The position numbers and the translations under genes are program-made. From assembly GCF_009936175.1 (NCBI RefSeq), contig NZ_AP019773.1, positions 1,305,001-1,369,000 on the forward strand: a DNA stretch of 64,000 nt. The letters run 5' to 3'. Numbering within the stretch: the stretch's first letter is position 1; each line of letters begins with the position of its first letter. Under the pieces are notes generated by a model. That model did no database searches. It was not told the DNA's origin and saw nothing but the letters and a program-made list of their open reading frames with translations. The stretch comes from Bartonella quintana (lineage in GTDB: Bacteria; Pseudomonadota; Alphaproteobacteria; Rhizobiales; Rhizobiaceae). This document shows, one piece after another, positions 1-64,000 of this stretch.

Positions 1-420
1 CGCATGCACACAGGCGTTGATTGGGTTGCACCAAAAGGATCACCCATTATTGCGATCGGAGATGGTGTTGTCATAAAAATGGGTGTAGCTGGCGGCTATG
101 GAAACCATACAGAAATTCAGCATACCAATGGCTATGTCAGCAGTTATTCACACCAAAGTCGCTATGCACCAGACATCAAACCGGGCGTTAAAGTACGACA
201 AGGGCAAATCATTGGATATGTCGGATCAACAGGAATGGCAACCGGTCCCCATTGTCATTTTGAAATTATTGTCAATGGTGTAAAAGTTGACCCCATGCGC
301 ATCCGTTTGCCTAACAGTAAGACTTTAACCAATCAAGACTTGCAAACATTCCTACGCGAAAAATACAATATTGATTCGTTGATAAATAGCCCAGTAACAC
401 CATCCGAAAATACTTCTTAA
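1..420 (+). CDS. M23 family metallopeptidase, C-terminal part
   Basis: The open frame is already running at base 1, so only the C-terminal ~139 residues are present. They hold a LytM/M23 zinc endopeptidase core: the HTGVDW motif (HxxxD zinc ligands) near the start and the HCHFE motif (HxH) about 80 residues later, followed by the VDPM segment usual at the end of the domain. Such proteins are periplasmic or envelope-bound and either cut peptidoglycan cross-links or, when degenerate, activate amidases. Because both metal motifs are intact, catalytic activity is likely. The 20-30 residue tail after the domain is polar and unremarkable. The N-terminus, which would show a signal peptide, coiled coil or LysM domain, lies outside the window, so the subfamily cannot be set. 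Confidence 0.9.
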   Translation, partial: RMHTGVDWVAPKGSPIIAIGDGVVIKMGVAGGYGNHTEIQHTNGYVSSYSHQSRYAPDIKPGVKVRQGQIIGYVGSTGMATGPHCHFEIIVNGVKVDPMRIRLPNSKTLTNQDLQTFLREKYNIDSLINSPVTPSENTS

Positions 421-642
421 ACCGCACAATATAACCTAAAGAGGTTTCTTTCTTTGAATTTTTTAACAAAAATAAACACCGTAAAAAATCTTCCATAGCA
501 AAAGCGAAAACAATGAAGCCTTTGCTTACCATTTTTTCAAACTCTACGAAAATCTCATATCAGTGATGAGGTCTCCTATTGATTTTCTGCTCTTTGAAGC
601 TATCGCAGCAAAGTAACAAAACTTTGGTGAGAAGCTTCCTCT

Positions 643-980
643 CTAGAGGCTAACATGTTCTGGAATAGAAATACGTCCTGAAATGCGTGAGATAATTCGG
701 ATGAAGTTGCCGATGACCTTTTGTAGAGGGAGGAGGGAAAAATAGCTCCTGTTGTGGATGTGGTCGAAAAGCACTGTTCCTGTCAAAACATCTTTTTGAA
801 GGCATCAACAGCAAGAGAAGCCGCTTGTTCAGCATGAATATTTTGTAACTGTATTTCTTTAGAGATCGCTTCAATATAAAGTGTATGGAGAGGGACGAGC
901 GCCGCAAGACGTTGACCATTCACAACAAAATCGCCTGTTTGCGCTGTTAAATTTTTGATGATTCCATCGAAAGAAGTTCA
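643..980 (-). pseudogene. Decayed HlyD/EmrA membrane-fusion protein gene (C-terminal remnant)
   Basis: Read on the minus strand, a frame starting near 977 gives TSFDGIIKNLTAQTGDFVV, then an LVPLHTLYIEA segment and an IQLQNIHAEQAA segment. This is the barrel-sandwich end of an HlyD/EmrA periplasmic adaptor. Around 786 the frame breaks at a TTTTGA; shifting frame restores LTGTVLF...FSLLPLQKVIGNF and IISRISGRISIP, which resembles the family's conserved FSLLPPQNATGNF...QRVPV end, and stops at 643. The 5' two thirds are missing and an in-frame TGA precedes TSFDG. So this is a truncated, frameshifted relic of a drug-efflux or type I secretion adaptor. No partner transporter is seen beside it. The rest of 421-1166 holds nothing I can support. 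Confidence 0.7.
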
Positions 981-1166
981 TATAATGGGGTGAATTAAGA
1001 AAGAACGCATCAGCAAATTTTTAAAGTGAGCACTGCATGAACATTCACTCATAATGGGCATGACACTCAAAACACATCCACGGAGACTCAAAGAAGCAAT
1101 CATGCCCCCTCTTCTCCCCAAAAGAAAAAGAGAAAAAAACACAAAAAGGCTGGCAATTTTTTAAAA

Positions 1167-2591
1167 TCAAGCAGATGCTTCTTTTGAATCATTGGTACTT
1201 AATTTCGGCAAAGGAATCAAAATCTTTGTGCCACCCAACGCAGAAGTTTCAAAAATTGGTTTCTCACCAAATTGCATACAAAGCTGTTCAACAACCACCC
1301 GACCAAGACCTGTTTTTTGTTCTGAAGTTTGGTGCTTCATGCCCACACCATTATCTTCCACAATCAGCATCAGTTGTCCATCTTCCTGAGGACCAAATGA
1401 GATATAAATATGACCAGAGCGCTTATCAGGAAAGGCGTGTTTTAAGGAATTTGTCAGCAATTCACCAAGAATAATTCCGAGTGTTGTTGCATCTCTTGAA
1501 GACAACCGACATTCTTTAAAGGAAGTATGAATGGTGATATTTTCGCGCAATTCAAAAGGCACTGCTAATTCAACATCATGCACCACAGAACTGAGAAATT
1601 CTGCCAATAAAGTTGTTTCCATATCATCACTCAAACGCAAACGGCGATGCGCCGTGGATATTGTCTGGATACGGTCCCGTGCAGCCCCAAGAACAGAACG
1701 CACTTCTTCATTTGTGCTTCGATTTAATTGTACACCAAGCAAAGAAGAGACTGTACCAAGAGAATTGCCAATGCGATGGCTGGCATCTTGCAACAACATT
1801 TCAACACGTTGCCGTTCTTTCTCGGCATGATTGCGTGCTTTTTCCAATTCCTGTGTGCGTTCTTTCACACGTGCTTCAAGGGCTATATTCTCACTATGAA
1901 GTAACAATTGATACATTTTTAAGGAGCGTACATCACGGTGAAAACGATTAATGACAAAATAAGCCGAAACAAAAGTACTTACGACAGAAACAATAGCCGC
2001 CAATGTTAAAGCAGCCCGCATAAGTGCGATGTTCTCGCGCTGTTTTTGCCGCACCACATCATCTCCATTAATAAAGCTTGTCATCAACTGGGCTAAACGC
2101 GCCACTTGAATCTTTGGAATTTCAGAGGAGAAAGAGGGTTGGGAAGATTGATCAGGAAGTGCATCAAGAGCAAGCATATGGTCATTCATAAAAGCTTTGC
2201 GTGCTTCGACCTCTTTTTTAAAAGCATTAAACCATTCATACCATTGCGGATGTGCGTAAACAATAAGTTCCGTATACTTGAGAATATCATCAAGACTACG
2301 AACAGCATTTTCAAAGCGCGCTCTGTCTTCCGCCTTGCGGGTTTTTGCATAGCTACGATCAGCGACAGCCATATCGATCAAACTAATGAGCACTAAATCA
2401 GCCTGTTCGCGCAATTCTGAGCTCGTATTCAACTGTGCAACTTCGCGATCAACGGCGTTTGAGAGCAGTATAATAAAGGTGGAAGCCAAAAGGGCCATAA
2501 CAAGAGAAACAATAATCGCGACCCAACGCCAACGTGATATTGTTGAATCAGAAGAGGATATTTTAGGAAGCAAATTTGTCTTTGTTGTCAT
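1167..2591 (-). CDS. Membrane sensor histidine kinase, HWE/HisKA_2 type (PhyK-like)
   Basis: A 474-residue sensor kinase with two membrane helices (about residues 23-45 and 193-216) enclosing a ~145-residue helical periplasmic sensor of CHASE3-like character. A coiled linker follows (ARVKERTQELEKARNHAEKE). The phospho-acceptor box LLLQDASHRIGNSLG puts the histidine near residue 272. The ATPase has N-box ELLTNSLKHAF, G1 EDNGVGM and G2 TGLGRVVV. This histidine box is that of the HisKA_2/HWE kinases that phosphorylate PhyR in Alphaproteobacteria. Its location 290 bp downstream of ecfG, on the same strand, fits that job; the PhyK role is inferred from context. I chose the ATG at 2591 because GGAA precedes it; an upstream in-frame ATG at 2624 has no ribosome-binding site and would add 11 residues. 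Confidence 0.88.
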   Translation of the reverse strand: MTTKTNLLPKISSSDSTISRWRWVAIIVSLVMALLASTFIILLSNAVDREVAQLNTSSELREQADLVLISLIDMAVADRSYAKTRKAEDRARFENAVRSLDDILKYTELIVYAHPQWYEWFNAFKKEVEARKAFMNDHMLALDALPDQSSQPSFSSEIPKIQVARLAQLMTSFINGDDVVRQKQRENIALMRAALTLAAIVSVVSTFVSAYFVINRFHRDVRSLKMYQLLLHSENIALEARVKERTQELEKARNHAEKERQRVEMLLQDASHRIGNSLGTVSSLLGVQLNRSTNEEVRSVLGAARDRIQTISTAHRRLRLSDDMETTLLAEFLSSVVHDVELAVPFELRENITIHTSFKECRLSSRDATTLGIILGELLTNSLKHAFPDKRSGHIYISFGPQEDGQLMLIVEDNGVGMKHQTSEQKTGLGRVVVEQLCMQFGEKPIFETSALGGTKILIPLPKLSTNDSKEASA

Positions 2592-2877
2592 AAAATTTCC
2601 ATTGGCGAACCTGAAAATCGTCATTTTTCAGCACAAAAGAAGACTCCCTTACGGTGTCATAGTGCAAAAAGCCCGATGGATACTTTCATACAAGCTTCCC
2701 TTATTTCCCCTAAAGATCACGCCAAACACTATGCATTCCTTAGATGCTGACTTTACTCTAATAGCTATAAAGGGAATAAAAAAAACAAGGCTTTTAACCA
2801 TAATTATTATGCTTTTTTAGCCATTAAATGAACATAATGTACTTTTGGCCGAATAAGAATCGGGCCCATAATCAGAT

Positions 2878-3372
2878 TCACCTATCCACTTTGAGAAGTT
2901 CTTGTAAGCGATTCCGCGCTCGACTAACACGGCTTTTAATCGTTCCAATAGCACAGCCACAAATAGCTGCAGCATCTTCATAGGAAAAACCAGATGCACC
3001 AATGAGAATAATGGCTTCTCTTTGATCAGCAGAGAGCATATTTAAGGCTTTTTTAAAATCCTGCAAATCAAGCGATCCATATTGAGCAGGATGAATAGCC
3101 ACACTTTCGATAAACACACCATCGCTGTCTTGAACTTCTCTTCCCCGTTTGCGCATTTGACTGTAAAATTCATTGCGCAAAATCGTAAAAAGCCAAGCTT
3201 TGAGATTGCTTCCCATTTCAAAACTATCCTGCTTGGCCCATGCTTTCATAAGAGTGTCTTGGACCAAATCTTCGGCTTTATCGTGCTTGCTACTCAAAGA
3301 AATAGCAAAAGCTCGCAGAGCTGGTAGAACCAAAAGGAGTTCCTGCTTAAAGTCTTTTACGCCCTCCATCAT
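2878..3372 (-). CDS. ecfG: EcfG-type ECF sigma factor of the general stress response
   Basis: About 164 residues with both sigma-70 regions and no extra domain. Region 2 includes DLVQDTLMKAWAKQDSF and LKAWLFTILRNEFYSQMRK; region 4 includes LSADQREAIILIGASGFSYE and AAAICGCAIGTIKSRVSRAR. This is the alphaproteobacterial EcfG (ECF15) group, called RpoE in some Bartonella papers, which directs RNA polymerase to stress promoters and is held inactive by NepR. It sits directly behind nepR. A TTG at 3384 overlaps the nepR stop (TTGA), and two ATGs follow at 3372 and 3369; AAAGG lies 13 bases before the ATG at 3372. The exact start is therefore open, but the arrangement implies translational coupling to nepR, as is usual for this pair. 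Confidence 0.92.
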   Translation of the reverse strand: MMEGVKDFKQELLLVLPALRAFAISLSSKHDKAEDLVQDTLMKAWAKQDSFEMGSNLKAWLFTILRNEFYSQMRKRGREVQDSDGVFIESVAIHPAQYGSLDLQDFKKALNMLSADQREAIILIGASGFSYEDAAAICGCAIGTIKSRVSRARNRLQELLKVDR

Positions 3373-3380
3373 AAAAGGAT

Positions 3381-3584
3381 TCAAACCTTTTCTGCATTGT
3401 TTAAGCCAAATCGTTCTGCTTGCTCCAACCTCTCCAAAAGCTCGAGCAAACGTGCAGGCAGTGCTTCTTCCTGAATTTCCAAATAAAACTGGCGTAATTT
3501 CCGTGCTATTTCGCTATTGACCCCGAGAAGATCATCTCCAAATGTAAAGTGATTGGTGAGATTTTTTTCATCACAGTCGTTCAT
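3381..3584 (-). CDS. nepR: Anti-sigma factor NepR
   Basis: A 67-residue acidic protein. Its centre reads IARKLRQFYLEIQEEALP followed by RLLELLERLEQA, which is the two-helix NepR core that binds either EcfG or the sigma-like domain of PhyR. The family is 50-70 residues long and lies immediately upstream of ecfG, as here. I start at the ATG at 3584 because AGGGGGA stands eight bases before it; a longer reading frame to 3614 adds ten residues without a site. It overlaps the start region of ecfG by a few bases and is divergent from phyR, so the partner switch is encoded in about 1.7 kb. Confidence rests on both the helix pattern and the context. Confidence 0.9.
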   Translation of the reverse strand: MNDCDEKNLTNHFTFGDDLLGVNSEIARKLRQFYLEIQEEALPARLLELLERLEQAERFGLNNAEKV

Positions 3585-3679
3585 TTTTTGTCCCCCTAAT
3601 CCATATAATATCACTAGCAGCTAGAACAATTTTTCGCCTTATAGTTGTAAATATGGTTGTATGTAAAAAGTTCCATACG

Positions 3680-3703
3680 AACAGAGGAACTTTTTCCTCT
3701 GTT
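3680..3703. promoter_or_regulatory. Perfect 10-bp palindrome between nepR and phyR
   Basis: AACAGAGGAA at 3680-3689 is followed by CTTT and then its exact reverse complement at 3694-3703. It lies in the 168-bp divergent intergenic region, 49 bp before phyR and 96 bp before nepR. The left arm contains GGAAC, the -35 element of EcfG promoters, and another GGAAC lies on the minus strand at 3674-3670. I do not see a clear CGTT-type -10 at the expected 16-17 bp from either, so an EcfG promoter is only possible. It could instead be an operator or an RNA hairpin in the phyR leader. Confidence 0.45.
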
Positions 3704-3752
3704 GAGGATTTCAATCAACAAAATGCTTCAAAGGTCAAAGGAGTTATAAATC

Positions 3753-4547
3753 ATGTCATTATCAACGCGCATCGCACCGCATCTCCCCTATCTTCGACGT
3801 TTTGCCCGATCTGTCACAGGCAGCCAATCATCTGGTGATGCTTATGTATCAGCAATGTTGGAAGCACTGATTGCTGATATTTCTATTTTTCCAAGAGCAT
3901 CTAGTGACCGCATCGGCACCTATTGGCTTTTTTGCCACCTTTTTGACCAAACAACGCCTAATATACCCGAGCCACTGCCACAGTTTGGTCTTGAACAAAA
4001 GACCAGTGCAAAATTATCGTATCTTACACCACGTGCACGCCAAGCATTTTTGTTGATTGCCGTTGAAGGATTTAATGAACAAGAAGCCTGCGAAATCATG
4101 AATCTTGATGCGAGGGATTTCCGTAAGCTTCTCAATCAAGCATCGATTGATATTTCTCAACAAATTGCCACACAGGTTATGATTATTGAGGATGAGCCTC
4201 TTATTGCGATGGATATTGAGCAAATGGTCGAAAGCTTAGGACATCAAGTTGTAGGGATAGCACGAACCCGTAAAGAAGCTGTCGTAATGTATCATCAAAA
4301 AAAGCCACGGTTGATTTTAGCTGATATTCAATTGGCTGATAACAGTTCGGGTATTGATGCGGTCAATGACATTTTGCAAAATGACCGTATACCGGTGATT
4401 TTTATTACCGCGTTTCCTGAAAGATTACTGACCGGAGAGCGTCCAGAACCAACTTTTTTAGTTACCAAACCTTTTAATCCCGATATGGTGAAAGCGCTTA
4501 TTTCACAGGCTTTATTTTTTAAAGAGAATGCGTCCAAAGCTGCTTAG
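3753..4547 (+). CDS. phyR: PhyR response regulator (sigma-mimic anti-anti-sigma factor)
   Basis: 264 residues, the usual PhyR length. Residues 1-135 form a degenerate sigma-like domain: sigma-2-like LPYLRRFARSVTGSQ, sigma-4-like LTPRARQAFLLIAVEGFNEQ. The C-terminal receiver has the acidic pair in MIIEDEPLIA (E146/D147), the phospho-acceptor D191 in LILADIQLA, the threonine/serine region in IFITAFPE and K239 in LVTKPF. When phosphorylated, PhyR uses its sigma-like half to take NepR away from EcfG. AAAGGAG stands nine bases before the ATG. It is divergent from nepR-ecfG and 11 bp upstream of a second HWE kinase, probably one transcript. All receiver residues needed for phosphorylation are present. 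Confidence 0.95.
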   Translation: MSLSTRIAPHLPYLRRFARSVTGSQSSGDAYVSAMLEALIADISIFPRASSDRIGTYWLFCHLFDQTTPNIPEPLPQFGLEQKTSAKLSYLTPRARQAFLLIAVEGFNEQEACEIMNLDARDFRKLLNQASIDISQQIATQVMIIEDEPLIAMDIEQMVESLGHQVVGIARTRKEAVVMYHQKKPRLILADIQLADNSSGIDAVNDILQNDRIPVIFITAFPERLLTGERPEPTFLVTKPFNPDMVKALISQALFFKENASKAA

Positions 4548-4558
4548 AACAGGGTAAC

Positions 4559-5581
4559 ATGCTGATCATGATCGTTACGCCTCTTCCAACGCCACCCATG
4601 GATAAATCCCATTTGAGCGCTCTGATGCAAGCGATCCGTAGCGCTGATATTTGTGTTTTATACCAGACAACGAATCTGGTCTATTTATGGGCTGAAAATC
4701 TTCCCAAGCATCTGCACAGTAAATGGCGAGTGGGATGTCGTGACAGTGATTTTTTTTCGCTCGATCTTGCGGACAATATGGAAACAATCAAATTGCAGGT
4801 TTTAGCCACAGGAAAAATGCAAACCATTGAAGCACGGTTTGAGGATATGGCCAAACAAGTGATTTGGTATAAATTTTCTATTGATTGCCACTGCAACGAT
4901 AACGGAGAAATTGTTGGTATCATCACCACTGGAGTTGATATTTCAGGATTACGCCGACGTGAACAAGTGCTAAAAATCCTCCTTCGTGAAGTCAGCCACC
5001 GTTCTAAAAATCTTCTGGCCATCATTCAAAGTATTGCCAGCCAAACCGCACGCTATACTGAATCGCTTCAGGTTTTCTTACGCAAATTTCAAGGACGGCT
5101 CCATTCTCTTTCACATTCTCAAGATCTGATTACTGCTTCTGATTGGCGTGGTGCCCAATTTCGTGAATTGGTTCATTCGCAAGCTTTGGGCTATTTGATA
5201 AAAGAAACAGAACGTTTTTCACTTGAAGGCGTGGATCCTTATCTGTTTCCGAATGCCGCTTTGCATATTGGTTTGGCTTTTCATGAACTCATTGTCAATT
5301 CTCTTTCTTTTGGGGCCTTATCACAAGAAAAGGGAAGTGTCTGTGTGCGTTGTGAATTGCACACGAACATAAATGGAACAACACAACTCCTTATCACTTG
5401 GAATGAAAATTTTGCAGCAGGAACCATTCTCTCTAACGAAAATAAAGCCTGTTTTGGCAGTGCTGTCCTAGAAAAGATTGTCCCTGTTTCTGTCAATGGT
5501 TCAGCTTCCTTAAACTTAACAGAAGAAGGGATTGTTTATTGCCTGTATGTTCCTGACAATTACTTTGACATCTTTTTTTAA
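4559..5581 (+). CDS. Soluble PAS-HWE histidine kinase beside phyR
   Basis: 340 residues without a membrane helix. A PAS-like sensor (about residues 20-130, ending in GIITTGVDISGLRRRE) is followed by the HWE phospho-acceptor box LLREVSHRSKNLLAIIQSIA with the histidine at 147. The ATPase domain has the family's N-box FHELIVNSLSFGALS and WNE (the W-x-E of HWE kinases). The G2-like segment reads ACFGSAVLEKIV where GFGS is usual, so the first glycine is replaced by cysteine, and the G1 part is short; ATP binding may be weak. Known HWE kinases next to phyR feed or drain phosphate from PhyR. An alternative ATG is at 4568. Co-transcription with phyR is likely (11-bp gap). Confidence 0.82.
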   Translation: MLIMIVTPLPTPPMDKSHLSALMQAIRSADICVLYQTTNLVYLWAENLPKHLHSKWRVGCRDSDFFSLDLADNMETIKLQVLATGKMQTIEARFEDMAKQVIWYKFSIDCHCNDNGEIVGIITTGVDISGLRRREQVLKILLREVSHRSKNLLAIIQSIASQTARYTESLQVFLRKFQGRLHSLSHSQDLITASDWRGAQFRELVHSQALGYLIKETERFSLEGVDPYLFPNAALHIGLAFHELIVNSLSFGALSQEKGSVCVRCELHTNINGTTQLLITWNENFAAGTILSNENKACFGSAVLEKIVPVSVNGSASLNLTEEGIVYCLYVPDNYFDIFF

Positions 5582-5822
5582 AAAAGCGTTTAAAACACTT
5601 TAGAACGAAAAAGCAAAATAGCCCCCCAGCAGAGTTCTCTCACAGCCACCGTTGTCCTGTACAAAGACATTTTCTCCCCACAATCAGCCTCTTGGACTTC
5701 GCCTCTAGAAGCTAACCCCCTGAAACGCATCCTCTATAACTAGCCTGCTCGATAAAGCCGATCCTCCTAGAATTCAGCCCAAACGGCACATCTCCACGGG
5801 CTTTTAAACAACGCTCTCTTGT

Positions 5823-6563
5823 TTAAACACTTTCCTCTGCCGAAGATGTCATAACCCGGCGCCGGCGCGGTTTTCTCTTTATCTCTTCACCTAATCCAGG
5901 CAAAGAAGCAACTTTTTCTGTCAACGCATTGCCGTTCTCACAAGTCTCAGGCGTTGCTTGTGAAAGTTCAAGGGATGATTCTTCTTGAACACGCACAGCA
6001 CGCCGACGTGACGATCGACGGATTTTTTTGACAGGTTCAGCACTCTCTTCAGCAATACATTGCTCTTTGTTCGTTTTTTCATCCAAGAGAGCAGCACTCA
6101 CCTCTACCGCATCATCAGCCGCACACCCATTTTGTGTCTTCGTGTGTCGACCATTCCCATTTTTTTGCAACTGTGTTTGTGATACGCTCTTGTCACAGCT
6201 GACAATGTCTTTTTTCTCACCTTCAGCGTTTATTTCACAGCACTCTTGCTCACTGTTTTCATCGCGATTCTCATCACGGCGAACAGATTGGGGCGTTTGC
6301 CCAACCGCTGCCAGAATAATACGCAAGTAGTGTTCAGCATGTTGTAGATAATTTTCCGACATAACGCGGTCGCCAGCACCCTGTGCATCACGAGCAAGAC
6401 TTATGTACTTGTCGGCAATTTGCTGAGCATTTCCACGAATCTTAACATCCGGACCGCTGCTTTCATAATTCCGAGACAATGGGTTAGGGCCGCGACGATT
6501 ATTATTATTACCATTGTTATTATTATTACGACCGCGTGCCCGTCTATTTTGTTGTGGCCTCAT
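5823..6563 (-). CDS. DUF4167 domain protein
   Basis: 246 residues. The N-terminus has a poly-asparagine/arginine stretch (NNNNNGNNNNRR) and then the DUF4167 core: VKIRGNAQQIADKYISLARD and NYLQHAEHYLRIILA. The remaining ~150 residues are low-complexity, polar and end in two basic clusters (IRRSSRRRAVR; KRKPRRRRV), which suggests nucleic-acid or membrane-surface binding, though no function is established for the family. It is widespread in Rhizobiales, usually near prfA/prmC; those are not seen here. The start at 6563 has AAGGGA upstream; a longer frame to 6614 lacks a site. The last ~25 codons are copied twice elsewhere in this window (10690 and 11819). Confidence 0.85.
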   Translation of the reverse strand: MRPQQNRRARGRNNNNNGNNNNRRGPNPLSRNYESSGPDVKIRGNAQQIADKYISLARDAQGAGDRVMSENYLQHAEHYLRIILAAVGQTPQSVRRDENRDENSEQECCEINAEGEKKDIVSCDKSVSQTQLQKNGNGRHTKTQNGCAADDAVEVSAALLDEKTNKEQCIAEESAEPVKKIRRSSRRRAVRVQEESSLELSQATPETCENGNALTEKVASLPGLGEEIKRKPRRRRVMTSSAEESV

Positions 6564-7391
6564 CTTTATCCCTTTTGGAGTGTGTGTATGTTTTAATGAC
6601 TCTTCTTCACGCATTATTTTCGATAATGTTGATCGTGTTAAAAATACGGTTATCAGGCTATCCGCGTTTTATTTCACTTAAATGATACCTACTGATATTT
6701 GATAAAGTATATATTTTTGAAAATCACAAAAACAGCAGGGAAACCGTAAGCCTAAAACTTTCTCTTTCTCTGCTAATCAGCAGAAACCTAGTGATGTTCA
6801 CCTAAAATGCCAAATGTTTTTTTTTAAAATAGACCATATTTCACTAAAAAATAACCATCTTGTGGAAAAATAATAAAAAAATGAGAACACACATCCAAAA
6901 TCCTAAGCAAATAAACAACATTTGCCAGAAAAATAGGCATGTGCCAGAAAAATAGGTGTTTCTCTTTTTATTCTAAAACCACCGATATTAAAAAAGCCGA
7001 TATTTCCTACCCTTCGTGCACTTAGCTCACAAACACTTATCCCCCAAGTTACTGCGCGAATGTATTGATTATATAAATCATAGTCTCTATTTTATGCTAA
7101 AGCAACCCCCTCTTGTAAAAGACAATTCTGAAAAACAATTCACGACCGCTTTACAAGACCTTCTCACATCTATAGATAGATTAATATGAGTATTATTCAA
7201 GTCCTATGACCATCATTAGATCTCACTTCTTGCCCACACCGGCCAACAAACAGCACTGTAAATTTTTGACTCAGTTTCATGGGATTTATCAATGAATTGG
7301 ATCTTATAATTGATGACAAGCTCAACGTAAAAGCCAAGTGTAAAAACAAAAAGCAGAAAAACATAGGCTTTTGAATAAAGAAACGACCAAC
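6564..7391. other. AT-rich intergenic region, no gene seen
   Basis: About 830 bp between the divergent DUF4167 and fdhE genes. No open frame of more than 70 residues with a ribosome-binding site, no tRNA and no clear repeat is visible. Promoters for both genes should lie here; I cannot assign them by eye. Confidence 0.5.
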
Positions 7392-8333
7392 ATGGCACGC
7401 CTCCAAAAAAAATTAGGATCCCCTCAAAAAACAGAATCTGTGAATAAGCATGGTATCACGCATTCTCCTATTTTTGTCATACTTCCTGATAAGGACACTT
7501 TATTTGCAAAACGAGCACAACGTTTTGCGCATTTAGCTAAAAGCATTCCAAACAAAGAGTTTTTACTTTTTTTCGCGCATTTTTGTAACGCCCAACAACA
7601 ATCAATTGAAAAATTTAAAGATTTTTCCGTACCTCTAAGTCGTTTTGGTACAACCTCGACACCTTTTTTTGATCGATCAAAATTATTAGCTTTGGGCTTG
7701 TATAACAGCATTGTTAGGGATTTTCTGAACTCTCTGTCAACCTCAACATTCTCTAACCAAGCATTCTCGGCAATAAGGCACAAAGCCATAAACAGCACGC
7801 AACAGAAAGAAGATCAATGGCGCTTGTGGGGAGAAAATCTGTTAAACTCTCTGCTTCCTCAACAGCAATTAGCAGAACATATTTTTATCATCGGCACGTT
7901 GCAAATTATGTACTCTCTTGCTGCTTCACAGCTTGATGCTCAAAGCTTATCTCTACAACCAAACAACCTCTGTCCTGCTTGTAGCGGCACGCATACTTCC
8001 AGCATCATTATCGGCAAGAAAACGCACGAAACTCTAAGAGTTTGTTCTTGCCTTTATTGTAGTACCCTTTGGCACATCCCACACACCCAATGCACTTTTT
8101 GCCAAGCAAAGCAGAAGGTTTCCATCTGCACTGTCGAAAACACTCCCGATGGCATTTTATTTGAAGCCTGTGAGACATGTGGACAATATTGCAAACAACT
8201 CAATTCCCACAAAAACCCCACAATAGATGTTTTTGCTGATGACATCGGCACCCCCACACCTGATTTTCTGCACCAAGGCTCTTCTCATTTTAAGCATGGG
8301 AACTTCAACCCTTTTTTACAATACAAAAGGTAA
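7392..8333 (+). CDS. fdhE: Formate dehydrogenase accessory protein FdhE
   Basis: 313 residues. The C-terminal half carries the rubredoxin-like metal-binding cysteine pairs that define FdhE: CPAC, CSCLYC followed by STLWH, CTFC, and CETCGQYCK. It ends with the family's DDIGTPTPDFL segment and an NPF near the C-terminus. FdhE is a cytoplasmic iron-binding protein that interacts with the catalytic subunit of respiratory formate dehydrogenases during their maturation. No formate dehydrogenase subunit, fdhD or selenium gene is in this window, so its substrate here is not shown. I chose the ATG at 7392; a TTG at 7371 would add seven residues. A fragment of this gene is copied at 8776-8856. Confidence 0.85.
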   Translation: MARLQKKLGSPQKTESVNKHGITHSPIFVILPDKDTLFAKRAQRFAHLAKSIPNKEFLLFFAHFCNAQQQSIEKFKDFSVPLSRFGTTSTPFFDRSKLLALGLYNSIVRDFLNSLSTSTFSNQAFSAIRHKAINSTQQKEDQWRLWGENLLNSLLPQQQLAEHIFIIGTLQIMYSLAASQLDAQSLSLQPNNLCPACSGTHTSSIIIGKKTHETLRVCSCLYCSTLWHIPHTQCTFCQAKQKVSICTVENTPDGILFEACETCGQYCKQLNSHKNPTIDVFADDIGTPTPDFLHQGSSHFKHGNFNPFLQYKR

Positions 8334-8393
8334 CCGGATTTTGCTCTCAAATAAACAGCTAATGGGCAACAAACCTTTAGAGATCCCCTTTTC

Positions 8394-8418
8394 CCGGCAG
8401 CTGTCGCACAGCTGCCGG
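8394..8418. terminator. Perfect 11-bp hairpin after fdhE
   Basis: CCGGCAGCTGT, a three-base loop (CGC), and the exact complement ACAGCTGCCGG, 60 bp after the fdhE stop. It is very GC-rich against an AT-rich background. No T-run follows, so it is terminator-like or an mRNA-stabilising hairpin rather than a standard intrinsic terminator. The remainder of 8334-9006 has no gene apart from the fdhE fragment. Confidence 0.5.
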
Positions 8419-8775
8419 AAATCTATGGAGCAGTGATGAAGAACGCTGACTTTTCCCCCAGGGAGATGTAGCACCCCCTTATTTCTTCTCACCTAACTTG
8501 GACGCCAACGAGCGTCAGAGCTGCCTTTATTGTTAATAACAATACGGCAGTTTTATGGTCTGTATTGAAATGTTTTTCAGATTAAAATGTGCAAGCTGCC
8601 TCACAAGAAAATCAGAAATCTTCATTGCTTTCTGAATCGAAAGCAAAAGAGTGTGCTCTTGCCGGCAACTTTTCATCTTTCCTGCAGACGATAACCATGA
8701 AGAGCGAGAATAACGTTCAGCCTTTATCTCTTCACCGCCATGGTGTTTTACGCTCTCTTTCAAACCAAGAGATAA

Positions 8776-8856
8776 AACGCCCAACAACACTCGATTGAAA
8801 AATTTAAAGATTTTGCCGTACCTCTAAGTCGTTTTGGTACAACCTCGACACCTTTT
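8776..8856 (+). pseudogene. Copied fragment of fdhE
   Basis: About 81 bp here match bases 7587-7667 inside fdhE with only a few changes (both read through SIEKFKDF.VPLSRFGTTSTPF). It is in the same orientation, ~1.2 kb downstream, flanked by unrelated sequence and has no start. It is a non-functional partial duplication. Confidence 0.8.
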
Positions 8857-9006
8857 AAAGAAAGCTTTTATCAAGCACCCATCATAACTTTAAAATCGTT
8901 ACTTAAAAAAGGCGTAACCTTTAGAAAATAGAGATGTTCTTTGAGAGCACAGCTTTTGTCTTTCGTTCATCCAACTTCACCTACGTTTAAATTTCTGCGT
9001 GAAAAT

Positions 9007-9522
9007 TTAAAAGTGATTACGCACCTTATTTTTTTCATCCTCTCTTTCATTGAGCAAACAATCCCGTAAGAGAAAATAGTTTCCATCCCCTGGTCGCACC
9101 ATTTTCACACATTTTTTCTTTGCAGTTTCGGAAAGCATGTCCCACATTTCACGAATTGCAAAATAAGCTTCACTTTCCAAATTAATACAGTGCTGATAAA
9201 CTTCTTTCTTTCTATCAGATGTCACTGAAGCAGCAATTTCCTTGCAATACACGCGTAAGTCAAAGACTGGAATAGTTAATTCAACAGGAATTTGTTGTAT
9301 CACGTAGTTCTTGGAAGAAAAATAACTGACAATTTTTACAACGCCAAAACAAAAAGCTAACGCACAAAAGAGCAGCATGCAAACAAAAGCGATCTTACGA
9401 TATAATTTTTTGAAATAAGCTTTTTGCCTCGTGCGGATTCTTTTTTCAATCAAGACCGTATCCTTTAATATCTCAAGATAAATTTTTACAGAAAAAAATG
9501 AGAGAAGTATCAATCCACACAA
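9007..9522 (-). CDS. Hypothetical membrane protein
   Basis: About 171 residues. There are two hydrophobic segments (residues 1-17 and ~46-68, AFVCMLLFCALAFCFGVVKI) separated by a strongly basic loop with RIRTRQKAYFKKLYRK. A ~95-residue extracytoplasmic-type domain then has four cysteines, including YCKEIAA, QHCINLE, KKCVKM and LRDCLLNE. The spaced cysteines suggest disulfides in the periplasm. The start is unclear: the frame opens with a TTG at 9522 and no ATG occurs before residue 49. I recognise no family. The codon pattern over the C-terminal domain looks real, but a decayed 5' end is possible. Confidence 0.5.
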   Translation of the reverse strand: MCGLILLSFFSVKIYLEILKDTVLIEKRIRTRQKAYFKKLYRKIAFVCMLLFCALAFCFGVVKIVSYFSSKNYVIQQIPVELTIPVFDLRVYCKEIAASVTSDRKKEVYQHCINLESEAYFAIREMWDMLSETAKKKCVKMVRPGDGNYFLLRDCLLNEREDEKNKVRNHF

Positions 9523-10314
9523 TACATGTCGTAGCAGCAGATTATCAATCTTTTATGTGAAAATACTTCTTTTTCTCGATGCCCTGAACATTTCTTATTT
9601 TCTTTGCTGTTTGCAACTCTTTTCAGAAACTTTTTGCGTTGACTTTATGAAATAGAGTACAGAAACATTATCATAAGACTTTTTTGATGTAAAATCCCCT
9701 GCAAGTCATATGAGTCATTTTCTGATCGAGAGAAACAAGCGTTGTTGAAGAAACACTGCCATTTTTGGGTACCAATAATAGCATGTTTTGTCGCTCGCCT
9801 ATCACGGCTTTGAGAATATGGCAAAAGATTTCACTTTGCCTTTAATACTTGTCCACCTCACATCCAAAACTGTAGAAATAAACTCCCTTCCTGCTTTTTT
9901 TGTTTTTGATGCCCCCTCAAGAGAAGAGATAAAGCTCTTTTTTTAAAAAAAGAACGAGACATCATCAGAAGTGATGATATCCCTTTGCAATGCTTTATTG
10001 GGAAACTTTTTAATAGAATGAGAGAATGATGATTTTTGTCTTTTCCAGACTTCATCACTATAAAAACAGGAAGACTGGTGAGGACTGCTTTATCATAAAA
10101 AGGCGTTTTTAAAATGGCTCCCAAAAACATAAAATTTGGAAATTATAGCCCTCCTTTTCCAGGCTATAAACCTGAAGAGAACATCATTCAATTTAAAAAA
10201 ACCTGACAGCAATACTCTCTAACGAGATCACCTAATTTTTAGAACTTCTCAGGCTTCTTGGGTAATGGAGTGTCAAAATGGAAAAAATAACCAAGATGAG
10301 CGATTTCTAACATT
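9523..10314. other. Intergenic region, no gene seen
   Basis: About 790 bp. No supported coding frame, RNA gene or clear repeat. Short frames here lack ribosome-binding sites and have no recognisable content. Confidence 0.5.
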
Positions 10315-10560
10315 TTACTTGTTTTTGACATTTTCAAGATCTTGGAGGATCGTTTCTAATTGTTTTTCCAAAGCATCCATGCGTTCCAAAATTTTCGTGA
10401 TATTTTGGCTCTGTTTTTTATAAAAACGTTCGATGTCTTGATGCATTTGGTTCAACAGTGCATTTAAAGGAGCATGTCCCATTCTTCCGCTGGCATAAAG
10501 AACCACGCGAATATGTTCAGGATCATCGATATCAGCGATAGAAAATGGAAAAAGTGCCAT
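10315..10560 (-). CDS. Small hypothetical protein with C-terminal coiled coil
   Basis: 81 residues starting at an ATG with AAGGAAAG nine bases upstream, a good site. The N-terminal half (FPFSIADIDDPEHIRVVLYA) looks like a folded strand-turn segment. The C-terminal half is a heptad-patterned coiled coil (ITKILERMDALEKQLETILQ), suggesting oligomerisation. No family is recognised. It stands alone between non-coding stretches; directly upstream lies a copy of the DUF4167 3' end. Confidence 0.65.
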   Translation of the reverse strand: MALFPFSIADIDDPEHIRVVLYASGRMGHAPLNALLNQMHQDIERFYKKQSQNITKILERMDALEKQLETILQDLENVKNK

Positions 10561-10689
10561 TGTATTCTTTCCTTTTAATAAACGCTAAACCAGCGCTATG
10601 AATAGATTTCTGTGCATTTTTATCAACAAACTTTTGTAGCATGCAGCCCCCCAGGCAAAACCCATTGAGAAACTCTTGAAAAAAATTTT

Positions 10690-10806
10690 TCTCTATCGAA
10701 GATATTACGACCCGGCATCGATATGATTTTCTCTGAATCTCTTCACCCAAGCAAAGGGAAACTGGAACCTAACCTTCCAGAATAAAGTCCAACTGGAACA
10801 AAGAAG
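10690..10806 (-). repeat. Copy of the DUF4167 gene 3' end (copy 2)
   Basis: Read on the minus strand it gives a GEEIQRKSYRCRVVISS segment, a degraded version of GEEIKRKPRRRRVMTSS at the end of the DUF4167 protein (5823-6563). Homology also extends into flanking sequence shared with copy 3 at 11819-11965. The rest of 10561-10891 shows nothing else. Confidence 0.75.
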
Positions 10807-10891
10807 CTTTGAAAAAGTTTTGCAGTAAGAAAGCCGCCCACAGCTACAGATTGCACTCCATATTGTCATCCTCTCATTTAGAAAGTCTTTT

Positions 10892-11260
10892 ATGAATACC
10901 CTTGTTTTTATCCTCTTAGTGGTTTCATGTACAGATGATTTTAACAGCTGTTATTCTAACAATACAATGGCTAAAACCTACCCAACAGCTCAAGCATGTG
11001 AACAAGCCATGATACCATCTACCAAACAATTTGCATCTTATGGGCAACAAATCTTTGCTCAATGCACAAAGGCACATGCAAACCTCCACAAACAAAAAGT
11101 AAATCTGATCTGGTCCGTGACAAACCGAGGCAACTTCCTGCTTAAAAGCCAAAGCACCAATGATACTTATATACCCGCAGTCCATGAAGCAGATGTTTTG
11201 ACCACATCATCCCCTCTTCTACGCCCTGCCCCTATAAACTTCTTGTATAAAAACCCTTAA
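10892..11260 (+). CDS. Small putative exported protein
   Basis: 122 residues. The N-terminus (MNTLVFILLVVSCTDDFNSC) is a short hydrophobic segment ending at a cysteine, weakly like a signal peptide or lipoprotein signal. Five cysteines follow in the first 75 residues (CTDDFNSC, ACEQAM, AQCTKA). No strong ribosome-binding site is visible before the ATG. The gene is 50 bp upstream of, and on the same strand as, the next membrane protein, so the two may be one transcript. No family is recognised; secretion is an inference. Confidence 0.55.
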   Translation: MNTLVFILLVVSCTDDFNSCYSNNTMAKTYPTAQACEQAMIPSTKQFASYGQQIFAQCTKAHANLHKQKVNLIWSVTNRGNFLLKSQSTNDTYIPAVHEADVLTTSSPLLRPAPINFLYKNP

Positions 11261-11310
11261 AAGAATAAACTCATCTCATTCTAAGAAAACAATCAATAGA
11301 AGAATGCAGC

Positions 11311-11763
11311 ATGGTGAATAATAAGCAGATTCATACTTCAAAAGACCATCATACAGAGCAAGGTGCTCCACTGCCTCAAGACTTCCCCTTAGACCCTGCA
11401 GCAGAACGTGTGAGAAAAAAGCTTATGCGTTTCATGATTATTTCCATTTCAATAACGCTCATTCTTACCCTTACTGTCTTGTCTTTAGCTGTCTACAAAA
11501 TAATAGCAACAGGATCAGCTCCAAAACAAACAGCTAGCTTTTCCTCACACAGCAAAAATCTAGAAGTTGCCCACCATACACTTTCCTTACCGGAAGGAAC
11601 ACAGATTTTGTCACACAGTCTTTCAGAACACAATATTGTGTTAAAGATCTTAACGCCAGACGGGAAAACGAAATTCATGATTTACAATTATCATACTGGA
11701 GCACCTATCGCTATCCTTTGTGTTGAAACACCAAAAGAAAAATCGACCACCCAACCCCATTAA
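11311..11763 (+). CDS. Small single-pass membrane protein (DUF6476-like)
   Basis: 150 residues: a ~35-residue polar N-terminus, one membrane helix at about 45-67 (MIISISITLILTLTVLSLAV), and a ~75-residue C-terminal domain with SLPEGTQILSHSLSEHNIVL and IYNYHTGAPIAILCVE. The layout and the short beta-rich tail resemble the DUF6476 family of alphaproteobacterial membrane proteins; I judge this by pattern only. The topology should place the C-terminal domain in the periplasm. It follows the small exported protein by 50 bp. Confidence 0.6.
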   Translation: MVNNKQIHTSKDHHTEQGAPLPQDFPLDPAAERVRKKLMRFMIISISITLILTLTVLSLAVYKIIATGSAPKQTASFSSHSKNLEVAHHTLSLPEGTQILSHSLSEHNIVLKILTPDGKTKFMIYNYHTGAPIAILCVETPKEKSTTQPH

Positions 11764-11818
11764 ACTAGCAACATTTCACAAGTGTTTAAACAGTGCTCTT
11801 TTGTAAACAGTGCTCTTT

Positions 11819-11965
11819 TGTTTAAGCATTTTCCTTTGCCGAAGATGTTATCACCCACCATCGACGTGGTTTTCGGAAGATTTCCTCACCTAAGCAAAAG
11901 TAAACAGGAAAGCACCCTTTGGAAAGCCACCAGCTTGAAACCAGTCCACTGGAACCAAAGAAGGA
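11819..11965 (-). repeat. Copy of the DUF4167 gene 3' end (copy 3)
   Basis: The stretch matches 5821-5905 (the last codons of the DUF4167 gene) and continues into sequence shared with copy 2 (both have a CACTGGAACC/AACTGGAAC motif). It has no usable frame. The rest of 11764-12737 holds only the small frame at 12446-12550. Confidence 0.7.
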
Positions 11966-12445
11966 ATGCACCATATAACCCCTGCGCCATTCTATCATTC
12001 ACTGTCAAGTTTTCCGGTACCAATATTTTTCCTCTTAAGCCAATTTTCAGCAAGTAAAAGCAGTGTTTCTTAAGGGATAGTTGGATCGAACCCAAACATC
12101 TCCCACAGGTCAACTTCATATAGATATCTGTTCTGACAGAGATACCGTCCATTTAAAAAAAACATGGAAAAACGAGCGGCGGAAATTTCTTTGCGCACCC
12201 TCCCTCTCATTGTTTATCAAAAGAGGCAGTGGGTCATTATCCTGTATTTTCTTACCATCACAAGCTTCACGAAATACACGTTACAAATCGCTCCAAAAAC
12301 TTTTATGTTTCATGCCCTACCAACATTGTCAAATCCGCATTCAGAATTTTAAATGCCCCCTTTTCTCTGAGGGCCTCTTTTCTTGACAAATTCTTCTTCC
12401 GAAAGGCAAAATATTGCCTCTTTGAATAAAAAAGAGAAAGACTTC

Positions 12446-12550
12446 CTACACACAAAGGAGTCTTTGCTTTCTCTTTTGTACGCCAATGGCAAAAGCTACA
12501 AAAAGATGAGGAACCACACATCCCAATGCTAAAAAAATCATTTTACGCAT
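12446..12550 (-). CDS. Possible 34-residue hydrophobic peptide
   Basis: On the minus strand a strong GGGGAGAAA site precedes ATG at 12550. The peptide (MRKMIFLALGCVVPHLFVAF then a basic tail) is a single membrane helix with charged ends, similar in shape to small phage or toxin membrane peptides. An inverted repeat (AAAAGAGAAAGACT at about 12429 with AGTCTTTGCTTTCTCTTTT at about 12460) overlaps its 3' end and could be a terminator. There is no homology evidence, so it could be chance. Confidence 0.35.
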   Translation of the reverse strand: MRKMIFLALGCVVPHLFVAFAIGVQKRKQRLLCV

Positions 12551-12737
12551 CTCATTTCTCCCCGTTCAATGACATTGAATCTGTCCAAGATATGAGGGTG
12601 AAATAAACTAAGGATGCATTTTCCTGCACCTTAAAAGCCTCTCATCAAGCTTCGTACAAGATATCTTCTCCCGCCTCTTTTTCCTTAAGGAAAAACACCC
12701 GAAACAATTTTTTGTCTCTTGTTAAGAGTTTTAGTTT

Positions 12738-13709
12738 TCACGCTTTAACAGCATAAACAACTGCCACATTGACGGGACGCGTTTCATCTCCTCCTGTTTT
12801 TTTCAAAGAGATCTTATGTTCATGTGCCTCTGCAGACTTTGTCTCCCAAACCTTATTTTTATTGGGATGATTATAGATGGCCTCCCACCCATTTGTAGAA
12901 GCAATAATATCTACTAACTTAGTGTAAACATCATATTTATGCGTATGCTCACCGGCACGCTCTGTTGTCCCTTCATGGGTATGAGCTTTAAAAGAATCTT
13001 CTTGTTTAGTTCCCAGACTGCGTTTTTTATCAATCCCTTTTCCGCTATCGAGCCCCCGCAAAAACATTCCCCGTAAATCGGGAACATTGAATGTTGTTTG
13101 GCCATCTCCTTTTCCCCATGTTTCACCAAGGGCTTCAAAGAGATCAGCATATTCCTTGCGTGAATATTCTTTACCATCGCAAACAAGCCAACCATCAGGC
13201 AGTTTTTCCATAGCAAAAGTGCCAATAAAGCCGGATGGAAAATTGTCTTTATCGACGGGATTGGTTAAAAACCAACCATCAGTATTTTTTCCATCGATGT
13301 TACGAATGTAGACAAGCTCATAAAGACCACCAATTTGAATTTCTTGCCCTTTTAAGGGTGCTATCCCACTCTTAGTTATCTTATACACAGGCTGCATGGG
13401 CAATTGTTTTAAAGCAATATTTGTTATTCCCCGATTTTGCTTTTGTGCTTTGAAGCGCACAACAATACCGTCCATATAAGCCTCAATAGGAGAGTTTGTG
13501 ATCAAACGAATAGATGTTTTATCCTCATTGATTGTAAACTGTGTCTCCATCACTCCCCCATTATCCAATAAATATTCTTTGATGCGCTGCATCATAACGC
13601 GAGCGCTATTATTGACTGAACTTGGAGGTTGTCCTTCTGCCCAGTTTATATTCACATCGGCATAAGCATTTTCGGCGGCCTCAAGCGACCAATTATAAAT
13701 CGAACTCAT
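12738..13709 (-). CDS. Phage tail-collar domain protein (tail fibre-like)
   Basis: 323 residues. The N-terminal ~110 residues include WAEGQPPSSVNNSARVMMQR, a capsid/tail attachment motif common at the base of tail-fibre proteins. The middle holds a phage Tail_Collar domain: GFIGTFAMEKLPDGWLVCDG, DLFEALGETWGKGDGQTTFN, VPDLRGMFLRGLDSG. The tail (KAHTHEGTTERAGEHTH; ETRPVNVAVVYAVKA) has the HxH metal-binding pattern of such fibres. It would be the receptor-facing part of the particle. It overlaps the upstream gene by 4 bp (ATGA), showing translational coupling, and is the last gene of the minus-strand structural cluster. Confidence 0.88.
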   Translation of the reverse strand: MSSIYNWSLEAAENAYADVNINWAEGQPPSSVNNSARVMMQRIKEYLLDNGGVMETQFTINEDKTSIRLITNSPIEAYMDGIVVRFKAQKQNRGITNIALKQLPMQPVYKITKSGIAPLKGQEIQIGGLYELVYIRNIDGKNTDGWFLTNPVDKDNFPSGFIGTFAMEKLPDGWLVCDGKEYSRKEYADLFEALGETWGKGDGQTTFNVPDLRGMFLRGLDSGKGIDKKRSLGTKQEDSFKAHTHEGTTERAGEHTHKYDVYTKLVDIIASTNGWEAIYNHPNKNKVWETKSAEAHEHKISLKKTGGDETRPVNVAVVYAVKA

Positions 13710-14830
13710 AGAATATATCCTCTTTGTAAAAAACGAAAACGAGCAAAGATCGAAGAAAGAAAGCGAACGATTTTATTTTTAGACGCTGTGATTTTCTCTA
13801 TTTGCAAACCAATTTTACGATAATCGACATGCAATAATTTGGTTTTTGCATTTATATAAACAGCATCGGGCTTCAAACGCAGCACATCTTGGGCAATGAC
13901 ACCACGATAAAGTTGAGGATCTCCCTTATAGTTAAAGATATAAATTGGATAACCATTTTTTTCTCCTATGGGCACAATATTTTCTTTGGCTCTGAGATCG
14001 GAAAGGCCTAGAATTCCTCCCATCAATCCAAGCAACTGCTGGATATCGCGGAATGGATCTTTTGTGACGGAAGGCGTTGTTATTACTTGTCCTGATTTTG
14101 TTCCGTAATCACCGGCAGCTTTTGTTCCCAACCTTAACAGCCTTTCTAATTGGTTCCATCCTTGATTATCTTTTTCTAACCATTTTTGGCGCTCTGCATC
14201 CAAGATGCGTTGGCGGTTTTCATCTTGGATCAATCCACCTTTTAAAAGATTGCTTAGTGCATTGCTTTGTCCTTGAAAGTAGCTGTTTGCTGCATTAATC
14301 TGGTCACGCAATGAGCTATCAATCATCTGATTAGCATTCATCATATTATTCACATCTTGATTATATTGCTGGGCTTTAGCCTGAGTTGCCAATGTGCCGA
14401 GTTCATCGGTGAGTACCCCGGTATGGGCACCAGATCCATAACGCCCAGCTCCAGCCATAGATTGATTAATGGCCTCGGAAGTTTTGCTGAGTGCATTTTG
14501 TAACGCAGCATCAAATTTAGTATTTTGTCCAATCAAGTTTCCCTTCGCCATATCGAGAAGATTCGTAGCAGTTTGGGTTGGACCATTAAACCACTGTGTT
14601 AATGCTGGATTGTTATACTGACCAGCAGCCTTTTCTAACCCGGCGATAGCATTTTTTGTCGCATCGCTGAGCCCCGCTACCCGCTCACCCTCATAAACAT
14701 TTCCGCCAATTCCTTTATTATAAAGGTCGAGGGCGTCAGCACTCACTTTTTTAAGGATCTCTTCAGCCCAAGCGGGTGGTGCATTTGTTTGTGTTGTTGT
14801 TTGGACTTGAGGTGTTGTTTTTTTCCTCAT
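13706..14830 (-). CDS. Phage internal/ejection-type protein with C-terminal S74 chaperone domain
   Basis: 374 residues. The N-terminal ~250 residues are rich in Ala, Asn and Gln with long amphipathic helices (KNAIAGLEKAAGQYNNPALT; SMAGAGRYGSGAHTGVLTDE), like podovirus DNA-ejection or tail-internal proteins. The C-terminus carries a Peptidase_S74 intramolecular chaperone: LSDLRAKENIVPIGEKNGYP, YNYKG-type IFNYKG, and GVIAQDVLRLKPDAV. In phages this domain cleaves itself off after helping trimerisation. Finding it on a protein of this sort is known in podoviruses. It overlaps both neighbours by 4 bp, so it belongs to one operon with 12738-13709 and 14827-15288. Confidence 0.78.
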   Translation of the reverse strand: MRKKTTPQVQTTTQTNAPPAWAEEILKKVSADALDLYNKGIGGNVYEGERVAGLSDATKNAIAGLEKAAGQYNNPALTQWFNGPTQTATNLLDMAKGNLIGQNTKFDAALQNALSKTSEAINQSMAGAGRYGSGAHTGVLTDELGTLATQAKAQQYNQDVNNMMNANQMIDSSLRDQINAANSYFQGQSNALSNLLKGGLIQDENRQRILDAERQKWLEKDNQGWNQLERLLRLGTKAAGDYGTKSGQVITTPSVTKDPFRDIQQLLGLMGGILGLSDLRAKENIVPIGEKNGYPIYIFNYKGDPQLYRGVIAQDVLRLKPDAVYINAKTKLLHVDYRKIGLQIEKITASKNKIVRFLSSIFARFRFLQRGYIL

Positions 14831-15288
14831 GTGACAAGAACCTTTCTATAATGAATAAGATTACGACAATATCCGTGATGGGCGAGCATTTTAGACCATC
14901 CAGACCTTCCAAACATATGGACTTCTTCGGCATTGATTGTTCTCGCCCATTCTTCGACTTTTTCGATCGATTTGACCAATTTCAGTCCTCCCTCTCCAGC
15001 GAGATCTGAAAGAACAACACGTTTTTTTCCTGTATGTGTTATTTCAACTTTGGTAATGGCAAAAGCGCTAAATTGGGTTTTGTTTTTTAAGATCAGCCAC
15101 AATTGTGCCCTGCCAGTGGCCAGTTCTTGAGCGATTGTTTTTAGGCAAACATCATCAGGAAAGCGCTTAGCATATTTTTTTAATGCAGCATTTATAGGAT
15201 CTTTGAATTGTGCAATTTTTTTCCATGACCATTGATCTGTCAGATAAGCAGAATAAAGATTTTGATTTTCGTGTTTGCATTTCATCAT
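14827..15288 (-). CDS. Phage-cluster protein, possible GNAT-like fold
   Basis: 153 residues, with no signal or membrane segment. The order of elements (ALKKYAKRFPDDVCLKTIAQ, then GRAQLWLILKNKTQFSAFAI strand pair, then LSDLAGEGGLKLVKSIEKVE, then MFGRSGWSKMLAHHGY) resembles a degenerate GNAT acetyltransferase as found in structural clusters of some podoviruses, but no acetyl-CoA motif is clear. It overlaps the next gene by 4 bp. Function in particle formation is unknown; placement in the cluster is certain. Confidence 0.6.
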   Translation of the reverse strand: MMKCKHENQNLYSAYLTDQWSWKKIAQFKDPINAALKKYAKRFPDDVCLKTIAQELATGRAQLWLILKNKTQFSAFAITKVEITHTGKKRVVLSDLAGEGGLKLVKSIEKVEEWARTINAEEVHMFGRSGWSKMLAHHGYCRNLIHYRKVLVT

Positions 15289-15457
15289 TTTCGCTCTTTC
15301 AGCTTTTTGGTAGCGCCTTCTCTAACGACTATAAAGCCAGCAGAGGCATTGTTTTCTTACGCGCTGTGCTTAACAGCTTTCTTTTTTTAAGAGGAAGTCT
15401 TTTAGCGCATATATGCTTTTTTAAGGGGGTCCTGTTATCGCCATCGTTTTTAATGGT

Positions 15458-16930
15458 TTATCGTGTCCCAGCGGACTTCAACTCAACATCGAATCCGGTT
15501 ACATGAGACCAATTCATGCCTTCAGGGATTCGCAATTTAAAGCGATAAAATCGTGCCCTTGCCCGTGAATGGATTTGGCCGGTGTTATGAGAAGGCTTTT
15601 TTTCTGGCAACCAAATAGTTTTTTCTTCGAGTGCTTGACGAAAGCGCATTCCCACAGACAAATAAAACTCTGAGCTATTGATTTGAGGCATAATATTTTT
15701 CACGCGTGTTACCATTCCATTTGTCTGCCCCATTTCTTGTGAAGTGACCACACAAGCCATAGGTGGCCCAGAAAACGAACCGAGTCTTCCCTGATGATCA
15801 AATGCACCAAGGATAGGCGATTCATTTTTCCAAGCTTTACTGTCCAGAGACAAGGATAAATCATCAAGACTCTGTGTAACGTTATCGAGTCCTTCTAAAG
15901 TAGTTCCCGTCAAGAAAATAGGGAGAATCAGTTTGATGTCGACAACCGCTTTTGTCCATTTTTGCAATCCCCAATCGTAAATGAACAAGATACGTTTGAC
16001 ATCATCATCGGTATCGATCATCCAATAAACGCGGTTATACACTCCATCGATAGCAGCAGAGAGATTATACCTATTACTCTGACCGAATTTTGAAGTTATG
16101 GTTCGATCAACTTTTTCGAACCCAATTGGTATAATCTGTCCGTCTTTTGTCATCTGATAAAATCCGCCTTCATCAGCAAAGAAGGCCAGATCCCCTCGAC
16201 AAACGATAGATTCAGAGTTTTTTGCGCCCCGTTTATCGTGGATTTTTTGGAAACTGAAAACAATCTTGGATCCAGGGATAAAAGAGCCTGCATAGATTGC
16301 AGACCGCATAAAGATGAGTGGATTTGTTGTTTCGGTTGCGCCTTGCACGAACCCTCCATCGGGAAAATCTTGAAAATCACAGCTTTTTTTCCCCACGGTC
16401 CAAAATTCAGCATCGTTCAACCCCGACCAATGGACACGTCTTGGATGCTCGGTCAATTTCATCAGACAAACGAAATCGCCCCATACCCGAACGATTCCGG
16501 CTTGTGGTGGATTTCCTTTTAAATTTCTAAATCTTTCGTCATGATTAATGTCGATGACTTGTGGTTTATCATTTGCGTTGACAGCAATGACATAATCGCC
16601 AAACAAAGCAAAGGACCATGGAGCATGGATATTTGCGGAATAAGGTTCTCCTTTTCTGCTGATATCTTTCCACTTCATGTTTAGATTATCGAGAAGGTAG
16701 ATTTTTTTTTCTGTTCCCACGATAATCGACACGCCATTTTTTTCTCTCACAGCAATAGCGCCTAAAATTGGATCAGGGCAAGATTCTGAAAAAGGTTTAA
16801 AGCCGGGCATAGGAATATAGGAGCCATCAGCTGGCAACAGGTTGATAAGCTCATCGGTAAAAGCGCCATTAAGATCAGCGACGTCGGGCCGATAATCAGC
16901 AACTGGAAGAAAAGCCATTGAGAACCTCAT
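15458..16930 (-). CDS. Phage virion protein, beta-propeller-like (tail/DNA stabilisation type)
   Basis: 490 residues, almost all beta. Repeating blade-like segments occur, for example IIVGTEKKIYLLDNLNMKW, PWSFALFGDYVIAVNANDKP, GIVRVWGDFVCLMKLTEHPR and GDLAFFADEGGFYQMTKDGQ. Proteins of this kind sit between the adaptor and tail-tip genes of P22/N4-like phages and form the tail hub or stabilise packaged DNA. Gene order here (adaptor upstream, ejection and collar proteins downstream) supports that. The start MRFSMAF has an alternative ATG four codons in. A degenerate copy of its first ~60 codons lies just upstream (16990-17180). Confidence 0.72.
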   Translation of the reverse strand: MRFSMAFLPVADYRPDVADLNGAFTDELINLLPADGSYIPMPGFKPFSESCPDPILGAIAVREKNGVSIIVGTEKKIYLLDNLNMKWKDISRKGEPYSANIHAPWSFALFGDYVIAVNANDKPQVIDINHDERFRNLKGNPPQAGIVRVWGDFVCLMKLTEHPRRVHWSGLNDAEFWTVGKKSCDFQDFPDGGFVQGATETTNPLIFMRSAIYAGSFIPGSKIVFSFQKIHDKRGAKNSESIVCRGDLAFFADEGGFYQMTKDGQIIPIGFEKVDRTITSKFGQSNRYNLSAAIDGVYNRVYWMIDTDDDVKRILFIYDWGLQKWTKAVVDIKLILPIFLTGTTLEGLDNVTQSLDDLSLSLDSKAWKNESPILGAFDHQGRLGSFSGPPMACVVTSQEMGQTNGMVTRVKNIMPQINSSEFYLSVGMRFRQALEEKTIWLPEKKPSHNTGQIHSRARARFYRFKLRIPEGMNWSHVTGFDVELKSAGTR

Positions 16931-16989
16931 GAAAAGAATATTTGAAGAACCTTATCCGTGGGATGTATCAAATCACTAAGGCTTGTTTT

Positions 16990-17180
16990 TATTTTAACAG
17001 CAAGAGCCCCTGATAATGGGATCAGGACAAAACTCTGAAAGAATTGTAAAGCTCAGGCCTCTATACAGTAAGTGGGCATCAAACAGACTGACAAGCGCAT
17101 GAATAAACTCTTTCTGTCAGCAACGCTAAGTCAGGTATCAATGCCCGGGATGATGCCAGTCATCAAGAACTGGAAAAAAA
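16990..17180 (-). pseudogene. Degraded copy of the 5' end of the propeller gene
   Basis: This stretch aligns with about 16750-16920, the start of the neighbouring gene (shared GGATCAGG.CAA.A.TCTGAAA and similar blocks), with many substitutions and stops. It lies in tandem, same orientation, between the propeller gene and the adaptor gene. It is a relic of a duplication or of an older, longer gene. Confidence 0.65.
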
Positions 17181-17185
17181 TTCCT

Positions 17186-17881
17186 TTAAAACCTCATTGG
17201 CAGAATATGTGCCGAGTCTGTTCTGCGTGAAGTTTCAAATCGCAAAGCTTGGAGCTGTTCTTGAAAGTCTTTGAAAGAAACAGCAGCATATTCAGGATCT
17301 TTTAGGATGTTTTTGTAGAGTTCGTATTTTGCACGTGCTTTAATGAGATCAAATGCATGCATCAACCAAGGATTCCCCTCCTCCATGAGCTGTTCATCCC
17401 CAAACCAAAGTGGAAAATAAAAAAGATGCACAGTTTCAACATCTTGTGGTGTTGGAAAGAGTCCTATTTTTTGCTCAAGGCAAGTATAAAAGAGCGGTGT
17501 TCCCTGCAAAGGCGGTGATCCATATTGTTGTTGCAAGGCCTGGATGGGTTTATGAAACAATTGTGTTTGTGTTGCAGCCTGTATTCCCAACAGGACAGCT
17601 TCAAGATTTTTTTCTGATTGAATAAAAATCCCCTCTTCTTGCCCATACCATGTTTTTCCACTTTGTGTTTTGAATGTCGCCTCTCTTTTTTTATTAAAGA
17701 AAAAGGGTTCGCGTTCACACAAACGCAAAGCGGTAAGAATGGAATCTCGAATTTGAAGGGAATACTCAGCTGTTGTATCATCAATTTCATCTTGAATAAG
17801 CGCGACCATATCAGAAAAAGTTTTAGCATGGTCTGCCTGCAAGAGCTTGGGATGATTGGATTGAGTTTGGGAAACGGTCAT
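17186..17881 (-). CDS. Phage head-tail adaptor-like protein
   Basis: 231 residues, mostly helical, with no membrane segment. It contains FSDMVALIQDEIDDTT and ILTALRLCEREPFFFNKKRE near the N-terminus, and WLMHAFDLIKARAKYELYKN in the C-terminal half; this arrangement matches phage adaptor proteins of the P22 gp4 / DUF6682 kind, which seal the portal and connect it to the tail. Its position directly after the capsid gene and before the tail genes agrees. No close relative can be named from sequence alone. Confidence 0.65.
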   Translation of the reverse strand: MTVSQTQSNHPKLLQADHAKTFSDMVALIQDEIDDTTAEYSLQIRDSILTALRLCEREPFFFNKKREATFKTQSGKTWYGQEEGIFIQSEKNLEAVLLGIQAATQTQLFHKPIQALQQQYGSPPLQGTPLFYTCLEQKIGLFPTPQDVETVHLFYFPLWFGDEQLMEEGNPWLMHAFDLIKARAKYELYKNILKDPEYAAVSFKDFQEQLQALRFETSRRTDSAHILPMRF

Positions 17882-17989
17882 GACAAGTTATAATCCTTTT
17901 GCGTATGATGCATTTTAGGGATTACTCCTCCTCCCCAACAGAAAAGTCTGTTGAGAAGAAGAAGAGGAAAGCTTGCAGCTTTCCTGCTT

Positions 17990-18100
17990 TTAAAAATATT
18001 CTCATTGCATCTTTGCTTTGAGATGTTTTATTTCTCTCGTTCCTGCTTTGAAAAGTGTTCTCCCTGCACTTCCCTGCACTTTTGCGTTGAGAGGTTTTTA
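17990..18100 (-). repeat. Repeat block downstream of the capsid gene
   Basis: The block (TTCTCATTGCATCTTTGCTT, then TTTATTTCTCTCGTTCCTGC, then TTCTCCCTGCACTTCC) ends at the capsid gene stop. It is nearly identical to 19374-19482 on the other side of the same gene, same orientation. Inside it a 10-bp CACTTCCCTG element is repeated. Confidence 0.75.
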
Positions 18101-19216
18101 AAGGAGAGTTCCATAAGTTGGGATTACGATGGTGCCGAAATCTTGAGGCCCTTGTGTGGTTCCTGGTAACTGGAAGCAAGTTTTTTTCATCCCGATAATG
18201 GTTTTTGCGGCGACTCCAAACTCACGTTCATAGTCGAAAAGTTCTTCCACCAATTTATAGCGTGTTGCTCCCCGATCTTTTCCGAAAGCGATGACAGCAC
18301 TTTGTGCCCCCAAGAGGACAGCTCGGCGTACATTTGGGACAGGTTTGTTTGTTGTCCCTGACTCGACTCCTTCCGTAACATGTTCAGCTTCGCGCAAGAC
18401 GACCCCATTGTACATCCCAAGGGACCCATCATAGAGAGGATTTTTGATACGGCTTCCACTATAGATTGCCTTTGTAATGTCGAGCCATTGGCCGGCCTCT
18501 GTATTTGTTCGCAATTGGGTAACCTGTGTTGGATGCAGATAAAGCACATAGACATTTTCGCCCTCAACTCGCACAGGTCTAATTTTTGGATTTGCCAACT
18601 TTGCACGTTCGACAGCTTTATCGATGAGCTTAAGATCAAAGACATCGTTTTCTTGCAATTCTTCATCTTTTGTTTTTCCATTGGGGCGCATGATGCGTTT
18701 ATCGGTTGGTGCGGTTGGAGTATTAAATCCGTAATGGACAGGTTTAAGTGTAATGGTCCGTCCTTCAAAGTTAAGAGATTTTGCGGTGTATCCACAAACT
18801 TGAATAAAGAACATCATACTGAGACGATCAGCATACCAATCAACCAAGCCATTTTTGGCTTCAGTCCGCAAATCATGAAGAATCCGTTGCTGATCGATAG
18901 TGCCTTCATTTTTGACACGTACGGCGTGAACGAGTTCATTAATTGCCAAGCGATCATTGAGAAATTGTAAGGCTTCTTCATGGCCTTCGAGCACCTGTCC
19001 TTCACTCACGCCATCACCGAACAGTTGCACGCGCAATCCAAAGCTAATCGCATCACCACTTGCTTTATTGGTTTCATCTTTTAATTGTATAATACTGTTG
19101 GAGTCCTTTCCGATCAACGGAGCAATAGGAATTGCTTTTGAGACTTCCTGATTTAATAGTTTAGACCATGTGCGAACTGCCATTGGGTCATTCAGTCCGA
19201 TATAAGTTACGCTCAT
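18098..19216 (-). CDS. Major capsid protein, N4-gp56-like family
   Basis: 372 residues. The N-terminus MSVTYIGLNDPMAVRTWSKL and the following ISFGLRVQLFGDGVSEGQVL match the N4-gp56 type of HK97-fold coat protein. Further family-like segments are HDLRTEAKNGLVDWYADRLS, VYVLYLHPTQVTQLRTN and AVLLGAQSAVIAFGKDRG. This is the shell protein of the particle. AAGAGG precedes the ATG. Gene order portal-scaffold-capsid-adaptor is the standard podovirus head order. Flanking repeats on both sides are unusual and are listed separately. Confidence 0.85.
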   Translation of the reverse strand: MSVTYIGLNDPMAVRTWSKLLNQEVSKAIPIAPLIGKDSNSIIQLKDETNKASGDAISFGLRVQLFGDGVSEGQVLEGHEEALQFLNDRLAINELVHAVRVKNEGTIDQQRILHDLRTEAKNGLVDWYADRLSMMFFIQVCGYTAKSLNFEGRTITLKPVHYGFNTPTAPTDKRIMRPNGKTKDEELQENDVFDLKLIDKAVERAKLANPKIRPVRVEGENVYVLYLHPTQVTQLRTNTEAGQWLDITKAIYSGSRIKNPLYDGSLGMYNGVVLREAEHVTEGVESGTTNKPVPNVRRAVLLGAQSAVIAFGKDRGATRYKLVEELFDYEREFGVAAKTIIGMKKTCFQLPGTTQGPQDFGTIVIPTYGTLL

Positions 19217-19373
19217 TTTAACCTCTTAAAATTATTGAAATAAAAAAGCCGGCAAAACGCCGGTTATTGACATTCCCCATTTTTTGTTTTCAAATGGCGG
19301 ACCATTTTTTCTATGTTTTGTATGGTTTTTGTTTGTAGCTTTTCCCTCCCCCTTTGAGAGATTTGCTCTCTCG

Positions 19374-19482
19374 TTCCTGCTTTGAAAAGTATTCTCATTG
19401 CATCTTTGCTTTGAGATATTTTATTTCTCTCGTTCCTGCTTTGAAAAGTGTTCTCCCTGCACTTTTGCGTTGAGAGGTTTTT
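19374..19482 (-). repeat. Repeat block upstream of the capsid gene
   Basis: Near-identical direct copy of 17990-18100, placed about 160 bp upstream of the capsid gene start. It includes two CTCGTTCCTGCTTTGAAAAG units of its own. A capsid-sized recombination between the two blocks would delete or duplicate the coat gene. Bases 19217-19635 hold no gene. Confidence 0.75.
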
Positions 19483-19635
19483 CTTGCTCTTTCTGCTTCA
19501 ATGATCTTTTTCCAAGCTTTTTCCTTTTAGAGATTTGCCCATGGTCCTCTTCAGAAATCTTCCCCCTGCGTTCTCGCCTTCAGACCTGCACATACGCATT
19601 TCAACTTTAAGAAGGCTCCTCACGCATGCTTGTTT

Positions 19636-20430
19636 TTAGAGCTCTCCTCCCCCCATTAAACGATTAAAAGCAGCTTTATTTTTGGGATCAGTAATCCAAG
19701 TACTAAATTCTGCTTCCGACATTTTGTCGAGCATATCCAAAGAAATAGGCCCATTTGGAGCTAAACCGTTATAGGCAGCAAGTGTGCGTGCAGAATTGTG
19801 CCTTTCCTGAAAATTCTCACTGATATTATTTGGAGCATTTGTGTAGCCAATTTTTTTCGCAATATCGTAGATCACTTCAGCTGGATTTTTATTTTTTTGC
19901 GCACAAACTTGCAAGATCTGCTTCAATTCATGACCAATCACTGCATCAACAACCTTTGGATCGGCCATTTCAGGGTAGAGCGTAGCACAAGCAGCCAACT
20001 GTCTCGCCCTGGTCTCATAAATAAAATCGGCAGCTTGATCAAAGTCATGATGCTTTTGTTTAACAGCGCCCACGGATTGCTGATAAAAAGCGTGCAACTG
20101 CTCTGCTTCTGGAACCTTGGAAGTGATTTGTTGTTTTGTGTGCAACAATCCTTGTTGATGGAGTGTTTTACCCAACCATTGCATATAGCCCATGAAGTCT
20201 TTTTGTGGATCTGGTGGTGCATCCGCCTCTAGCACCTTTTGGACATCTTGGGATTGCCCGCTTTCTCGCTGTGCTGGCTGTTGTTGATCGATCTGCTGAA
20301 GTCCTTCGAAATTTGCTCCAAGTGTTTTTTCTCCCTGCGCAAATTTACAGTCTTCTTCCTCTTGTGTTGTAGAAAGAAAATCCTGTTTCAATTGGTTTTG
20401 TTCTGCAGGGGTTAAATGTTCTTGATCCAT
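19636..20430 (-). CDS. Phage scaffolding-like protein
   Basis: 264 residues, acidic and very glutamine-rich at the N-terminus (LTPAEQNQLKQDFLSTTQEE; QQIDQQQPAQ). The middle and C-terminal parts are helical (FDQAADFIYETRARQLAACA; LKQILQVCAQKNKNPAEVIY). It sits between the portal and the major capsid genes, the position of the scaffold in podoviruses, and has the expected charge and helix content. Scaffolds are poorly conserved, so the call is positional. The last residues (AFNRLMGGGEL) resemble the capsid-binding end of such proteins. Confidence 0.65.
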   Translation of the reverse strand: MDQEHLTPAEQNQLKQDFLSTTQEEEDCKFAQGEKTLGANFEGLQQIDQQQPAQRESGQSQDVQKVLEADAPPDPQKDFMGYMQWLGKTLHQQGLLHTKQQITSKVPEAEQLHAFYQQSVGAVKQKHHDFDQAADFIYETRARQLAACATLYPEMADPKVVDAVIGHELKQILQVCAQKNKNPAEVIYDIAKKIGYTNAPNNISENFQERHNSARTLAAYNGLAPNGPISLDMLDKMSEAEFSTWITDPKNKAAFNRLMGGGEL

Positions 20431-20525
20431 AGTGTTGGCCTTTTCTTTTCCAGATAATAAGATGATGTTTTTTTCAGATGAAACAGCTTATTTTTGCGCA
20501 TTTTTCTTGTGCAAAATGGTCTACA

Positions 20526-22355
20526 TTATACGCTCGATTTGAGCATTTGCAGGATTTCCCCTCCAGCAGAAGTGCTGCCCTGTGCTGGAACATTTTGCCC
20601 CTCTTGGACAAGACTTTGGTTTTGCGCCTTTAGAGCAATTTTTTGAATAAGGGATGCTGGCAAAGGTGAATAGCGTAAGAGATCGAGCATAATCTCTGGA
20701 GTTATAAAATTTTGCATTAAAGGCATCAGTTGCATAATGACAGCAAATGTCCGGTCTTTTTCATTAAGACTTGTTGGTGCATCATCGACCACCACATCAT
20801 ATTCCAAACTTGTCACCATTTCGCGTGTTAATGGGACATATTGAGCATTTTCCTCACCAGCGATACGGACCAAACGTCCATCGGAAAGATAATTTTGAAT
20901 GAGATAGAGAATAATTTTTCCCTGTCGTTGCCGATATCGACGCAAACCATCAAAGAAAGAAGCCAACAAATTGAGAGATGATTGGCGGCGTTGTTGTTCA
21001 AGAATTCCTGGTTGGTTTACCGCCCGTGTTCCAATAAATTCAGAGGACAACCCTGTCACTTGTTCGATAGCCCCCTTTGCCTCATTAAACAATTGGAAAA
21101 AGCCTTGAGGAAATTGTGCCACAGGTTTAGGCTGGATTCTTCCACCGGACACAGCACCACTTTTAAGCCAAGTAATGCTGTCTGCTCTAGCCCAGCTTTC
21201 GGTTGCTTGTCGATCATCATCGAAAGCATCGCGTTCTGCCATGATTCCGCCTTTTGATTGACTATTGAGCAAGTGCATGATTTGGCTAAAATATTTATTC
21301 GCCCAGCGTTGCGGATCTTTTGTTGGCCTGACAATCCCATAGAACTGTCGGCTTAACTTATCAAAAGTTCCGGTAATACACTCCCACCCTAATTGATTGT
21401 GTGGAACCAATGGTTTATCAGGGATTTCAAGCAATTTTTTTCCCAAGAAGGCCCGTTTGACAATTTTTCTGGTCAATTTTGTTGCTGGAAGATTTTGGAA
21501 ATTTTTACTAAGATTTTGGAAATCCTGCTTAGAATAATCGGTAAACTTACCGGTTATTGGATTGAGGACTTTATAAACAACCTCCCTTTCAAACCACCTG
21601 CATTCAGCCAAGGTTACCATTTTGGGTCTGTGCATACTCCCTTCATGATCGGCCTGTCCATTGTAGCTTCCTCCATTATAACTTTGCGTATCTCTGTTTC
21701 CAGTTGGGGACAAAGAGCTGTAATGTTCGACCCAATCAGCATGAAGATCACTCCAATGGACATTTGGAAACATTTCTTGAGCAACGTCCAGAGGTTTTTC
21801 ATCAATATACCATACGCGCTGTGCATCAATCAGATTGGGTTTGACAGCACTTGCATCCCAGACCATTTTCATTGGGTCCAGTCGTGCAATCACGGGTTTT
21901 CCTTGAGGATCCTCGTCATAATCAAGTCTGGTATCTGTCCATCCCATTCCGCAAATGATTGCGTCTTGAAAAGCATCGGAATCTTCGTATTCGCCATCGG
22001 CTTCGTCACGAAACCATTCGGCAACCCCAGTAAGGATTTGGTTAGCGAAGGCAGCCCCTTCTTGTCTAGGAATGAATTGGACTTGACGTTTATTATTTCG
22101 CTCGGCTCCCACGACGGCATTGATCAAAGGTGCAATACGATTAAAAGTCATCACGGGTCTATTTTGTTCTCGCAACACGGCGAGATCTTGTGCATTCCAT
22201 TGCCTTCCATTGTAAAAATCATAGTCTTCTTGGGCATTTTTTCGCCATTTCTGGACATGTGTCATATCCTCCTGATACCAACCGATCAGTTTTTTAAAGA
22301 GTGCCTGATTTTCGATGGTTTCAAGTTGATCAAAAGAATCTGTAGAAGTTTTCAT
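20526..22355 (-). CDS. Portal protein, P22-like
   Basis: About 609 residues. The N-terminal part KLIGWYQEDMTHVQKWRKNA, then DYDFYNGRQWNAQDLAVLRE and QNRPVMTFNRIAPLINAVVG, is the signature of P22-type portal proteins; VTGLSSEFIGTRAVNQPGIL follows in the stem/wing region. Twelve copies form the DNA entry ring of the head and dock the terminase. The ATG at 22355 overlaps the terminase stop (TAATG); an earlier in-frame ATG at 22370 has no ribosome-binding site. The gene belongs to the minus-strand packaging/head operon. Confidence 0.88.
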   Translation of the reverse strand: MKTSTDSFDQLETIENQALFKKLIGWYQEDMTHVQKWRKNAQEDYDFYNGRQWNAQDLAVLREQNRPVMTFNRIAPLINAVVGAERNNKRQVQFIPRQEGAAFANQILTGVAEWFRDEADGEYEDSDAFQDAIICGMGWTDTRLDYDEDPQGKPVIARLDPMKMVWDASAVKPNLIDAQRVWYIDEKPLDVAQEMFPNVHWSDLHADWVEHYSSLSPTGNRDTQSYNGGSYNGQADHEGSMHRPKMVTLAECRWFEREVVYKVLNPITGKFTDYSKQDFQNLSKNFQNLPATKLTRKIVKRAFLGKKLLEIPDKPLVPHNQLGWECITGTFDKLSRQFYGIVRPTKDPQRWANKYFSQIMHLLNSQSKGGIMAERDAFDDDRQATESWARADSITWLKSGAVSGGRIQPKPVAQFPQGFFQLFNEAKGAIEQVTGLSSEFIGTRAVNQPGILEQQRRQSSLNLLASFFDGLRRYRQRQGKIILYLIQNYLSDGRLVRIAGEENAQYVPLTREMVTSLEYDVVVDDAPTSLNEKDRTFAVIMQLMPLMQNFITPEIMLDLLRYSPLPASLIQKIALKAQNQSLVQEGQNVPAQGSTSAGGEILQMLKSSV

Positions 22356-23680
22356 TAAAAAGCCATCCATGAAGTTTGAGAATACTGAGAAGGACGATAG
22401 GAATTTTTCTGAGGTCGGGTGTTTGGCTGTTCATAAGCGACACACATAAGTCCAAAGCTATCGGCACCATGGCTTGCCCAATCATGCTCAGCGCCTAATC
22501 CAATATTGCGTTGTTCGTCGCGTTTTTCATGATACCATGCCAGTGCTTTTCGTCCTGCATGTGTTGTTTCGCGGTTAAACCATATAGCAGGAAACAATCG
22601 CCTTACAGCTTCGATGCGCATTTTCACGGCCCCAATCCCTTGATTAGGGATCACTTTGGTTTGAAACCCGGCTTGTTGGAGAGCACTTTCAAAACTGACA
22701 TTATAGACGCGATCTTTGGTTGCGCCATCATGTGGCAAAACCATAAGAGCTTTCTCATAACCTCTTTGAAAGACCCATCCGACATGCTCTGCAAGAGGTT
22801 GTCCTTGTGCTTCATAATAGTCCAGAACTCGGATTTCACGTCCAATAAATTGTGCCACCCACAAAGCGGTAGCATCAGCCTTTGCACCTGTTCCTCCGAT
22901 ATCCCAAAAGATTTTGATCTGCATCAGGGGATCCCGTGGAACATTTGTAATGCGTCCTTCCAGCTCAGCTTCAAGAAGTGCTTTTTGGTAATAAGCGCCT
23001 TGAACGGATTGGAGATATTCTCCTTCCCAAATATGGTTATAGTTTTCTGGTCTTTGTTGCAAATCGGCCTTTCGATCTCGATTGAGTTTTTGGGGGAAGA
23101 GAGGATTATCACGCCAATTGATTTCGGCACCTTTGATATTGGGATTTTCGACATTTCGGAAACGTTTTTCGACAGGTGCATTTTCGCGGCAAGGGTTCCA
23201 TGTCACCCATAATTCAGCATTCCAGTCTTTTCCTTCTTCGCGCAAAGTTGGTATGAGGGTTTGCCAAGCGGTTTCGGTAACGGGTTCAGCTTCATCAACC
23301 CAGCAAAGGAAAACTCGTCCCATTGATTTAATACTTGCGATATTGCGATCAAGACCGGCAAAAACATAGATGATGCGTCCATCTTTTGATTTGATATATT
23401 TATCGCCGATTTCATAATAGTCTTGTAGGAAAGGGTATGCTTCAATTGCGCGTTTAATTTCTTCCAACGAACTTTCATTGAGAGAATTTTGAAATTGCCG
23501 TGCACAAAGGATAATACCTCGTTCTCCAGCCTTCCCATGTCGATATCCCATCACAGCAGACATCAAGGCAAAAGAGCGGGTTTTTCCAGATCCACGTCCT
23601 CCCCAAGCAGCACGTACATCAGCTTTTCCGGTAAAAACGGGAATAAGCTTTGGAATGAGAGCAATCTGAGCAGTTATCAT
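22355..23680 (-). CDS. Terminase large subunit
   Basis: 441 residues. The N-terminal ATPase has Walker A GGRGSGKT (about residue 27-34), Walker B FLCWVDEAEP (about 125-133) and a coupling motif near LWVTWNPCREN. The C-terminal RNase H-like nuclease starts at FWDIGGTGAKADATALWVAQ, and further acidic residues lie in AEHDWASHGADS. It is the DNA-packaging motor and, if it behaves like BaGTA, would fill heads with random genomic DNA. Both catalytic halves look intact. It overlaps the portal gene by one base and is separated from the small subunit by ~1 kb of repeats. Confidence 0.9.
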   Translation of the reverse strand: MITAQIALIPKLIPVFTGKADVRAAWGGRGSGKTRSFALMSAVMGYRHGKAGERGIILCARQFQNSLNESSLEEIKRAIEAYPFLQDYYEIGDKYIKSKDGRIIYVFAGLDRNIASIKSMGRVFLCWVDEAEPVTETAWQTLIPTLREEGKDWNAELWVTWNPCRENAPVEKRFRNVENPNIKGAEINWRDNPLFPQKLNRDRKADLQQRPENYNHIWEGEYLQSVQGAYYQKALLEAELEGRITNVPRDPLMQIKIFWDIGGTGAKADATALWVAQFIGREIRVLDYYEAQGQPLAEHVGWVFQRGYEKALMVLPHDGATKDRVYNVSFESALQQAGFQTKVIPNQGIGAVKMRIEAVRRLFPAIWFNRETTHAGRKALAWYHEKRDEQRNIGLGAEHDWASHGADSFGLMCVAYEQPNTRPQKNSYRPSQYSQTSWMAF

Positions 23681-23959
23681 TGTAAAGTTTTATGATTGAG
23701 AAAGAGAGTTCCCTTTCTCTTTGTATTTTTGAGTTCCTACTGAACAGTGGTTTAGAAGCAATCTGCCTGATCTGCCTAATGATTGTTCAAGAACGCTGTT
23801 TTATCCTAAGGATGAATCGGTTACCTCTTTAGTCTACCAGACACATGGACGATCACCCCACCATTGTGCAATATGGAATGAATCATCGTGCATCACAAAA
23901 GACTTCTAAGTACCTGATAAATTTGGTGTGCATCATGGAGAGCATCAATAATCATCAAA

Positions 23960-24720
23960 AGACGCACCACATCCCCGCGCGTGCCCAGACACCAGTTCCC
24001 CCCCAGGCACCAGTTCCCCCCCAGGCACCAATTCCCTCAGACACCATCCCCTCATGCAGGCACCCCCAGACATTTATGATCTCCAAACATCATATCTCCC
24101 AAATACCAGTGTCCTCATGCACCACAATCCTCAGGCACAACAATCTTCGCAGGCCGTATCCTCCAAGCATCACGCCCTTCAAGCTCTGCACCCCAGAGAC
24201 CATAACACCCCGCAAGCATCACACCCTCAGAAACCAGGGTTGCCAAGCTCCACAATCCTCAGACACTAAGGTCTTCAAGTCCTACATCCTTTGAATTAAT
24301 CTACACAATCTCGATCTCAGCACGCAAACCTGTTTTGACATCAGCCCCTGCTTCTCCAGTAACTTGCAAAGGCAAGATCTTTGCGAATAATAAAAACAGC
24401 AAAAAAACACCATCCCCTCATGCAGGCACCCCCAGACATTTATGATCTCCAAACATCATATCTCCCAAATACCAGTGTCCTCATGCACCACAATCCTCAG
24501 GCACAACAATCTTCGCAGGCCGTATCCTCCAAGCATCACGCCCTTCAAGCTCTGCACCCCAGAGACCACAACACCCCGCAAGCACCGCACCCTCAACCAC
24601 CACGTTTCTCAGGGATCTCACCCCCAAACACCAGGCTCTCAAATACCACATCCCCCAGGAACCACGATCTTCAGGAACCACGATCTTCAGGAACCACGAT
24701 CTTCAGGAACGGTATCCTTT
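23960..24720 (-). repeat. Degenerate 16-nt-period repeat field with an internal ~370-bp tandem duplication
   Basis: From 23960 the + strand reads as a chain of units near CARRCAYCAYRATCCT, about 16 nt long (for example CAGGCACCAGTTCCCC, CAAGCATCACGCCCTT, CAGACACTAAGGTCTT). At 24659-24710 the unit becomes perfect (CAGGAACCACGATCTT, three copies). Bases 24047-24222 recur nearly unchanged at 24415-24590. The right end is inside the terminase small subunit gene and forms its last codons (VPEDRGS). The field separates small and large terminase genes. Confidence 0.85.
24300..24395 (-). pseudogene. Copied C-terminal part of the terminase small subunit gene
   Basis: Bases 24300-24395 match 24722-24812, the end of the small terminase gene (shared CTCCGGTAACTTG-like and AAAGGCAAAATCTTTG blocks), in the same orientation. 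It is truncated at both ends and shows that the terminase 3' end plus repeat field was duplicated as a unit. Confidence 0.75.
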
Positions 24721-25004
24721 GAGACAACTGGCACAATCTCGACACGCGAAACTGTCTTGACATTGCTTCCATCTTCTCCGGTAACTTGTAAAGGCAAAAT
24801 CTTTGCCAAAAGCGAAAAAAAAGGTACGGGATTATTAAGTGCATGATATTGAAGATAAGACACCAGCCCATCTTCACCATAATGATATCCAGCTTGCTCA
24901 GCAGCTGTAAGAAGGGCTTCATTAAACTGCTTTGTTGTTTTATTCAAAGCACCTTTTGGCCGGTTTCTTCGACGTAAAGAAAGACAACGTTCATCTGCCA
25001 TCAT
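24687..25004 (-). CDS. Terminase small subunit-like protein
   Basis: 105 residues. The basic N-terminus RRRNRPKGALNKTTKQF is followed by the helical core LLTAAEQAGYHYGEDGLVSY and NPVPFFSLLAKILPLQVTGE, a pattern common in phage genes directly before the large terminase. It would bind DNA and recruit the motor. MMADE has two alternative ATGs. The last ~15 codons run into the 16-nt repeat field, so repeat-number change would alter the C-terminus and stop position. The core is complete. Confidence 0.7.
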   Translation of the reverse strand: MMADERCLSLRRRNRPKGALNKTTKQFNEALLTAAEQAGYHYGEDGLVSYLQYHALNNPVPFFSLLAKILPLQVTGEDGSNVKTVSRVEIVPVVSKDTVPEDRGS

Positions 25005-25427
25005 TCTGTTCCTTCAAATAAAGAGGAACTGATTCCATGACCTGAAAAATGGCATGAAAATCAGCAACAAAATTTCAAGAACAACCAACAACACATAATC
25101 CTGCAAAGATTATTTAAGCGACCCCCCTTTCCAGAGAAACACATTCTTTAGAAATCTCTCTTATCAATTACCCGAAAGCCCTTTAATTATACGAGAAAGT
25201 TTACTCGATAACACAATAAACCCCCGCGAAGCAGAAACAGTATCCTTGTAAGACTGTGTTCCTGTAACACTATTTCACTATAAGCTTGTCACTGGATCAT
25301 TAGCAGTTTTAAATTGGAGAGTCTTTAACTTGAAAGGATGCCTCCTTCCTATTTAGGAAAGGACACGATCGATATAAATCGATATAAACCCTGCTTTCGC
25401 AAGATAATGCTCTAGAAAGCTTTACGA

Positions 25428-25603
25428 AACAGCCATCGTTTACAACAGCCATCGTTTACAACAGCCATCGTTTACAACAGCCATCGTTTACAACAGCCAT
25501 CGTTTACAACAGCCATCGTTTACAACAGCCATCGTTTACAACAGCCATCGTTTACAACAGCCATCGTTTACAACAGCCATCGTTTACAACAGCCATCGTT
25601 TAC
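25428..25603. repeat. Perfect 11 x 16-bp tandem array
   Basis: The unit AACAGCCATCGTTTAC occurs 11 times head-to-tail with no change. It lies 75 bp beyond the clpB stop and ~420 bp upstream of the terminase small subunit gene, in 25005-25678, which otherwise contains no gene. There are no spacers, so it is not a CRISPR. It resembles an iteron array or a VNTR; function unknown. Confidence 0.95.
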
Positions 25604-25678
25604 ACATGGTCTACCCACATACACTAGGATTCCCATGACGTACAATTCCCATTGTATCATTATGATACCTTTTCAGAT

Positions 25679-28318
25679 TTACCTTGTCAACTTTTTTCTG
25701 TTCTCACTGTCATTTTTTTCAGCGTCATTGGGTGTTTCTTGGGTTTCTGGCAGAAAGACTAGCCGGTCACCTTCTTTTGCGATTGTCACGGTTGTTTCAT
25801 CATAAATTTTTCCAAATAAGATATTTTCCGCGAGAGGATCTTGAATTTCTTTTTGGATAATGCGTTTGAGAGGTCGCGCACCATAAAGGGGATCATAGCC
25901 TTTATGGGCAAGGAATTGCCGTACTTCTGGTTCGATATGCAAGGTTATTTTGCGTTCATTGAGCAAATTTTGCAAGTGCTGTATCTGGATATCGACGATT
26001 GCTTCCATATCCTGACGTTGTAATCTCTGAAAAAGGATAATTTCATCAATACGGTTAAGAAATTCGGGACGGAAAGCAGCTTTTACGACATTCATGACAT
26101 CATTTTTTGCCTGATCGGTTGTTTGTCCTTCAGGCAGTGCAGTTAAAAATTCAGCACCAAGATTTGAGGTCATAATAAGCAAGGTATTGCGAAAATCGAC
26201 GGTTCGTCCCTGGCTATCAGTCAATCGTCCTTCATCAAGCACTTGCAGCAAGAGATTAAAAATATCGGGATGGGCTTTTTCAATTTCGTCGAACAGAATG
26301 ACCTGATAGGGTCTTCTGCGAACAGCTTCAGTCAGCACTCCCCCTTCTTCATATCCGACATATCCGGGCGGGGCGCCAATCAGGCGTGCACCGGCGTGTT
26401 TTTCCATATATTCGGACATATCAATGCGCAACATTGCGTTTTGGTCTTGAAAGAGGAAAATGGCGAGCGCTTTGGTTAACTCAGTTTTTCCCACACCGGT
26501 AGGACCGAGAAACATAAAGGAACCGATAGGACGATTTGGATCTTGCAGCCCGGCGCGTGCACGCCGTACGGCGCGGGAAACAGCTTGAACGGCTTCGCCT
26601 TGTCCCACCACACGCGTGCTAATTTCATCTTCCATACGTAAAAGTGCCTCTCGCTCTGCCTCGAGCATACGATCAATGGGAATACCAGTCCAGCGTGAAA
26701 CGATGCGCGCAACATGTTCAGCAGTGACAGTTTCCTCGACGAGATGATTTTGTTGGTCATCATTTTCAGCCATGCTCAATTGTTTTTCAAGCTCAGGAAT
26801 AACACTATAAGCAAGTTCTCCGGCTTTTTGGAATTGTCCATTACGCTGTGCGATAGCCAAAGCATTACGTGCTTCATCAAGTTGTTTTTTCAAATCGGCA
26901 GCATGTCCTAATTTTTGTTTTTCGGCCTGCCAAGCTGTTGTCATTTCGGTAGATTTTTGTTCCAATGTGTTGAGTTCATCTTGCACGATTTTCAGACGTT
27001 CTTTTGCTGTTGGCTCCACATCTGTTTTCAAGGCTTCACGTTCGATTTTCAACTGTAAGATTCGCCGATCGATAGCATCGAGTTCTTCAGGTTTCGAATC
27101 GACTTGCATGCGCAACCGCGCCGCGGCTTCATCAATAAGATCAATGGCTTTATCGGGCAAAAAACGATCAGTAATATAACGATTAGACAGTCGAGCTGCA
27201 GCGATCAAAGCACTGTCCGCCAAACGTACTTTGTGATGTTGTTCGTATTTTTCTTTAATGCCGCGCAAGATAGAGATTGTATCGTCAAGGGTTGGTTCAG
27301 GCACAAAAACAGGTTGGAAGCGGCGCGCTAAAGCGGCATCTTTTTCGACATATTTGCGATATTCATCAAGGGTCGTCGCGCCTACACAATGGAGTTCTCC
27401 GCGTGCAAGAGCGGGTTTTAGCAAGTTAGAAGCATCCATAGGGCCATCGGATTTTCCAGCCCCAACGAGATTATGCAACTCATCAATAAAGAGAATGATT
27501 TGCCCGTTTTCGGCCTGCACTTCAGCAAGGACAGCTTTGAGGCGTTCTTCGAATTCACCGCGATATTTGGCGCCAGCGATAAGCGCTCCCATATCGAGTG
27601 CATAGAGTTGTTTATCGCGCAAAGTTTCAGGGACATCACCATTAATGATACGCAGTACCAAACCTTCAACGATGGCAGTTTTTCCCACACCGGGTTCACC
27701 GATCAGCACGGGATTATTTTTGGTGCGTCGTGAGAGAACCTGAATAGTGCGGCGAATTTCCTCTTCGCGTCCAATAACAGGATCAAGTTTCCCTTCGCGT
27801 GCATTTTTTGTCAGATTACAGGCATATTTTTGCAAAGCATCATACTGGCTTTCGGCATGGGGGGTCGTTGCTTTTTTTCCTTTACGCAGAGCATTAATAG
27901 CCTGATTGAGGGCTTGTGGGGTTAATCCTGCTGTTGTTAAAATATCAGCTGTTTTTGCAGTTTTTTCCATGATAAGTGCTTGCAACAAGCGCTCCACGGT
28001 TACAAATTGGTCACCTGCTTTTTGTGCAAGATCTTCTGCCATATCGAAGACTTTTGCCAACGGCTGGGAGAGATAGAGTTGCCCATTTCCGCCCTGCACT
28101 TTTGGCAAAACATCGAGGGCTTCTTTGAGCGCCTTTTGAATAAGGGATAAATCACCGCCAGCTCTTTGGATCAAAGAGGCAGCTAAACCTTGAGAATCCT
28201 CTAACAACACCTTAAGCAAATGCTCAGGCATAAACTGCTGATGATCAGAAGAGAGAGCTTTGTTTTGTGCTGTTTGTAGAAAACCTTGAAGCCGTTCACT
28301 GTATTTTTCCAGGTTCAT
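25679..28318 (-). CDS. clpB: ATP-dependent disaggregase ClpB
   Basis: About 879 residues, near the usual ClpB length. Clp-N repeats occupy residues 1-145. The first AAA+ has [14 protein letters not shown] and ILFIDELH; the coiled-coil M domain runs around 400-530; the second AAA+ has [15 protein letters not shown] and [11 protein letters not shown]. The sensor/arginine-finger region ([20 protein letters not shown]) is intact. ClpB works with DnaK to dissolve aggregates after heat stress. One oddity is [20 protein letters not shown], where SVS/SVA replaces AGA in most ClpBs. The ATG at 28318 has AAAGGA upstream; the frame is open for another 108 codons but without ClpB-like content. It is monocistronic here. 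Confidence 0.95.
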
Positions 28319-28690
28319 TTTTTTTCCTTTCTTGCCCCACCACCACCGCACTTTAAATTCCCCAGAACATTCGGAAAGGATCGACAAAACCACACCAAAC
28401 AGCGCAAACGACGCAGCATGAAGAATAACCGTAGTGCGACAATAGATATGGGCTCTAATAAGAACGAGTACAAGAGGGAAAGCATGATAGAAAGGAGAAA
28501 CAACGGCAAAAGGAAGCAGCAACGAAAAGAGCCGTAGCGAAAAGCACGAGGACAGAGAAAAACGATAGGAGGAAAAAATGATACGAGGAGAATCATTGCG
28601 AAGAAAAAGCAAAGAGAGTCTTATTGACAAAAAGAGCGGCAATATTCTGTTTTCAATATCTCACTTTCAATGCACAATCTTCTTCCTGGC

Positions 28691-29098
28691 TTAAACATCT
28701 GGCTCCCTTAACTCAAATATCCAAGCCCTTTCCCAACTTCACTCCCCTTATTAAACCCTGGGCCTGGTTGTTTGGCTCCCAATGCCCAGCTCTTCCAGCT
28801 CAAACACCCCCATTCCCTGGGCTTCAAACATGCATTTCCCTTAGCTTTAAAATCGGGTTCTTTCCCCAACTCAAACGCTCAACTCTCCCGGTTTGAACAT
28901 CTGGCTCCCTTAACTCAAACATCCAGCCCTTTCCCAACTTCACTCCTCTTATTAAACCCTGGGCCTGGTTGTTTGGCTCCCAATGCCCAGCTCTTCCAGC
29001 TCAAACACCCCCATTCCCTGGGCTTCAAACATGCATTCCCCCTAGCTTTAAAATCGGGTTCTTCCCCAAATCAAACGCTCAACTCTCCCAGTTTGAAC
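28691..29098. repeat. Two ~204-bp tandem repeats with internal ~22-nt periodicity
   Basis: Bases 28691-28894 and 28895-29098 are almost the same. Within each, shorter elements such as AGCTCAAACACCCCCATTCC, GGCTTCAAACATGCATTTCC and AGCTTTAAAATCGGGTTCTT recur as diverged relatives of one another. The + strand is C/T-rich and G-poor. The block lies between the clpB 5' region and the yacG 3' end. Frames across it encode only repeated low-complexity peptide. Confidence 0.85.
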
Positions 29099-29162
29099 AA
29101 CCGATCCTTCCTCAACCTGAAAAACATGGTTTTCAATACTCTTGAAGACCTTACTGCCCTTT

Positions 29163-29363
29163 TTATTTTTCTTCATCAGTTTTTTGCAGCGGTGGCGGAA
29201 AGATATAAGAGCCTGAAAGCCATCGGTTCAAATCGATTGCCTGGCATCGTGTTGAACAAAAAGGGTAGACGTTTTGTTGTGCCATCTGACCACAAATAGG
29301 ACAAGGATGCGGAGGACGGGTTGGAGATGTCTTTTTTTCTATTAAATTCGGTTTTTTTGGCAT
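29163..29363 (-). CDS. yacG: DNA gyrase inhibitor YacG-like zinc-ribbon protein
   Basis: About 66 residues. The zinc ribbon CPICGQ...YPFCSTRCQAIDLNRWL is diagnostic of YacG, which in E. coli binds GyrB and blocks DNA supercoiling. A short acidic/polar tail (LQKTDEEK) follows. The start is not certain: I prefer the ATG at 29363 by family length, but the frame is open to 29513 with further ATGs at 29372 and 29390; the longest version would overlap maf by 22 bp and add a lysine-rich leader. Order infA-maf-yacG on one strand is the usual rhizobial arrangement. Confidence 0.85.
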   Translation of the reverse strand: MPKKPNLIEKKTSPTRPPHPCPICGQMAQQNVYPFCSTRCQAIDLNRWLSGSYIFPPPLQKTDEEK

Positions 29364-29491
29364 TCGATACATCTGTGTTATTTGTTGCATGCCTTCACTG
29401 TTTGTTCTAATGTTGCTTTTTTTCGTTTTGCTTTCTCTGTTCTTCTTGTTTTTGCTCCTGTTCAATTGGTTTTGCAAGTCGATCAGTTTCT

Positions 29492-30175
29492 TTAGAGCGT
29501 TTTTGCAACCCAATGAGAGAGAAGCGGGTACTGATAAGCCGTCAGAAGATCCATTGTTTCAGCCAAAGGTAACCCCACCACATTGGAATAAGAGCCAGCG
29601 ATATGGACAACAAAAGCAGAAGCTTTTCCCTGGATAGCGTAGCCACCAGCCTTTCCTTCCCATTCTCCAGAATTAAGATAAGCTTCCATTAGGCTAGAAG
29701 TCAACCGTCTAAAACGGACACGACTTTCGACCAATTTTACGGTTATTTTTCCACATTCATTCAATACACAAACGGCACCATACACCTTGTGAGAACGCCC
29801 GGAGAGGAAGCGCAAACATTCATAAGCTTCGTCTTCGCTCTCTGGTTTAGGAAGAATAACACGCCCAACAGCCACCACAGTATCAGCAGCCAAGATAACA
29901 ATTTTCTGCGCTGAGGCGTTTGATTTACTGTTTTGATTACACCATAGAAAAGTTTCTCGCGCTTTAAGGGCTTTTTCCTTTGCCAAACGTTTTGCAAGAT
30001 TTGCGGGATGTTCTCTTAATTTTGGTGTTTCATCGATATTGGTTGCATAAACCTGATGAGGATCAAGACCTATTTGCGCTAAGAGTGCCAAGCGACGTGG
30101 CGAAGCGGAAGCAAGCACCAACTGAATTTCTTCCAAACAGGTTTTTTTAAAGAAGGTTTCCCTTATGTTTCCCAT
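29492..30175 (-). CDS. maf: Maf-like nucleoside triphosphate pyrophosphatase
   Basis: 227 residues. The N-terminal motif LVLASASPRRLALLAQIGL, the catalytic-site segment VILAADTVVAVG, and IQGKASAFVVHIAGSYSNVV with GLPLAE are the family landmarks. Maf enzymes hydrolyse modified or excess nucleotides such as dTTP or m7GTP. The frame includes a ~17-residue leader before the usual start region (QLVLASASP); MGNIRE at 30175 is the only good ATG. It is followed by yacG and lies 220 bp downstream of infA; both are probably one operon with it. Confidence 0.92.
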   Translation of the reverse strand: MGNIRETFFKKTCLEEIQLVLASASPRRLALLAQIGLDPHQVYATNIDETPKLREHPANLAKRLAKEKALKARETFLWCNQNSKSNASAQKIVILAADTVVAVGRVILPKPESEDEAYECLRFLSGRSHKVYGAVCVLNECGKITVKLVESRVRFRRLTSSLMEAYLNSGEWEGKAGGYAIQGKASAFVVHIAGSYSNVVGLPLAETMDLLTAYQYPLLSHWVAKTL

Positions 30176-30398
30176 TGCCGCCCCCTCAGAATAATTTCAA
30201 ACCTCCAGCAAATTTATTTTAGCGTCACTGGATCTTCTTTTGTGATACCCCTCATATTCTTTACGCACTCATTTTACGTATTTCCAAAATGATTTTATTT
30301 TTTGCCTTTTTTTCCTTTTATAGTCTTTAAAAAAGATAAAGGTAGGTATTTTAGGAACAATACTGCAGCACTTACAGCAAACAAAAACTACCCATGAG

Positions 30399-30617
30399 CT
30401 ACTTATAACGATATGTAATACGTCCTTTTGTCAAATCATAAGGGGTCATTTCAACCATGATTTTATCACCTGCTAACACACGAATACGATTTTTTCGCAT
30501 TCTTCCAGCGGTATGAGCAATAATTTCATGATCATTTTCTAGCTTCACACGAAACATCGCATTAGGGAGGAGTTCAGTCACAATACCAGAAAATTCCAAA
30601 ACTTCTTCTTTTGACAT
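30399..30617 (-). CDS. infA: Translation initiation factor IF-1
   Basis: 72 residues, the exact family length. The S1/OB-fold sequence is highly conserved: [40 protein letters not shown] and RITYRYK at the end. IF-1 binds the 30S A site with IF-2 and IF-3. It is the first gene of an infA-maf-yacG group on the minus strand. A purine-rich AAAGGAAATG stretch precedes the ATG. Confidence 0.97.
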
Positions 30618-30814
30618 AAATAATCATTTCCTTTATCTATATTATAGCTCACGCGTTTTTTGAGCTACGCGTCATTTTTCAGCGTTCATACTCTATTTTC
30701 TTGGTTTTGTGAATAAAAATTCAATGGGAAGGAAAGGGTTTTTCTTTTTGTATTTGTGCCCTGATGATCTTTAAAAAACTTTAAGAAATCTATGCGTATG
30801 ACCTTTTAAGCAGG

Positions 30815-31490
30815 TTGAGATACACTTTCCGGGCACTCTCTAACGGCACCTCTTCAGCTTATTCATCATACATCTCCAGCCTCCTCTCTACACTCCCATC
30901 CTTTCGCATACTCTTTGCCTTACTCTCTACCCCACGACATCCAGTTTCACCGCCAACCATTTCACCAAAAACCAACTCTTCAGAAGCTAGCACATCAGCA
31001 GCAATCAACCTCGTAGCTTAATCTTCGTAAAATCCCCTTTCTCTTTGTATTTTGAAGGGTAGGAAATTGATTTTAAGATGTCATTCAGCTCTGCTCTGCG
31101 CAGGCATTTTTTATGAACCAACAACCAACTTCACCGGCAACTATCTCAACAAAAATCACACCACCAGCAGCCATTCAACCGTCAACCACCTCATCCTTTC
31201 GCATACTCTTTGCCCTTATTCTCCACCCCATCGACATCCAGTTTCACCGGCAACCACCCCACCTCATCAAAAACCAACCTTTACCAGCCCCCTTCACCGC
31301 AAGTCAGTCTATCTTTCATCCTCTTCATCCCATTCTCCAGCTGATCCTTCACTCACCCTTTCAACCCGCACACTATGCTATTTTTACCTCATACTTCAGC
31401 CCATTCTTTACATTACATTTTGTAAGGACGTTCATCATGCGTAACCCCTCTTTTTCCCCTTTTATGTTTTTAAGATTTTACAGAAAATAG
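30815..31490. repeat. Degenerate repeat field (shared with 55.7-56.1 kb and 60.3-60.9 kb)
   Basis: Pyrimidine/A-rich, G-poor + strand made of diverged ~16-nt units such as TTCACCGCCAACCATT, CAACTATCTCAACAAA and CAACCACCTCATCCTT. Bases 30902-31045 are nearly identical to 60379-60520 and 60680-60820; 31110-31210 match 60598-60690; 31400-31485 resemble 55955-56040. No convincing gene is coded; frames here are by-products of composition. Confidence 0.8.
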
Positions 31491-33088
31491 TAGAGCAGTA
31501 TAAAAAACAGTACAAAAACGCATTACAGGATAACACCTAAAAAGCTGTCTTTAAAAACCCTATAGCTCCCTCTTTAGAAAAACCCCATCTGTCAACTTGT
31601 CAACTGTTATTCTTGAAGCTTTTACACCTTTGTGTTATTTGCATAAATCAACCAAGATACATAAAAAAAGCACGCGTTTTATCTTTCAAGTTGTTCTGCG
31701 ATCACGCACACCACCCCACAAGCAACGCATGCTTCAAGAAATCCCTTAAATCTCTCTGCTCCTCTATCAAAACCCTCATCCTCTAGGATTAATTCTGTAA
31801 GAAGCTGAGAACAAAGCACTTTTTACGTACTTGAGCAAGAAACGAAATGAAAACCCTGGGTTATTGGTATTTTAAAAGACAGTTTTACAGAAATACAGAA
31901 AAGAGTATAAAATGAAACACGACGATCAGTTTTTAAGTTTGTCGATGAAAAAGCTTTTTATAGAAATGCGCAGCTTATAGATATTCTCCTCTTTAAAAGA
32001 GGGCATTTTACGGCAAAAACACCCCTCACTTCCTTAGCATTCTCACGCTGCATAAAATGTAAACGATATAAATAAATTTTTGATATTTTTAGAGAAACAC
32101 TTTTTTCTTAAGCATGAAAAATGCTCTTCAACACTCTCTCACCCATTTATGACGACAAAATTGGATAAGAGCATTTTTCAAGAACTTTCAAAAATTCCAA
32201 GCTTAAGGGCATTTTTTTGACTCTGAAGACGAGCGCCATCTTTTTTGGCTCTGGAGTTATCTTTAGCTCTGCTCTTGAGGATGGCTAATGTTTTTCTCAT
32301 TGTAACAAACACCTGTGCTCTTGTCTCGCCCCGCTTTTCAGTCTGCACAGCTTGGTTTCAATCCAAGATCCTTGAAAGATTATCGTAAGAATAACGCAGG
32401 ATGGATAAAACCATTAGAAGAGTTAACCATTTCCTGCAAGGAACATTTTCACCCCCTTCATTGTCAAGGCCTTCTGTCTTGATCATCTTTCCATTTTTAT
32501 CAAAAAAATTGCAGCCGGCTTAGGCAATTTCGCATGAAAATTGCGCTGTTTCACGTCCATGATTTTATTGTGCACTCCCTGTTTCACACCTGCCGAAAGC
32601 TTCACCACCATTACACGGCCAAAAAGCTGCACATTGGTATGATGAGGCAAACTTGCTTGGAGAATAAAACCTTTTTGCCTTTTATTGCTACAAGCGTAAG
32701 CATTTAAACGATTGAACACTACCAAAGCTGTTTAGGCATGCTTCACACTCATAAAACCCTTAAAAGATGGGTCCTTGTTTAACATGAAAAATCCATGAAT
32801 AAATCTCATCGCTAAAGTGAAAAAATCTGCCATCCCAATAAAACCGACTATCCTTATGACATAAAAAAATAATCCGCCGACAAATACTCTCTCCCCACCC
32901 AAAATCTTTGACGTGCAAAAGTCTTTTGTTTTGTTACCGTGATCTCCCCTTTCGGCACACAGAATTCCTAGATTGATCGAACAGGACGACAAATCAACCG
33001 AGCACACTTCAATGGTCGGTTTTAACAAAAGTGCAAAAACCTCCCCAGGAGCTCAAAAACCTAAATCAATTTGCTCTCAAAAGCTTTT
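31491..33088. other. Long non-coding stretch, possible decayed genes
   Basis: About 1.6 kb without a supported gene. Two adjacent minus-strand frames (32732-33028 and 32483-32725) have some protein-like character (a hydrophobic FFYVIRIVGFIGMADFF segment in the first) but no start site pair or family match; they may be parts of one dead gene. A 14-bp inverted repeat is listed separately. Confidence 0.4.
32115..32180. repeat. 14-bp perfect inverted repeat, 38 nt apart
   Basis: TGAAAAATGCTCTT at 32115-32128 and its exact complement AAGAGCATTTTTCA at 32167-32180. It could be a hairpin in a transcript, or the ends of a very small mobile relic. Nothing is coded between. Confidence 0.6.
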
Positions 33089-33132
33089 GTAAAAAAGAGG
33101 CAGCGCTCTTGAGAGCGCTGCCTCTTTTTTAC
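33089..33132 (-). terminator. Strong bidirectional terminator, 20-bp stem
   Basis: Arms 33089-33108 and 33113-33132 are perfectly complementary (GTAAAAAAGAGGCAGCGCTC and its complement) around a TTGA loop. Because the outer part is A/T, each strand ends in a T-run. It lies 40 bp after the dsbB stop on the minus strand. Confidence 0.9.
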
Positions 33133-33171
33133 AATATTAAGATATACAAATAGAAAGCTTATTGAAAAAAC

Positions 33172-33753
33172 TTAAGAAGAAGATGGAAACCAGTTTGACA
33201 ACAACTCATATCTTACAGGATCGTTGGCGCACTGCCCCCCTCCACATTCAAGCACAGTAGAAACCAAGTTTGCTGCAATTAAAAAGATAAAGAGAAAACT
33301 TGCCGCTCCACTCAGGAGTGGGAGAGGGGAAAATACCTTAAATTTGTGCGCCAATTCACTTAAAATCATAATGAAGGTAACCGCAAAAATACAAAGGACT
33401 GCAATAAGGAAAGCCCAAGTATAAAAATGCAGTCCAAAGAATGTTGAACCGTATCCAAGATCATCTGGTGTGATATGTAAAAACACCTGACGAGCAGCAA
33501 TAACACTGGTTACCATACAACCAAGAATAACCATCCCATAATGGGTATTTTTCACCTTATGGTGAATATTGAGAAGAAACCCACAGCCTGCAAGTATCAA
33601 ACCAACGCGTTGAAGAAGACAAAGAGGGCATGGCAACTCAAATTTTACCAATTGATAATAGAAAGCCACTAACAGGACGGTGGATAATCCGATAAGTCCC
33701 AACACATTCATAAATGTGATGAAATGAGGGTTTTTTTGTTCAACATGTTCCAT
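33172..33753 (-). CDS. DsbB-family disulfide bond formation protein (copy 1)
   Basis: 193 residues with four membrane helices (around 15-33, 42-60, 68-88 and 150-172). The redox motif CPLCLLQR follows the first helix, as in DsbB; the second cysteine pair is ECGGGQC in the last periplasmic loop. DsbB enzymes re-oxidise DsbA-like oxidases and pass electrons to quinone. The short CX5C second pair places it nearer the DsbB-like/BdbC group than E. coli DsbB. It is preceded by a DUF5993 gene (10-bp gap), a common pairing, and both are duplicated just upstream (34425-35172). Confidence 0.85.
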   Translation of the reverse strand: MEHVEQKNPHFITFMNVLGLIGLSTVLLVAFYYQLVKFELPCPLCLLQRVGLILAGCGFLLNIHHKVKNTHYGMVILGCMVTSVIAARQVFLHITPDDLGYGSTFFGLHFYTWAFLIAVLCIFAVTFIMILSELAHKFKVFSPLPLLSGAASFLFIFLIAANLVSTVLECGGGQCANDPVRYELLSNWFPSSS

Positions 33754-33763
33754 GATTATTTTC

Positions 33764-33916
33764 TCAAAAAGATAGGTTTAAAGTAGAAGTCGCATGGTGA
33801 TTAAAAGTAAGAAGAATGACAATGAACAGAATTACCCACAGGGCGTAGCTTATATTTTTTTTGCCATATACAGTCGTTATTGCTGTACCTAAAGCGATTA
33901 AAAACGGAACAAACAT
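33764..33916 (-). CDS. DUF5993 small membrane protein (copy 1)
   Basis: 50 residues with two membrane helices: MFVPFLIALGTAITTVYGKK and the YALWVILFIVILLTF segment, ending NHHATSTLNLSF. The F(H/N)HHAT...LNLSF ending is typical of DUF5993, small proteins usually next to dsbB and presumed to assist it. AAGGAGA lies nine bases before the ATG at 33916. The frame is open for 26 codons more upstream but that part has no such site. Confidence 0.8.
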   Translation of the reverse strand: MFVPFLIALGTAITTVYGKKNISYALWVILFIVILLTFNHHATSTLNLSF

Positions 33917-34424
33917 TACTAAAGTCTCCTTTCTTATAAGGTGTGGAACATATCGCAAAATTAGGCAAAAAAGAGATGGCATTTTTTTATTCACAATTTA
34001 GTCCAATTCATTATGGTGGTTTATTGTCGTTCACGACCACAGAAAAAAATGAAATAGAGAAGTTGCTAAAAGGGAATTTCAATAAGAGTATTTAACCGTG
34101 CTCTGCTTTTTCCAGCAATCAAAAGAAAATATTTTCACCCTAACCATGAAAAAATCATTCGAACGGCAAAATAAATATCATTCACTCAATATTGAGATTT
34201 CTACATCTTTCTTTTTGCAAAAAATATCTTTTTTAACTCATTTTTGCCACCAAAATCCCCCAGTTGTCACAAAGCGACGGTTTAAATTGCAATACTGGCT
34301 GCGTATTATGCCCCTTGACCTGGCCCTTAGTAAACAAACCTGGCCTCTTAGTAAACAAAAAAATGATGAAAATTCTTGATAAGAGATACAGATTGAAAGT
34401 TTATGGAAATTATGGAAAAAACCT

Positions 34425-35015
34425 TTAAGACGAGGAAGAAAACCAATTCGACAACATTCCATATTTTACGGGATCATTGGTGCACAGCCCAGTTCCGCAT
34501 TCAAGTATGGCTGTAAGCAAGTTTGCTGCAATCAAGAAAACAAAAAGAAAACTTGCCATTCCACTCAGCCGTGGGAAAGGGGAAAACACTTTAAATTTGC
34601 GCGTCCATTCACTTAAAATCATGATGAAGGCAACCGCAAAAAGACAAAGACCTGCAATAATGAACGCCCAAATATAAAGACGCAGCCCAAAGAGCGTTGG
34701 ACCATCTCCAAGATCACCTAGCGTGATCTGTAAAAAAATCTGCCTGGAGGCAGAGATACAGATTACCATACAACCAAGAATAACCATCCCATAATGGATC
34801 TTTCTCACCCTCAGATGAATATTGAATAAAAACCCACAACCTGCAATGATGAAACCAAGGCGTTGAAGAAGACAAAGGGGGCATGGCACCACAGACGGTG
34901 CAGGCTTTGTCAGTTGATAATAGAAAGCCATTAACAGGACAGTGGATAATCCAATAAGTCCTAACACATTCATAAATGTGACAAAATGATGGTTTTTTTG
35001 TTCGACATGTCTCAT
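34425..35015 (-). CDS. DsbB-family disulfide bond formation protein (copy 2)
   Basis: 196 residues, closely similar to copy 1 along its whole length (NVLGLIGLSTVLL, CPLCLLQR, ECGTGLC). It has a short insertion (KPAPSVVPCPLC) before the redox motif. Four membrane helices and all four cysteines are kept, so it is probably active. It follows its own DUF5993 gene (35026-35172). The duplicated unit is about 1.25 kb and includes upstream sequence. Differences are spread through the gene, so the duplication is not very recent. Confidence 0.85.
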   Translation of the reverse strand: MRHVEQKNHHFVTFMNVLGLIGLSTVLLMAFYYQLTKPAPSVVPCPLCLLQRLGFIIAGCGFLFNIHLRVRKIHYGMVILGCMVICISASRQIFLQITLGDLGDGPTLFGLRLYIWAFIIAGLCLFAVAFIMILSEWTRKFKVFSPFPRLSGMASFLFVFLIAANLLTAILECGTGLCTNDPVKYGMLSNWFSSSS

Positions 35016-35025
35016 GAATATTCTC

Positions 35026-35172
35026 TCAAAAAGACAAGTTTAAATTGATATGATGATTCAAAGTAAGAAGAGTAACAATGAACAAAACGGCCCAGAAAGC
35101 ATAACTTATGTTTTTTTTGCCATAGATAGTCGTTATTGCTGTGCTTAGAGCGATTAAAAACGGCAGAAACAT
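35026..35172 (-). CDS. DUF5993 small membrane protein (copy 2)
   Basis: 48 residues: MFLPFLIALSTAITTIYGKK, then the second helix SYAFWAVLFIVTLLTL and NHHINLNLSF. The ATG at 35172 has AAGGAGA upstream. It differs from copy 1 (33764-33916) by a handful of substitutions and a two-residue deletion before the conserved ending. It lies 10 bp before DsbB copy 2, as in copy 1, so the pair is duplicated as an operon. Confidence 0.8.
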   Translation of the reverse strand: MFLPFLIALSTAITTIYGKKNISYAFWAVLFIVTLLTLNHHINLNLSF

Positions 35173-35799
35173 GTAAAATCTCCTTATTTAACGACAGTAA
35201 TTTATCAAAAAATTAGGCAAAAAAGTGGCGAATCACTTAATTTATTCACAACCATTCTTCTTTCCTATGACTCTGGAAAAAACAATGACGAGAGAGGCTT
35301 TTAAAATGAGTTTCAAGAAAGGTATTTAAGCGCGCTCTGCCTTTTCCAGTAAGAAAAAGAAGATATTTTCACCCTAGCCATAAAAGGATTATTTAAACAG
35401 CAAAATAAGTATTATTCTTTTAAAATTGAGATTTTACGTCAAATATCCTTCTTTTTGACTTATTTTTGCCAGAGAAATCGCTCACCTATCATTTAAAGGG
35501 ATGGTTCGAATTGCAAAAATAACTGCAATGATGATTATTGTTTGCCCTTTTAGAAAAAAAACGATGAGAATTGTTGAAACTCTTACAAAAAGATGAAGAG
35601 TTTTTTCTTTCTGCAATCTCCCCTAGGAGACGGATCAGAAGGAAGCTGTTTTTCAAGGAATAATGAGGGGAATAATGAGGAATGCATCAGGAAAAACCGT
35701 TTGCGCATAAGCAAGAAGGGTGTTGTTTTACCCTGTAATCCTGGCATCTTTTCCGCACTCCCTCTCCTGTGCGCATCCCTCCAGCGCTCCCTCTCCAGT

Positions 35800-36560
35800 G
35801 TTCACCCTCTAGCGCTCATCCTTCCCCAAAAGAACCAGACAAGTTTCCCGCTCTCCTGCCCGAAGCAGAAGAGCTTTCAGCCCGAAGAACTTCTCGAACC
35901 AGAAGAACTTCCCCCTCTTGAACTTGTCCCAAGCACATCCTCCACGAGCTGCCTCCACGTCCCCCACTTCATCACGCACACTGGCTCCTTTCCCCCCATT
36001 AAGCATAACACCCCACCCTATAGATGTTCATAGGGGCCTTCCCATGAGAGGTGTCATCATCTGTGAACACTCCTCTCTTGTCTGCCTCTCCTAGGCACAT
36101 CTCCTTCCCCCAAACACCTTAAGTAGAAAGCAATAATAAAGCAGGTTGGGCATTTTGTATCTCTCTTAAGGAGCCATCCACCACCTTACAAAAGGTCTTG
36201 AAATTTGCATCCTTCCGTTTGTTGATGGCAAAAGATTCTCAACCATGCTGTTGCACAACAGAAAAATCATCGCGGAGATATTTCTTCGCCAAATTTTCCG
36301 CCATGTACTCTGCAGCCTTTTGCGATGTAAAGAGAACTGCCTTGTGTTTTTGTGGTTCCAGTTTGATCTTATTTTGGGTATTTCCAGCGTAGTAAAGAAG
36401 AACTTCCCCCAAACACATCCTCCACGTGCTGTCTCCATGTCCCCCCCTTCATCAAGCACACTAACCCCTTTCCCCCCATTAAGCATAACGCCCCACCCTA
36501 TAGGTGTTCATAGGGGCCTTCCCATGAGAGGCGCCATCACCTGAACACTTTTCTCTTGTC
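35800..36560. repeat. Dispersed copy of the 47.2-48.4 kb repeat block
   Basis: Bases 35800-36390 match 47860-48440 at near identity, including the CCCTATAGATGTTCATAGGG palindrome region and the gene fragment at 36119-36390. A second, shorter unit follows at about 36395-36560. The remainder of 35173-37205 has no gene. Confidence 0.85.
36119..36390 (-). pseudogene. Copied 3' part of the phage-type gene at 48171-48488
   Basis: Almost identical to 48171-48440, including the in-frame TGA. It lacks the start codon region (the match breaks at GTAGTAAAG around 36388). It is a truncated duplicate embedded in the repeat block. Confidence 0.8.
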
Positions 36561-36747
36561 TGCCCCTCCTAGGCACATCTCCTTCCAGCTTTGACCCTTT
36601 CACCAAAAGTCATCTTCCAATAAAAACATTGCAGAAACTGATTCATCCCAAGACAGACACACATCAAGCCAATGGGCAAAGGGTCTTAAATCGGCTCTTT
36701 AGGTTAAGTTATTTTGTTGTCTTTCATATAAAAATATAAAAAGGCAG

Positions 36748-36905
36748 CTGCCCAGGATCTCTCCCTCAAAGCCTGTTTCTCTAAAAACGCCCTTAGCCCC
36801 TGTCACCCCTCTCTCCAAACAGCTTTCCAGAAATCTTCCCCCTCTCAGCAGAGCAGTTTTCTTCTTAGCGCCGATAAAGCGCGCCTTGTTTCCCTTTCTT
36901 TTTCG
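36748..36905. repeat. Direct repeat left of purEK
   Basis: Shares a series of blocks (CTCAAAGCCTGTTTCT, AACGCCCTTAGC, CTCTCTCCAAACA, TTCTTCTTAGCGC) with 39105-39265 in the same orientation. Identity is moderate, so this is an old duplication. Together they flank the purE-purK operon. Confidence 0.7.
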
Positions 36906-36955
36906 CCCCCTCTGCTCCACTTAGAAGGCAGAGGGGCTTTGAACACACCATTTTC

Positions 36956-37020
36956 TCCCTTAAAGCTCTCCCTTAAAGCTCTCTCTTAAGGCTCTCTCTT
37001 AAGGCTCTCTCTTAAGAGAG
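36956..37020. repeat. Five 13-bp tandem units
   Basis: Two TCCCTTAAAGCTC, two TCTCTTAAGGCTC, and a final TCTCTTAAGAGAG. The last unit folds back on itself (CTCTCTTAAGAGAG palindrome). It lies 185 bp upstream of purE, in its presumed promoter region. Confidence 0.8.
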
Positions 37021-37205
37021 TCCCGCAAACATACTCTTTGAAACAAAGAGTTTTCTATCGTTTGCTGTTCTTGCAATCTTTCACTTAACCCTAAAACGAA
37101 ATAAAAAACTTTTGTTCTGTTATTAATTGACTTTGCAAAGTGCGTGTAAAACTCTTAAAAAATGAAAAGGAAAGAATCGCCTTGAACACTTGAAAAGGAT
37201 TTAGA

Positions 37206-37703
37206 ATGACGAACAAATCATGTGACGTAGCGATTTTAATGGGTAGCCAATCGGATTGGCAAACGATGCGCCATAGCTCGGATATTTTGACGTGTCTTGA
37301 TATTTCTCATAGTTCGCAGATTGTTTCAGCCCACCGAACACCAGAACGACTTTACCAATTTGCAAAAGGGGCGAAAGCGGCAGGTTTTAAAGTCTTGATC
37401 GCCGGCGCTGGAGGTGCAGCCCATCTTCCTGGCATGCTAGCAGCACTTACTCCACTTCCTGTTTTTGGAGTTCCAGTGCATTCACAGTCTTTATCCGGAA
37501 AAGATTCTTTGCTTTCAATTGTGCAAATGCCTGCAGGAATACCGGTTGGCACGCTGGCGATTGGCAAAGCAGGCGCAATTAATGCAGCGCTTTTAGCAGC
37601 AGCAGTTATGGCAGTTTATGATGATGATTTGGCACAACGGTTACAAGATTGGCGTCAGCAACAAACAGCCAATGTCGCGCAAATCCCTACAACTGAGATT
37701 TAA
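37206..37703 (+). CDS. purE: 5-(carboxyamino)imidazole ribonucleotide mutase PurE
   Basis: 165 residues. Class I PurE landmarks are present: [12 protein letters not shown] at the N-terminus, [16 protein letters not shown], and [19 protein letters not shown] with the flexible '[10 protein letters not shown]' loop. It converts N5-CAIR to CAIR in purine synthesis, working after PurK. AAGGA lies six bases before the ATG. It is 18 bp upstream of purK, one operon. Confidence 0.96.
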
Positions 37704-37721
37704 CGGCAACTGAGGTTTAAA

Positions 37722-38900
37722 ATGACAGACTCTTCCAACATTTTGCCTTCTCCCAGTTCCTCCTTCTTGCCCAGCATATCCTCCTCACCCAATGCAACGC
37801 CTTCCACTAACATTCTCCCTTCGGGAAGCGTGATCGGTTTAATAGGCGGAGGACAGTTAGCACGTATGTTAGCCATAGCGGCAGCAGAATTAGGATTTCG
37901 AACGGTTGTTTTTTGCCCTGAGCCGGATTGCCCAGCGGCACAAACAACGAATGACCATATTGTTTCACCCTATGATGATTATTCAGCATTAGATCATTTT
38001 ATTTCTCTGTGTGATATTGTCACTTATGAGTTTGAAAATCTTTCCCTTCAAACGGTTCAATATATAGAGAGAACCAAGCATGTTTATCCTTCTTCCAAGG
38101 CTTTAGAGATTACGCAAGATCGGCTTTTTGAGAAGCAATTTTTGCAGGAAATAGGTATCCGCACGGCATTGTGGCATGCTGTTGATAATCGTTCTTCTCT
38201 GCTTTTGGGACTTTCTGCATTAGGTGGTCGTGGTCTTTTGAAAACCCGCCGTTTTGGCTATGATGGGAAAAATCAGATGATGCTAAATCATCCGAAGGAA
38301 GAAGCCATAGAGGAAGCCTTCACGATTTTTGAGGGACAGCCGTCGATTTTGGAAGAAATTGTTCCTTTTTTATCGGAGATTTCGGTTCTCTCGGCACGCA
38401 CAAAGCAAGGGAACCATATTTTTTATGATTGCCCTGAAAATCAGCATAAAAACGGCATTCTTCATAAATCATTTGTTCCATCGCGTGTTCCGCTTTCGGT
38501 GCAGAAGGCTGCGCAAGAAATAAGCGTAACAGTTATGGACGCTCTGAATTATGTTGGTGTTCTTTGCATTGAATTTTTTGTCTTAATAGATGGTACCCTT
38601 TTAGTGAATGAATTGGCACCTCGCGTCCACAACTCTGGTCATTGGACGCAAAAAGCGTGCGTCACTTCACAATTTGAACAGCATATCCGCGCCCTATGCG
38701 GTCTTCCTTTGGGCAGCACATACCGTCACAGCAATTGCGAGATGATCAATCTTCTTGGCAGCAATCTCAACGATTTCAAATATTTTCTGACGCAAGAGCG
38801 CACATCGGTTCATTTATATGGCAAAAATCCTGTTCAGCCGACCCGCAAAATGGGGCATGTCATCCAATTAACGGGCCCAGTCACCAAATCTGAACAGTGA
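37722..38900 (+). CDS. purK: 5-(carboxyamino)imidazole ribonucleotide synthase PurK
   Basis: 392 residues. An ATP-grasp enzyme that makes N5-CAIR from AIR, ATP and bicarbonate. Landmarks: VIGLIGGGQLARMLAIAAAE (nucleotide-binding start), LGGRGLLKTRRFGYDGKNQ (ATP-grasp loop), and VNELAPRVHNSGHWT (metal-binding site). Before the family's normal start there is a ~34-residue serine/proline-rich leader (SPSSSFLPSISSSPNATPS) with no known role; a later start is possible but no good in-frame ATG occurs before GLIGGG. It follows purE by 18 bp. Confidence 0.95.
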   Translation: MTDSSNILPSPSSSFLPSISSSPNATPSTNILPSGSVIGLIGGGQLARMLAIAAAELGFRTVVFCPEPDCPAAQTTNDHIVSPYDDYSALDHFISLCDIVTYEFENLSLQTVQYIERTKHVYPSSKALEITQDRLFEKQFLQEIGIRTALWHAVDNRSSLLLGLSALGGRGLLKTRRFGYDGKNQMMLNHPKEEAIEEAFTIFEGQPSILEEIVPFLSEISVLSARTKQGNHIFYDCPENQHKNGILHKSFVPSRVPLSVQKAAQEISVTVMDALNYVGVLCIEFFVLIDGTLLVNELAPRVHNSGHWTQKACVTSQFEQHIRALCGLPLGSTYRHSNCEMINLLGSNLNDFKYFLTQERTSVHLYGKNPVQPTRKMGHVIQLTGPVTKSEQ

Positions 38901-39104
38901 CTTATGCTCAAAAATACATGTCATCATAATTTTTTAACAAAGGCGAATCTTTCTCAACAATACCCATCAAGTATTCCAGCTTAAGGGCGGGCACCAAAAT
39001 GCCAAAAAATCCCCCCAAGGATGCTCAAGGATACATCCAAGGATCTCTTTCAAAACACCTCCTCCAATATCACCCGAACGCCCCCTCGAGAACATCTCTC
39101 CAGA

Positions 39105-39265
39105 ATCTCTTTCTCAAAGCCTGTTTCTAATAACGCCCTTAGCACCTCTCACGACTCTCTCCAAACAACGTTCCAGCAATCTCCTCCCTCACAGCATAAG
39201 CATAGCAGCTCTCTTCTTAGCGCAGGTAAAGTCCGTGTTATCTCTAGTGTTTCTTTCTTTTTGTC
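39105..39265. repeat. Direct repeat right of purEK
   Basis: Partner of 36748-36905 (see there). It begins about 200 bp after the purK stop. The remainder of 38901-40097 shows no gene; short frames have no start site or family content. Confidence 0.7.
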
Positions 39266-40097
39266 CCTTTCCTTAGATTATAGGATACCTGCTCATATCA
39301 ATCGTCTATGCTTGTTAATTTTACGATGCGCTCTTCTTGGGTTGAGCACCAGGCAATATTAACCTTAAACGCCTTCGACAGATGAACACAAAAAAAGGAA
39401 TACTCAACAATAATGAAAAACTCCCACATTTTGGTGCATAATTACCGAAAGATATGATCACGAAATTTGGCTCATCCAGGCTCATCCAGTACTGATACAG
39501 CTTGGCATCGTATAGCTGAACAGCTTAGCCTATCTCGTATAGCATTTTTAAGGTTTTCAATGGAAAAGCTGCTAACCGCCATGAACTCTAATCTCGCTAT
39601 CAAGCTTAAAGGGGTTAACACTGCATCAAGCTCTTAGCGCGCTATGCAAAAAAACTATAACTGAGCACAGACTTAAAAACCTAAGCAGTCTAAGATACGT
39701 CCTCTTTACACGAGTCCACGCGAGAACGCACTTTTGGTTTTTTGTATATTTTTTGTTCTTTCTCTTCCGTGTAAGACATCATAGGGCCTATGTAAGGGAT
39801 AATCGCTTGACAAGAATAAGTCTTTTTGTTAGAGGAGATATAATTTTTTACAATTCTCACTTATTCGTTGTGCTAATGAAATATGTTAATCCGTACCTTT
39901 GTTGTGAGGTGCGTTTTGCTTTTATAATCACAGTGAAAAAGTGGGGAGCACGGTGTTATAACGCAATAACAGATTATAACAGACTGTTGTTTATTACGGT
40001 GCTATCTCTTACGGCACAGTGTATGTGTATGGTATTGAGATGACATGTTTAAAGTTAGAGCATTGCGTGATAGGAATATTGATAAACGGTGAGTATG

Positions 40098-40223
40098 ATG
40101 AAAATTAAAAATTCGCTTAAAGCACTGAGAGAACGTCACCGTAACAATCGTTTGGTGCGTCGTAAGGGTCGTGTTTATATCCTGAACAAAACGAATCCCC
40201 GTTTTAGAGCGCGTCAGGGTTGA
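40098..40223 (+). CDS. rpmJ: 50S ribosomal protein L36
   Basis: 41 residues: [20 protein letters not shown] followed by [20 protein letters not shown] and a final G. This is the alternative (cysteine-free, C-) form of L36 found in Alphaproteobacteria, with no zinc ligands. A second ATG directly before (40095) could be used. It is followed by the TPR protein gene 115 bp away. Confidence 0.97.
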
Positions 40224-40337
40224 TGGTTTTTGTGCTTGCTTTTTTGCGGGCATTAAACCTTTTTCGTTTCGTTGGAGGTTTGTCTTTAGGATTGCGAGTT
40301 CCTTGTTTGATATCTCATCTTTTGACGACTTGTTTTT

Positions 40338-41135
40338 ATGAAGTTTTTTATCTTTTTAAAAGCTTTGCGAATGCGGGATTTTTGTATTTTCCGACAAAGT
40401 TTCTTGCTTTTTTTTAGGGTTTTTTTCATTGCTTTTGTAAGCAACTTTTGCTTGCTTTCTCTCGGATACGGACAAAGTCCTCCTTCACTTCCTTCAGATC
40501 CTCCCTCTCCCCAATTGCTTTTGTCCCTGGATGATCTGATACCCAACGAGCCATCTTCATCACCAGCTCTCCCTCATTCTGATTCGACAGCGATCCTTCT
40601 TAAGGATTTTGACTCAGCACACCAATCCCATACTCAAAGAGCTGAGCAAGACAAAGAGGCAGAAGTTTCACGCTTACTCAAGGAATTGAAATTTTGTGCC
40701 AATGTTCAGGAAGCGCAAATGATCAGTCGGCAACTTCAGCGTTTGTGGTCACAATCAGGCAGTGAGACGATTGATCTTTTGATGACGTGGGCTGAAAATG
40801 CCATCAACGCTGACAATTATGGTGTTGCCCTTGATTACATTGATAATGTCCTTGCGCTTTTACCCACTTATGCTGAAGCCTGGGTAAGACGTGCTTGGAT
40901 TCACATTCAATTGAGTGATTTTAAACTTGTTATGCTTGACCTTTATCATGCTCTCAAACTTGAACCACGTAATTATATAGCACTTTTTGCGCTTGGAGTT
41001 ACCATGGAAGCGACGGAACGTCCAGGACTTGCCCTTAAAGCCTATGAAATGGCACTTCAATATTATCCGCAAATGCAGAAGCTTCAAAAGCGCATTGAAA
41101 TCCTTTTAGAACAGCAATCACCACAAGCCCTCTGA
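40338..41135 (+). CDS. Exported TPR-repeat protein
   Basis: 265 residues. A hydrophobic, basic-flanked N-terminus (FFRVFFIAFVSNFCLLSLGY) ending near YGQS looks like a signal peptide or membrane anchor. A ~70-residue proline/serine/aspartate-rich linker follows, and then at least three TPR units: TWAENAINADNYGVALDYID, PTYAEAWVRRAWIHIQLSDF, and YIALFALGVTMEATERPGLA. Such proteins are periplasmic scaffolds. Rhizobial genomes often have a TPR gene right after rpmJ. Several upstream ATGs (40338, 40368) make the exact start uncertain. Confidence 0.82.
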   Translation: MKFFIFLKALRMRDFCIFRQSFLLFFRVFFIAFVSNFCLLSLGYGQSPPSLPSDPPSPQLLLSLDDLIPNEPSSSPALPHSDSTAILLKDFDSAHQSHTQRAEQDKEAEVSRLLKELKFCANVQEAQMISRQLQRLWSQSGSETIDLLMTWAENAINADNYGVALDYIDNVLALLPTYAEAWVRRAWIHIQLSDFKLVMLDLYHALKLEPRNYIALFALGVTMEATERPGLALKAYEMALQYYPQMQKLQKRIEILLEQQSPQAL

Positions 41136-41878
41136 ATTCTTTAGAGAGATGTGTCGTTTAAGCCGATAATTAAGGAACACGAGAAATATCTGTTTTTTCC
41201 TTTATCATTTTGAATGAAACTCTTTGTTTAAACAGTTAAGAGTATCATCTCTGTTTTTGGATGAGGTTTTTGACCAAATTTTATCCCTGCTTCTGCTGCA
41301 GCAGTCAAAATCTGAATGACCATTTTTCCCAATTCGTCAATATATCCAAACAACAGAAAATACTTTATATGTTAGCTTTAATGTGCCTTATATCATCGTT
41401 TTGATAGGCAGTATTTTACGGCACAAGGAATAAGTATAGCTTCTGTGTCATCAAGAAGTTTTTTTCCATGAAACTGTAACAACCTTCCCCTCACGATACA
41501 GTTCCATAACGATATTAACCCTTAAAGCTTCAGAGATAAAAGAAAGTTCACTCTTAGGAAATGGTCTCGCAAAATAGCGCGCATTATACAACCGACTCCT
41601 CAATAGAATGAATTCAACTGCATATTTAATAAGCAATACAAAAATACTTGAGACTGCAATCTCTCCCATCCTTCTTCTTTTAATTTCAAATGAGCGTTTA
41701 CATAGGATGTGTTTTTGCCAATGACCATTATGGTATGAGAATCTTTTATCAACGCATTCTGGTGATGCGTTGTTTCATTTCGATTTTGAGATGATGATGA
41801 AAAAGAAAGTAAAACAAAAGAATTGCATTAAAGGCCATTTTATCTCTAGTAAAAAATTTCAAATTATTTCATAATAAG
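41136..41878. other. Intergenic region with one doubtful small frame
   Basis: About 740 bp. A minus-strand 72-codon frame at 41451-41669 starts with an ATG and a near AGAAGAAGG and has a hydrophobic N-terminus (SSIFVLLIKYAVEFILL) followed by a basic tail; a weakly similar stretch occurs near 39350. It may be a remnant or a small membrane protein. Nothing else is seen. Confidence 0.35.
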
Positions 41879-42047
41879 AGTGGTGTTCTGCGCTTCTCGA
41901 CAGGAAATAACATATCCTGAGACCTTAGTGATCTCCAAGGGAGCTGTCCCTGATCAAGCCCGTGGGCTTTTTCATATGGCGCCCACCTATTTTGTAGGTT
42001 CCCGGGATCAACTTTTTCCATCGGTCGTTGTGGATCACCACTTTTTT
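41879..42047 (+). ncRNA. ssrS: 6S RNA
   Basis: A structured ~165-nt RNA directly upstream of the 5-formyl-THF cyclo-ligase gene, the classic 6S RNA position. The ends pair (AGTGGTG at 41879 with CACCACT at 42036-42042), followed by a T-run. Internal complementary segments (GATCTCC/GGGAGCTGTCCC; CCCGTGGGC; CCCACCTATTTTGTAGGT) allow the long, bulged hairpin with central loop. 6S RNA mimics an open promoter and binds the housekeeping RNA polymerase in stationary phase. Identified by position and folding only. Confidence 0.75.
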
Positions 42048-42192
42048 GGCAAATGAAGCCCATCGTTATCGTTCTTTTTCACATGAAATAAATCACTATA
42101 ATCTTTTTAAAAGATTTGTGAGAGCTTTTATGGGCTTAGGCTCTTTCATTTTGTTGCACCTTGTCGCTATTTATGGAATGCTTGGTGAAGCA

Positions 42193-42801
42193 ATGACACA
42201 AAATACAAAAAACCCACACTCTGCTTCATTGGTCCGATCACAATTACGCAAGAGCAGTTTGTCGCGTCGTGATGCGCTGTCAGCACAAGACCGCGCTCTC
42301 TTTTCGCAGCGCGCCTGTTCTCACTTCATGCATGTCCTTGAACAAAGAGGGGAAGATTTTTCGCGCATGATTCTGGCAGGCTATTGGCCCATTAAATCGG
42401 AAATAGATCCCCGTCCTCTATTTGATGCTATAACGTTCCGTGGTGGGCGCTTAGCATTACCGGCAGTGCTTGATTCAACCACCATGGTTTTTCGTACATT
42501 TTCACAGAGCACGGTTTTAGAACCTATGCGTTTTGGCACATTGGGTCCTAGTACAGGAAATGCAATTGTTGTCCCAAGCCTTATTATTGTTCCCCTTTCG
42601 GCGTTTGACAATCAATGTCATCGTCTTGGTTATGGAGGGGGATACTATGATCGGGCTGTTAAAGCTCTTGAAAAACAAGGGCATCAGATTAATTTATGGG
42701 GTTTAGGCTTTTCGTGTCAGGAAGTTTCGTCGATTCCCCATGCAGAGCATGATCTGGTTTTGCAGGGAATTTTTACAGAAAAAGGTTTCTTAAAGCGTTA
42801 A
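42193..42801 (+). CDS. 5-formyltetrahydrofolate cyclo-ligase
   Basis: About 202 residues. It has LVRSQLRKSSLSRRDALSAQ at the N-terminus, ILAGYWPIKSEIDPRPLFDA, and the ATP/folate site LIIVPLSAFDNQCHRLGYGG with GGYYDRAV. The enzyme turns 5-formyl-THF into 5,10-methenyl-THF. I chose the ATG at 42193 from family alignment; the frame is open back to 42028, inside the 6S RNA, so transcription from the 6S promoter likely reads into it. Two fragments of its 3' half occur at 43740-44152. It is followed directly by ymdB. Confidence 0.9.
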   Translation: MTQNTKNPHSASLVRSQLRKSSLSRRDALSAQDRALFSQRACSHFMHVLEQRGEDFSRMILAGYWPIKSEIDPRPLFDAITFRGGRLALPAVLDSTTMVFRTFSQSTVLEPMRFGTLGPSTGNAIVVPSLIIVPLSAFDNQCHRLGYGGGYYDRAVKALEKQGHQINLWGLGFSCQEVSSIPHAEHDLVLQGIFTEKGFLKR

Positions 42802-42804
42802 AGT

Positions 42805-43641
42805 ATGATTAAAACGCCCATGCGTTTTTTATTTTTAGGTGACATTGTCGGAACAACGGGCTGTCGGGCTGTTTTTGAACAGCTGCCGCAGCTTATTGAA
42901 AAATGGCAGCTTGATTTTGTTGTCGTGAATGGTGAAAATGCTTCTGGTGGTTTTGGTATCAGCCAGGAGATTTATCAAGATCTTTTAATGGTCGGTGTTG
43001 ACGTTGTGACAACGGGCAATCACGCTTTTTCATGCAAAGAAACATTGTACTATGCGCATGAGAACGATCGTTTTTTACGTCCAGCCAACTTTTCTAAGGA
43101 AACTCCAGGAAGGGGTTCGGGTGTTTTTACGGCGAAGAATGGAGCTCGTGTCCTTGTTGCGAATCTTTTAGGGAAAGTTTTTATGCCGTGCAAGGTCGAT
43201 GATCCGTTTGAAACAGCTGAAAATATTCTGTTCGCCTGTTCTTTGATGGAGCAAGCAGATGCGATTATTTTTGACTTTCACGCAGAAACGACGAGTGAGA
43301 AGCAATGTTTTGGGCATTTTCTTGATGGTCGTGTCAGCGTTATTGTAGGCACCCACACACACACTCCAACGGCTGATGCACAAATTTTAGAAGGAGGCAG
43401 TGCTTATTTGTCGGATGCGGGGATGTGTGGAGATTATAATTCGTCGCTTGGGATGGATAAGGAAGAGCCTTTACACCGTTTTCTTTATCAAAAGAAGCAG
43501 GATCGTTATGAGCCAGCGCGAGGTCCTGCAACACTTTGCGGTTTAGCGGTTGAAATTTCCAATCGAACAGGATTAGCCGAAAAGGTCTCAGCGGTACGGA
43601 TTGGTCCCCATTTAAAACCTGAGAGTCCAGATTTTTGGTAA
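42805..43641 (+). CDS. ymdB: YmdB-family metallophosphoesterase (TIGR00282)
   Basis: 278 residues. Metal-ligand motifs occur in order: FLGDIVGTTG, VNGENASGGFG, TTGNHAF, DFHAETTSEK, and GTHTHTPTAD. The family contains cyclic-nucleotide phosphodiesterases (B. subtilis YmdB cleaves cAMP and affects biofilm and RNase Y activity). It starts 4 bp after the cyclo-ligase stop, so the two are co-transcribed; this pairing is common in Alphaproteobacteria. An alternative ATG is five codons later (MRFLFLGD). Confidence 0.92.
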   Translation: MIKTPMRFLFLGDIVGTTGCRAVFEQLPQLIEKWQLDFVVVNGENASGGFGISQEIYQDLLMVGVDVVTTGNHAFSCKETLYYAHENDRFLRPANFSKETPGRGSGVFTAKNGARVLVANLLGKVFMPCKVDDPFETAENILFACSLMEQADAIIFDFHAETTSEKQCFGHFLDGRVSVIVGTHTHTPTADAQILEGGSAYLSDAGMCGDYNSSLGMDKEEPLHRFLYQKKQDRYEPARGPATLCGLAVEISNRTGLAEKVSAVRIGPHLKPESPDFW

Positions 43642-43715
43642 CCTCTCTTCGGGGAAACATCCCTCTTTGGGGCAACGACACCTCTTTGGGGAAACGGCGC
43701 CTCTTTGGAACGCCT

Positions 43716-44152
43716 TCTTTAGCATTTCGATTCTTCTAGACAGTTCTCCTCGATGATTTATTTAGCAAGCCTTATAATTGTTCCCCTTTCTGCGTTTGAT
43801 AATCAATGGCATCGTCTTGGACTAGGGAGGGGGGATACTATGACGGGCTAAAGCTCTTAAAAAACAAGGGTATCAGATTGAGCATTTCGATTCTTCTAGA
43901 CAGTTCTCCTCGATGATTTGTTTAGCAAGCCTTATAATTGTTCCCCTTTCGGCGTTTGACAATCAATGGCATCGTCTTGGACTAGGGAGGGGGGATACTA
44001 TGATCGGGCTAAAGCTCTTAAAAAAACAAGGGCATCAGATTAATTTATGGGATTTAGGCTTTTCGTGTCAGGAAGTTTCGTCGATTCCCCATGCAGAGCA
44101 TGATCTGATTTTGCAGGGAATTTTTACAGAAAAAGGTTTCTTAAAGCGTTAA
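43716..44152 (+). pseudogene. Two tandem 3' fragments of the 5-formyl-THF cyclo-ligase gene
   Basis: The first (about 43760-43876) and second (about 43925-44152) both match the gene's end from SLIIVPLSAFDNQ on. The second runs to the original stop (HAEHDLILQGIFTEKGFLKR). Each is preceded by the same ~45-bp leader (AGCATTTCGATTCTTCTAGA at ~43720 and ~43880), so a ~160-bp unit was itself duplicated. The second has a short open frame but lacks the N-terminal substrate half, so it is not an active enzyme. Confidence 0.85.
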
Positions 44153-44240
44153 GGGAGGCATTTCCTTTCGCGATTTTCTTTGAAAAAAGTTTTTCTCGGG
44201 TAAGATCCTTACTGATGGACATTTCCGAAGGATTTTTCTT

Positions 44241-44270
44241 TATCCCCCTTCGGGGGTAGCCTTTTTGTTG
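44241..44270 (+). terminator. Intrinsic terminator-like hairpin
   Basis: ATCCCCC, a TTCG tetraloop, then GGGGGTA, followed on the + strand by GCCTTTTTG. It closes the fragment region and could also serve, less well, for the tRNA on the minus strand. Confidence 0.65.
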
Positions 44271-44310
44271 AAGATCTGCAAAAAAACGTCTAAACAATGC
44301 CGCTAAGCAA

Positions 44311-44385
44311 TGGTGCTGCGAGAGAGGATTGAACTCTCGACCTCTCCCTTACCAAGGGAGTGCTCTGCCACTGAGCTACCGCAGC
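44311..44385 (-). tRNA. tRNA-Thr (anticodon GGT)
   Basis: On the minus strand a complete cloverleaf of 75 nt: GCTGCGG acceptor, D-arm GCTCAGTGGCAGAGC, anticodon stem CTCCC/GGGAG with loop TTGGTAA (anticodon GGT at 34-36), and T-arm GAGAGTTCAATCCTCTC, then CCA encoded in the DNA. No repeat suggesting a phage attachment site is visible at its 3' end. Confidence 0.95.
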
Positions 44386-44549
44386 ATTTTTTCAACCTTT
44401 GCGCTGCCTTGTGCCATATTGTCTTAAAATAGGCAAGAGAGCATTTCTGTATTCTTGAAAGAAAACACGTCTTGTGTCATGACATAAATTCCTTATACAA
44501 CAGCAATGGATTGCTTAAAGAAGTTCAATACTGTTCAAAGGGTTGCGCG

Positions 44550-44702
44550 ATGATACAAATGCATCAAAACCAAAAGCAAGAAAAAATGAATCACCAAGAG
44601 CAAAAGGCGAAACAGCGTCAGGAAAGACTGGCGAAACAATTGCGCCAAAATCTCAAACGCCGAAAAGAGCAAAGTCGAAAAAGGGCGCAAACAGAACTCT
44701 AA
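44550..44702 (+). CDS. Small basic coiled-coil protein upstream of murA
   Basis: About 50 residues, almost entirely charged helix (QEQKAKQRQERLAKQLRQNL, then KRRKEQSRKRAQTEL). Small proteins with the ...LAxxLRxNLKRRKxQ... pattern stand upstream of murA in many Rhizobiales; function unknown. AAAGGG precedes the ATG at 44550. A longer frame from 44472 adds unrelated residues. It may be co-transcribed with murA, 170 bp on. Confidence 0.7.
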   Translation: MIQMHQNQKQEKMNHQEQKAKQRQERLAKQLRQNLKRRKEQSRKRAQTEL

Positions 44703-44873
44703 AAAGAATACCTCTTACAGCATCTTTGCAACCAAACCTCTCAATGATTCGTTCTAACATTTGGAATTCGTTTTAAAACCATAGCATTCATTCTAAAACC
44801 ATAATAAAGAATAACTTCCCAAGGGGAAAAAACCTTTGGAAGGGGACATGCAAAGGAAAAGAGGGAAAGCACT

Positions 44874-46169
44874 ATGGATTCTATTCAAATTGTTGGTGGG
44901 AAAAAACTTAAAGGCACTATTCCTATTTCAGGGGCAAAAAATGCTGCCTTGCCTCTGATGATCGCAGCTTTGCTCACCGAAGAAACTGTCACTTTAGACA
45001 ATATCCCCCATCTTGCTGATGTTGAACTGTTAATCCGCATACTTAACAATCACGGTGTCGGCTATGCCGTCGACGGACAAAAATCCCACCACGATTGTAC
45101 TGATTCAAGAACAATCCATTTTACCGCACAAAAAATAACCACAACATACGCACCATACGAACTTGTGCGAAAAATGCGGGCAAGTTTTTGGGTAATCGGG
45201 CCACTGCTTGCACGGTGTCACGAGGCTTATGTTTCCCTCCCCGGAGGATGCGCTATCGGAACTAGACCCGTCAATTTTATTCTCGAAGGGCTTAAAACTC
45301 TAGGAGCTCGTATTGCTATCGAAAATGGATATGTCCATGCTAAAGCGCCAAAAGGATTAAAAGGCGCACACTATCATTTTCCTAAAGTCACTGTTGGTGG
45401 AACACATGTTATGCTCATGGCGGCAGCAACTGCAAACGGAACAACTCTCCTTGAAAATGCTGCTTGTGAACCAGAAGTGACCAATCTTATCCAAGCCCTT
45501 AACGCCATGGGTGCAAAAATAACGGGTGAAGGAACATCAACCCTCACCATCGAGGGTGTCAAAAAACTTCATGGAGCAAGAATATCTGTCATCGCTGACC
45601 GAATAGAAGCCGGAACCTATGCCATGGTTGTTGCTATGACCGGTGGCAATGTATTGCTCAAAAATGCTAACCCGCACCATCTTACGCAAGTGCTCGAGGT
45701 CCTCCAAAAAACCGGGCTTGATATTGAGATAAAACCGCAAGGACTGCACCTCAAACGAAATCCACGGCAAACAAAAATAATGCCCGTCAATATAAAAACA
45801 GGGCCTTATCCCGCTTTTCCAACTGATCTCCAAGCGCAATTCATGGCACTGATGACACGCGCTCAAGGAACTGCTTGTATTACTGAAACGATTTTCGAAA
45901 ATCGCTTCATGCATGTTCAGGAACTCACCCGTTTAGGCGCTCAAATAAAGCTTGATGGGCAGACAGCAACTGTCTACGGAAGAGAACATCTGCAAGGTGC
46001 CCCAGTGATGGCTACCGATTTGCGTGCTTCCGTTTCTCTTGTTATTGCTGCACTGGCGGCAAAAGGAGAAAGCGTCATCAACCGCGTGTATCACCTTGAT
46101 CGCGGCTTTGAAAGGTTGGAAGAAAAATTAGCCCGGTGTGGGGCTATCATTCAACGCATAACAGTCTAA
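44874..46169 (+). CDS. murA: UDP-N-acetylglucosamine 1-carboxyvinyltransferase MurA
   Basis: 431 residues. It begins MDSIQIVGGKKLKGTIPISG, with KNAALPLMIAALL; the active-site cysteine is C126 in LPGGCAIGTRPV; a conserved arginine loop region lies in DRIEAGTYAMVVAMTGGNVL, and DLRASVSLVIAALAAKGES near the end. It catalyses the first committed step of peptidoglycan synthesis, adding enolpyruvate to UDP-GlcNAc, and is blocked by fosfomycin at the cysteine. GAGGGAAAG precedes the ATG. It is complete, and ends the conserved housekeeping run; the phage-type island begins 100 bp on, on the other strand. Confidence 0.97.
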   Translation: MDSIQIVGGKKLKGTIPISGAKNAALPLMIAALLTEETVTLDNIPHLADVELLIRILNNHGVGYAVDGQKSHHDCTDSRTIHFTAQKITTTYAPYELVRKMRASFWVIGPLLARCHEAYVSLPGGCAIGTRPVNFILEGLKTLGARIAIENGYVHAKAPKGLKGAHYHFPKVTVGGTHVMLMAAATANGTTLLENAACEPEVTNLIQALNAMGAKITGEGTSTLTIEGVKKLHGARISVIADRIEAGTYAMVVAMTGGNVLLKNANPHHLTQVLEVLQKTGLDIEIKPQGLHLKRNPRQTKIMPVNIKTGPYPAFPTDLQAQFMALMTRAQGTACITETIFENRFMHVQELTRLGAQIKLDGQTATVYGREHLQGAPVMATDLRASVSLVIAALAAKGESVINRVYHLDRGFERLEEKLARCGAIIQRITV

Positions 46170-46273
46170 CCCTTTTCACCTCTTCACCGTCTTCATTTCT
46201 TTTGGGGATTGTCCCCTTCTTCTTTGGGGGCTCCCTTGGGAGAGTATTTCTCTTTAAATAAGGTGCATTTTCT

Positions 46274-46942
46274 TCAAGCTCCCTGCTTGGGCTCTCCTCC
46301 AAGGTGGTTTTTTCTCATATCAAGCCCTGTCGTGGCACGCTGAATTTGCTGCACCATCATCTCCAAGGCCTCATTAAAACAGCTAATCTCACTTTCAAGC
46401 TTGCGAATATAGGCTTCGTCACGATAGGCGCGTTTAATCAAAGGAGGCATATCAGGCCAATAGAGCATCAAATCCACCCATTCGCGTTGAGCGATCCATA
46501 ATCCTCCCTGACATTGTGCTTTATGCTCTGCTGGAAAAGTTTTTTGATAGAAATGAGGGATCAGAATTTCAGGTTTTTTGGTTTTAATTTCCAAAAGTCC
46601 ATTTGTTCCAATAAAAGCATCAGGAGAAAAACCTTTCATGCGATCATCAGCCAGAACAAATCCAATACATTGAGGCTCGGTTTGCGTGAATGTACCATAA
46701 AGCTGCCGCGCGCTTGGTTCTAATTCTGTTCCGCGTCGCATAGAAAGGGTTTTCCCCTCTTCGACGGATTTTCCAGTAATTCTTTCTCCAGCGAGCTTCA
46801 TCATAACGGAATAATATTTTGAGGTTTTTTGTCCCTGTTTTTTTCGTGCCATAACTATTTCAAACAAAGAAGCCGTAATCAATCCATTGCGCGCTTGATG
46901 CCATTCCTCTGTTCCTTGAATACAATCGATAATAATTGGCAT
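46274..46942 (-). CDS. YqaJ-type phage recombination exonuclease
   Basis: About 222 residues. It has the YqaJ/lambda-exonuclease arrangement: GTEEWHQARNGLITAS at the N-terminus, FSPDAFIGTNGLLEIKTKKP (the D...ExK nuclease core) in the middle, and AQCQGGLWIAQREWVDLMLY after it. It should degrade one strand of double-stranded ends for phage recombination. GGGGGGATATC stands before the ATG at 46942. No single-strand annealing partner (Bet/RecT) is seen in the window. It marks one end of the replication-type island. Confidence 0.88.
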   Translation of the reverse strand: MPIIIDCIQGTEEWHQARNGLITASLFEIVMARKKQGQKTSKYYSVMMKLAGERITGKSVEEGKTLSMRRGTELEPSARQLYGTFTQTEPQCIGFVLADDRMKGFSPDAFIGTNGLLEIKTKKPEILIPHFYQKTFPAEHKAQCQGGLWIAQREWVDLMLYWPDMPPLIKRAYRDEAYIRKLESEISCFNEALEMMVQQIQRATTGLDMRKNHLGGEPKQGA

Positions 46943-47229
46943 GATATCCCCCCATCTTTGAAACGCCTTCGATTTTTGAAACATTCTCTCTTTTAAAGCT
47001 CGCCCCCTCTTTGAACTCTTTTGCGATTAATTCATCTTGATTTTTCTTTTAAAGATTATCAAAAGCAGCTTTTTTCACTTTGAGAGTTCTGCAAATGTCT
47101 CTTTCTGATTTTTCAAGCACTCTTTGCCTGTTGCAAGCAAGGAAGTGAAAATGCTTTTTTCGTAGATTTGCTTTTACGGAAACTTCTGCCATCTCCCGTA
47201 AGTCTGTCTCCGCACACCCCATGGTGCAC

Positions 47230-48170
47230 CACCCATCCGCCGTAAACCACATCCCACCCTATAGGTGTTGATAGGGGCCTTCCCATGAGAGACGCCATCA
47301 CCTGAACACTTCTCTCTTGTCTGCCCCTCCTAGGCACATCTCCTTCCCCAAAAGAACCAGACAAGTTTCCCGCTCTCCTGCTCGAACCAGAAGAACTTCC
47401 CCCTCTTGAACTTGTCCCAAGCACATGCTCCACGAGCTGCCTCCACGTCCCCCACTTCATCACGCACACTAGCTCCTTTCCCCCCATTAAGCATAACACC
47501 CCACCCTATAGATGTTCATAGGGGCCTTCCCATGAGAGGCGTCATCACCTGTGAACACTTCTCTCTTGTCTGCCTCTCCCAGACACATCTCCTTCCCCAA
47601 AAGAACCAGACAAGTTTCCCGCTCTTCTGCTCGAAGCAGAAGAGCTTTCAGCCCGAAAAACTTCTCGAACCAGAAGAACTTCCCCCTCTTGAACTTGTCC
47701 CAAGCACATCCTCCACGAGCTGCCTCCACGTCCCCCACTTCATCACGCACACTGACCCCTTTCCCCCCATTAAGCATAACACCCCACCCTATAGATGTTC
47801 ATAGGGGCCTTCCCATGAGAGGCGTCATCACCTGTGAACACTTCTCTCTTGTCTGCCTCTCCCAGACACATCTCCTTCCCCAAAAGAACCAGACAAGTTT
47901 CCCGCTCTTCTGCTCGAAGCAGAAGAGCTTTCAGCCCGAAAAACTTCTCGAACCAGAAGAACTTCCCCCTCTTGAACTTGTCCCAAGCACATCCTCCACG
48001 AGCTGCCTCCATGTCCCCCTTCATCAAGCACACTAACCCCTTCCCCCCCATTAAGCATAACACCCCACCCTATAGATGTTCATAGGGGCCTTCCCATGAG
48101 AGGTGTCATCATCTGTGAACACTCCTCTCTTGTCTGCCTCTCCTAGGCACATCTCCTTCCCCCAAACACC
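47230..48170. repeat. Tandem ~283-bp repeats downstream of a phage-type pseudogene
   Basis: The unit starting GCATAACACCCCACCCTATA recurs at 47491, 47774 and 48055 (spacing 283 and 281 bp), with a partial unit from 47230. Each contains a palindromic CCCTATAGATGTTCATAGGG and a block AAAGAACCAGACAAGTTTCC. Frames across it on either strand merely repeat. Another copy lies at 35800-36560. 46943-47229 shows nothing else. Confidence 0.9.
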
Positions 48171-48488
48171 TTAAGTAGAAAGCAATAATAAAGCAGGTTG
48201 GGCATTTTGTATCTCTCTTAAGGAGCCATCCACCACCTTACAAAAGGTCTTGAAATTTGCATCCTTCCGTTTGTTGATGGCAAAAGATTCTCAACCATGC
48301 TGTTGCACAACAGAAAAATCATCGCGGAGATATTTCTTCGCCAAATTTTCCGCCATGTACTCTGCAGCCTTTTGCGATGTAAAGAGAACTGCCTTGTGTT
48401 TTTGTGGTTCCAGTTTGATCTTATTTTGGGTATTTCCAGCGTAGTAAAGCGGAATTCCCTGATAAAAAGTCTTGAGATAACTTGCCAT
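48171..48488 (-). pseudogene. Small phage-type gene with an in-frame TGA
   Basis: From ATG at 48488 the frame reads MASYLKTFYQGIPLYYAGNT ... LAKKYLRDDFSVVQQHG, then a TGA at ~48291, then continues in the same frame ESFAINKRKDANFKTFCKVV ... ALLLLST to TAA at 48171. Without the stop it would be 105 residues. The 65-residue product may be all that is made, or the gene is dead. The basic, lysine-rich sequence has no recognised family. It lies 6 bp from the next gene of the island, same strand. Confidence 0.6.
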
Positions 48489-48494
48489 GATTTT

Positions 48495-48884
48495 TTACCA
48501 CCAGTAATCGTTCAACACATCACATGGACGCAAACGATGCTGCTTTTCGTAAGAGCCATAGAGATTATCTTCATAATCGCGTGCAACTTTTCCACTTAAA
48601 TAAGCATGGTAAGCGTCACTATTAAGAATAAATGGCTGAAGTTGGGTATTTTGTTCGTCAATTTCGTAATTTATGACATAGGCCTCAGCGATGTGTTCAC
48701 TGACATCATCGGCATGAAGTGTTGTGAGATCGAGACGTAAAATTCTTTGAACAGTTTCTCGTTCTTCAATAAATTCAAGAACTTCTTCGACTTGTTCGAT
48801 TGGCCCCTCCACAACATCACAGCTTTCATCTTCACAGAGAATGATGATGACTTCATCCTCTTTAACGAATGGAATATTTTTCAT
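48495..48884 (-). CDS. Hypothetical acidic protein of the phage-type island
   Basis: 129 residues, strongly acidic (IIILCEDESCDVVEGPIEQV; EEVLEFIEERETVQRILRLD). GGGGAGAAATC stands before the ATG at 48884, so it is translated. It lies directly upstream of the TGA-containing gene, probably one transcript. Acidic early phage proteins often act as inhibitors or DNA mimics, but nothing here proves that. No family is recognised. Confidence 0.65.
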   Translation of the reverse strand: MKNIPFVKEDEVIIILCEDESCDVVEGPIEQVEEVLEFIEERETVQRILRLDLTTLHADDVSEHIAEAYVINYEIDEQNTQLQPFILNSDAYHAYLSGKVARDYEDNLYGSYEKQHRLRPCDVLNDYWW

Positions 48885-49136
48885 GATTTCTCCCCTTTTG
48901 TACAGTTGATAAAGCACAGCTTTGTCTTGACATAGACAAATATAGCGTTAGTCTTATCTCCTCTATGGGAGAGATGTCAATCATTTTATCCTTAATAAAA
49001 GATATATTTTCAGTCTCTACGACGTTCAAAACGGCATGTGTGAATAAAAACTTGCCCTATTTTGTTCGTGGAATGTCCTTGTATTGTTCTCTATTTGTTC
49101 TTACTCAACGCAACCAAAAACAGCAGGAGGGCTAAA

Positions 49137-49277
49137 ATGAGTGATTTAGAATTGGTACAATACTGGTGTACTCTTGATTCAAAAACACAAAAAGATATTA
49201 TTGCTATGCTTCGCCACTTGGTCGCCGCAAGAGAGTCAAAATCGCCTGTCTCTCCTGTGGAGAAAGCTTTGAAATAA
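49137..49277 (+). CDS. Small phage-type protein convergent with the repressor
   Basis: 46 residues starting at an ATG with AGGAGGGC (a near-perfect site). Sequence: MSDLELVQYWCTLDSKTQKD then IIAMLRHLVAARES and a proline/lysine end. Its 3' end overlaps the 3' end of the repressor gene (49204-49515, opposite strand) by 74 bp. The short helix pattern (LDSKTQKDIIAMLRHLV) resembles the C-terminal tail of XRE repressors, including the one it overlaps (LSPQERQAILTLLRR). Confidence 0.65.
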   Translation: MSDLELVQYWCTLDSKTQKDIIAMLRHLVAARESKSPVSPVEKALK

Positions 49278-49515
49278 GATCGAGGAATTCTTTATCTTCA
49301 GGACTCGCGCTTTGCCCATAAAGGATATAATTCATACTGATATTAATTTCATGACAAACGCGCGCTAGAGATTCAATTGTTGGTTCTTTTCCTTCAGAAA
49401 GGATAGAATGGAGGTACCCAGCACCTTTACCGGCTGCGAGGGAGATAGATCTTTTTGACCGTCCACTCTTTTCAAGTGCTGTAGCTAATCTTTGACGCCA
49501 ACCATCGATATTCAT
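49204..49515 (-). CDS. XRE-family phage repressor-like regulator
   Basis: 103 residues. The helix-turn-helix spans about residues 8-65: ATALEKSGRSKRSISLAAGK, YLHSILSEGKEPTIESLARV and CHEINISMNYILYG, as in cI/Cro-like proteins. A short dimerisation-type tail (SPQERQAILTLLRR) follows; there is no LexA-like protease domain, so it is not an SOS-cleaved repressor. It is divergent from the DUF1376/primase operon and should control it from the 49516-49967 region. Confidence 0.85.
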   Translation of the reverse strand: MNIDGWRQRLATALEKSGRSKRSISLAAGKGAGYLHSILSEGKEPTIESLARVCHEINISMNYILYGQSASPEDKEFLDLISKLSPQERQAILTLLRRPSGEA

Positions 49516-49967
49516 ATTCTCACCATATAGCGCGGCTTTTTAAAAAACACATCTTTTTTGTAAAACGAGCTTGCATTATCTTCTAAAAAGGATAAAATTA
49601 AGAAAATAAATTTTACTTTTTAGGGGGGATAAAAGCTCATTTTCGGGTCCAATAAACATTTTAACACCCCAAAGGATGCAACCAGACGCCCCGGAAAATT
49701 CACGCGTCTCAAGTCTTGTATTCTTCATCCTTTGTCATCTACGCAATCTCAAACTGTAAGCATACACCTAAACATGCACAATTACCTGTTAGAGTTTATA
49801 AAGGCCTTTTCAAGAGCCCATCATCTAAAGACCAAACTGATACAAAATCGAAACACTTCACTAAAACGTAAAAAAATTTAATTGAACACCAACAGCTTTA
49901 TTTAAAACATTGTTTCCAGTTTTGTTGTGAATGGAAATATATAAAAAAGAAGAAAGCGGATTGAAAT
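49516..49967. promoter_or_regulatory. Divergent control region of the replication-type island
   Basis: About 450 bp between the repressor and the DUF1376 gene, AT-rich around 49550-49620 and 49850-49960. Promoters for both directions and repressor operators must lie here; I see no clear palindromic operator by eye. Confidence 0.5.
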
Positions 49968-50966
49968 ATGCAAAACGCCAATAAACAAGAAACTCCATAC
50001 TACGAATCGTCTACGCTTCCTTATGTCTGTTGGTATCAAAATGATTTTCTAGGAGGAGTTCGTGGAATGCGGGCACATGAAATTGGGATCTATACGATTC
50101 TTCTCAATGAAATGTACGCACGTGGTCGTCCTCTAGAATTATCTGTAGAACGTTTAGCGCGTCTTTGCGGTTGTGACAAGCGAACTTTTGTGAATGTTTT
50201 AGAAATGCTTGTACAAGAAGGAAAGATTTTAAATTTAGCGAATGGGTTATGGAATAAGCGCTGCGAAAATGTGTTTCATGAGCGGGTGAAATTGCTTGAA
50301 CAAAAATCCTTTGCGGGACGTTCTTCGGCCCAAAAACGCAAAAAAATCAATGCCAAATTTCAACAACTGCTCAACGAGAGTGTAAAAGATGATGAACGTA
50401 ACTCAGAATCTCAGAAGGAAAAAGAAAAGGAAACACCTCACGGTGTTTCAGAAAAGCCCTTTTTTTTGATTGAAACAGAAGAGGAAAAGAGGGGACAGGG
50501 AACAAAATGCACGCGCCTTTGTTCTGGGTTTACATCCATGCAACCTTCTGTGACAACACCCAACAAAAAAGATGTGCCAGAGAACTCTAACCACTCCAGC
50601 AAAGACACAGAAAGCCTTGCCGGCTCCAGCAAGAAAGGCAAGAACTGCACAGTGATACCCAAAGGACAGCGTCTTCCTACCGATTGGCAAGCAGATATCT
50701 GTGCGGCGATTTCAGAAGGTTTGAGTGAAGAGCAAGCACGTTGGCAAGAAAAGAAGTTTCGCGATTATTGGCATGCAAAAAGTGGTAAAGAAGCGCTTAA
50801 AGTAGATTGGCAAGCCACATGGCGCAATTGGTTTCGCCGTGAGATTGAAAGGATAAAAGAACATCAGGAAAAACTTGCAGTTTTTTCCTCTCATCCCACC
50901 CACGCACAACATTGCAGTGACAATGATGCTCTTTACCGCAGTCTCATCAACTACCGCACGCATTAA
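49968..50966 (+). CDS. DUF1376 phage replication-type protein
   Basis: 332 residues. The N-terminal ~110 residues form the DUF1376 domain: PYVCWYQNDFLGGVRGMRAH, IGIYTILLNEMYARGRPLEL, and RLARLCGCDKRTFVNVLEML. It resembles winged-helix initiators, and such genes lie before helicase or primase genes in phages. A long polar linker (residues ~135-225) leads to a C-terminal basic domain with QARWQEKKFRDYWHAKSG and VDWQATWRNWFRREIERIKE. It ends one base before the next ATG (TAACATG), so it is coupled to the truncated primase copy. The last ~80 codons are duplicated at 51829-52076. Confidence 0.82.
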   Translation: MQNANKQETPYYESSTLPYVCWYQNDFLGGVRGMRAHEIGIYTILLNEMYARGRPLELSVERLARLCGCDKRTFVNVLEMLVQEGKILNLANGLWNKRCENVFHERVKLLEQKSFAGRSSAQKRKKINAKFQQLLNESVKDDERNSESQKEKEKETPHGVSEKPFFLIETEEEKRGQGTKCTRLCSGFTSMQPSVTTPNKKDVPENSNHSSKDTESLAGSSKKGKNCTVIPKGQRLPTDWQADICAAISEGLSEEQARWQEKKFRDYWHAKSGKEALKVDWQATWRNWFRREIERIKEHQEKLAVFSSHPTHAQHCSDNDALYRSLINYRTH

Positions 50967-50967
50967 C

Positions 50968-51834
50968 ATGAGCACAATTTTTGAAATCAAACAGAAGCTT
51001 TCGTCTCAAACGGAGGCAAAAGCAAAGCCAACAGCCTCGCAGTGTGAAGCAATTTTGTTTGGCTGGCAAGCCCTTGCCTCAACAGATCAGGTGCCTATCT
51101 CCACAGACCGCCCACTCTTTCCGACGAACCAGACGCCTGTCTCAACAAACCACGCACCTTCCTCAACGGACCAGGCTTTTGCCTCAACAGATCAGATGTC
51201 TGTCTCCACAGACCACGCACCTTCCTCAACGAACCAGGCTTTTGCCTCCACAGATCAGACACCTGTCTCCACAAACCGCGCACCTTCCTCAACGGATCAA
51301 GCTTTTGCTTCGACAGATCAGACACCTGTCTCCACAGACCGCCCACTCTTTCCGACGAACCAGATGCCCGTCTCCACAAACCACGCACCTTCCTCAACGA
51401 ACCAGGCTTTTGCCTCCACAGATCAGACACCTGTCTCCACAAACCGCGCACCTTCCTCAACGGATCAAGCTTTTGCTTCGACAGATCAGACACCTGTCTC
51501 CACAGACCGCCCACTCTTTCCGACGAACCAGATGCCCGTCTCCACAAACCACGCACCTTCCTCAACGGATCAAGCTTTTGCTTCGACAGATCAGACACCT
51601 ATCTCCACAGACCGCCCACTCTTTCCGACGAACCAGATGCCCGTCTCCACAAACCACGCACCTTCCTCAACGAACCAGGCTTTTGCCTCCACAGATCAGA
51701 CACCTGTCTCCACAAACCGCGCACCTTCCTCAACGGATCAAGCTTTTGCCTCAACAGATCAGATGCCCGTCTCCACAAACCACGCACCTTCCCCAATGGA
51801 TCAGGCTTTTGCCTCAACAGATCAGAAAGTTTGA
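50968..51834 (+). pseudogene. Truncated primase copy consisting mostly of heptapeptide repeats
   Basis: 288 codons. It begins like the primase at 52078 (MSTIFEIKQKLSSQ), then jumps over ~155 residues to the segment before the repeats (KAKPTASQCEAILFGWQALA). About 35 seven-residue units of the form ST(N/D)xxxx follow (STDQAFA, STNHAPS, STDRPLF, PTNQMPV), and a stop comes right after. All TOPRIM and helicase motifs are absent. The frame is clean, so a repeat protein could be made; as a primase it is dead. Array bases: 51079-51813. Confidence 0.8.
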
Positions 51835-52076
51835 GCGAAAAGCAAACACGTTAGCAAGAAAAGAAGTTTCGCGATTCTTAGCATGCAAAAAGTAGCAAAG
51901 AAATGTTTAAAGAAAATTGGCAAACCACATGGTGCAACTGGTCTCAAAGTGAGATTGAACGGATAAAAGAACACCAGGAAAAACTTGCAGTTTTTTCCTC
52001 TTACCCCACCCACGCACCACATTGCAGCAACCATGATGCTCTTTACCGGAGTTTCATCAACAACCGCACGCGTTAA
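51829..52076 (+). pseudogene. Degraded copy of the DUF1376 gene 3' end
   Basis: Matches 50719-50966 (shared AAGAAAAGAAGTTTCGCGAT and GAGATTGAACGGATAAAAGA-type blocks) but has stops and frame changes (for example TTAGCAAG for TTGGCAAG). It lies between the truncated and the full primase, showing that the DUF1376 end plus primase start was duplicated in tandem with a period of ~1.11 kb. Confidence 0.85.
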
Positions 52077-52077
52077 C

Positions 52078-54312
52078 ATGAGCACAATTTTTGAAATCAA
52101 ACAGAAGCTTTCATCTCAAGCAGGCGCAATAGCAGAAATGCTGCTTCCACAGGGGCGCAGGCGTGGCAATGATTGGATTGTAGGCAACACACAAGGTGAA
52201 GCTGGTCAAAGTTTATCGGTGTGCTTGAGCGGCAGTAAAGCCGGTCTTTGGTATGATTTTGCGGAAGGCAGCGGTGGCGACCTTTTAGACCTTTGGTGCG
52301 CTGTCAAAGGAATCAGCCTTTCTCAAGCATTAGAGGAAGCACGCACCTTCCTCAATCTTAGCCGTCCAAAACCCTTTATGGCACCTCACCGTTCCTATCG
52401 GCGTCCCCCAGTTCCCAAAGGAGATACCCCACAGAATTTGGTAAAGACTTACTTAAACAAAGAACGCTGTATCCCTCTTGATATTTTAAAACGTTATCGC
52501 ATAGGAGAAGATGGCGAAAAAATCATTTTTCCCTTTTATAAGCCGGATGGCACCCTTGCTTTGGTAAAAGAGCGGTTGGCACAAGCGGGAGCAAAAGCAA
52601 AACCGACAACCTCGCAGTGTGAAGCAATTTTGTTTGGCTGGCAAGCCCTTGCCTCTACGAACCAGATGCCCGTCTCCACAGACCGCGCACTCTTTTCGAC
52701 GAACCAGATGCCTGTCTCAACAAACCGCGCACCTTCCTCAACGGATCACGCTTTTGCCTCCACAGATCAGGTGCCTATCTCCACAGACCGCGCACTCTTT
52801 TCGACGAACCAGATGCCTGTCTCCACAAACCACGCACCTTCCTCAACGGACCAGGCTTTTGCCTCAACAGATCAGGTGCCTATCTCCACAGACCGCGCAC
52901 TCTTTTCGACGAACCAGACGCCTGTCTCAACAAACCACGCACCTTCCTCAACGGACCAGGCTTTTGCCTCAACAGATCAGGTGCCTATCTCCACAAACCA
53001 CGCACTCTTTTCGACGAACCAGATGCCTGTCTCCACAAACCGTACCATTGTCATCACTGAAGGAGAAATTGATGCACTTTCATTAGCCGCCTACGGATAT
53101 CCGGCGGTTTCGGTCCCATTTGGAGGAGGCAGGGGGGGCAAACACAACTGGATTGAAAATGAATTTGACCATTTAGAATCTTTTGAGACCATTTTTTTAG
53201 CCACAGATATGGATAAGCCTGGTGAAGAAGCAGCACGTGAAATTGCCAATCGTCTTGGTCTCCATCGCTGCCACCGTGTACGCTTGCCCCGTAAGGATGC
53301 AAATGACTGTTTAACCGCTGGTGTTGATGCAGCCACCATAGCAGCTGCCTTTTCATCAGCGAAAAGCTTTGCACCAGAAGGATTACGACGCGCCTCAGAG
53401 TATAAAGACCAAGTCACAGGGCTGTTTTGGCCAGAGCCTGAACAGCATATTGGCTATACAGTTCCCTATCCTAAACTCAATGGTAAGCTGTATTTCCGTC
53501 CAGCGGAATTAACACTGTGGAGCGGCGCCAGTGGAGCGGGTAAAAGCCAGTTGTTATCTGACTGTATTCCCCATTGGATTGCCCAAAAGAGTCGTCTTTG
53601 CTTAGCCTCACTAGAAATGAAAGGAGAACAATCCTTACGCCGTTTAACGAAACAAACGGGAGGTTTAGAACAACCCAAAAGAGAGATGATTGAAAGAATC
53701 CTGGATTTTTTAGACGATGGGCTTATTCTTTATGAGCATGTTGGCAAATCGAGCGTCGATACATTGCTTAATGTATTTGACTATTGCCGTGCGCGCTATG
53801 GTTGCGATCAATTTATCATCGACAGTTTAATGCGGCTAGGCATCGCCTCCGATGACTATACCGGACAAGAACAAGCGGTTTATAAAATGGTTGATTGGGC
53901 TGTTTTAAACGCCGTACATATTCATCTTGTTGCCCATGCACGTAAAGGTGGCTTAGACAAGGATGTTCCCGGTACTGAAGATATTAAAGGTGCCTCAGAA
54001 ATTGGCGCCAATGCCTTTAATATCATCACCATTTGGCGCAATCGGTCCTTAGAAGACAAAATTTGTGCTGCATCTTTGATGGAAGAAAAAGCAGATTTAG
54101 CCAAACGCCCCGGTGTGATTATGAATATCGCAAAACAACGTTCAGGGGATTTTGAAGGCAAAATCGGTCTTTGGTTTGACCCACAAACCTATCGCTACCG
54201 CTGTTCCTCTGAACATACCCTCACCCCACGTCGTTATCTTGAACGCCCAAACAAAAAAAACCAAGAAGACAAAAGAGAATATGCACCAATGGCTACTTCA
54301 ACAATGAAATAA
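52078..54312 (+). CDS. Phage-type TOPRIM primase-helicase with heptapeptide repeat insertion
   Basis: 744 residues. Residues 1-100 resemble a CHC2-like start without cysteines (GLWYDFAEGSGGDLLDLWCA). A TOPRIM domain follows: VITEGEIDALS (about 326-336), FLATDMDKPGEEAA, LPRKDANDCL. The C-terminal RecA-like helicase has Walker A SGASGAGKSQLL and Walker B FIIDSLMRLG, then HLVAHARKGG. This is the T7 gp4/Twinkle-type architecture. Between ILFGWQALA and RTIVITEGEID, where relatives have a short loop, 18 heptads ST(N/D)xxxx are inserted (residues ~193-318, bases 52654-53031), ordered in ~5-unit super-repeats. Catalytic motifs are intact, so it is probably functional. Confidence 0.88.
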   Translation: MSTIFEIKQKLSSQAGAIAEMLLPQGRRRGNDWIVGNTQGEAGQSLSVCLSGSKAGLWYDFAEGSGGDLLDLWCAVKGISLSQALEEARTFLNLSRPKPFMAPHRSYRRPPVPKGDTPQNLVKTYLNKERCIPLDILKRYRIGEDGEKIIFPFYKPDGTLALVKERLAQAGAKAKPTTSQCEAILFGWQALASTNQMPVSTDRALFSTNQMPVSTNRAPSSTDHAFASTDQVPISTDRALFSTNQMPVSTNHAPSSTDQAFASTDQVPISTDRALFSTNQTPVSTNHAPSSTDQAFASTDQVPISTNHALFSTNQMPVSTNRTIVITEGEIDALSLAAYGYPAVSVPFGGGRGGKHNWIENEFDHLESFETIFLATDMDKPGEEAAREIANRLGLHRCHRVRLPRKDANDCLTAGVDAATIAAAFSSAKSFAPEGLRRASEYKDQVTGLFWPEPEQHIGYTVPYPKLNGKLYFRPAELTLWSGASGAGKSQLLSDCIPHWIAQKSRLCLASLEMKGEQSLRRLTKQTGGLEQPKREMIERILDFLDDGLILYEHVGKSSVDTLLNVFDYCRARYGCDQFIIDSLMRLGIASDDYTGQEQAVYKMVDWAVLNAVHIHLVAHARKGGLDKDVPGTEDIKGASEIGANAFNIITIWRNRSLEDKICAASLMEEKADLAKRPGVIMNIAKQRSGDFEGKIGLWFDPQTYRYRCSSEHTLTPRRYLERPNKKNQEDKREYAPMATSTMK
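52654..53031 (+). repeat. In-frame 21-bp repeat array within the primase gene
   Basis: 18 units of 21 bp, each coding ST(N/D)xxxx (for example STNQMPV, STDRALF, STNHAPS, STDQAFA, STDQVPI). Groups of five form a ~105-bp higher-order repeat. The same units occur ~35 times in the truncated copy upstream. The + strand is C/A-rich and G-poor. Other reading frames also stay open throughout because 21 is divisible by three. Confidence 0.95.
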
Positions 54313-54438
54313 AACGTCATTCTCGTCCAATACCCCACTCAAAGGAATGCTCCCCAAAGCTTGCTCTTTAAAAGCATGCACCAGCAGCATCTCATTTTTT
54401 AAACATATAACCAAAACAACAATTTTTGAGGAAATGAT

Positions 54439-55035
54439 ATGAAGAACCAAGACAAGACAAAAAGCAAAGGAACACAAAAAATCAGCCCCCAAACTTTCCC
54501 TCTTTCCCACGCCGGTAAGGAAGAACAGCATATTGGCCATTTAAAAACACAAGAAGTCCTCATTGAAACAAGCAATCCTTATTTTCAGCCAACCCATCCA
54601 GAAAGCTCCAGCAACCCGCGCACCGTCAAAGCCATTGCCAATGCACAGAGTCGTCCCATTGTGCTTTTATACACGAAAGGGCATATCAGCAAAGTACAAT
54701 ATAAAGCAGCAGAACGTTTTTATATTTACTGGCGCCAAAATCAAGCTGACCTACATATGAGCCCTGATTACACGCGCCAAAAAGTTGCGTGCAGCCAGAG
54801 GTATACACACCCCATTGAACGCCAACTAGAGGCATCCAATCATCTAAAAAAAATCAAAGTTCTGCTTGGTGTTCTTGGCTATTCGCTTGTTGAGCAGGTG
54901 GTTGGTTACGGTCAGACAATAAAAGACTTAAACCCCTCAAAACGCAAACAAAACTCACTTGCTGATCATTTACGAGATTGTTTAGAGCTGCTCGCATTTC
55001 ATTGGGGATATGCAAGCCTTAAACATTCTAAATGA
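54439..55035 (+). CDS. Hypothetical phage-type protein downstream of the primase
   Basis: 198 residues. A polar N-terminal half leads to GHISKVQYKAAERFYIYWRQ and a helical C-terminal part with ERQLEASNHLKKIKVLLGVL and LVEQVVGYGQTIKDLN, ending LADHLRDCLELLAFHWG. The C-terminal layout resembles rhizobial prophage proteins of the DUF6456 kind and is shared in outline with 59569-60117 (ISKEQYDTAQRY...). AGGAAATGAT precedes the ATG. Probably the last gene of the replication operon. Confidence 0.7.
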   Translation: MKNQDKTKSKGTQKISPQTFPLSHAGKEEQHIGHLKTQEVLIETSNPYFQPTHPESSSNPRTVKAIANAQSRPIVLLYTKGHISKVQYKAAERFYIYWRQNQADLHMSPDYTRQKVACSQRYTHPIERQLEASNHLKKIKVLLGVLGYSLVEQVVGYGQTIKDLNPSKRKQNSLADHLRDCLELLAFHWGYASLKHSK

Positions 55036-57318
55036 GCTCTACAGCTTTTCCCCTACGCTTCCCTCGACGTTTTTTCCCTGCGCCCATCACTTCTCTAACC
55101 AGCGTAGGGTTTCAACAAATCCTGTTTCCATGGGAATAGAACAATTTGATCAGAAAAAACAGAAATGCTTTCATTTAATCGTTGCTCTCATTGACTTGAG
55201 TAAATCGTCCTAAAAACCGCTTATCTTGACAATGAAAGAAAAGTTTCCATTTTTATTTCAAAGTTTATTTTAAGCACTCCTCCATAAAGGTATCATAAAA
55301 GTATTTGTTCTATCGTCTTCTCCATTACTGGAATCATACTTTTCTTTTACTTCTATTACTGAAGTAAACACGCTTGATTTGAAGTCTTTTTCATTGAGAT
55401 TTACACGTTTAAAGCCCCCAATTTTTCTGTAAAAAGTATTTTTTGCAACAAAACACATTTGATATAAAAAAAGAAGATCCGCTACCCCTGGTTTCAAATA
55501 AAAAACTGTAGATTAGGTATCACACAATCAACCAGCTCTACAAACAATAAAAAGTTGGATGATAAAAAATAACCCCCATAAGACAAATCTAAAAAACGGA
55601 AAAGAATACCGAAACCAATTCTCTTAGGAACCAACTTCATTGGAAGCCGCCCTATCAGGAACCAATCCGCCAAAAGCTCCCTCATATCCTTCACCCTTCT
55701 CTTCAGCCCTCACTCCTCATCTTAATCTCCATCCTATCGGCAACCATCCTGCCAACAATCACCTCAGCAGAAACCAACCCATTCTTTAGCGCGCCCTCCA
55801 CCACGCTCTCCAGCAGATTCTCCATTCTCTCAGCATTCATTACACCGGAAGCCACTCCACATTCTCAAGCTTGCTCTCCAACCCATCCTTCATCCACCCT
55901 TTAACTCACGCGCCACACCGCTTTTCGCCTCACCCTTTAAACGCTGCTCTCTTTAGCCCACTCTTTACATTGCATTTAGAAGAGCACGCAGCATGCACAA
56001 TCCCTCTGTTTTCACCTTTCGGAGTTTTACGCTTTATTGTTTTTACGATAAAATGTAAAACAGTAAAGCAAACTTGCGATAAAAGCACCGCGGCAACATA
56101 TTCGGAATGAAACTTGAGTAAGAGGGGAACATCTTAAAATTTACTCCATTCATCCACACACTCTTCACCCTCCTTTCCAGCACACGCGTCGTTACGCTCT
56201 CCACCCCATTCTCCACCCCTCTCTACCCCCACTCTCTACCCCCACTCTCTACCCCCTCGACAACAACCTTCACCAATCTCTAACCTCATTGAAAGGCTGT
56301 CACTCTTACAAACATTTGTAAATCTCTTTCAGACCTTTATCCTTTTTTCCTTTATCTTTTTAGGTCTTCATTCATTGAGTATACGGCATCACTCTCACCA
56401 TTTTTTATACATAAGCAGATTTACAGACTTAGTCTTCTCGTCGAAATTCTGTTCTGATACTGTTCTGATAAATGAGAAAAGTATTTTTTACAACGACAGT
56501 ATGTTGCTTATAACACTCTAAATGCCGCATATAGAATACTATTTGAGTAAAATAATTAATACATTAAGAAAAATAAATTATCGAATAAATTGGAAATAAA
56601 ATAACAAATTTATTAAGATATTTTCCCTCTATATACTGTTTATTGTATTTAAATTTTGCAGCACAAGCATCTCAGAGGCATATATTTTAATAATATCTTG
56701 CGAGAACGAAACAAAAGAAAGAAATGAGTAAAGAACAGCACTCAGATTTCCCAATGACCTTAGACTTTTCAGCTCCTTTTACTTGCTATCCCATCATACA
56801 ATCGTCTTAAATATTAAGGCTGCAAAAGAAACATCCATGGCAGATGCACCAGGCAATCGGGAGGAGAGATAGAAAGAACAAACTTCCCTAGTTTTCTCAA
56901 CTTTTCTCAGAGAATTAACGCATTACCGACAGGATGTCCCTCACCCACACAGGACACATCGACCCAACCTCCACAAAATATACTCCCCGCAAAATACACC
57001 TTGGCTCCTCAGGATTTTCCTAGCTCTCGTAGGCATTTGAGCACCTATGAACCTTTTCATCATGGCATAAAAAGAAATTTGCCTGCACTACTTTTTGTCA
57101 CCCATTTTTCTATGATGATCTGTATAGATCCCTAAAATCCTATTTTTCATTATCCATAAAATAGAATTTGAAATAATTCATGAAGTAAAAAAGGAAAAAT
57201 TTGAGAAAATCAAAGAAAAATTTTATTCTTTTTTATAGATGTTGTATTTTTACTATATTAATTTAAAGTTAATTTATGTATTATCCATATTGTTACTAAT
57301 AAATGAAGGGGAAAAGCT
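55036..57318. other. Gene-poor stretch with repeat fields
   Basis: About 2.3 kb. 55690-56110 is a pyrimidine/A-rich field related to 31330-31490 (shared CCATTCTTTACATTGCATTT-like block), and 56200-56260 has 14-nt ACTCTCTACCCCC units. Two abutting minus-strand frames (55270-55497, 55494-55694) have ordinary-looking composition but no ribosome-binding site or family; they may be a dead gene. Confidence 0.5.
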
Positions 57319-57633
57319 ATGAATATCAGATATTTTTTTATCGCTGGTGCAATCACAAGTTGTTTAGCTGTTGCGCTTCAAGAATCTGATCATATAGTTA
57401 TTCAACAACCAGAACCTGTTGTTGCTCCTTTTACTGTTCTTGAAACTGATTTAAAAATTCTTGAACCAACAAAGGGTACAGTGGACAACGTTATAACCAT
57501 ATATGGTAGATATAACCCTACTTCATTCCATAGAAGTCTAGAAGAATTACACAAAAAAGGTATAAACTTATGGGATGCATTATTTGAATTCATGCACTCT
57601 GTTGTAACATTTTTCACGAAACTATTTAGTTAA
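57319..57633 (+). CDS. Small putative exported protein
   Basis: 104 residues. The N-terminus MNIRYFFIAGAITSCLAVAL is a signal peptide-like segment (cleavage near AVA-LQE). A short mature part follows with no cysteine after the signal and an amphipathic, hydrophobic end (WDALFEFMHSVVTFFTKLF). AAGGGGAAAAG precedes the ATG, and a strong terminator lies 80 bp after the stop, so this is a real single-gene unit. The upstream 100 bp are extremely AT-rich. No family recognised. Confidence 0.7.
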   Translation: MNIRYFFIAGAITSCLAVALQESDHIVIQQPEPVVAPFTVLETDLKILEPTKGTVDNVITIYGRYNPTSFHRSLEELHKKGINLWDALFEFMHSVVTFFTKLFS

Positions 57634-57710
57634 GGAAAAATGCGAGAGGCAGCTAATATTTCATCAAATAAACACCTCCACATTATGATCTATGACAAAT
57701 CTGAATATGG

Positions 57711-57739
57711 AAAAGCCCCTAGAAATACGGGGCTTTTTT
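57711..57739 (+). terminator. Intrinsic terminator
   Basis: AAAAGCCCC, nine-base loop, GGGGCTTTTTT: stem of 8-9 bp plus T-run, 78 bp after the stop of the small exported protein gene. Confidence 0.9.
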
Positions 57740-59568
57740 ATTTCGCTTTTCTTTTTAGCAACAAATATATTTTATAAAAGAATATATTCTTTTGATCTCT
57801 GTTATATCTTTTGGCTGCATAATGCCTCTTTTCCTCCGAGACAAAGCAACAATCTTTTCCTTAAAGACCAGAGAACAGTAAATTTGACATCAATTGTTCT
57901 CTCACATACCTCGCTTCATGTCGTTTTTAGTCTGCTCTCTATTTAAAAGCTTGCTGTTGTTCTTCATTTTTCTAGAATTTTTGCGAGGCTTTTGATATCG
58001 TATGAAGAATCCCTTCGTTTTCCTCAACAATGGGGGTACTTTAAATAATCAATTTTTATATTGAGAGACTGTTCGTTGACTATCTTTGATGGTGACAAGA
58101 TCGGGACAGCGCTTTCTCTCACCGGCTTTAAATTTTGCTTTTCCATCAGACACAATGAATCCTTATTCCCTTCATTTTTGTTTTTTCTTATCGACTAGCT
58201 TTCTATGATAAACTCTTTGTTTATTGCACAAACCCGGATCTTTGACTCTGAAGGTCTAATCTCTCCACTTCCATGAACAAAATCTTGATTTAAAAAAGAG
58301 ACGTATAGCCCTGCGTTTGAAAAGATTGGTGTGATTGTAGTTTGCCTGTTGTCATGCTAACTCCGCCGCTTCTTAAATGTTTTACAGCACTTCATATTTT
58401 ATAGAACTGGCCATCAGCGTTTTCTCTGCAGAGAACCCCGTCACTGATCACTGATTTCCACCTATTCTATCAAAATGTAAGGAAAAGCTTACACACCAAT
58501 GTAAAACTGTCCATTGGATTACAAACCAAAGAGCCTTACGAAAACAGCCGATAGGCTTTCCATGCCTTCGATTGGTCAAAATACGCAACGCACATGCGTA
58601 GGCAATTTGATGGATTCATGCATTTTTAATGCATGTAACAGCTTTAATAAAAATTTTCCCCCCTCTTTTAAAAAGCTATGAAGATTTATATTAAAAGGTG
58701 TAACATCTCTCAAACATGGCTTAACATGGGTTTATAAAAGAATAGTGGCCTATAAGAAAAACAGCCTTTTAAGATGAGATCATGATCATTGATATCCCTA
58801 GGCTTCATAACAATATCCTAACAAAGACCCATCAAGTCTTGTAACAGAACAGCAAAGATTGAAACGAAAAGTTTAAAGATTATCCTCTATAAAGGATATC
58901 TTTAAAAGAAAAAGACTGAGACAAGAAGAAATCAACAGAAACGGACTATTTTGTCATTCATATTGTATTTTCAGGTTCTTATTGAATTTTCATTTGAAAA
59001 GATAAGCTGTATTATGGTATTATGATGTTGTTTTTTGCAGGTGTCACCTGTTTAAAAGATGAAAAATTTTCCTCTAAAAGGGATATAAAAACATGCTAAA
59101 CAAAGTGATCCCCCTCAGGCATCCTGGTTCTGCTCCCAAAAGCAGAACAATAGCTTCTGGAACAGAGTTTAAAAACTTGCGCAAAGCTTTTTCTCACAAA
59201 GAGGCAAATGAAACAACCAATCAGAAAACAAAATGACATTCCCTTATGGTTTTCATACACATCAATATCTAGCAAAAGTTGCTCTTTCATAGCGAAGTAT
59301 AAATTCAAAGGTTATTGAAGAAAACCAATGAGAAGGTGGAAATGGCAAGATAAAATAGGGGGAGTAAACAACTTGCAACAGAGATTATATTGCCACAATT
59401 TCAAGGCACTTTATCCTTTTTTGAAAGAAAAAAACCACTTTAAACGCTTGGCTTTTCATCAGTAACCAACCACCATTCTGCCTCCTCAATGACAGATGCC
59501 CTTAGGTGCTTCTTAAGACACTGTAAATCTTAAAGAAGAAGTTCGTTTTTGATTCAAACGGTAAGATC
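57740..59568. other. Long stretch without a recognisable gene
   Basis: About 1.8 kb, AT-rich. No frame over 85 codons, no tRNA and no clear repeat. Short frames have no site or family content. Decayed genes are likely but I cannot name them. Confidence 0.5.
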
Positions 59569-60117
59569 ATGAAAATACGTAAAAAACGCGGTAGACCTAG
59601 AATAACAGGTAAGCCAAGAGAACCAAATGGCCGTATCTCACGCTCGAAAAGACCACATAAAGCCCCTCCCCAATCTATGATTGAAATGCGTGCAAAACAC
59701 TTTGGTTTGAGCATAGAAGAAGCCAAAAATCCGCTTTCGGGTTCTTATATTGGGCGACTTTGTTTGCTTGGGTATAAACAAGGTAGCACAGGCATCAGTA
59801 AAGAGCAATATGATACTGCCCAACGGTATCTCCAAATCAGAAACGACTATTTATGCGCAAAAGGTTTACCGAGTGGCTATTATGATGACTTTACGCATGC
59901 ATCATCAGATGAAAAGGCACAAAAACAGTGGGTTCGCAGAGCAACCGATCACTATGAAGAGATGCAAGAAGCGATCAAAGAAGCACAACAGCTGCATCGC
60001 CAATATAACTTTCATGCGGCATTACAATATCTTGTTGTAGAAGATCAATCGCTTTCCTATCTTGTCTGTTCGTTGCGTCTTGTTCTTGACGCACTTCATA
60101 AACATTTTAACAGTTAA
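59569..60117 (+). CDS. Hypothetical phage-type protein with basic N-terminus
   Basis: 182 residues. The first ~35 residues are strongly basic with AT-hook-like RGRPRITGKPREPNGRISRS. Then IEMRAKHFGLSIEEAKNPLS and GRLCLLGYKQGSTGISKEQY, followed by a helical C-terminal half. The ISKEQYDTAQRYL segment and the C-terminal layout resemble 54439-55035, so the two probably belong to one family of rhizobial prophage proteins. DNA binding is a fair guess from the N-terminus. It stands alone. Confidence 0.65.
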   Translation: MKIRKKRGRPRITGKPREPNGRISRSKRPHKAPPQSMIEMRAKHFGLSIEEAKNPLSGSYIGRLCLLGYKQGSTGISKEQYDTAQRYLQIRNDYLCAKGLPSGYYDDFTHASSDEKAQKQWVRRATDHYEEMQEAIKEAQQLHRQYNFHAALQYLVVEDQSLSYLVCSLRLVLDALHKHFNS

Positions 60118-60269
60118 ACAAAGAATGATCATTCGATGAAAGGGCACGATAATGTGTAAAACATTTGCACATTGTGCGCCTATATTCATGGGGCGTTATA
60201 ATACTTTACTGTAGACTGAACTGAGAGCCTCAAAATTTTTTGCAAAATTGCAGCGTGATAGCTTTAAAA

Positions 60270-60960
60270 GGAGAAGAAAAAGCCTCACCACATCAACAGC
60301 CCCGCCCCCGCTTCTTGACATCCACCTCACCAAAAATCACACCACCAGCAGCCACTCAACCGTCAACCACCTCATCCTTTCGCATACTCTTTGCCTTACT
60401 CTCTACCCCACGACATCCAGTTTCACCGCCAACCATCTCACCAAAAACCAACTCTTCAGAAGCTAGCATATCAGCAGCAATCAACCTCGTAGCTTAATCT
60501 TCGTAAAATCCCTTTTCTCTTCGGTTCTTGAAGAAGGAAAACACTCAAGTTTAGAGTCTGTCCTTTTCAATTCTGCTTTATGCAGAACTTTTTATAAACC
60601 AACAGCCAACTTCACCGGCAACTATCTCAACAAAAATCACACCACCAGCAGCCACTCAACCGTCAACCACCTCATCCTTTCGCATACTCTTTGCCTTACT
60701 CTCTACCCCACGACATCCAGTTTCACCGCCAACCATTTCACCAAAAACCAACTCTTCAGAAGCTAGCATATCAGCAGCAACCAACCTCGTAGCCTTAATC
60801 TTCGTAAAATCCCTTTTCTCTTCGGTTCTTGAAGAAGGAAAACATTCAAGTTTAGAGTCTGTCCTTTTCAATTCTGCTTTATGCAGAACTTTTTATAAAC
60901 CAACAGCCAACTTCACCGACAGCCACTCCACCAAGAAGTCCGCCTCGACCTAACTCACCA
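60270..60960. repeat. Tandem ~300-bp units of degenerate repeats
   Basis: Blocks at 60330-60600 and 60630-60900 repeat with a 300-bp spacing (both hold CACCACCAGCAGCCACTCAA and TTCGCATACTCTTTGCCTTA), with the start of a third at ~60890. The same sequences occur at 30815-31210, 30 kb away, in the same orientation. The right end overlaps the 3' part of the frame at 60879-61136. Confidence 0.85.
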
Positions 60961-61136
60961 GCAACCATACCATAAACTGAAGAAAGATGAAGAAGTGGTT
61001 CTTGTTCCGCATCCGAAAAAAAACTTCTGATTGAAACGCCACACTCTTTTGCATAACCAGTAGGTTGATTAAAATAAAAAATACAAGATCTCACTTTTTC
61101 TGTTGACAATAGAGGGAAAATCGTATTTAATGACAT
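60879..61136 (-). CDS. Small hypothetical protein ending in repeat-derived residues
   Basis: 85 residues. The first ~55 (MSLNTIFPLLSTEKVRSCIF; GYAKECGVSIRSFFSDAEQE; LHLSSVYGMVAGE) look like ordinary protein, perhaps the end of a larger one. The last 30 (GRGGLLGGVAVGEVG) are coded by the repeat field. No good ribosome-binding site is seen. It could be a gene remnant whose 3' end was captured by the repeats. Confidence 0.4.
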   Translation of the reverse strand: MSLNTIFPLLSTEKVRSCIFYFNQPTGYAKECGVSIRSFFSDAEQEPLLHLSSVYGMVAGELGRGGLLGGVAVGEVGCWFIKSSA

Positions 61137-61366
61137 ATGCGGGAGAGGTTCTTTTGTATCTAGATTTCACCGTATCCCCAGTTTCAATATAAAGACCTAG
61201 TATTTAATATAAAGGCGAAGTAAAAAGAAGCGAAGCATTCAAGCGAGTCAGGATGCGTGAGCTACTCTGTCCTACTAGGCCAATGTGTATGAATTTGTTG
61301 GTAAAGTGAGCCATGTCAGTGCGGAGGAAAAACCCAGTTTTCATATCCTAGAAAAGGATTCATCCG

Positions 61367-61470
61367 TTAATCCTCCCGTTTAATCTTCTGGCAAATCTGC
61401 CGACCGACAATACCTTTGAAACGCTTCACTTTACCCTTGCGGATTATCGTGTTAAAAGTGAAAGCATTTT
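61367..61470 (-). pseudogene. Probable fragment of rplW (ribosomal protein L23)
   Basis: The minus strand reads NTIIRKGKVKRFKGIVGRQ, which matches the conserved NTxVxKGKxKRFxGxxGRQ segment of L23, then departs from the family and stops at 61367. Stops lie upstream. The true rplW belongs to the S10 operon, which is not in this window, so this would be a stray fragment. Based on one ~19-residue match only. Confidence 0.45.
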
Positions 61471-62559
61471 TTCAAAAACCAATAAAGAATTGACCATAAA
61501 AATAAGAAATTGATCAATTGTATTGCTCATGTAATTCCTCAAAAGCAAGCCAATGATGGATGCAGCCATCCTCAAAGCAATGTGGATTGTTGCTGACAAT
61601 AAAAGGGCTATTCATTTTAAGGCTTTCATCCGGCTTAAAACCTTCAAACCATTCGTTTTAAACCTTTAACTCCAAACAATTCATTCGTTGAGATTTCCTC
61701 TTTGATCTACGTATAACCAAAGATCTACATCCAGCTAAACATGCGCATATTGGAAGACTTATCAGGAAAACCAATGTGTTATTACCGATGCAAAGCAGAG
61801 CAGCATAAAAGCTTGAAAAGCAAAAAGAGCATACAGGAAGCAGCAATCAAGAAGCATAAAATGTTGTTTCCGCAAAGTCTAAAACAACTAAAATTGAGAA
61901 GTCATCAATATCTTCTCTCAAGAAGACTGAAAATTTGAAGGAAACCATGCAACTGAAAATATCCTCAGCAGTTTTCAAACACGACAGCTGCACTGCGTTG
62001 TGCGTAAGGGTGTACATACCAGTGTGAAACAAGTTGAGCATTTCGCCAAAAAGCAGGATTTCTTAAGTTGCACAAATCCAATCAAAAGTGTAAGATTTTT
62101 ACATGAAAGCAAAAGCCTAAAGCAAAATTTTGCAACGGTTCTTCTTGGCTCTAAAACGTCAGAGTCACTTCAATTTTTTAAAGCAAAAGAAATAAACCAC
62201 AGTGCAACTTACACGCAGTTTGCAAAGAGCAAAATCTTTCTTGCATGGTTTTATGGATGGTGTTCTTCAGGGCGAAAAAGTACTTATTGTGTTTCTGAAA
62301 GAAAGAGGAAATGAGCGCCCAAAAGTGGAAGAAAAATAATGTCTCCCGTGCAAAAAGAGAGAGGCCCTCAAGTGCGAAGAGCAGATCCAAACCAGAAATT
62401 GCAAGTTCCCTAAAACGACCTCCCCATGAAAGAGTCATCTAAAACAAGATAGATTCCACTTGCTTGATAGCATAAGCCGCCACAAGAAGACTAAATTCTG
62501 TTTTTCAATTTGTTTCCGCATAACAGATTGCGATTTTATTTTGACCACAAATTATCGAG
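61471..62559. other. Stretch without a recognisable gene
   Basis: About 1.1 kb with no supported gene; frames are short and lack start sites. Confidence 0.45.
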
Positions 62560-62800
62560 AGCTTTTCCCCTTTTTCCAGAAAAATGATGCAAAAAAACTC
62601 TCTGAGCAGATTGGCATCGTTTGCGAGAAAACGCGCTTTGCGCAAAAAGCTCTTCAAGCTTCTTCATTGCCTGATTGTTCTTTTCCCCTGATGATTCTTT
62701 TCCCCTGACAAAAATGAACATGCAGCGAAGTGCTTTTGATGATTTTGTTTAACTTTCCGATGGGAGAGAAGCCTGTCATTGCCGCGTTGAGACTCTCAAA
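62560..62800 (+). pseudogene. Remnant of a second yopJ-like gene
   Basis: AAAAAGCTCTTCAAG at ~62648 and ATGAACATGCAGCGAAGTGC at ~62712 match 63640-63705 inside the yopJ gene (KKALQDS and MNIQRST regions). Around them several stops and frame changes occur. The catalytic cysteine region (SECGIFS) is lost. It is in the same orientation, ~1 kb upstream of the intact gene. Bases up to ~63120 may include further decayed parts. Confidence 0.65.
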
Positions 62801-63127
62801 TAGGAGAAAAAAGCTTTCATTTTAAAAGATCAAGATAAAGTTTCAAATGCTTTCAAGCTTCTAACAATTCTGACAAATTTTGAAGATGCACAGTATAAAC
62901 CGGATTTTTGATCCTTTGTTGAAAAACAGAGAGTTCTATTGAAAACAGGGGGTCTGGCTTAGAAAGCCTTCTTACGAAAGCTTCTGAGGTTAAAAACATG
63001 ACCTCATTTTCCTGCCTTTCCGGGTGAAAAGGAAGCGAATAAACAAAACATTGCTTTAGCTAACCATTATTTAGCCAGAATACGAAAACAATATTTCATG
63101 CTCCCTCTTAACACGGAGATGAATATT

Positions 63128-64000
63128 ATGAAACCACAAAATTCAAACAGCACCCCTCATCATTCATTCAGCACACAAAACAGCGATATCGAAAATGAAT
63201 CTTTAGAAAGTCTTCTTGCACGTTTAGAGAATGAAGACTCGGAAAAAGTAGAAAATGAAGATATCTCTGTCAATCATGAAAAATTAAAAGGTATTATTAC
63301 AGACTTGGAGAGCGATCTGGCCAGTGGCAAATGGATCAATACCTTTTATGCCAACATAGATCTTAGAATGATGCCCGCCCTGGTAAAACAGGCGAACACT
63401 AAATATCCAGAAATGAATCTTAAACTCGCTCTGACACCTCAAGAGCTTGTCTTGTCCATAAAAGAAACAATCAACAGCGGAGTTCAATCTTCCAGATTTA
63501 TAGTAAACCTCGGGGGAAGCAGAATCCATTTTGCAGTCATCGATCATCAAACCGTTGCCGACAAGACATCCTTGCTCTTGCTTGAACCTACATCCTTCGA
63601 GAATGGAAGCGCAGCGATGATGGGGTTGAGGACGAAAAAAGCTCTTCAAGATTCTGACCTGTCTCATTATTCCTTTTCCATGGCAGAAATGAATATCCAA
63701 CGAAGCACTTCTGAATGTGGAATTTTTAGTTTGGCTCTGGCCAAAAAACTTTATCTTGAATCTGACAAATTAAAAAAAATGCACACAGATAATGTTAACG
63801 GTGTTTTGTCTGATCCAGAGAGTGCTTATTTATCTTCTGATAAATTGGATCAATATCTTCCAATCACTTTATATAAACACACGCAAAGTACAAAACGTCT
63901 CAAGCAATATGTAAAAGCAAATCCGGGAAGTGAACATAAAAGCATTAACAAAAAGGAGGAAACTCTTTTTGAGAGATTTGAGAAGAACTTAACTTTAAAA
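63128..64000 (+). CDS. yopJ: YopJ-family Ser/Thr acetyltransferase effector (3' end outside window)
   Basis: 291 residues to the window edge, frame still open. It closely follows Yersinia YopJ/YopP: SRIHFAVIDHQ, LLLLEPTSFENGSAAM, EMNIQRSTSECGIFSLALAK and LPITLYKHTQSTKRL. The catalytic triad is H134, E153 and C197. Such effectors use acetyl-CoA, and host inositol hexakisphosphate as activator, to acetylate MAPK kinases and IKK, blocking inflammation. The ~50-residue polar N-terminus is of the sort used as a secretion signal. GGAG precedes the ATG. No secretion system is in this window; Yersinia exports YopJ by a type III system, which Bartonella is not known to have, so its route is open. Confidence 0.9.
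   Translation, partial: MKPQNSNSTPHHSFSTQNSDIENESLESLLARLENEDSEKVENEDISVNHEKLKGIITDLESDLASGKWINTFYANIDLRMMPALVKQANTKYPEMNLKLALTPQELVLSIKETINSGVQSSRFIVNLGGSRIHFAVIDHQTVADKTSLLLLEPTSFENGSAAMMGLRTKKALQDSDLSHYSFSMAEMNIQRSTSECGIFSLALAKKLYLESDKLKKMHTDNVNGVLSDPESAYLSSDKLDQYLPITLYKHTQSTKRLKQYVKANPGSEHKSINKKEETLFERFEKNLTLK

Follow-up and report, generated by a model that had tools for sequence, protein, structure and literature searches.

The window analysed here is the whole stretch of 64,000 nucleotides of Bartonella quintana, positions 1,305,001-1,369,000 of a 1,588,683-bp chromosome. At 52078-54312 its forward strand carries an open reading frame of 744 amino acids, in which a TOPRIM domain and a RecA/DnaB-like helicase domain are accompanied by a long internal repeat insert. 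The protein matches Toprim_2 (E 1.5e-10) and AAA_25 (5.7e-07), its best phage family is phrog_239, DNA primase/helicase (2.3e-107), and a search against PDB profiles returns primase/helicases and Twinkle, including 8e2l and 7t8b (Twinkle) and the 'DNA primase/helicase' entries 5ikn and 6n7i, which we take to be T7 gp4. It resembles T7 gp4 and Twinkle in domain organization: the TOPRIM domain (residues 325-412, 53050-53313, forward strand) displays the EGE and DMD motifs, the second of the DxD type, and the helicase ATPase domain (residues 463-625, 53464-53952, forward strand) displays a Walker A motif, GASGAGKSQ, and a Walker B motif. The initial annotation regarded all catalytic motifs as intact, which is true of the TOPRIM and helicase motifs but does not extend to a CxxC zinc-binding pair: cysteines 49 and 74 are the sole cysteines in residues 1-130, and the pair is also absent from all three aligned IMG/VR relatives. 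T7 gp4 has a zinc domain, and the Bartonella protein differs from active primases of that type in having no CxxC pair. Because no N-terminal zinc-binding domain was found, the label 'primase' is used here by motif only.

The insert (residues 193-318, 52654-53031, forward strand) consists of 18 unbroken heptads, each starting with ST(N/D), which are followed by STN and then by R322. It lies between ILFGWQA (184-190) and RTIVITEGEID (322-332), just N-terminal of the first TOPRIM strand, and adds exactly 126 residues to an eight-residue loop. The heptads are arranged in five-unit super-repeats with a period of 105 bp and a self-identity of 92% (3.5 copies at 95% and a score of 675 in TRF, against a score threshold of 50). 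The array, its flanks and its growth by block duplication are therefore as first described, and so is its placement exactly where relatives have a short loop, which measures eight residues in those outside Bartonella. Unlike the Bartonella protein, T7 gp4 and Twinkle show no long insert at this position in the profile alignments.

This reading frame represents the helicase gene of the run-off replication (ROR) module of Bartonella, which feeds the gene transfer agent and whose origin over-copies part of the chromosome. It lies 3' of gene 4 (49968-50966, forward strand), which encodes a DUF1376 primosomal or initiator protein in a lambda-O-like position (PF07120, 1.5e-13; phrog_3992 primosomal protein, 9.3e-40), with a divergent repressor-like gene (49204-49515, reverse strand; phrog_3037 transcriptional repressor, 2.1e-06) and a YqaJ/RecE-like exonuclease (46274-46984, reverse strand; PF09588, 3.2e-16; phrog_149 exonuclease, 4.7e-35) nearby. 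The region also contains a hypothetical gene (48495-48917, reverse strand; phrog_23448, 1.4e-20), a noncoding tandem array of 2.8 copies of a 283-bp unit (47381-48166; TRF score 1467; GC skew -0.46) with the same C-rich strand as the helicase array, and, 3' of the helicase, a conserved gene (54439-55035, forward strand; phrog_21451, 8.4e-40). All 34 module loci in the named genome collection belong to Bartonella. Gene 4 was matched at all 34, though as a fragment only in L055, the repressor-like gene at 33, the gene 3' of the helicase at 32 and the exonuclease at 31, some of these loci being cut off by contig ends.

Neither the ROR helicase nor the plasticity of its surroundings is new. Berglund 2009 (PMC2697382) reported amplification peaks near or inside the helicase, the one in B. 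grahamii being homologous to the B. henselae peak, and had already remarked on the likeness of the helicase to Twinkle. Guy 2013 (PMC3610622) gave the region the name ROR, likened gene 4 to the origin-holding lambda O gene and described palindromic repeats in gene 4. The ROR origin has been proposed to lie within gene 4, just 5' of the helicase. The combination of exonuclease, gene 4 and helicase in the window is the same as in the module to which the BaGTA ROR helicase of these two studies belongs. According to a review (PMC6899734), gene transfer is lost when the ROR origin or certain genes of the module are disrupted, and a figure legend in that review gives brrB and brrD, both ROR genes, as essential. 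Repeats inside the helicase are not mentioned in the accessible text of any of the three publications.

The heptad array is not the only one of its kind in the window. Directly 5' of the helicase the gene recurs in truncated form (50968-51834, forward strand), made up of the first 14 codons, a deletion, the stretch from about codon 171 to the loop, an array and a stop. The array within it (51079-51831, forward strand) has about 36 units, which are the same as those of the helicase array and are open in the same frame. A tandem duplication is evident as well: the first copy, at 50712-51024, comprises the gene 4 tail and the helicase start and is 87.5% identical to the second, at 51822-52134, in which the gene 4 tail is degenerate (both on the forward strand). 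Extra gene 4 tails upstream of the helicase are present in 22 of the 53 genomes surveyed (G011, G064 and G063 were left out), and extra helicase starts in four further genomes (G005, G013, G022 and G027). The identity of units and frame between the two arrays of the window, together with the recurrence of extra tails and starts, would be in keeping with truncated upstream copies serving as a store that rewrites the functional array by gene conversion. We regard such a store as highly unlikely, however, for the array-bearing genomes G016, G030, G035, G065, G048 and G009 have a gap of 5-101 bp between gene 4 and the helicase and no extra tail.

Across the genus, 59 of 71 Bartonella genomes have a helicase match. 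Three of these matches (G014, G045 and G057) are weak and partial; among the remaining 56, G037 has a broken gene, with stop codons outside the loop measure, G063 retains a remnant without a usable reading frame, and G018 and G031 have masked inserts, which leaves 52 measured genes, all of them in frame by construction of the measurement. The loop exceeds eight residues by 19-551 residues in 40 of the 52 and by 0-14 in the other 12, some clades of Bartonella having the eight-residue loop as well. Masked or unknown bases are present in some inserts. The repeat units vary from lineage to lineage, and no relative with the same array at the same length was seen in the cross-Bartonella comparison, in which lengths run from 0 to 551 residues and sequences differ; the length-variable linker suggested in the initial annotation agrees with this range. 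Judged from the assemblies compared, one per species except for B. doshiae, the loop is hypervariable across the genus.

Outside Bartonella, three of the 397 genomes of the order that were searched have an uninterrupted full-length match at 58-60% identity, the loop measures eight residues in all three IMG/VR relatives, and none of these six orthologues has a long insert. The primase-helicases of ES18/AF-type phages (phrog_239) are similar to the Bartonella protein over nearly its whole length, 56 of the 60 matches listed (out of 79 records) being 36.6-43.0% identical across 97-100% of the query, but differ from it in the absence of a long insertion: no match span among the 60 listed exceeds the corresponding part of the query by more than about 20 residues.

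Assembly errors are common in tandem arrays, and this, along with the masked or unknown bases, might raise the suspicion that the inserts are artefacts of assembly. That is extremely improbable, as the units are separated by point changes, inserts occur in 40 of the 52 genomes, and the helicase genes in two separate records of B. doshiae, possibly of the same strain, are identical.

Length changes, which go in codon steps, are confined to the insert in the part of the gene compared. In 11 pairs of closely related genes there are no gap columns across a body of 1755-1764 nt, which covers about 188 codons before the insert and about 400 after it, and insert lengths are unequal in nine of the 11 (for example, 42 vs 105, 216 vs 537, 501 vs 1653 and 1068 vs 1626 nt), the largest difference being 1152 nt. 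In a tree of the conserved parts, every gene with 0-5 extra residues falls inside one supported clade of 15 rows. The same clade also includes G002, G007 and G008, with 61, 179 and 72 extra residues, and therefore suggests, on a tree rooted at its midpoint, that the insert was gained or lost more than once.

What is constrained in the arrays at the level of protein is their composition. In the 24 of 40 arrays with a clear period, the summed pN/pS between units is 0.82 (range 0.40 to 2.97, above 1 in five of the 24), and changes are fewest at codon position 2, with 660 vs 1125 and 1003 at the other two. The composition of the 40 gene arrays was set against the three forward frames of 31 noncoding arrays from the same loci, located outside the interval from gene 4 to TOPRIM. 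Lysine and arginine amount to 1.9% in the gene arrays vs 9.9% in the noncoding frames, hydrophobic residues to 10.8% vs 27.0%, the residues STNQHPAG to 83% vs 57%, and stops to 0 vs 2.7%; here, as in the comparisons of codon usage, skew and length correlation, species are treated as independent, though they are related. The contrast is similar in size when the noncoding side is restricted to its 23 stop-free frames out of 93. The residues DEKR are below the mean of nucleotide-shuffled arrays in 37 of the 40 and above it in G070, G019 and G009. The polar, uncharged and weakly hydrophobic character of the arrays, typical of a low-complexity linker, thus exceeds what would be expected from DNA composition. 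Taken together, the near-neutral pN/pS and the compositional filter suggest that the particular residues matter little whereas their class is restricted, a pattern that a disordered linker would require.

The strongest period is divisible by three in 37 of the 40 arrays, and the other three have no clear period (identity at most 0.42). Because the strongest periods are multiples of three, and with the measured genes in frame, the phase-variable element raised in the initial annotation finds no support when taken as an on/off switch. The compositional filter would be compatible with an adaptive linker, in which the length of the array would determine how far apart the N-terminal part and the TOPRIM/helicase portion can reach and so tune ROR or gene transfer, and most array-bearing genomes do retain a long array. 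We nevertheless consider adaptive control of length unlikely: one pair of genes with 98.7% identity in the body has inserts of 14 and 35 residues and another pair, with 98.5%, has 356 and 542, 11 genomes in one supported clade manage with 0-5 extra residues, and the differences between units are near-neutral.

The other possibility is that the array is a DNA signal that is coded through, being all or part of the ROR origin or a packaging or primase site, in the manner of the lambda O iterons. The likeness to lambda O, the gene with origin iterons to which Guy 2013 compared gene 4, extends to the presence of repeats in a phage replication gene beside the proposed origin. Several properties of the arrays are suggestive of such a role. 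All 40 show an excess of C beyond the codon usage of their own gene. Many have periods of 21 or 42 bp, equivalent to two and four helical turns, and the 10-mer CCACAAACCA is found in 18 of 40, whereas in 60 codon shuffles the figure never exceeded 13. Each of these properties, however, has a counterpart that weakens the case. The strand bias is regional, because nearby noncoding arrays have the same skew: GC skew is negative in all 40 gene arrays (mean -0.59) and in 29 of 31 noncoding arrays (mean -0.43), and 16 of the 20 arrays in the window are C-rich in this sense. We accordingly rejected the C-rich strand as a special code or as a mark of DNA-level selection. Periods of 15, 18, 39, 54, 114 and 225 bp occur too, so helical phasing at 21 bp is frequent and not general, and common descent from a heptad seed would be the simpler account. 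As to motifs, no k-mer is universal among the 40 arrays, and CCACAAACCA, the best of the 10-mers, can encode PTNH, which is the likely seed of the arrays. Unlike the lambda O iterons, the Bartonella arrays have no universal motif and can be absent, and a search of the helicase array returned no iterons conserved in every member, as a lambda-type origin would have. RNA structure gives no ground for a claim either: all 10 arrays that were folded are less structured than the body of the gene, and codon shuffles differ little from them, in both directions.

The genomes with small inserts provide a further argument. The 11 modules with 0-5 extra residues all retain gene 4, the repressor-like gene and the downstream gene, and nine have the exonuclease, the other two loci being short. 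In five of the 11 (G006, G010, G041, G042 and G047) no array was detected from gene 4 to TOPRIM; in four (G015, G036, G040 and G046) an array is located in the linker of gene 4, and in two (G012 and G029) a short array lies between gene 4 and the helicase. An obligatory DNA signal, proposed in the initial annotation as a further option, is not supported, because there is no universal k-mer, the strand bias is shared with noncoding arrays, and apparently array-free modules exist. As an origin or packaging signal, the array was rejected on two grounds: no motif is universal when compared with codon-shuffled arrays, and loop arrays are missing from several ROR modules. We judge a coded-through signal of any of these kinds to be quite unlikely.

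The abundance of tandem arrays is a property of the wider region. In all four ROR genomes sampled, over about 400-635 kb per genome, they are densest near the ROR helicase, a pattern for which the cause proposed below is our reading. When DNA up to 25 kb from the helicase is compared with DNA more than 300 kb away, arrays detected by TRF occupy 6.7 vs 0.5% of noncoding bases in G000, 15.2 vs 0.2% in G023, 12.7 vs 0.8% in G027 and 4.0 vs 0.2% in G006, and the one-sided p for the share within 60 kb vs beyond 130 kb is 0.004, 7e-5, 0.006 and 0.009 in the same order. In 10-kb bins, with coding arrays included, density is highest just 5' of the helicase in G000 and at 10-20 kb on its 5' side in G023 and G006; secondary maxima stand at about -90 kb in G000, -130 kb in G023 and -80 kb in G006. 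Like the secondary maxima, three further observations count against the cause proposed below. In G027, DNA 130-300 kb away is still rich in arrays (15.7% of noncoding bases); the correlation with distance is not significant in G006 (p 0.12); and in G003, a genome without the helicase gene, the overall share of 1.9% is greater than in the distant regions of the four ROR genomes.

Insert length, in a further point against that cause, shows no link with how dense the arrays are in the flanking 6 kb or so (rho 0.17, p 0.37), as judged from the 31 of 34 loci with a measurable insert. It does correlate with the gap between gene 4 and the helicase (rho 0.73, n=50 of 53 genomes, G018, G031 and G037 being without a measured insert; rho 0.58, n=36 once the small-insert clade, 14 genomes, is removed), and the contrasts in insert and gap have the same sign in seven of 10 informative close pairs.

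Relative to the open-licence literature, the new elements are a loop filled by repeats across the genus, the near-neutral turnover of those repeats and the gradient of arrays around ROR. Among the papers listed in searches of that literature there is none on repeats in the ROR helicase or on a TOPRIM insertion, and the accessible text of a B. henselae MLVA study (PMC3428342) mentions four intragenic VNTRs without naming the ROR helicase among them. The initial annotation had overlooked the identity of the gene as the ROR helicase, the variability across the genus, the surrounding repeat zone and the second array.

What could be the origin of these arrays? The explanation that we favour, and hold to be fairly probable, is that duplications are frequent near the ROR origin, that those falling in a tolerant loop were kept in frame and expanded, and that the resulting array is a passive disordered spacer. 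Repeated initiation of replication at the ROR origin would render the region unstable, and broken or slipping forks near the origin would give rise to tandem duplications. These would pile up outside genes, and inside the module the survivors would be the in-frame and harmless ones, in the helicase loop or in the linker of gene 4. A disordered, polar and uncharged linker would in this manner be grafted by tandem duplication into the loop between the N-terminal part and TOPRIM, a loop that is presumably exposed, and the array would then expand by slippage or unequal crossing-over. Its role would be that of a passive spacer with little effect on the chemistry of the enzyme.

That re-initiation drives the duplications is suggested by analogy. 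Re-replication-induced gene amplification has been described in yeast (Finn and Li 2013, PMC3536649), and over-initiation has been discussed as a factor of instability under the term 'replification' (Kuzminov 2016, PMC5053440); in both, origins that fire again break forks and produce head-to-tail duplications, as they might do in Bartonella. The yeast work, however, concerns segmental amplification and the second source is the argument of a review, whereas the Bartonella data amount to a genomic pattern of short tandem arrays only. It should also be observed that the repeat zone lies within a region of known high plasticity, where relaxed constraint or frequent recombination could suffice to account for it.

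Whatever the cause, a replication enzyme of a domesticated phage system has acquired as many as about 550 extra residues next to its TOPRIM domain, with repeats that differ among the lineages of one genus, and in the four ROR genomes sampled a zone of tandem repeats surrounds the origin of run-off replication. A broader possibility, which we put forward tentatively and at somewhat less than even odds, is that the ROR origin is a standing natural generator of tandem duplications, including some within the genes for its own initiator and helicase. The helicase loop would then be a coding footprint of repeated initiation, and run-off replication, besides copying host-adaptation genes for transfer, would also mutate the region by duplication. 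If re-initiation is indeed the cause, Bartonella would represent a natural bacterial counterpart of re-replication-induced duplication.

Gene 4 of the run-off replication (ROR) module, which encodes a DUF1376 initiator protein, likewise holds tandem arrays in its linker at five loci (L078, L085, L087, L092 and L050) representing several species, and some of the species with such a linker array have an empty loop before the TOPRIM domain of the ROR primase-helicase. The start of the helicase gene is itself repeated in tandem 5' of the intact gene in two genomes, with three extra copies at a spacing of 381 bp in G022 (L094) and two at a spacing of ~370 bp in G027 (L095).

Elsewhere in the window, a perfect tandem array of 11 units of 16 bp (25428-25604) adjoins a gene at 25679-28642 whose translation, judged by eye, is ClpB-like. 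Two duplications, one of 201 bp (28694-29099) and one of 160 bp (43645-44041), each consist of two copies that are ~96% identical, and both belong to the zone of dense tandem arrays around the ROR helicase. In G023, at a distance of about 27-34 kb from the helicase gene of the ROR module, there are two arrays built of 14-bp units (L158:5467-6064 and 11414-11941), and in both of them one strand is nearly devoid of G (skew -0.99). The helicase array was also matched by an unrelated gene of G070 (L100:294-2366), which encodes a YbgF-like protein, named by eye, with long AATDVPP-type repeats.

The draft genome G052 carries two helicase-like genes (G052:C5 and G052:C11); the module may have been duplicated, or the assembly may have split it. 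The helicase gene is broken in G037 (L092), and only a remnant of it is left in G063 (L105); ROR may be inactive in these two genomes.
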